Shown here piece by piece: positions 1 to 34,411 of a DNA stretch of 34,411 nt. Positions within the stretch are counted from its first letter, which is position 1. Every line of letters begins with the position of its first letter. The stretch is from Solicoccozyma terricola (Eukaryota > Basidiomycota > Tremellomycetes > Filobasidiales > Piskurozymaceae). A model generated the notes under the pieces. The model searched no databases. It was not told the origin of the DNA and was given only the letters and a program-made list of their open reading frames with translations. Position numbers and translations under genes: made by a program. The stretch covers positions 1,041,332 through 1,075,742 of the forward strand of contig BCLD01000009.1 of NCBI GenBank assembly GCA_001600875.1. The letters run 5' to 3'.

Positions 1-517
1 CCCCCCCAAAACACTCACGCAGGTGCGATAATAGTACAGCAAATCTGCATCATGAAACCATTCCTGGAACTATCCCAAAATCCACCGGAAAATGGCGCCC
101 AAACGGTTGTAGTCGCAGACATGACTCTACCTCCCCACTGTGCGAGGTTTTTTTTTTTTTTTTTTTTTTTTTTCGTTTCGATTTAGTCGGGGGAAATTCA
201 GGAGGGGATTTTGGGATTAGAACGTACACCGATGGCTTCACATGCAGCACCGAGGAAAAAAGTGTAGAGACACCAGTAAAGTTTAAAGTAGAGTGCTTGA
301 CCGAAATGAAGGACTGTTGGGGGGGGGGGGGGAGAAGATCAAAGGAAGTGTGTTAGTACGTGTGTTCCACCCGAAATCAAGCAAAACGAACAAAACACCC
401 ACTAGCAGACACAGCAAATAAAACGAGGAAAGCGATAGCGACGGATTTGTTTACATTGTATCCGTATTGTGCGAATTCGACCTTGTTCGAGAAGAGGTTG
501 ACGGATCCGACGTCCAT
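1..517 (-). CDS. RTA1-family lipid-translocating exporter-like membrane protein, N-terminal part (3' end outside window)
   Basis: Three exons join in frame on the minus strand: 517-403, 313-228 and 137-19; the next donor is at 18 and the gene runs off the left edge. The product starts MDVGSVNLFS, followed by YGYNVNKSVAIAF (membrane segment 1), ILHFGQALYF, then LGAACEAIGWGGR and FMMQICCTIIAPA. That order (YGY, LHxGQ, E-IG-xGR, Q-x-IAPA) is the N-terminal signature of fungal RTA1/RSB1-like seven-helix proteins, linked to lipid export and drug or stress resistance at the plasma membrane. The donor of exon 2 is GGT/gtacgt; intron 1 ends in a C14 tract and intron 2 carries an A26 run on the coding strand. 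An upstream in-frame ATG at 658 exists, but the residues it adds are proline-rich and unlike the family, so 517 is preferred. Family identity is good; substrate unknown. Confidence 0.8.
148..173. repeat. 26-nt poly-T run (poly-A in the RTA1 gene intron)
   Basis: Uninterrupted T26 on the plus strand, lying inside intron 2 of the minus-strand RTA1-like gene, 11 nt upstream of its 3' splice site. Confidence 0.9.
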
Positions 518-1522
518 GTTACATCCTGTGAGGAGGGATGTTGTGACGCCTGGTGGTGGGAAGGGTGGTGGGGGGGTCAGTGAGTGGACGCGGGGGAGTA
601 AAGACGGAAGAGATGGTTTGGACATACATGTGATGTTGGGTATAGTATCGGACGACATCGTTGAAGAAAGAGTTGCTAGTCGGATGGTGTGTGGTTTGTT
701 TGTTAGGAATACGGGGGGTGAAATACAAACTATCCCTCGTTCCTTTATGCGATGCGAGTGGGTGAACTCAAAACACTGCCTCGTCCCTGCTATCCCCTGC
801 TATTCCTGTTAAGGGCGTCTGTACCCGTGGTGGATGACCTCCTGGGCGTCTAGATCTCTCGAGACACATTCCGTCCCATTTCGGAACACGGGCGATCGAG
901 ACATTTACGCCGCACATGGGCGCAGACACCCGGGCTGAGTACGCCGAGAGTGTGGGATTCCGGCGGGGAGGCCACGGGCCCGAGGGGCGACAAGGCGGTG
1001 CAGCAGCGGGGGCCGGGGGGGTTGGTACCATGGAACTAATGACGTGTAATCTATGTAATCTACGATAAACAATGACGTGTAATCTATGATGACGTGGCAC
1101 ATTCCCCCTCGCTGTTATCAATCCCCCCTTCCCCCGTCACCCGTTCCCACGATGGTTACCCGCCGCGGCTCGAGATCTGCATGCCCATATATATCCATAC
1201 CAACTGCCCTCGACAACATCACATCACCGTCGTCACTCAACATATCCCCATACATCCTTCGGTGAAAGGTGTAGCGTAGTCACACTACCCTCCCCACTCT
1301 CCATCTCCATCACCAACCCATCCGCACAAACGAACGGGACTTGACACCCCCCCGCAACTCTGAAACGCGTCCCTATCCGTCTTCTAAAAAGAGGGGTCCA
1401 AGGAGAACTTCGTCGTCGTCTCAACTCTTTGTCAACATCTTCAGAGGAAGGTTTTTTTCCTCCCTTTTCCAAAGCCCTTTTTCATCGTCACTACTTGAAT
1501 AGCTGGTTAAATTTCTGATAGG
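518..1522. promoter_or_regulatory. Divergent intergenic region between the RTA1-like gene and syntaxin
   Basis: About 1 kb separates two divergently transcribed genes. Open frames on both strands here are low-complexity or reverse shadows and show no family. The stretch presumably holds both promoters and 5' UTRs. The distinctive content is the TGACGT cluster listed separately and a pyrimidine-rich region from about 1095 to 1480, typical of fungal 5' leader DNA. Confidence 0.6.
1038..1095. promoter_or_regulatory. Cluster of three TGACGT (CRE/bZIP-type) motifs within a 33-bp direct repeat
   Basis: TGACGT occurs at 1040-1045, 1073-1078 and 1090-1095. The first two lie in near-identical direct copies (AATGACGTGTAATCTATG) spaced 33 bp apart. 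TGACGT is the core bound by ATF/CREB-type bZIP factors. The position in a divergent promoter is suggestive; binding is not shown by sequence. Confidence 0.45.
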
Positions 1523-3966
1523 ATGGCGCGTGATCGATTGGCTGCTAGGAAGGTGAGTTTGTATCAGAGGATGGAGGGGGATTGGACACAAAAGGGGGGA
1601 ACCCCCCGAGGGGTTCGTTGTCTGGGACGGTGTTTGGTGGGATATCGTCGTCGTCTTGACAATCAACGGGTGGCTGGATGTACGAAGATGGAGAGAGGGA
1701 TTGGGGGGATACTGGGGTCATCTTTTCAGAGAGCCAGATGTTATATCGCTTTTGTTGACGGAACGAACGCTGATCCTATTAATCGCAACTTTTTTTTATT
1801 TTTTATTTTTACTTCTGGTTTTCATCCTTTCCCCATATTCCACTTGTGTTTCGCCAATACCTCGCTGGCATGTTCGTCACCTTGTACAACACCGACTCTC
1901 CGCGACTAACAACATCCCCCCCCCCCCCCCCCCCCCCCCACCACCACCATCGTCCTCGATCTCGAAACGGGATGCATCTCACTTCACCGGGCCTGTCCTT
2001 TTGTTCGGGGGGTGTGCGTTCCTTTGACACGACAATCGATACACTCTCCGTGTTTCCACGTTATCCCCTGGATGGTATCCATGGCGATCCCTACGGATAA
2101 TCACGGTTTGGCTATTCATACTCGACGCAAATACACTTGCGGAACACTAATATAGAACGCGGCGAGTGGTGCAACTGGTCAAGAATCCTACGGGTGCGTT
2201 TCCCCCCCTCCCCACCCCACCCCATACTGCCTGCTCCTCTTCATACAACTGACCGTCGTATCAGTCGACTCGATTCAAATCCTACACCTTCCAACATTGC
2301 TTTCTCAAACAGTGACCCGAATTACCCAACTCAATCCGCTTACCCACCACAACAACAAGAACAACAACGAACGACAGGGACGGGTACGGGTAACCCTTAC
2401 GCTTTGCAAGAAAACGTATCGAATTCTCAGGGTCAATATACTCAACAACAGCAGTACACGCCGGTTCCTGGAATGGGAGCAGGTGGTCAGGGTGGATATG
2501 GTGGTGCGACGACGACGTATGGTGGTGGTGGTGGTGGTGGTGGTGATGGTGGTGGTGTTGGCGCATCAGCTGGAAATGGAGTGAATGGGGGAGGGGATTT
2601 CTGGAGTGAGGTGGGTGGTTGGAGGGTGATACGGATGCGGGGGATGACGAGGGGTGGGTGGGTTGCGCTGATGTTTGTTTGTTTGGTTGGTTTTTCTTTT
2701 CTTTATCTTTTTAGCTCTCGAGCTGTCAGTCGACTCTGAATGAGATGCAGGATAAGATTCAGCAGGTCAGACAGGCGCATATCGCTAGTCTTGTGAGTTG
2801 GCCGTTGACCGTTGACCGTTGACCGTGCATCGGGGGCCATTTTTGCGCGCATTCGCTTGTGCTATAACTAAAATACCGAATCAACACAGTCCCGACTTGA
2901 CACCACGCCCAACTCGGCTGCTGCGCGTGAGACGGATCAACTCATTGCATCCACACGCGACCTCACCGCGCACAACAAGGACAAGATCAAGCAATTGAAT
3001 AAGATGGCAAAGGATAAGGCGCAGAAACAGCAAGTTGCGGCGACCAAGAGTAGGTTTATGAGTCTGTTGAACGAGTATCAGGTCGTGGAAAAGGAGTTTA
3101 GGAAGAAAGTTAGGGAGAGGGGTGAGAGGCAGTTCAAGATTGGTGAGTGGCGGTGGTGGTGGTGGTGGTGGTGGTCCCGGGGTGGTGATCGTGGCCGGAC
3201 ACGAATTCATAACAACCTCGCACCCACCGCCCACAGTCAAACCGGATGCGACGCCAGAAGAAGTCCAACAAGTCCTAGAGACCGATAACCCGCAGATCTT
3301 CTCCCAGGCGGTGAGTTGGAGGATGTTTGTTTTGCACAACGCACGCCGTCTTTCCTTTGCTCAACCATACCCGTCTCGCCTCCCTCCAATCCGCCCACAG
3401 CTCCTCAGCTCCAACCGATACGGTGACGCGCGTGGTGCCTTCAAGGAGGTACAAGAGCGACACGAAGATATCAAGAAGATTGAAAAGACTTTGACAGAGT
3501 TGGCTCAGATGTTCAATGAGGTGAGGCGAATTCGCGCGTACATTTTGCCATTCCCAAAGACGAATGGCTAAGACGTGTTATTCCCCCCCATCAGATGAGT
3601 ATGCTCGTCGAGCAACAAGACGAGACCATCAATGTGATAGAAACGCAAGCTGGTAATGTCAATACCGACATGGAACAGGGGTGAGTCTGGGATGATATAG
3701 TCAGACGGGACTACTGTAGCTCATCCCCTCGCACTACCCGCACAGTCTCAAACACACCGAGAAGGCCGTCACTTCGGCGCGGAAAGCAAGGAGAAAGAAG
3801 TGGATCTGCTTCTGGATCTCAAGTGAGTGCGGGAGCGCCGGGGCGTGCCACCGAAAATTTTCCGCGTCGTTCGTTGATCACCCGCTGTCATCCCGCAGTC
3901 CTTATCCTTATCATCGTCGCGGCGATCATCGTCGGTGTTATCTGCGGTCAAGGCAAATGCCACTAG
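1523..3966 (+). CDS. SSO1: Plasma-membrane syntaxin (Qa-SNARE, Sso1/Psy1 type)
   Basis: Ten exons: 1523-1552, 2156-2193, 2265-2610, 2715-2792, 2890-3142, 3237-3310, 3401-3520, 3595-3680, 3746-3822, 3899-3966; 389 aa. The product drives fusion of secretory vesicles at the plasma membrane. It begins MARDRLAARK, has a Q/G-rich N-terminal region including a (GGT)n-encoded glycine run, then the three-helix Habc region (from LSSCQSTLNEMQDK). The SNARE motif runs over exons 7-9, with the zero-layer glutamine in MLVEQQDETINVIE. A basic KARRKKW stretch precedes a C-terminal anchor (ILILIIVAAIIVGVICG). These match fungal Sso proteins closely. Start and exons 1-2 rest on phase logic: the 38-nt exon 2 restores frame between ATG exon 1 and exon 3. 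Intron 1 is 603 nt, far longer than the others, and holds a C24 run. Confidence 0.88.
1916..1939 (+). repeat. C24 homopolymer in syntaxin intron 1
   Basis: Twenty-four consecutive C on the coding strand inside the long first intron, followed by ACCACCACCA. Confidence 0.9.
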
Positions 3967-4371
3967 TTGGCAATGCAATGCGTTTCTCTGTGGGGCAAAA
4001 AAGCTCCCCTTCCCCCCCGGTCCTATCGTTCTGTGTCTGCTTCCCTTAATTCACTTCACTTCTGGCGGCATCCGTCTTGTGCTACGCTACGTTACCTTGT
4101 GCTACTATTGAATACGTGGAAGGATGCGACCATGTCATCTCCGATATAGCCGTGCGCGGGCGGAAGAGGGGAAGCAGACCGAGTTTCTCACGGGTGGCCA
4201 CCGGCGAACTTGGAGATGTTCAACACCTACCCATATCCCACCTCGTTCGTATTCCGTAACAGCAGTCCTTGCATCTATACCATCCTCCATCCTCTACGTC
4301 GTCTACATCGCCGAGCACATTCACTCGCAGCCCTACACCGTCACCTCGTCTTCATCACCATCCACTCTCCA
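3967..4371. promoter_or_regulatory. Syntaxin 3' UTR and LSC2 promoter region
   Basis: Between two same-strand genes (405 bp). No coding exon or repeat was recognised; the 3' part (4250-4370) is pyrimidine-rich, as expected for a fungal 5' leader. Confidence 0.5.
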
Positions 4372-5318
4372 ATGTTCATCCGTGGTCTTCGAGCCGGAAA
4401 GGCGGCTGTCAAGGTGGGTACCCAGTCCGTGCATGCAAGGAGCGGAGCGGCGGAGGTGGGGTCGTAGGTGTGAGATGAAATAGAGACGTGGTACCGGGGT
4501 GGATATGTCGATGGATGTCGAGTGGACCGGGAGGCCGTAACTTCTCGCGGTCATGCCGTGGTGCTTCCCTCGGCTGGCTATCCTTATTCAAAACGAGCGG
4601 AGTGTGAAGAGATCCAATTCGAGATTCGCATACTGACGTGCCCATCACACACCCCACCATCCCTGCTATCCTGACGTTCTACCCCGACCACTCACGCAAC
4701 AACCAGCCCGCAAGGTCTGCAGTTCAACAGAAGCGAAATCTGTCTCTGCACGAATACCAATCCGTTGAGCTGTTAAACTCTGTGAGTACCGGGGGAGAAG
4801 GGGGGGGGGGGGGGGGGACGGGGTCGGTATAGCCACGTCGCTGAATGCTTTTGCCCTCCGAGTAGTACGGCATTCCAACACCAACATCCAAACCAGCTTT
4901 CTCCGCTGTGGAAGCCGAGCAAGTGGCCAAGACGTTTGGTGAGTGGATATCTAATCCCCCTTCATCCATCACCTTACCCCCCCCCCCCCCCCCCCCCTTC
5001 TCGTTCTACCAGGCACTTCGGAACTCGTCATCAAGGCTCAAGTCCTCGCAGGTGGTCGTGGAAAGGGACACTTTGATAATGGATTCCAGGGTGGTGTGCA
5101 GATGGTTGACTCGTGGGTGTTGTGGTTTGACTCGAACGGTGCTGCGGGTAGCCTGATGTCACTCTCATTCAACACAGACCGGCTCAAGCAAAGGAGTTTG
5201 CTGAGAAGATGATCGGTCACAAGCTCATCACAAAGCAGACTGGAGAGGGTGGTCGTGTTTGCAATGCCGTGAGTATGAGAGGAGCAGGAGGAGGAGGAGG
5301 TCATCCAGGCTCCTGTTG

Positions 5319-5363
<45 letters not shown>

Positions 5364-6651
5364 ACTGTTCACACATCAACGCCGCTGTATAATCCGAATT
5401 CTCCCCCCCCGCCCCAGATCATGCTTGCCGAGCGAATGCCCCCCCAAAAGGAATACTACGCAGCTATCCTCAACGACCGAGCGACAGGTGCCGCCGTCCT
5501 AGTCACCTCATCTCAAGGAGGTATGAACATCGAAGAGGTCGCTCATTCCGACCCATCGGCAATCATCACCACCCCACTCGACTTTGACAAGGGTTTGTCC
5601 AAGGAGGAAGGTGTGGCATTGGCTCAAAAGTTGGGATTCAAGGAGAGCGCGAGGGAGAATGCGGCAGACGTTTTCAACAAGCTGTACACGATCTTTAGGG
5701 AAAAGGATGCGACTCAAATCGAGATCAACCCGTTGGCTGAGATGGAGGACGGTTCGGTTTTGTGGTGAGTGAATGAGCGGTCGACGGGGTTTTGCATTGT
5801 GCTGATCGCGTCGGGGACTCAGCATGGACGCCAAATTCGGTTTCGATGACAACGCCGACTTCCGTCAACAGGATGTGTTCAAGCTCAGGGATACAACACA
5901 GGAGGACGCTCAGGAGGTCGAGGCTGCGAAATACGGTTTGAACTTTATCAAGCTCGATGGTAACATTGGATGTTTGGTGAATGGTGCTGGTTTGGCTATG
6001 GCGACTATGGACGTGTTGAAGTTGAACGGCGGTGACCCAGCGAATTTCTTGGACGTCGGAGGGTGGGTGGATCGGAGGACTTTTGCGGTCGTTTTCACCC
6101 GCTGATTGTCCCACTCTCGCAGTGGTGCCACCGCCGAGGCCGTCAAGAAGGCTTTCGAGATCCTCCTAGCCGAGAAGCAGGTGAAGAGTATCTTTGTAAA
6201 CATCTGTACGTGGTCCCGGGTGGGTGTCACGACCGAACGCTGATCAGGTCTTCATCTCCAGTCGGTGGTATCATGCGATGTGACGTGAGTTCCGTCGATT
6301 TCGCCGAGTCATACGTCGCACTAACACACACCATCCCCCAGGTCATCGCCGAGGGTATCATCAAGGCCACCAAGGAGCTTCAATTAACAATTCCTCTCAT
6401 CGTCAGGTTGCAGGGTACCAAGGAAGCCGAGGCGAAGAAGTGAGTGCTTGCCATGCCCCCGGGGGGAGATGACCTCGCTGACATCCCACCAAATCTACAG
6501 GATGATCAAGGAGAGTGGATTGAAGATCTTCCCATATGGTGAGGGTCTGCTCGAGTTGGAATGACGCTTTGCCACACACTGACACTCGGTGCCATCTTTC
6601 GCAGACGGACTTGATGAGGCGGCGGCAAAGGCTGTAGAGATGGCCAAGTAG
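4372..6651 (+). CDS. LSC2: Succinyl-CoA ligase (ADP-forming) beta subunit, mitochondrial
   Basis: Twelve exons: 4372-4413, 4707-4781, 4866-4938, 5013-5112, 5178-5268, 5418-5764, 5823-6062, 6123-6205, 6262-6284, 6342-6439, 6501-6538, 6605-6651; 418 aa. The enzyme makes ATP and succinate from succinyl-CoA in the TCA cycle, with an alpha subunit not in this window. An N-terminal Arg/Ala-rich presequence ([14 protein letters not shown]) predicts mitochondrial import. [12 protein letters not shown] and the ATP-grasp glycine loop [16 protein letters not shown] follow, then NPLAEMEDG (metal/nucleotide site), [30 protein letters not shown] and [17 protein letters not shown] of the CoA-ligase domain. 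Length and motif order are normal, and every exon junction keeps frame. Introns 2, 3 and 5 carry long homopolymers (G18, C21, C44). Confidence 0.93.
5320..5363 (+). repeat. C44 homopolymer in LSC2 intron 5
   Basis: The longest homopolymer in the window, 44 consecutive C on the coding strand, within the 149-nt intron 5269-5417. Its exact length may be affected by sequencing error. Confidence 0.85.
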
Positions 6652-6756
6652 AGTGACCTTGTGTATTCAACCAGATGATATCTTCCTGCCATCGCGGATA
6701 TGCCGGTCGTCGACGCCGAACGGATCTGCGCCCATAAACGCGTCAAACCGAAATCA

Positions 6757-6786
6757 TTCATATCATTGTCCTTCATATCATTGTCC
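6757..6786. repeat. Two tandem copies of a 15-bp unit
   Basis: The unit TTCATATCATTGTCC is repeated exactly twice head to tail about 100 bp after the LSC2 stop codon. Confidence 0.8.
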
Positions 6787-6947
6787 GTAAGGGGTTTACA
6801 GCACAGCAGGCCCGTCTAGTTCAAAGTAATGGGCGCCAACGTCGTGGCTCTGCGCTCCTCCAAGATTATAGCCAAGAGTACGGATGGGACGTGAGCCGAG
6901 GGTGGATTAGGGGCAAATGTTCGTGATGTAGGGAGGCAAGGAGGGGC

Positions 6948-6976
6948 GGGGGGGGGGGGGGGGGGGGGGGGGGGGG
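6948..6976. repeat. G29 homopolymer (C29 in the CPL1-like mRNA) just after its stop codon
   Basis: Twenty-nine G on the plus strand. On the coding (minus) strand it reads as C29 starting 3 nt after the TAA of the CPL1-like gene, so it would lie at the head of that 3' UTR. Confidence 0.85.
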
Positions 6977-6979
6977 TAA

Positions 6980-8328
6980 TTACTCGAAGTTGCAGGCGGT
7001 TCCATTCGTGGCGAAGCCAGGCCAGCAGGAGTAGACTGGGTGGGGCTTTTCTGTTAGGACGTTTGCTAACACACGGACAACGATCAAACTCACCCCTGCA
7101 CTTGCCGGCGTTGCAGCCGACAGTCTTGGAATTTGGAATGTCAGTGCAGTCGACACCTTCGCCGATGGATGCACAGCCGCCGCAGCTGGAGAGGGAGGAA
7201 TAACGTTGGCTTACAATCCCCATCCTACATGCCGCGACCCACTCACCTCTCAAGCTCGGCCTCAACGTCGAGACATTCGTAGGACCATTCGGGAGAGGCA
7301 GAGATGGACTTGGCGTGGACGGGGCTGTAGACGGGGTTTGGTGAGCCAATGGACTTTGCCACAGATCGACTCCCGTTTCTCACCAAGCTGTCAAGGATTT
7401 CGGACAGTACATGTCATTGATACTGACTTGGTCACGGCGCTGGAGCTCGCCTGTTTTGACCTCGGGAAAAATAAGGGATGACCTCTTGCGATTCCCCCGC
7501 TGGACAGTACCGCTAGGAGTAGTTCCAGGGTGGCAACATTGGTTGGAGTCGGACCAGTCATCACAATCGGGAACTGGGGATCGAGCTTTGTTGGGATGAC
7601 AGCTCTGGGAAGGAAGGTGCCAATACCAGTCTGATGGAGTCGGGTCAGTAATGGGAATATGACAGGACAGCACAGACTCACCAGTTGGACAGTAAGTGGG
7701 AGAAGGGGGATTGCCGACGTCTCGGGGAGTTGGAACTGTGGGAAGGCATTCATTGGTTCGATCGGAGAACCTGGACGACGGGAGGTTGTGAGCGGGCGCC
7801 GCTTGAGGTTTTCCCCACACTCACCAATGGTTCGGGGCACATGAACCGGCGTTTTCTCTGCACCTGTTTGTTCCTGTGAAAAAGAAGAATCCTTCGCCGC
7901 AATCACAGTCTAATACTTCCTCCTGGGTGGGAGCGTGGTAGTGTCAGCGTCGGATGGGGACGTCGACGGAAATAATCAGGCTCACGGAAGGTACACAGCT
8001 GTTGAGAAGGCGAGGAACGTCAACGGCATGCCCATCCGTCTTTTGCTACACCGACTCACCAATTAGCCGTCTTGTGCCAACCCCAAGAACCCAATGGGCA
8101 TCGCTTGTTCAGACTGCTCTCCCACTGGTCGCTTTCAGGCGCGACGCAATACACTCTGTCATTGTAGGCGATGAAAAAGTCTCCGGGATGGGTACATGCT
8201 GCCTTTTGCACCTTGGATGCGGTGTCTATGAGCGTGGCCGAGGTAACACCCCAGTTCTGGGCCGGGAGGTAGTTGGAGAGGGCGGTGGGGAGGGCGGCGA
8301 GGACGAGGAGGAGCGATGCAGAGAGCAT
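6980..8328 (-). CDS. Secreted cysteine-rich protein with C-terminal CPL1-like domain
   Basis: Eight exons on the minus strand: 8328-8060, 7998-7986, 7922-7825, 7770-7682, 7630-7384, 7324-7247, 7185-7094, 7050-6980; 318 aa. A signal peptide (MLSASLLLVLAALPTALS) opens the protein. The middle is Cys-rich (CDCGEGFFFF, CDDWSDSNQCC). The C-terminal part has the order YECLDVEAELESCGGC, GVDCTDIP, VGCNAGKC, YSCWPGF, CNF, which matches the CPL1-like domain of basidiomycete extracellular proteins. The name-giving Cryptococcus CPL1 is a secreted effector, but most family members have no known role, so none is assigned here. Exon 2 is only 13 nt and several introns split a codon after TG. Conserved cysteines at exon junctions support the splicing. 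Confidence 0.82.
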
Positions 8329-9480
8329 GATGAGGTGGATGGATACTGGAAAGGAGCTGGTGGTGGTGAAAAGAGCTTGTTGGTCTCGCGGAGACGTAGA
8401 CGACTTGAGCGAATGTAATGAAAGGGGGAAATGAAATGGGAATGATGAGCAAAGTGTTCATAAATGGGACGGCGTGTTATAAGGCTAGGTAAAGGGGATG
8501 CGAGAACAAGTCCTTCCGTTGCTGCGGAAAGATGCTAGGATCGTGTTCAAGGAGTCGGTGTTTGAGGAGACGGGTGGATCGACGCGGTCTCTGTATCAAA
8601 GGAAAACGAATTGGTCGATTCCGAGAAGCGAAAGGCATCACAGGGCATCCGAGACACGGAGAAAGGCAGGGAAATTACGTTGCAGATCAGAATAAGTTGT
8701 ATGTTTGGCAAGGCACATGAATAAACTCAAAAGCTACACGGCTATGGCAGATCCTCTTGTACGGGTCCACGATGGAAGGATAGGCCCGACCGTGAGCTCA
8801 ATTATGGCTTTTATGACTGTTGACTCCTATGCCCCGCAGCAATGAATTTGTTTTCATTTTCTCCTCGGCTAGCCGTTTTGGTAACCGATTCGCGCGCAGC
8901 CTATCTATTGTCTTCGTTCAAAGATCGTTTCGTCACGCCGTGGGTCGATACTAGGTGACAGTATCTACTTGTGCACTCTCCGCGCCCACATGGAGATAGG
9001 TCGACTTGTTTAACGTCACACCATTCGATATCCTCCCTTGCAACAATGCCGAGGAGACATGTGAGACATCCCAAACCGGCAACACCTCGCACTGCAGTCG
9101 ATAACGCGCAACCATTGTACCTCTCCGTCAGCTGGTTGTTGAAACTTGAATGCTGATTGCCTCCAAACATCCGAAACATGTTCTGCCATCGCTTTTCGAG
9201 CAACAATGCCGAGACATGTGAGACATCCCAAACCGGCAACACTTCGCACTGCAGTCGGTAACGCGCAACCATCGTACCTCTCGGTCAGCTTGTTGTCGAA
9301 ACTTGAATGCTGATTGCCTCCAAACATCCGAAACATGTTCTGCCATCGCTTTTCCCTGGCCTGTGTCTCGGAAGCGTGAGGGGTTTGAACTCGATAAATG
9401 TTTGCTTGCGGCGCGGCGCGGATCGTTTAGTCAACAAAAAGTTCCTCGGGTCGTGTTGCTATCAACAAAATCATCACAAC
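8329..9480. other. Non-coding stretch with a tandem repeat, between the CPL1-like gene and the RING pseudogene
   Basis: 1.15 kb. The left part is presumably the promoter of the CPL1-like gene. Open frames here are short and show no family. The notable content is the roughly 157-bp tandem duplication at 9041-9354, listed separately. Confidence 0.55.
9041..9354. repeat. Tandem direct repeat, two copies of about 157 bp
   Basis: Copy 1 is 9041-9197 and copy 2 is 9201-9354. Both begin CAACAATGCCGAG and end CATGTTCTGCCATCGCTTTTC. They differ by a handful of substitutions plus a 3-nt deletion. Both strands give similar short reading frames because the unit is duplicated, not because it is a gene. 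Confidence 0.85.
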
Positions 9481-10734
9481 ATGGTAAACCCTATCTGTGT
9501 CATCTGTTGGGACAGTCTCTTCGGGAGTATTCGAGATGATGACTTGATTACTGAAAGCACGGTTCTCTCTCTCCAATGTGATACGTCGTCGTCGCGTGGA
9601 ATCCGGGTAGATCATTCATTTGTTGATAATTTTTCCTCGCCCCCCCCCTGAAACAGGACACACGTACCACGAGGCACGTATTCGCATGAGCTTTCACACA
9701 CGCATCGTACACGCTAGGTGTATCCATGAATGTCCCACGTGCAGAGACGCCCCGGCGACGGATGCGACGTTCTCGCTAAAGTCACTACGAGACTCTTTTA
9801 TGCCCTTCGCGATTGGAAGGATCGTACGACCTTTCTAGATATGGACAAACCGACCAAAGACAAGCTGGTACTCATCAAGGAACTCGAGCGGATCGGAGGG
9901 TCTTGGAATTTGATCCAAGATTTTGAGAGAGAAAGGTCCGGCCATGAAGACTCCGCGGTGGTATTTACAAGGATCCATAGACTACTACGTGAAGATGCAG
10001 ATGGATGGAAGGAGTTGTTGATTGATGCGGTTGGCACCGACTTGGAAGTGAGTTAACGAGTGACCTTTTGCGATATCATCTCATTCGGGGCGCTACACGT
10101 ACAGAGTAAAATCTCGACCACCCTCACGTTAAGCTCGCAAATGTCCGCAGCGCTCAAACTCACTTACGAGAGCAAGCCAGAATTCGCGCTTCTTGAGGAC
10201 AAGTACAATCAAGCTTCAACTAGAGCATGCGAATCCGAAGAGTCGAGAGATGGAGAATGCACGTTGTTTTCTGGCGTTGCGGACTGAGCACTTGGCTCTC
10301 CAGCTTGCCCGCGAGCAGGAACCCATCGAGCTACAAAATGAAGTCATACGCCCTCAAACAAAAAACATGTGGCTCTACAATCTTCATTCGCGAAGATTTC
10401 AGGCATAAAGGCGGCTTGGGAGTCGAGTCGTATCGCGCGTCAAAGTGCCACCGATGTGCTCCAACGTAACCATACAGATCTTGAATACAAATTCGCTGCT
10501 CTCCAACGCACTTTCCGAGTTTTGAAACATCAATACAAGGCTGTCATACAAGAACGGAACGCGTTGGTTGCAATGGATCAGACTGTCGTACGCAATGCAA
10601 TCGTCGCAGATAGTCTACTCGCGAATCGCCCACCTGCTAAATGTGCCGGTTCTACGTCGGGATGCACCGTGGCCATTACACTATCCAGTCCGGATGGTGA
10701 GAAGACGGCCGATTCTGACGATCCGCCCCATTGA
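9481..10734 (+). pseudogene. Decayed RING-finger plus coiled-coil gene (TRAIP-like architecture)
   Basis: The frame from 9481 reads MVNPICVICWD (first RING cysteine pair) and later LQC. The next exon continues GHTYHE, then HECPTCR (last cysteine pair). To join them as LQCGHTYHE the donor would have to be G/ATACGT, an AT where a GT should be, with acceptor ACAG at about 9657. The Cys expected two residues after YHEA is Arg. Downstream coding continues in other frames: RLFYALRDWKD, then after a normal gtgagt intron a Leu-rich coiled coil that changes frame near 10210 and again near 10360 (LQLAREQE; then AALQRTFRVLKHQYKAVIQERNALV). RING plus long coiled coil is the layout of TRAIP-type E3 ligases. 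At least three frame changes, a lost donor and a lost zinc ligand point to a dead gene; assembly indels are the alternative. Confidence 0.65.
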
Positions 10735-11117
10735 TCGGCGCCCCCGAGGGAAATGATATGGGACAGAAGTGCGACGGCGACGGCGACGAACACGTTGAGA
10801 GCGGAAAAGCGAAAGAAAGATAACCCACTGGGTCGCGGAAGTGGTCGATGTGGTGGCCGTTGGGACTAGCACTGGTTTGTGAGAAATGCGGGGTAAAGGC
10901 ACCAAACGCGGGGCAACGCGGGGAAATGTGTTGCTGCGGGGTAACTCGACCGTCCATCGGTCAACTAATCGGTCTCCGAGTGGCAACTGGCATGCATAGC
11001 ACCGGGCAGCGAAGAGTGGTATATATGGCAAGGCGATGGTGGACCTACATAGGGTGGACACAGTGGCAGCTGGTTCCAACCTCAACCACACACCCGCCAC
11101 CCTCCACCGTCCCCACC
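10735..11117. promoter_or_regulatory. Promoter region of the Rossmann-fold oxidoreductase
   Basis: 383 bp between the pseudogene end and the next ATG. A TATATAT box lies at 11020-11026, about 95 bp before the start codon, followed by a C-rich leader (CACCCGCCACC..). A short (GGCGAC)n run sits at about 10770-10790. No gene seen. Confidence 0.55.
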
Positions 11118-11935
11118 ATGAAGATCATCGCTACCGGCGCAACAGGTCTCATCGGCAGACACGCTCTTGACGCAGTCCTCGCTAGGCCAGATGTCACCTC
11201 GGTCATCGCCCTCGTCCGCAGACCACTCGAAGATCCCCTCCTCACAGGCAACCAAAAACTCCACCCGGTCATCGTCGATGACTGGCTGAATTACTCGGAC
11301 GAGGTGAAGAAGGTGTGTGAGGGTGCGGTGGGATGCGTCTGGTGGGTCGTGGAGGCTACGCGTGTCGCAACAACTGTTGGCTAACTAACATACCACCACA
11401 GGGGTCTCGGCAATGCCTCCTCCCGAACCGCCGACGACGCATTGAAGAAGAAGGTGCTCTACGAATACCCACCAGCGTTCCTCAACCAGATCGCTATCCC
11501 TCTCGCCAAGCAGAACGGAAGGATCTTCCGATTCGCCTATGTTGGCGGGACTATCTTTGTGCGTGATCAGAATGCGAGGGTGCTACTTGGTGGAATGAGG
11601 AAGGCGGCGGTGAGTTTGGTTGCTGGCAGGTTTGGTCCTCGCCCTCCCCGGATCGATCCTCGCTCACCCATCGCATACAGGGCCAATCACTCAACATCAT
11701 CGCCGCCATCCAAGACGCCAACCCGACCCTCCTCGACACCTACTTTATCAACCTTGGTTTCGTCTACCACAATGCTGGAATTATAACGTCCATCATGTCT
11801 TCCATCTTTCCTCTCGTACGGGATACCTATCTGGGAGCAGCGTGGGCAGAGTTGAGTATTAACGGCGGGGATCATCAGGAGTGGTGGAATGGGGAATTAG
11901 AGGCGTTTGGGAAAAAGTTGGTGGAGGGGAAGTAA
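11118..11935 (+). CDS. Small NAD(P)-binding Rossmann-fold protein (atypical SDR)
   Basis: Three exons: 11118-11341, 11402-11609, 11681-11935; 228 aa. The protein opens MKIIATGATGLIGRHALD, whose TGATGLIG is the Gly-rich dinucleotide-binding turn, followed by the second strand VTSVIALVRRPL, where the Arg pair suits NADPH. Later parts include YEYPPAFLNQIAIPLAKQNG and FRFAYVGGT, comparable with the NAD(P)H-binding, NmrA/YbjT-like proteins of about 220-250 aa. The classical YxxxK motif is not evident, as in atypical SDRs. The substrate is unknown. The ATG context CACCATGA and the TATA box 95 bp upstream support the start. The gene converges on the tannase gene, with 255 bp between the stop codons. 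Confidence 0.8.
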
Positions 11936-12190
11936 TAGGTATGCGTGCACACTTCGATTTGTTGATATTGTATAGACATGTGAGGTATGACGAGCTGGTA
12001 TCACCCCGCTGACGACGTGTTGAATTTGTCGGCTGTATGGATCCCGCGGTCAGGTGCACAGAAATCGATGCGACGACTTGAAATACCTGGATGCATAGAT
12101 TATGACCTGTTCGATTATTTGCTGCTACACTTTGCAATCAACTCCTACTACCTCGAGTCATTTATGCCATTGTCCAAACGTGTCTTCACC

Positions 12191-13988
12191 TCAATAATCC
12201 ACCTTCCACCCATTCAACGGGTGGATAAACTCCTCTGCAGTGTTGCCGTCATCCACGCAGGAGAACGTACCATCAGAGTCCCAGGAAGGTCGCGATGGCC
12301 ACAGACAAATCTTGTCCTGCTTACTTGTCCCGTCCTCCCTTGTCCCGTTGAGGTAAGACGGAGCGACTCCGTCCTCTACCCACGAGATGAGCTGACCCAG
12401 CGCCTGCTGAGGGAAGGGCCCGTCAGGTTGGTAGCTGTTGACAGAGCAGTGTGCGGCCCCCGGGACGAGGAAGAAGCGGTAAAATTCGTGGATCTCGTCG
12501 TATCCAGTCGCATTTGGGAACATGGCATGACGGACCTTTTCGTGAAAGTGAGCCGAGGCTTCCGGGTAAAGGTTCGTGTCGGCTTCCCCGTGCCAATGAA
12601 TGAGCTTGCCACCCCGGGCTTGGAATCTGGTGAGGTCCGGGTAGGTAGTCTCCGTCCACCCGCCGTATTCCTGAAGACCCTCCTGCATGAGTGCGTAGAC
12701 GTCGTCGACAGTGATGTTGCCGTACGGGACCACGGTGGCAACGGTATTCTTTCGCACGAGGTTTTGGTAATAGGTACCAAAGAAGAAATTGTTCCCTGGG
12801 CCGAATGACTGAGTGGCGTTGCTCCATTGGACGGCGGCTTCGACGGTGAGGGTAGTGACTGGGCGGTAGGTCCAGAAAATTTGATTACCGTTGCTATCAA
12901 AGGCGCCGCCGTAAATGGCGTTGACGACGTCGGCGTCGGCCTGGGAGATGGTCCCATTTTTTGGAGATCCAGCGCCGCCGGCCGTACAGTTTGACCAGTA
13001 GTGTCCGACGCTGCTCGAGGCATCGTATTTGCAAAGCTCGGAGCGGGAGACGACACCGTCAACAATACCATCCAGTCCATCACATGCCGAGATGTAATCC
13101 TCCTGGATGGCGCGGAACGCACACGGACTCGGCCAGTGGTTGTGCTGGGCCATGGCGATGTTTGGCCACCCCTGCGCGAGCTGCATGATGGGGAAATACA
13201 TGGCCGGAGCGGCGCCAATCACACCGTCAAAGTCGAGTGGGTAACGTTGAGTGGACTGGTGACCTTCGCGCCCTCCCTCGGAGCAACCCATATAATAGGA
13301 CTTGAGTGCGTCGTCCGTCAGGTTGTAGAACGCGTTGGTGAGCTCTTTGCCGGTGACTGTCATCTCGTGAATCGCCTGGTAAGCGAAACTCTCCAAGCGA
13401 GACCAGGAGATGGTGCCGTTGACGGTGGACAAAAGGTTCGAGGAGAGCGAGGAGGAGAATCCACCAAAGCCTCCATCGGTGGCTCCCGAAGCTGCGCCGT
13501 ACGCGAGACCAGCGGGAAGGCTGCCAGCTCCGCTGACTGACCACCCACCACCACCAAGCGTGAGCCAACGGTCGTTGAACTCTTCCGTGGCGGGAAGCCA
13601 GAATTGCATTTGAATCTGTTGGTCGTCGTTAGTGGTGGGTAGCGTACCGCTGACAGGGTCCACTCACATAGTCGTCAAGATTATCATGCGAGAGGGACAG
13701 AGTGACGTTGCAAAACCCAAGATTCGAGGCACTGGGGTACATTGGACCATTCGCACTAGGTGTGACATTGTAGTTGCTGACGATGGCTGTTGTGATGTTA
13801 CCGAGGTGGTAGGTCACGGCATCGAGGTCGCTGAATCCAGATGCCAAAGAGGCGATGTGGCCGGGTGTGCAGATGTAGTTGAACGACTCCCAGCGGGCTT
13901 CGATCGACCGCTCGGAGGGGGTTGGGGAGGCGAGAACTGAGGTAGCACCGAACAGCGCAGCCAGGTAGGAGCATGTTCTGGAAATCAT
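12191..13988 (-). CDS. Secreted tannase / feruloyl esterase family hydrolase
   Basis: Two exons: 13988-13668 and 13615-12191; 581 aa. A signal peptide (MISRTCSYLAALFGATSVLA) indicates secretion, and many N-x-S/T sites suggest glycosylation. The nucleophile lies in YYMGCSEGG (Ser219), the acid in GEADTNLYPEAS (Asp453) and the base in PGAAHCSV (His496). Cysteines directly beside Ser219 and His496 form the CS-D-HC arrangement typical of fungal tannases and type B/C feruloyl esterases, where a disulfide links the catalytic Ser and His neighbours. A calcium-site-like CDGLDGIVDGVVS follows the nucleophile. The family cleaves gallate or hydroxycinnamate esters of plant material; which ester this one prefers cannot be read from sequence. 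Length is normal and the gene looks intact. Confidence 0.92.
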
Positions 13989-14632
13989 TCCGAGGGTTTG
14001 AGGGAGGATGGGGGAGGATGGGGGACATGCGTGAAGTTCAGGTGCAAGATGCCTGGCATATGTAGCTCTACCGTGCTCGAGTTGGTGCGGTGATCAATCT
14101 GCGGGGCGGCGAGGTGATACTGCGGGGCAGCGGGATTCCACATCTGTGCTGCCATGGTTGGCGGGATGTTGCGGTATCTTTCTGCGGGACTGATGGTACC
14201 TGTCTACCTGCTAGATTCCAGTTTGCCCTTATTCTGCGCACTTTGTTGCGCAGTCTCGGACGTTTCCCCCAGCGCTAATTACGGATTAGATAAAAGAATC
14301 CGGGGTTTGCTCCGCGTGGCGGCATAGGAGGAGTAACGCCGCACCGCACTCCCTTACACAGTGTTATCAGCCATGCCTCAGCAGTTCGACTCTTCAGCCG
14401 CAGTCCCACCCGAAGGGCCAGGAGGGCAGACCGTGGATGTGTTGTAATGCATCCGCGAACCCTCTACAGTTCGTTTCCCTGCTCCAGCATCTCCTGCAAA
14501 GAGGCCCCCCCCAAATTCCTGCAGTTCCGTAGTCGTCGCGAGGCTCTGCGATATCATATGTCATACGTCTCGGTAATATGACATGGCCTCCCGGACGCTA
14601 CTTTGTGACATATTTAGTACAGTGCCCGACTT
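13989..14632. promoter_or_regulatory. Tannase promoter and aminotransferase 3' flank
   Basis: 644 bp between two minus-strand genes. Near 14094-14130 the block TGCGGGGCGGCG..TGCGGGGCAGCGGG is an imperfect GC-rich direct repeat, a possible zinc-finger or carbon-repressor-type site. No gene recognised. Confidence 0.45.
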
Positions 14633-16270
14633 CTAGTGCACTGTGTTCACCACCTTGTCAATGCAATTGGCAACATAATCCAAGTTCTTTTCCGTCAGGC
14701 CGGTGAAGCTGTGGGAAGAAAGGTGGCAACGCATGTTAGGCGATACGAGGTGATTGCGAGAAAATACGAGCCTAATGGCTCACCTCAGTCTTCCGTTGGA
14801 AATAATATAGATGTGATGGTCCTTGAGCAATGCCCGGCATTGAGCCTCACTCAGAGGGCACATCCTGTAGATATTACGCATGAAGTTAGCAGCTAAGTCG
14901 CAACCGACCTCTTCTAGAAACAAAGCATACCCAAACATCCCACAGCCTTCCGCAACAGCTGCCCACTTTCCTGGCGTTCCAAGCTTGGCAAGTTTGTCTA
15001 GAAGACCCCATCGCATTGACTGAAGCCTATCGTACATTTGCTTCACTTCCTGCTCCCATAACGCCCGAAGATCAGGCGTGTTCAACTGAACATTGACCTG
15101 AGATGAAGTCCAAGGATCAGCGTGTGCGGATTTAGACAAGGAGGCTCGAAACTTGCTATTTCCGCTCCGAAGATGGGAGGACATGAAAATTCAACGCGAA
15201 TGAGCTGTGCCAATTGAGATTCTACCAATCCTGTCTGTTGCCCATTGGTGCACAGGATATGTAGCGCTCCGACACGCTCCCCATATAATCCACAGTTTTT
15301 GGAGAAACTCTGGGCGACCAACAAGGGGATACCAACTTGACCGTAGGTAGCAAACAGCTCTAGGACCCTAGGTGTGCCGAGAAGGCATGTCAGTTCTGCT
15401 GGTTGGTGCGTACGGCCCTCGCCCCCTCTACTCGCCACCTATCATGTGTCAGATCCCCCGAGGCGAATCCTTGGTATGCGTTGTCAAAGAAGGCAAAATG
15501 ACCTTTCCGATGAAAAAGCTCTGCAAGCACTTCCCACTGAGCTCGAGTAGGATCGACGCCCGTCGGGTTATGCGCTACTGTTTGCAAAAGCATTACAGAC
15601 GAATTCTCCGCTGCTTCCATGATTCTAATGACCTCGTCAAAGTTCAACAAGCCACTTTCTGGATCGATCCAGTTGAATGTCTTTGAACGAATACCAACGT
15701 GTTCCAAAAGGGGTATGTGGTTCGCCCATGTCGGTGTGCCGATATACACTTGCTTCTCGCCGTTCGGGAAAGGGTAGAATTGGGATAAGAAGGCTGCTCC
15801 CAAGTGACATGCGCCGGTTCCGCTGACCGTTTGTATGGAGGCGACGTTGCCGGAGGTGGAAACAGCTTCCCCTAATGCCAACGCTCGAGCTGCCAAAGTA
15901 AACCCCCTGTTTCCACTTGGTCCAGTATACTCGTGGTTGTATTCAGGACGATCCATCATGATTCGAGTAGCCTTGCATACGGAAGGAAGGATCCAAGGGT
16001 TTCCGTTTGCATCCTTGTAAGCACCTGGCGCCAAGTTGACCTGTTTGCCAGGCCAATGTTAGGATGTCGCACGAGTGGGGCGTCTGGGCGTACCTTCTTT
16101 GGATCAGAATCTTCGGCGTGCTGCGCCATGAGAGCGAACGCTCTGAGGTATAACGTTGAACGTAACTTGCAACGTCTACCGGGATTTCCAACTCACTCAT
16201 CATGAGAACCTGGATTCATAGAGGTGAACACGGGAGGCGTCTTGGTAGCTGGGAGAACAGTGAGTGTCAT
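14633..16270 (-). CDS. Aspartate-type aminotransferase (PLP fold type I, class I)
   Basis: Seven exons on the minus strand: 16270-16197, 16142-16094, 16040-15439, 15367-15157, 15097-14931, 14864-14784, 14708-14633; 419 aa. The motifs match aspartate aminotransferase in order: KKVNLAPGAYKDANGNPW, YTGPSGNRGFTLAA, TVSGTGACHLGAAFL, TPTWANH, VAHNPTGVDPT, FFDNAYQGFASGD, the PLP-lysine block AQSFSKNCGLYGERVGA (Lys265), and PPIFGAEI. The C-terminal GRLSFTGL carries the arginine that binds the distal carboxylate. It interconverts aspartate and oxaloacetate with glutamate/2-oxoglutarate. There is no clear mitochondrial presequence, so cytosol or peroxisome is likely. Intron 4 (15156-15098) appears to use a GC donor (GCAAGT), the only choice that keeps frame. 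A TATATA lies about 70 bp upstream (16338-16343). Confidence 0.9.
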
Positions 16271-16576
16271 TTCTTGGGGCGACCGGTGGCGAAGAGGAGT
16301 TTCTTTTTGTCGTATGCGTGCGAGTGTTTGAACGGAATATATACCTGACAGATATGATGGAGGTGTGGATTTTACGGGGTCCAGATCCTGAGCCTATATA
16401 CCATCTCTAGCACCACATGCACATCCACCTGGAGACATTGCAGTTGCTGTTTTCCGTGTCCATTCGGGATCCCGAGTGGCAGCCTCTTGCACGTGAACAT
16501 CGAGTAGAATCGGATCTGACCGTGATAACATCGTAACGTCCTAACATGCTATCAGTCCCACGGAGCGCGGGTCGTA
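16271..16576. promoter_or_regulatory. Shared divergent promoter of the aminotransferase and the Zn2Cys6 factor
   Basis: 306 bp separate two divergent start codons. TATATA elements lie at 16338-16343 (suits the aminotransferase) and 16395-16400. Co-regulation is possible but not demonstrable from sequence. Confidence 0.55.
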
Positions 16577-19333
16577 ATGTCCCTTCACCGCGATTCTTCC
16601 AACATGCCATCGCAACCCAGCGGTCTGCTACTTCGAGATGCACGCAGTGGCAGAGCCTGTGATCAGTGCCGCGCAAAAAAGCTCCGGTGAGCATCAGCAG
16701 AATCATCGCCAAAACCATCTATTGATCCTCAGTCGGATTACTTTGAATGCAAGCTGCTGGAACTCTGCTGATACCCGGACACCTTGTCAGAGATGTTCGA
16801 GTCGAAACGCGGGTTGTACGTACCTTCAGCCAGCTCCGACTGATATCAGGGCTACAAAGCGGATGCGAGGGGTTTCTCGTCTGGAACCGCCACCTGGTCT
16901 TGAAGGTCTCGCTCAACGCTTGGATACAAGGCTGTTAGGTGGGTTTGTATACTGCGCTGCTAGTCGGGCGTACCTCTAAAATACGCTTGCCTCAGTCAGG
17001 TGCAACATCTGTCTCCTCCATCATCTTGGCCTCGATCATGGCAGTCGAATCCTCTACCCATCTTGAAGGAGGGCTCAAGCTCATGGATGAGAAGTACCAT
17101 CTGAAAAGGAAGATGGGACCGACCGGACTGAGATACATCCTTGTAGCAAGGGTTCCTGCACAAATTGAAATCGCTGGAAACTCGGTTGGAAAGAAACGGC
17201 GGAAATTGGGTGCGCAAGACAAAGAACAGATCGATCTGACTGCGTTTTCGCTTGACATGGATTACGAAAGGCTTGGAGAGAGGCATCATGTCCAGGGTCT
17301 GCATGATTTGCGTGAGTGGAGATATATTTCCTGGTGGTCAGGCTGCTGATGACTCTCGCGGATAGTCTATTCAATATACGAAGAAACAATCCTCCCCATC
17401 TTCCCATCCATCTCCAAGACAGAACTCGATCTCCTGCGCCATCAATCCAAAGAACCAAGACCAGCGTTCGACAACTTGTCCCTGCCACCAGTAGTCGACC
17501 TCGTCATCTGTACCCTGGCATCTCTGAGTAGGACGGTGCCTCGTGGCATCTTCCGTGAACTATCCCATGCCCTGACATCAACATTCGACAGCGTCGAGGG
17601 GATGAGGGTGTTTACCATTAGCTCGATTGGTCACGTTCAAACGATGCTGCTGTTGACGATGAGCCCTGAACTCCAGGGCAAGGCCACCAATCACGGGGGA
17701 AGTTTGACTTTTCTGAGGATAGGAATGGCATTGAGGATGGCTCAGGACCTCGTAAGTGATCTTGACGTTTCTCGTAACATGTCGCGCTGACTGTGATATC
17801 TTGCCGAAAGTGCAGGGTCTTCATCGGGCGTTGTCTGAAGATGAGGTTTCCCGCCCACAGCTGTTACGTCGACGGAGGGTTTGGAAGGCCTGTCTCATTG
17901 CAGATAAATGGTTAGTCTGTGGTCTCTGGATGTGCTAGTGAGGACTGATCGAAAGATTCCGCGTGTACAGGATCTCGCTTGCTCATGGTCAACCTTCCAT
18001 GGCTTGTTCGAGGGATTGCGACAACACAGATGTTTGCTTGAATTCCCCTGTGGACAATGATCCTAGTGCTCACAACCTCCAGGTACACCAACATCTTGCA
18101 AATGTTAGTACGATGCACATGACAGCTTGCCTTCCACCGCTAATTCTCTCCCGCCTCGTCATATCAAGCAGCTAAGTCAACTTCTGGGTCGGCTTTGTAA
18201 GTACCGAAGCGACCGTTTTGCAAGTGGGGCCACACAGTCTCATCTCCCACTGTTGGGTTTCCGACAGTATTCACACTTTACAGCCCGAATGGAGTTTCGG
18301 CACTGGATCATCCAGAGCTGATGGCAGTCCGTGCCGCGATCATCAATTGGTCGCGGGGCCTTCCAGCGAGTTTCCGCTTCGACGGCGAGACGGATGGAAA
18401 GGACAGTCGAAGGGAGGCGCTGCGATTGTTCTACGTGCCTGTCCTGGTGAGCATACCGTCGTCCTATACAGACTGCCTGCTCTGACGCTTTACTCTCCAG
18501 TTTTTCTTATACCGGCCGTTCTTATCCTTGGATGAAGGCTCACACCTACTTCTCAGGCCCTATACACCAACTCCAGGGGAATGGGGAGAGCTTGTTAAAC
18601 ATGCAAAGAATGCCATTCATTGGCTAGAGAGCTCTGGATCAACGCTGCTAGACATGTGGTGGTTCGCCTGCCTGGGTCTGAGTGAGTCCCCATCGACCGG
18701 TGACAGAGTGGATGCCTGAACACGACACCTATCTCCAGTTTCGGCGGCTTTGACCCATTTTTATTCCGTTTTCTTGGGCGTGGATCAAGAAGCGCTCGTC
18801 TATCTCGTCAAGGCAAAAGACTTGGCTATGGATTGGGCTCGATCGCTTGACCTCGCGGACACGGAGGAAAACGAACAGTTCCGGTTCAAGGTCTCGAACC
18901 TGCTGGAGTTTATGTATCAAGTGGCTGCTGCACGTTATTCGGTCCCCTCAGGATCAGATATCGATGCTTTCAGTTCCGGGTCCGCTCGCGGACAGGTCTC
19001 AATAGGGCCTTTTGGACCTCATCAGGTACCTCAGCGATGTGGGTATCCCGTCTGACCGTATTCTCCTGACAAGAGATTGCTGATCGCATTGCACTACGTT
19101 CACCAGATCTTGTACTAGGCTTACGGGGTGATGGCGTCTCCGATCACGTTGTCCCCGCTGATCCTCCATTCGAATGGCTACTTTTACAAGGTGACGGGAC
19201 CGATTCCCTTTCGACCGAAGGATATGTGAGCGAAACTCATGCACAAGGTTTACTTTCTTGCGCTTCCAACTCACGTCTCACGCTTCTGCTACAGATGGAA
19301 TTGATGTCTCTCTTGACGGACGGACTGTTCTGA
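16577..19333 (+). CDS. Zn2Cys6 (Gal4-type) transcription factor with fungal-specific regulatory domain
   Basis: Twelve exons: 16577-16686, 16754-16938, 17000-17311, 17366-17751, 17816-17910, 17971-18103, 18169-18196, 18268-18446, 18501-18681, 18739-19025, 19076-19225, 19295-19333; 694 aa. The binuclear cluster is ACDQCRAKKLRC..PCQRCSSRNAGC (CX2CX6CX9CX2CX6C), split by intron 1 between the second and third cysteines. The middle-homology (Fungal_trans) region includes FLRIGMALRMAQDLGLHRALS and RRRRVWKACLIADKWISLAHGQP, the usual GLHRD..RRRVWW..D-R..S-GRP pattern. It acts as a sequence-specific nuclear regulator; targets unknown. It is divergent from the aminotransferase and 237 bp ahead of an MFS transporter, so it may control neighbours. 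The last two exon borders are the least certain part. Confidence 0.85.
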
Positions 19334-19570
19334 TTGGGAAGGCGTTGCCTCCGTCACGTGTTGGGCACGGAGTTCCAGTTCGGCATGCCGAGAGCTCGGG
19401 ATCCCGACCATACGAAAGAATGCATTTGCCACAATATTTCGATGTGACAGTTGTTAGCTGTATAAAATGCACAAGCAATTCCGGTCCTTCACTTCCCTCA
19501 TAATGCACAGACTCAGTGATCTATCGTTCCAAACGCGGACGAAATCCCTCATACATACAAGGTTTCCGTC

Positions 19571-21891
19571 ATGGAGCACGTCGAGGCAGGGGAAGCGACA
19601 GCTGTGGCTACTGGGGTGCTCATAGATCGGACCGAGGTTCAGGACGATCCAAAAAATTGGGCACATTGGAAGAAAGTACGTTTTGAGCTATGAGCTAGAG
19701 CCGGTGATGGGTAGCTGACTCCGCGCAACAGAATTTGGTTCTGGTCCTCGTAGCAGGAGCTTCGATGACACCGATGGTCAGCCAATCGATCTACAACCCA
19801 GTCCTGAATCAGATGGAAAGGGACTTGAATGCTTCTCAATCTGAACTTGCGCTGAGTCTATCACTGCCAATTCTGTATGTTCCTTCGATTTCTCGGTGAC
19901 CTATTCCTGATGACATAAGTGATCAGCACTCAGGGAATATGCCCCGTCTTCTGGAGCACTATAGCAGAGGTGAATCGCTTGCCGCGCCAAAATCCTGGCA
20001 TTTTCACCTGACGTTTCCTCTTGACCAGATTATCGGCAGAAAGGTGTGCCGGATTGCAATGCACGCAGACCAGATGGTTGACCTAGATTTCCCGACCCTC
20101 ATAGCCCGTATATCTGTCCGCTTTCACGGTGAGTGAAACCTGATGGAGACCAGATCCTGTCCTTATGGGCAGCTTGTAGTTGGGCGTCGTAGGAACAGCT
20201 GTAGCATCCCGCGCCACAACGGTTAATGTCTTGATTGGCATGCGGATCCTCCAATCAGCTGGCGCTTCTGCAGTGTTGAGTGTAGGGGCAGGATCCTTGG
20301 CAGATATGTACGATGCTCACGAGAGAGGTAGAAAGGTGAGGACTGCCATACACCGGGTGCAAGAAAGAGATACTAACCCGTCAAGTCACACTTAGATGGG
20401 AATCTACTACGCCATCCCGCTCTTAGGTCCCTCAATAGGACCGCTTCTCGGTGGGGTATTGGGGAATGTAAGCGCGAATGACCGTTCAGACACTCGGAGA
20501 CTAAATGGGGGTTTCCGATCTAGGTATACGGCTGGAGGAGTACCTTTGTAAGTTTCGTTTTAATGCAGCGCCGGACTGCACTGACTCACGCCTACAGTAC
20601 TTTCTCATTGCCTTTTCCGCCATTGGTGTGGTCGCATTTATTTTCTTCCCAGACTCCTGGCGACAAGAGCGATCTGCGGTCTACCAAGCAGCTAAACAGC
20701 AGGCGGTGGATAGGGCACGGCGCAGACGGTCGGCGAAAGATGAATCCCCACGTCATCCACGGTGTGAATCTGCCGGAAGCTTGACTAGGACAAAGGGATC
20801 TCAACAATCGTATTCAGGAGGAGGATTGGCAGTCCAAGAAAAGACAAGCGAACCGCCTAAAGCCACTAGACTGAAGAAACTGTTCGACTATCGCCCTCTA
20901 TCGGTCAAGGAAGGAGACCTCTCGGTCAAGATTGGTATCCGGGAATTCAACGTCTTTCCTCTTATATGGCATATTTCGCGACTGCCGCATAATGCGCTCG
21001 TCTTGTTGGCATCAGGTAAGACGACGAGGATTGGGGTGGACCGCTCACTGAGGGTGTTCTTTGCTCAGGTGTTCTTTTCGGTGCACAATATGTTGTGCTT
21101 TTCACAACATCAAAGACCTTTGCTGCGTGAGTACCCTGCTGACGTGCCCTGCATACGAAACCGTCGATCATCATCGCTGAATCATCTCCAACAGAGCACC
21201 ATACAACTACGAGCCTCTAAAGATCGGCATAGTCCAACTTAACTTTGGTGTCGGCGGCATGATTGGCGCGTTGTTGGGGGGAAGGTTGAGCGATCGGCTT
21301 CTTGCAAGGATGTCAGGAGCAGGAATTGCAACCAATACTGTGCCAGAGGTAAGTCGGTCGCGTTGCTCCTGGACGAATCAACTGACATTTCACTTCAGAT
21401 ACGTCTTCGAGCGACCTCGTGGGCTTCGGCACCTCTCGTAGCGTCTCTGATTGCGTATGGATGGCTAGCCCAATATAAACAGCATATTGGAACCCAGATC
21501 GCCACTTTGTTTGTAGCGGGGTTTTCCTTGATGTAAGACGTAAGACTCCCCTCTTTCTCCAAGCAGCCGGTGTTGAACCTTATCGTGTGGTCAGGGTGGT
21601 ATACTCCGGAATCTCATCTTACATGGTCGACTGCAACCCAGTAAGTAGATTTCAACCGATCACGGACTTGTCGCTCGACTTACACGAAGACACCTCCAGG
21701 GACGCAGCTCAGTAGTCGTTGGTGTCAACGGACTCGCCAGAGGTGCTATGGGATGCGTACTATCCCAATCAGCGCTACCCTTGAGAGATGCGATCGGTGA
21801 CGGAGGACTTTATACACTGGTCGGAGGTCTGATAACAATGTCCGGCCTTGCGCTTGTCATTACACTGAGTAAGTGGTTGGTTTGGAATTAG
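19571..21891 (+). CDS. MFS transporter, DHA1 drug:H+ antiporter type (QDR/DTR1-like)
   Basis: Fourteen exons: 19571-19675, 19732-19874, 19927-19969, 20029-20043, 20105-20128, 20180-20335, 20396-20467, 20524-20547, 20598-21015, 21069-21126, 21195-21348, 21399-21532, 21595-21640, 21700-21891; 527 aa. A cytosolic start with DDPKNWAHWKK leads to 12 predicted helices. MFS motif A appears as IIGRKPVYLSAFT, the drug-antiporter block as SLADMYDAHERGRKMGIYYA and motif C as GPSIGPLLGGVLG. A second motif A-like block (GGRLSDRL) opens the C half after a basic central loop. These blocks match the QDR/DTR1 branch of plasma-membrane exporters. Exon 4 is 15 nt and two others 24 nt. The stop at 21889 follows the last helix, but a gtaagt near it leaves an alternative tail possible. 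Substrate unknown. Confidence 0.85.
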
Positions 21892-22438
21892 GAAAACGCT
21901 CGCTTAGGCTCGGCTGGGTGTAGTTTACGGGAACAGGTGGCGAGCTCAATATTGCTGAAGAGCGGGCGGGACGCATTCGAATGTCGGGGTGTAGGGCCGA
22001 TCTTTAACGGTGACTGGGCGCTGACTGAGCAGTCTACGATCGGGAAGATCTTCAGTAAGTTCTCACTCGAATGATAGAAAGGGGAAGGGTTATCCACACC
22101 CAAAAGAAATACATGCCGAACCGTAGAAGATGTGCAAAACAATCTTCGTTGAAGCATGGCCTCAATTTACCTGGTCGAAACTTGCGGGTCTGCTGTATAA
22201 CCACCTTCACACTGTGGCAATATTTCAAAGTCAATGACAACTCCACCCCCGAACTTCCGGCACAAACAGTCTGTCCATTTTCACAGAGATTATCACTAAA
22301 ATCAACTCCTTACGCTACCGTACTTATTCTTTACGAATCAACTCATCACGGCTTATATGCGGATAGTGATATCAAATCATCGATTCATTTCTTCATTTGT
22401 TCAAGTTCTTTTTAAATCTGCTACAAGCTTCCTCGATT
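21892..22438. other. Convergent 3' intergenic region between MFS and THI5
   Basis: 547 bp between the 3' ends of a plus- and a minus-strand gene; A/T-rich from about 22220 to 22440. An open frame continues after a possible gtaagt at the MFS end, but it has no recognisable content. No gene or repeat seen. Confidence 0.5.
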
Positions 22439-24506
22439 TTAGGCTTTCATTGCGAGCCTGTGCATGGCAAGAACTCCACCGTCGGTGATGATCTTGCGTT
22501 GGGCGCACGACATTTCGAGCCTGGGAGATGGTACGAGCTCCTCAGCGATCTTCTCGCAACTGGTTGATGCAAAGACTTACTGCTTGGCATCGGCATCTAC
22601 CTGCTCCTGATCCTGGAGGGGCCAGCTCAGAAACTCGTTCGTCATGTTGGGCTTGAAGGTCTCGGAGACGATGCCTAGCCTTTTGGAATAAGCGGTGACC
22701 TGAGGCATGGAGAGGTTAACACGGGCGGTACAGCACTTCAGCAAACTTCCCTCACCTTCTTCCAGTCCCTCTCCACATTGGCGAGGTCGGCCGACATGTA
22801 GTTGAACGACCTTTCGAATTGAAGTCCGTTCAAATGATTTTTCATGATCGGCTTGACGTCACAGTATTTCTTCCACGCCGTGACGGGATCCTTCATGAGG
22901 AGATCGGCGCCACGCTTGACGGCTTTCATGAAAGCAGCAGTCTCCTTGGGATGAGCCGAGATCCAGTCTGTAAGGATCGATACGTGAGCACCAGAAGCAC
23001 TCTTAGCTCATATCCACGGTGGACAAACCCTCGTTACCGCTACGAAAGAAAACGAGAGGCAACCTGCTGTCAGGCATGGTCACGAAATTGATGGGATCCC
23101 AACACGTACATGTAAAGGATGGAGCAGAAGCAGCCTGTCGCAATCTTCTTAGCCTTTGCAAGTGTAAATAACGCATGCCACACTCACAGCATCCCAATTC
23201 GGCCAATTGGTCGATACGGAGCATCTTGACGTCGGTGGTTGGCCTTCCATTGGCTCTGCACCATTCCTCCAGCTGCAACAAAATGCTCAAACGGTCAACT
23301 GCTCGCGGTCTAACAGACCGAGACATACGATCCGGGAACAGACATCCCTGGCGCATGCATTATCATGAGCAGGTTCGGGCGATATAATCTCAGCACAACC
23401 AAGTCGTCCCACGTCATCGACACGGGGTGGCATGACGGAGACGACGTATTGGAAGGCACTCGCTGCCTGTGAATTTCCCTTTCACGCTTTCTCATGGGAA
23501 ACAAATGGTCCTCACGGGAAGATGATCAAGATCCGAACTGCCTACTGGTTCACTCGCAATCACCATCGAGTACGACAATGGTTTGCATCGCGCGCTAGGG
23601 ATGTTGGCCGAGGATCGCGTTTCATCTTACCTCAACTTGTTGAACTGAGAATCGAGCGCAACAGTAGTCAGTCAGGGCATGAAATCAGGAGAGCGCTGCG
23701 GACCAGGCTGTAATCACTGTTTTCGAGTCCAATGCCGGCATCGATTGTGCCCTCAATGATGGCCTTGGAGATATTCATACCACACCTAACGGCAGTGTAG
23801 TCCTCAGGGGTCATACCTTTTGCAAACATCAGTACGTAGTTAGTACTGCATGCAAAGGCGAGATGGAGTTACACACCGTAATACTTGGTCAACTCGTCGA
23901 TTTGAATCTGGAGTCATGTGCTTGGTTGTCAGTCATTGAGGATTGGTGAAAATGATCAACACACCTTGCCAAACTCTCCAACGTAGCCGATGCGCTTATC
24001 CTTGAGACTTTTGAAGTCCGAGGTGACACCTGAGCCCTGGAAAGATATGAGGATTAGGGGATTAGGTATACCGCGAATGAGCAGCAACTTCAGCGGCATA
24101 CCTCCAAGTAAAGCACCCCTGTGAACGGTTCGTCCATCAAGGTACCGATTGATTTGATGGGAAACCCTCGAGCCTTGCCAGCGATCGTGTGAATCATTGC
24201 CTTGGTACCGAGATCAGCTTTGCCGCTACCAATCAGCTCGGTGACATCGGATGGGTCACTGTCAAGCCTCCATTAGACGTTTGAGATGGGACTCGGGAGG
24301 TGCTTGGAACTCACTTGGGCTCCAAGATGGCAACTTTGATACCCTCGTCCTTGAAGTAACCCTCGCTCTGGGCGAGGAAGATTGGAGCGTGGTAAGGCGT
24401 AGCGTGCCTAGGGGGGGGGGGAACCGACATCAGCGCAAACGATCTGGGAATAGTCGAGCGCGATCACACACCAGTTCAAGAGGCATGTAATCTTGTCAGT
24501 CGACAT
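22439..24506 (-). CDS. THI5: Pyrimidine precursor (HMP-P) synthase of thiamine biosynthesis
   Basis: Thirteen minus-strand exons: 24506-24472, 24407-24315, 24258-24102, 24036-23965, 23907-23877, 23816-23718, 23644-23631, 23272-23188, 23134-23110, 23063-23038, 22967-22756, 22699-22581, 22520-22439; 349 aa (yeast Thi5 is 340). It makes 4-amino-5-hydroxymethyl-2-methylpyrimidine phosphate, taking atoms from PLP and an active-site histidine. Conserved blocks are [51 protein letters not shown] with Lys62 (PLP) and His66 (donor) at the yeast positions, [24 protein letters not shown], and the iron-linked GCCCFC. Exon 7 is a 14-nt microexon (IQQVE). The following intron is 358 nt and carries a TPP riboswitch. 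A TATAAAA lies at 24574-24580, about 70 bp before the start. All phases agree. Confidence 0.93.
23342..23604 (-). promoter_or_regulatory. TPP riboswitch aptamer with long P3 insertion, inside THI5 intron 7
   Basis: Minus-strand elements, 5' to 3'. P1 is ACATCCCT (23604-23597), paired perfectly with AGGGATGT (23349-23342). P2 is CGCGCGAT with ATCGCCCG, one mismatch. The 5' P3 base GATGCAAACCA faces TGGTTGTGCTGAGA, so the conserved GCTGAGA sits at about 23394-23388. Then come GAACCTG (23376-23370) and the P4/P5 arm CATG-ATAATG-CATG, where the usual CTGG/CCAG pair is replaced by a compensating CATG/CATG around the invariant ATAATG. It closes with CG..AGGGA, as in the known THI-box. P3 holds an insertion of roughly 170 nt; fungal P3 elements are known to vary in length. 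The nearest 5' splice site is 26 nt upstream of P1 and the 3' splice site 69 nt downstream, so ligand-controlled splicing is the probable mechanism. Confidence 0.85.
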
Positions 24507-24930
24507 GGTGTGAAACGGTAGTGATTAAAGTAATTGTGCTGTTGTGGATTTCGAGCGAGATGTTCTCCACTAGTTTTATAGAACTCGCGAAAGCCCCATT
24601 GGTATAAGTAGATACGTGCTCCGTCAACTACGGAGCGCCGTTGCTTTGGATCCGGTTGCATTTAGCGTATCATTCTTGGCAGCTAGATATGGAGTTTCAG
24701 GTCGCGACAGAATCCAGAATTGAAAATAGCCCACTCTCCGCGCTAAAAGCCAAAACAGCGGTATCACGAACGGGTAGACGGGATCGACGGCCCCTCCACG
24801 GCCCTCCGTTCTCGAGCACATCTCCCCATGCGATTTGAAGGTCGTCGATGTCTATAACCCTGCTGCGTAGTAACCTGACCGTCCGACCTCTTTTGCACCA
24901 GTTTCTCTCTTACCAATTATATCCCTCACC
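24507..24930. promoter_or_regulatory. Bidirectional promoter between THI5 and THI4
   Basis: 424 bp between divergent start codons of the two thiamine-precursor genes. TATAAAA on the minus strand at 24574-24580 suits THI5; the last 60 bp before THI4 are pyrimidine-rich with a CTCACCATG start context. Such sharing suggests joint transcriptional control by thiamine. No second TPP aptamer was found here. Confidence 0.7.
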
Positions 24931-26752
<1,822 letters not shown>

Positions 26753-27110
26753 GACATCGAAGGGGACATCGAAAAATGCTGGGACAAAAGTACAAATTGA
26801 GAGAAATATTTATGGTAAAGAGGCAGGGCAGTTTGTTACGCGAAAGATGTAGCTCATCAAACGGCTGGTGATGAGATTCTTGGAAATGAGACGGTTTCGA
26901 ATAAATAAAGGGGAATCACATCAAGATCATTCGCTGTCTTTCTAAGAAGAGGGAATATGTTACATCATATAGTTGGAGAGAGAGCCGGAGACAGAGCCGG
27001 AGACAGAGCCAGAGACAGAGCCAGAGACAGAGAGGAGCAGAGAAAAAAATCTATCGTCCAATAAATTGTACCATTTCTCAACATTCGTCCGGCGACCGTC
27101 ATATTCACGT
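26753..27110. other. Convergent 3' intergenic region with a 12-bp minisatellite
   Basis: 358 bp between THI4 and the minus-strand gene ending at 27111. Five 12-bp units occupy 26976-27035. An AATAAA-like AAATAAATAAAG lies near 26899-26910, a plausible THI4 polyadenylation signal. No gene seen. Confidence 0.6.
26976..27035. repeat. 12-bp minisatellite, five units
   Basis: The unit GAGACAGAGCCG/A repeats about five times head to tail; the first and last units are imperfect. Its 12-bp period keeps reading frame, which creates spurious open frames on both strands. Confidence 0.85.
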
Positions 27111-28705
27111 TCACGCCGCGATAACTGCACCACCCAGAGCAGCCTGAGCTGCATCACCACCACCACCACCAAGGGACAACGACCTGTTCTCGACCGCTTG
27201 GCGGATTGCATGCTGGAGGACTTCAGCTTCGCTGTGGTTGGGCCCCCGGGGGGGGGGGGGGGGGAGTGTGTATGTCTGTCAGTCTACCACCTCATCGAAT
27301 TTCGGAACGTCTTTCAGTAACACTCACGCCTTTGCTCCAAGCCAATTCCTATCGAACAGGAACTTGATCTTACCGGATCGAGAATACCTTTCAAGCAAAC
27401 GTCCGTTTCAGGATCAATACTCGAAGACAAGGGCAGCGCAATTACTCACGATTCATGATGCTCTTGACCGAGCGTATCCGTCGGATGAGCAGACGACGAG
27501 AAGTGGGAGTTGATCTGTCAGAAGGGCCGCGGAGGAGGAGCAGGAGGGTCAGGCCGTTGAAATCCCACGTAAACAGTTGTATGGCCTGTCAATCTCGCCA
27601 CCGTCTACTACTCTCCCTACTACTCTCCCCAGACCATTCACGGACGCTTCCTCCACCATACCTTGGCATCTCATCGCTCACTCACTCACCGGAACTCTAA
27701 CCCCAGTCTCTCTCTTGTCATCAACCAACTTCATCTCCCCCACCCTGATGGCTCCTAATGGGATGGCAACGTACATAGTCGCCTTCCCACCTACAAAGGC
27801 AGGGAAGGTCTTCTCCACCATCTCCGGCGTTGGAGCAGGGAATGGTATCGGTTCCGGATGAGTCTCCGATGGCTCAGTAGGAGGACATTCAGTCGGTTGC
27901 CCGGTAGTGGGATCGATGATGTGCTCTTTCACAGCTTCTTCTTTGGTGATTCCTCCCGGTTTGAACACGTCGATGATCTTGCGTCCGATGGAGGTGTGTT
28001 TATCATCGGAGGAAGTGGGGTGAGGGTGGTGCTCGCAGGTGTGTCCACCGCTGGAATAGTGGATGTAGCCTGGAGCACCGGGCGGTGGCGGGTAGGTGGC
28101 GAGTGGGTGTTCCGGGGAGAAGATGACGAGCAGGTGAGTCTTGCGGGTGGAGTAGACCGCAAGAGGATGGCAAAATGACGGCGCATGCAGGTTTGGGAGA
28201 TGATGGCGAGAGAGAATGAAGAGTGACGAGAGAATGAAAAAACGGATGAAAGGGCGATAACCATCAGTATGCCATCCGAGAGAAAGAGCCTACTGCTGGC
28301 CCCAACACTCACATGTGTCACAGCAACCTCGACATTGGTCGACCATTTCCCCGTCTTGAACTTTGCAGGATCCTGAGAACTATCAGTCTGTTGTTGACCC
28401 TGCCCCTCTGCTCCTTCTCTGACGTCCGCAACGTCCTTATCCTTGTTCATGTCCATACTCAACCTTCTTACAAAGTTTCCCCACCCACCACCAATCTTAG
28501 GTTTAGCAGGCTGGTTGATGGGATCACCATCTTCGTCGTGCTTGGAACCAAAACCAAAGGATAACCTATGTCCATTGGATCCTCGAGGGGTTGTGTGGGC
28601 CAGCTCGGAATTGTCAGAGGTGGCGGGGTAAAGAGTGATGATGGCTTTGGCGAGGCAGTGGTAATCAGGAGGAACGGATGGCGGCGAGTTGGTGTGGAAT
28701 TCCAT
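27111..28705 (-). CDS. Unrecognised protein, conserved-looking, 346 aa
   Basis: Five minus-strand exons keep frame: 28705-28313, 28139-27690, 27514-27450, 27387-27328, 27183-27111. I do not recognise the family. The N-terminal part starts MEFHTNSPPSVPPDYHCLAKAI and contains GGGWGNFVRRLSMDMN. A middle block reads HLLVIFSPEHPLATYPPPPGAPGYIHY, followed by IGRKIIDVFKPGG. A Pro/Glu-rich linker then leads to VEKTFPAFVGGKATMYVAIPLGAIRVGEMKLV. The tail is RSGKIKFLFDRNWLGAKA and a glycine run ending GGAVIAA. No signal peptide or membrane helix is evident, so it is probably cytosolic or peripheral. Regular gtgagt donors and normal amino-acid texture support a real gene. Introns 1 and 2 (173 and 175 nt) are longer than average, and intron 4 holds a C17 run. 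Confidence 0.65.
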
Positions 28706-29724
28706 GGTGAAGGGGTAGAAGTAGGTGGGGTGTGTGTGGATATGGATATGTAGGAATGTTCCGCAGGATGATGAGCTACCTATGTTATATATGACATCCC
28801 CTTTCTTCCTCCGGAATCTTACGAACTTATATACTATTCTCTTTGTGGCGGATGCGGACGGAGACGATGGTTGCAGCGGCACCGGGGACAGTTCGGGTTC
28901 GAAGCATCGCAACGGATCCCTACACTCCGAGAGACTGTTCCTGCCGCTCCCTTCCCCAGGCTATGGTAAATCCACGGTCACTTTCAAATTCACAATCATG
29001 CTGAAGGACAGTCGGTGACTCGCCCCCGTTTCAGAGACCGGATCGATATCGAGCGGATGCGGGAACGTCGTTGACACGTGTGTTGTGGGCGCGGCGTCGT
29101 CGTTTGACGATAGACCACCGTGGTTGGTTTTGTCCACCTGGTTTCTGGTACCGATCTTCATATCACTATCCTTCGTTCGAACATGCAGCCTCACGCAAGA
29201 GGTACGACATCATTTCCTTCAGCTCCCATCAGTTTTGCCCGCGTTGTTCAACAGGAGAACCGTATTTGCGAGCTGATGGGGCGAGTGCACGTTCATGGTC
29301 CATTGCCGCCACACCCCGGAATGGTGCATGGCTTGGCTCCCGGTGGCAAATAATCTCACGGCGCGGAACGCACCGCGGGGCCATGTACTCGGTTCGCCAG
29401 ACATTCTCTCGGCCAGTGGACGGCAGATGATGTAGTTCGGCGGCTCGCAACATATGCAGGCCAGGATGAGCTGAGGGCTGACGAGAACTGCTGTCGAGAC
29501 TGTAGTCTCTTGAAGCGTCGCAACAAAATGGCCCAAACACAATGGTAACTGTAACATACATCGCCCCGGAGGCGTTCGTGAAACATTCGATGGGAGAAGT
29601 GGGAAGTGTGACTTTAGGATGGTCCACCAGCGGGCGGAGGGCATCATCAAAGACAAGGAGGCGTGCTTGAAGGACCGCTGAAGACTGGGAATGAGAGCTG
29701 GCGGCCACCGAGATCGGGAGGAGG
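28706..29724. other. Intergenic region between two minus-strand genes
   Basis: About 1 kb, presumably promoter and 5' UTR of the gene starting at 28705 and the 3' flank of the HNH gene. Open frames on both strands (for example about 170 codons on the minus strand at 29741-29229) have random-looking composition and no family motif. No repeat or RNA gene seen. Confidence 0.5.
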
Positions 29725-31075
29725 CTACGGAGCAACGGCACCGCCCTGCGCGTTGATGCTCATGTCGTAAGCGTATCCCCGGATCCTAGCCTGGACGCAT
29801 TGTTTGTAGTGCCATTGGAGCAACTTACGATCCGGATATCCAATGCCCGTCGACGGTTCTTGGATTTTGAACCTGGTGGCAGGATCAATCCTTTTGCCGT
29901 GATACTGAACGTACGTCCGATCTGAGGCGTCGAAAATATGGATGTAGAGTGCTCCGTCCTGAAAATTGTCGTTGTAGATGCGACATTTCGAACGTGTTCC
30001 CTTGTCAGCATCGTCGTAATGAAGAGATCCCGGCATCGAAATTGAATTGAAGACAAAGACCGCGCAACTCACGTCACCACAGTAGATGCCCCATTCATAC
30101 CGGTCGAAACCTCGATGAAGATCAACCCTGAGTAAGAGTCCTGAAGACGTTTCGAACAATTTCTGCGGGTAAAGCGTGTCGTAGATATCCTCGTAGATCT
30201 GACCCAAACGATAGCCGATGTCAGCACAATGTCAACATGTGCGACATCCATGGAGGGCCAAGCGACAGCGACTCACGTCCTGCCTGCTGAATGGTACGAT
30301 GTGCGCCCCGATGCAAGACCGGTGCCAAGCGTCGCTGACAAGGCACTGCCCACCCTCCCGTACCGCAAGCTCGTACTTGAAGTTGAAGTTGGCCTGGTGT
30401 TGGAAAGGAATGGAGTGGAGTCAGACCATAGAAAGGGAAAAGCATCGCTTTGTCAGCTCCATAATGTGTGGAAGAAAGAAGAACATATCCCAAAATGAGA
30501 AGATGCTCGTCCGACAGGAGATACTTACCTGATTGACAGTCGATCGTGAGGACTTGCTGACCGTGCTTTCGGGCGCATCAAGGGTGAGAGCACCGAAATG
30601 TTTTCCCCTTTTGTTCGAGGGTCCCCTGGAGATCTTGACGGCAGAGTTGTCTATGGCGAGAACAGGTCCGAGAGTGAGAGTTCATGCACGGAGAATGACT
30701 GCACCTAATCGTGATTGGCCGCTCACCTGCCATCTTGAGCACGTATGTGCCGGTCACAGGAATATCCCGACTCTCCCTCGGATACGCCGTCCCATTCTCT
30801 GCCCCAAACACCATCCCGTTCTGACCACACTCTGTCGTCATCTCCAGGATCTTGTAGACATACGACCAAGTGTTATCTCCACAGCGTTGCATGAATGGTT
30901 CTGGGAGGAAAGCGAGAAGACGGCGTTCGGTCGGGTGGTCGATCTTGATTCCGACGGAACCCCACGTCCCTAATGCGCCGTGCTGATAAGTCCGAGTGAC
31001 CGCGCCCCCGCTATCGCGACTGTCGATGCCGACATTACTGGCTGCAGGCGCAGCCTTTTCTGACGGGGTGTACAT
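29725..31075 (-). CDS. HNH-endonuclease-domain protein (basidiomycete HNH_2-like)
   Basis: Five minus-strand exons: 31075-30727, 30650-30529, 30393-30277, 30198-30073, 29958-29725; 315 aa. The core reads CLVSDAWHRSCIGAHIVPFSRQ, then LFETSSGLLLRVDLHRGFDRYEWGIY, then YVQYHGKRIDP. This follows the fungal HNH_2-type pattern: C-x-[VL]-[TS]..C-x-AH[IL]VP.. then GLLLR-DLH-x-x-FD, with the metal/catalytic histidines in AH and DLH. These proteins are numerous in basidiomycetes, often lineage-specific, and mostly uncharacterised; nuclease activity is inferred from the fold. The N-terminal 115 residues are not recognised. Intron 4 could instead end 33 nt earlier in RNA order (at about 29991), also in frame. 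It lies about 3.3 kb from the chromosome end. Confidence 0.72.
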
Positions 31076-32574
31076 GTCGTTGGCGTTGGCTGATGGACGT
31101 CGACTGCCTTCTGACTGAACTTTGATTCGACACCAAGGCCGATGATTGTGATGTTATCAATGAGGGTATATTTTCGGCAAGTTTCGAGCTCCAGTGTCTT
31201 TAGGTGTCGGGTTACTCACCTGCTTCCACCTGCTTCCATGGGCCTCCACATCTTATCTTGTCAGACATGGAATTTATCCGTTCGGACACAACACATCCTT
31301 ATCAATATCAATATTTAATGACTCATATTTAACAAATTTAGTCTTCCTGAGCCGGGAAGATGCCCAATCCTCTCAGAACTTCCTCAGCATCTTCCCTGAG
31401 ATCCAGGCCTTCTGCTGGATGAGCCACAGGGCTGAAATCCACGTCTTGACTAACTGGGAAGCGTTCTCCATAGTAGGTAAGGAAGTCGGCCCTCTGATTG
31501 CAACACCTGTGAAGATGGCCTGCTACCAATGCTCCACGTGGCCTCCCCTTTGGCTTCATCGCTCCAGGATTAGCCACCGCCACTGAAATCCGATCGTTTC
31601 CTCTTGCCTTCTTTCGCCTCCATTTACCTCGAAGCATCATTTGCCCACCTTCTGCTACAAGCTAGACTCACTACCCAGTTGGTCCCCTAGCCTGTGAGCC
31701 GTCCTATCATCAACTTGCTAGATGAAAGGCGCTCATTTGATCCTTGCAAGAAATCAATGTCAAACGTTGAAACAAGCTCGCTCCCGTTATCATAGATGCT
31801 ATTCCCGCGGCTTTGCTTTCGAAGCCCAAAATCAGCTTCAAAGAACCCTGATGCCTCGAATATCCTTCTCACCAACGGAGCCTGGGCTCCTGGACTAACT
31901 TGAGCGGTGTAAAGAAGCATCAAATCCCATCGGGCCCTTATAAAGGCTGACAGGAGAAGAATGAACCAAGTGTGACTTCGGACGAGTCCCTTCAACGTAG
32001 TTACACCGTTACGCGCAGCTAACAAGAACATCGGCTGTAAGCCCTCGAGCACTAGTCACCCGTCCGTCACTTTCCTACCACCCAGTAGCCCGTGATGCTG
32101 TGAGCTGCGGATGCGAGCCGGTTAGCCGCAGACAAGCAAGATTTCCCCAAATTGATGCCGGTAACCGATCTGGAAAGCATCCAACCTGTTCTAAAGGTGC
32201 TTCTTTCCCTGATTTGTTCACAATCCCTTAGTTGGTTCCCCAGGGACCTGCGCATCATGAATTCTCCTTGTCTCTAATCGCTTTGTCTACTTGATGTAGA
32301 TGGTCACCTACCCGATTCATGTCACCAAACTGCAGAATTCCCTTTCTCCCCTTCAAATTCACATACCTTGCATCCGACCCCGCAATAAGTCTACCACGAC
32401 TTGCTCCCGACGAACTCTTTGCACCGCTGAACTGCCCCGCCCACGTCCGTTGATTTACCGCTTCGGTCACTTCCCGATCTTCACAATCCTCACCAAATTC
32501 ATGTAGAGCTGTACGCCATATTCTTCGCTTGCTCTGATAGCCGAATCTGGCTGTCCGTGAGTACACATGTACAC
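31076..32574. other. Subtelomeric stretch without a recognisable gene
   Basis: 1.5 kb, more A/T-rich than the gene regions. Minus-strand open frames at 31640-31338 and 32052-31687 (100 and 121 codons) have plausible composition but no family I know, no consistent splice pattern and no coding neighbour. They could be relics of decayed genes. The last 100 bp probably include the promoter of the glycosyltransferase-like gene. Confidence 0.45.
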
Positions 32575-34338
32575 ATGTCGAGCGAAGGTTCACTCCTCCC
32601 CGGAAGCAACGCCCGTGGTCCCAACCCGTTCAACCGCGTAACCACCTTGCTGAGAAGGAAGCCACTCCTCTGGCTCTGGATTGCTGTTGCCCTCAACGCC
32701 ATCGTAATAATCTATTATGAGGCAAGCTCGATGGAAAGATTCCGATGTGAACAGGTCTGGAGGGATGAAGCGACAACTTGGCTACCTGCCGCTGTGTCCG
32801 AGAAGAAGCTGCTGAACAAGCCAAAGACAAATTTATGCCCAGCGCACCTCATCGGTGAAGCCAACACGCCCGAGGAGCTCAAATGTTCTCAACAGTGGCA
32901 ATCTGAGAGCGGGGATGAAGCGACATTTAGCTTGGAGAACGAAACGGAGAAAGGCAGATTTAGGCGAGAATCCCTACAGGATATGGTGTCCAAGCGCAAG
33001 GGCTACTATGTTCGCGACTACCCTCTGTGAGGAGTCCTCTCTCCTTCCAAGCGGCGGCATTTGTCACAGCGGCTGACTTTCCAGCTCCTTCCCGCATAAC
33101 TAGTTGGCTTGGATGTAGGTGCAGTATGTTGTCAGCAGATCGACGGCTATGCTCCGCTAATGCTCTGTCTTTGCCTATAGGGAACAACATCCGATGTAGG
33201 CGGCCCGATTCTTCAAAAGAGGAGACGCGCCTCTAGTTTGTTACTGACTTCCTTAAATTTACCTTATAAGACATCATTGAGACCTCCCTACTCCACGCTG
33301 AGTTGCTAGACCGCGTTCTGGTTGTTCCGACATACGTCTACGCTCGGGCATGCGAATTCGACAAGCGCACTTGCCATGGTTCGTGCAATAGTAGCTTTCA
33401 TTGGACTCGCTGAAAATGCTGACAAGTGCATGCTGGAAAAGGTAGCCTTCGCGAAGATGGTCAACCGAGGTGATGCTTTGGAGTCGGACGAGTGAAGACA
33501 TGAACCGTATGTAAAACTTGCGCGTCAGCCGTAATTGAGAGGAAGGCTCATGGTTTTGGTGGTCACGATAAAGGATTGACAAGCAGTGGGCATGGCTCAT
33601 ACCGATAGAGGTGAGTAGAATCCTCTTCTGGACCATTTTGGGGTGTTGGCTTCTCTTGTACCTCTTGCTTTTTCTCAGCTCATGGTAGACATCAACCTCA
33701 TCCGCCAAACACGGCCCATCATGACAGTCGCTGACTACCTTCTCCTTCACGACCTTTCTGCTGATCTTGAGCGAGCAAAGGGCGACTGGGATCGAGAAGC
33801 CTACCAGTCGGTGTCGTTTCACGTCATCCCGAATTCGGATTACGACACCAACATCTCACGGGTTGACAAGATGCCTCCCGGTTGGCAGAATGTAACCGAC
33901 GAGGACAAAACGAGTGGTCTGGGCGCAAAGATCCGGGAGGTGATGGGTGCTGATCTCGTAAAGGATTGGGACGATATCAAGAGCCTAGTCGGGAGCGGAC
34001 AAAGCGACGAGGCCCTTGTGCAAGAGTTGGAAACGGTCGGTGCCTATGCGCTTTATACCTGGCAGGGAGCGTATGTTGGATTGATGAAATGAGCGTCTCC
34101 CTTTCGCGCGGCATTTATGCTGACGGACCGGTGCGAATGTTCGACAGCCTTGGTATGGAGCTTACACGCACGGTGACCGACCCAATTATGCAGGTTTCCT
34201 TGGGCGAGAGGATGAAGGGATGGCAGGACGATTATCGTAATGTGGATGAGGAGGCTAGCATTGTTTGTCTTGAAACAGCCGTCGCAAGAGTTAATGGTCA
34301 TCTGCCGAACAGGTTTTGCTACTGGTTGGTGAAACTCA
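32575..34338 (+). CDS. Type II membrane glycosyltransferase-like protein, truncated by the telomere
   Basis: Eight exons: 32575-33026, 33104-33114 (11 nt), 33181-33195 (15 nt), 33271-33378, 33446-33491, 33574-33610, 33679-34070, 34148 onward; about 420 codons before the telomere. A short cytosolic head precedes one signal-anchor helix (KPLLWLWIAVALNAIVIIYYE). The lumenal part has DYPLWLGWNNIRYIIETSLLHAELL, VPTYVYARACEFDKRTC, MVNRGDALESDE, WLIPIELMVDINLIRQ, ITVADYL-like and GDWDREAYQ blocks. These resemble a fungal family usually left as hypothetical or labelled O-fucosyltransferase-like; that label is from memory and tentative. The last exon continues GMELTRTVTDPI..DDYRNVDEEASIVCLE and runs without a stop into TTAGGG, so the C-terminal catalytic half is missing. 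Confidence 0.6.
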
Positions 34339-34374
34339 TTAGGGTTAGGGTTAGGGTTAGGGTTAGGGTTAGGG
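34339..34374 (+). repeat. Telomere repeats, six TTAGGG units
   Basis: Six perfect TTAGGG units in the orientation expected for a right chromosome end (G-rich strand running outward). They begin directly inside the coding frame of the truncated gene. Confidence 0.95.
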
Positions 34375-34411
34375 TTATAACCCTAACCCTAACCCTAACC
34401 CTAACCCTAAC
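34375..34411 (-). repeat. Inverted telomere repeats (TTATAA then CCCTAA units) at the window end
   Basis: After TTATAA the repeat switches strand to CCCTAA, five units plus one base. With the preceding block it makes a near-perfect palindrome centred at about 34377-34378. Confidence 0.9.

Follow-up and report, generated by a model that had tools for sequence, protein, structure and literature searches.

The window analysed here, a stretch of 34,411 nt of genomic DNA from Solicoccozyma terricola, contains a THI5 gene in which one intron stands out by its length, and the locus raises the question whether this intron houses a TPP riboswitch and by which splicing route such an element, placed deep in the coding region, could control the enzyme. 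In our view the intron very probably contains a true TPP sensor, an aptamer that reduces the output of THI5 at high TPP by blocking productive removal of the whole intron.

THI5 and its long internal intron

The gene for THI5 (NMT1-type HMP-P synthase) extends over positions 22439–24506 on the minus strand and consists of 13 exons that encode 344 aa; read along the exon chain from 24506 to 22439, 12 of 12 introns carry GT..AG ends. Its product matches PF09084 (Pfam NMT1) with 237.7 bits and is matched full-length by yeast THI5 (4h6d; residues 1–331, E = 1.4e-141). The CCCFC stretch, which we take to be the THI5/NMT1 HMP-P synthase motif, is invariant in 9/9 aligned sequences including the THI5 product. 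A protein database search with this product returned 1372 proteins at E ≤ 1e-20; among the best 120 of these, the top-ranking sequence belongs to Naganishia friedmannii (80% identity across 92%), the N. cerealis homologue is 76% identical at rank six, and Puccinia proteins (75–76%) and two unnamed proteins lie in between. Elsewhere in the genome, a partial duplicate (C24:16020-16506; L010:3021-3507) comprises THI5 exons 8–11 with introns and shows 79% protein identity in its best stretch. It was rejected as a second full copy, since it has neither a start nor the aptamer-bearing intron 7. No related DNA was found in viral contigs and plasmids. The window further carries a Tannase/feruloyl esterase gene on the minus strand at 12194–13663 (PF07519, 314.9 bits).

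Two microexons occur in THI5, one of 14 nt (23644–23631) and one of 11 nt (23039–23029). The former is exon 7 (minus strand), which encodes IQQVE jointly with the final base of exon 6 and across which the reading frame is intact when compared with eight aligned homologues. The exon is followed by intron 7 (23273–23630, minus strand), which bears the aptamer, is in phase 0, starts with GTAAGA, ends with TTGCAG and measures 358 nt compared with 53–73 nt for the other 11 THI5 introns. The initial annotation had described both the extent of this intron and its several-fold excess over its neighbours exactly, and its placement between the IQQVE microexon and LEEWC, within coding sequence, agrees with the exon chain.

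Aptamer layout, covariance-model scores and chance tests

The aptamer spans 263 nt from P1 to P1′ (23342–23604, minus strand), is supported by the RF00059 alignment over its 3′ half and by a shuffle test of the layout, and is followed by an intron tail of 69 nt. Helices P1, P2, P3, P4 and P5 are present in the correct order, and the motifs listed in the initial annotation (ACATCCCT/AGGGATGT, GCTGAGA, GAACCTG, ATAATG and CATG/CATG) were all recovered in place on the minus strand. With this complete layout, the proposal that THI5 carries a TPP aptamer within one of its internal coding introns is upheld, and the RNA would be expected to bind TPP.

P1 had been described as perfect. As letters, the 8-bp pairing ACATCCCT/AGGGATGT does exist, but its last three, inner pairs (CCT/AGG) occupy bases that P4 needs for its 3′ strand (CAGG) and thus clash with that helix; the remaining five fit the aptamer, so that P1 comprises 5 bp once P4 forms, with the 5′ strand ACATC (23600–23604) pairing with GATGT (23346–23342). 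In ensembles with P2–P5 enforced, where the CCT/AGG pairs are excluded by construction, ACATC/GATGT forms with a pair probability of 0.94 or more. Eight bases separate P1 from P2. For P2, reported with one mismatch, the helix itself is present but is better read as a perfect GCGA/UCGC (5′ strand 23588–23591, 3′ strand 23382–23379, from folding) plus a U-A pair, adjoining P3. The P3 arm is 194 nt long (23393–23586, from folding and the shuffle test) and is closed at its base by GCAAACCA / TGGTT(G)TGC, 8 bp with one bulge. It is followed by J3/2 TGAGAT (23387–23392), the conserved pyrimidine-binding motif, which fits the RF00059 consensus. The remaining core, placed by the RF00059 alignment and folding at 23347–23376, contains GAA, P4 (CCTG/CAGG), P5 (CATG/CATG), L5 ATAATG and CG, with one additional C at 23351; a five-base CC-GAA linker precedes P4 as in the Rfam consensus. 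In the RF00059 alignment UGAGA of J3/2, GAA before P4, UAAU of L5, GCG after P5 and GGGA after P4 are all present, and the departures from the consensus are the additional C between GCG and CAGG (J5/4) and the absence of a bulged G from P2.

At the gathering cut-off of RF00059 (54.3 bits), Rfam yields no match in the window, and we therefore give E-values for searches at a relaxed threshold. Under these settings RF00059 aligns to 23422–23327 on the minus strand with 29.1 bits, corresponding to E = 7.4e-4 for a 421-nt stretch, 0.061 when the window is compared with 4227 families and 0.01 for the whole genome with this single family. The covariance-model check proposed in the initial annotation thus ends below the cut-off, an outcome for which a long P3 has been published as a cause: RF00059 often fails on P3 arms >60 nt, and the mean fungal P3 is ~150 nt (Vargas-Junior et al. 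2024, PMC11683625, in its passages on P3 length). The alignment fits the 3′ half of the aptamer (UGAGAU, GAACCUG, UAAU, GCG, AGGGA) and puts the 5′ half on wrong bases, because the true P1 and P2 strands lie ~200 nt upstream across the 194-nt P3. Since the cut-off is not reached, assignment to the TPP aptamers rests on motif and helix criteria.

These criteria were compared with shuffled sequence, keeping the 3′ core fixed and shuffling the 229 nt upstream. When Watson-Crick pairs are weighted above GU, a P2 plus P3 base at least as strong as the real one arises in 4 of 20,000 shuffles, a scoring (GU down-weighted, shorter bulge allowed) that was chosen after a laxer one, with GU as a full pair, had been reached by 1423 of 20,000; both scorings allow the bulge present in the real P3. 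The native minimum-energy fold of 23598–23346 shows P2–P5 together, as do 5 of 1000 shuffles. P4 and P5 form, with the other helices present or not, in 713 of 1000, as expected with the core fixed. The 8-mer ACATCCCT arose in 64 of 20,000 shuffles. The folding energy of 23598–23346 is ordinary (z = −0.51; 61 of 200 shuffles are as stable). Taken as a layout, P2/P3 is unlikely to have arisen by chance.

Two letter patterns were also searched in the genome. CTGAGA..GAACCTG was discarded as an aptamer marker because it is nonspecific, occurring at 19 genome places compared with 19 for its reversed control. The pattern TGAGATNATA..RTAATG..GCG, picked after both of its places had been seen, occurs twice in 23.9 Mb (intron 7 and the sugar-transporter locus described below) and not at all in the reversed control. 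That the resemblance of this long intron to an aptamer arose by chance would agree with the genome-wide E of 0.01, which is modest by itself; yet the 5′ half, to which the Rfam score owes nothing, fits as well (4 of 20,000 shuffles), and out of the whole genome the match hits THI5, which belongs to the pair of biosynthesis genes where fungal TPP riboswitches are known. We regard a chance resemblance as extremely improbable.

The genome (23.9 Mb in 33 contigs; 49 of 912 first-look RF00059 candidates were scored) contains three places with RF00059 matches at E ≤ 10: one on contig C11 with 39.8 bits, intron 7 with 29.1 bits and one on contig C18 with 25.9 bits. The strongest (C11:305827-305983; L012:3828-3984) resembles TPPsw-SUGAR, has an ATG 44 nt behind it and is followed at a distance of 0.6 kb by a Sugar_tr frame on the same strand (L001:2255-3013). 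The third (C18:162801-162887; L011:4802-4888), with an apparently long P3 and TPPsw-AA-like, precedes an AA_permease frame on the same strand (L011:6637-6936) by 1.7 kb. The exons between these aptamers and the Pfam matches were read by eye, and the two nearer reading frames at the C11 and C18 aptamers have no Pfam match. Sugar- and amino-acid-transporter genes are linked to TPP riboswitches in Basidiomycota in passages of two surveys (PMC5882874, PMC11683625), and if the C11 and C18 gene assignments hold, three of three RF00059 matches sit in expected gene types. The positions upstream of Sugar_tr and AA_permease thus parallel the TPPsw-SUGAR and TPPsw-AA groups described in PMC11683625; in contrast to that survey, whose relevant passages report NMT1/THI5 riboswitches as absent in its basidiomycetes, THI5 carries a probable one here.

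Comparison of the three places also bears on the covarying P5 stem of the initial annotation. With strands picked by hand, P5 reads CATG/CATG, CAGG/CCTG and CGAG/CTCG, all fully paired; P4 and P5 are paired throughout at all three with differing letters, one G-U pair occurring in P4 of C11 and of C18. The claim, which one sequence by itself could not put to the test, thus holds in a small way.

The folded state itself carries a predicted energetic price. Enforcing the aptamer core costs 3.9 kcal/mol alone and 14.3 kcal/mol with the P1 flanks, the higher value arising because P1 lengthens to 8 bp and P4 opens in the ligand-free fold; in a longer context, with one more pair, enforcing the aptamer costs 18.7–19.2 kcal/mol. 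The full 8-bp P1 is therefore part of a rival ligand-free fold, and its extension against P4 is a plausible switching step in thermodynamic terms. This predicted cost in the long context, the additional C in J5/4, the absent bulged G and the score under gathering are also what would be seen if the aptamer were a decayed relic that has lost TPP binding. However, all helices and the conserved loop motifs are present, and RF00059 is itself reported to fail often on P3 >60 nt (PMC11683625, same passages); we consider decay improbable.

Splice sites and the proposed switch

Donor S1 (GAG/GTAAGA, 23625–23633, minus strand, with the intron starting at 23630) scores 5.9 in a donor matrix built from 14 local donors (11 from THI5 and three from THI4, the latter chosen by eye) and ranks below 13 of these 14. 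An in-frame TGA (23622–23624, minus strand) lies two codons past exon 7 and comes into play when the transcript keeps the intron or its 5′ part: the intron-retaining frame reads V-R-stop and the protein ends at 169 residues. Retention or mis-splicing would break the enzyme, as the initial annotation had reasoned, and a splicing off-switch via intron 7 is likely because of this in-frame stop. The direction, in which TPP would turn THI5 off, is predicted from known pathway logic and the premature stop. Without TPP, S1 (23630) would be joined to the acceptor at 23273 to give full THI5. With TPP, S1 would be disfavoured, and either the intron would be kept, as in Candida DUR31, or an inner donor would be used. 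Every product of the TPP form would carry the VR-stop after exon 7 and encode the 169-residue fragment, and would probably be a target of nonsense decay.

Between S1 and the P1 strand there is no GT, the first one after S1 lying at 23576 inside P3. Structurally, the leading inner-donor candidate is S2, GTATGT at 23323–23328 (minus strand), directly behind the aptamer and 13 nt past its end, which is proposed from length, score and pairing. The distance from S2 to the acceptor corresponds to a 56-nt intron, an ordinary length for THI5. Its score is 5.0, and GTGATT at 23563, inside P3, scores 6.8 in the same small matrix. A pairing of 7 bp (−8.0 kcal/mol) is predicted between GCAUGCG of L5/P5/J5-4 and CGUAUGU at the 23328 donor, reminiscent of the donor masking in N. 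crassa NMT1 described below; its strength is matched in 226 of 5000 shuffles (p ~0.05), and four of 12 real THI5 donors and four other intron GTs pair better with P4–P5 than S2 does.

When the free and aptamer-enforced folding ensembles are compared, predicted accessibility changes by at most 0.10 at S1 and at S2, and changes in the acceptor and branch region come and go with the chosen flanks. A helix GCGATCC/GGATCGT near the 23328 donor was dropped, its probability ranging from 0 to 0.94 depending on flanks. As no consistent, flank-independent folding difference emerges, no splice site is assigned from folding. The same calculations speak to a possible effect of the aptamer on recognition of microexon 7, in which high TPP would lead to skipping of exon 7 and a frameshift. 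The exon is only 14 nt long and lies directly before S1, as this would require; however, no state-specific masking appears at the exon 7–S1 boundary in folding, and skipping is not described in the literature passages on fungal TPP riboswitches that we drew on. We judge skipping to be quite improbable, slightly more so than decay of the aptamer.

Within the reading we prefer, productive removal of the whole intron is blocked, and the simplest case is that TPP blocks S1 and the entire intron is retained, with no need for an inner donor. S1 is weak, no second donor lies upstream of the P1 strand, unspliced RNA would meet a stop at once, and in C. parapsilosis thiamine raises unspliced DUR31 mRNA, the second-donor form being seen with and without thiamine (PMC5997356, in the passages on this gene). 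Against this stand the position of GTATGT at exactly an ordinary-intron distance (56 nt) from the acceptor and the predicted accessibility of S1, which the enforced aptamer does not lower. We put full retention somewhat short of an even chance. In DUR31, the closest experimentally tested example of an aptamer within an ORF-interrupting intron, thiamine mainly raises unspliced RNA, so retention would be no less likely than splicing from an inner donor.

A more elaborate arrangement would place the working inner donor at S2. The TPP form would then keep the whole aptamer in the mRNA as a 302-nt poison segment while the 56-nt intron is removed, with ligand-free extension of P1 against P4 as the switching step; such a layout would lie outside published Types I–IV, in a THI5 gene from a group thought to be nearly without THI5 riboswitches. 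As a whole, this arrangement is rather unlikely.

Relation to known fungal TPP riboswitches

The initial annotation regarded the position of the aptamer as unusual among well-studied fungal cases. This does not hold: N. crassa NCU01977, DUR31 and the predicted Type III introns had already been published (in the passages cited below), and both the riboswitch class and the coding-intron position are known. Riboswitches between exons were described in biosynthesis and transporter genes by Mukherjee et al. (2018, PMC5882874), whose Type III, in its description there, is an internal intron of 200–400 nt with a stop after S1, experimentally unobserved at the time; a later survey gives it as the second commonest mode (Vargas-Junior et al. 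2024, PMC11683625, passage on modes). Intron 7 shares with Type III the internal location and length (358 nt), one acceptor behind the aptamer, an in-frame stop after the first donor and a gene of TPP biosynthesis or transport. In the published form, as described in PMC5882874, the stop falls between two donors and precedes the aptamer, whereas in intron 7 no S2 lies between S1 and the aptamer, and an inner donor must lie within or behind it. Intron 7 may thus work like Type III but with another donor layout.

Other systems resemble it in part. In N. crassa NMT1/THI5 (Type I), the same enzyme is controlled by the same aptamer class, and when TPP is absent part of the riboswitch covers the second donor (PMC5997356, PMC7404189, passages on NMT1); that intron, however, lies in the 5′ UTR and acts through uORFs, whereas intron 7 lies far inside the coding sequence and would rely on a premature stop. 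Closer in position are NCU01977 and DUR31, where aptamer introns interrupt the ORF and yield premature stops on mis-splicing or retention (Donovan et al. 2018, PMC5997356, passages on these genes). For C. parapsilosis DUR31 the same source reports, by RT-PCR and reporter tests, that the kept intron gives a stop after 58 amino acids. NCU01977 (Type II) and DUR31 regulate transporters, whereas the gene here is THI5, and in DUR31 the second donor lies before the riboswitch, a region in which intron 7 has no GT (PMC5997356, passage on the DUR31 donors). Type II introns, in the description of PMC5882874, are 650–900 nt long and contain an alpha element that pairs with P1′ over a long range; set against the Type II features (650–900 nt, urea-type transporter, alpha element RGCGGYRRY), the 358-nt intron in THI5 differs in length and gene.

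The lineage is the less familiar part. Among fungal biosynthesis genes, TPP riboswitches are known from two, of which THI5 is one, and riboswitch-regulated NMT1 outside Ascomycota is given for just three species, two of them in the Basidiomycota figure (PMC5882874, passages on NMT1 and its figure). In the passages of PMC11683625 on 156 medically relevant fungi, NMT1 riboswitches are absent from the basidiomycetes. Our literature search returned no THI5 riboswitch case in a Tremellomycete, in Cryptococcus or in Basidiomycota from the passages it covered, and the survey species lists may contain an earlier entry. A THI5 riboswitch in a basidiomycete is thus a rarely reported combination of gene and lineage and mildly notable.

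THI5 is divergent from THI4 (thiazole synthase; plus strand, from 24931 to a provisional end at 26250, assigned from sequence with PF01946 on 25222–25401), and the two start codons are 424 bp apart (24507–24930). THI4 is the only genome place above the Thi4 cut-off, with two weaker partial matches besides. RF00059 gives no TPP match in or near THI4 at E ≤ 10, a search that a long-P3 aptamer could escape. Common promoter control of THI4 and THI5 from the shared 424-bp divergent intergenic region may act besides the riboswitch. At the end of the window, on contig C9, TTAGGG repeats at positions 34339–34411 turn to CCCTAA from 34381, a fold-back telomere-like array that is perhaps an assembly artefact and that places THI4–THI5 ~8–10 kb from that end.

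For the biology of thiamine synthesis, the locus contributes a probable THI5 riboswitch from the basidiomycetes, a group in which TPP riboswitches of biosynthesis genes were rare according to surveys. Because no riboswitch was detected in the adjoining THI4, control may differ between the two halves of thiamine synthesis despite one 424-bp promoter region. Intron 7 further provides a clear test case for the internal-intron (Type III) TPP switches that Mukherjee et al. (PMC5882874), in their account of this type, stated to be experimentally unobserved.
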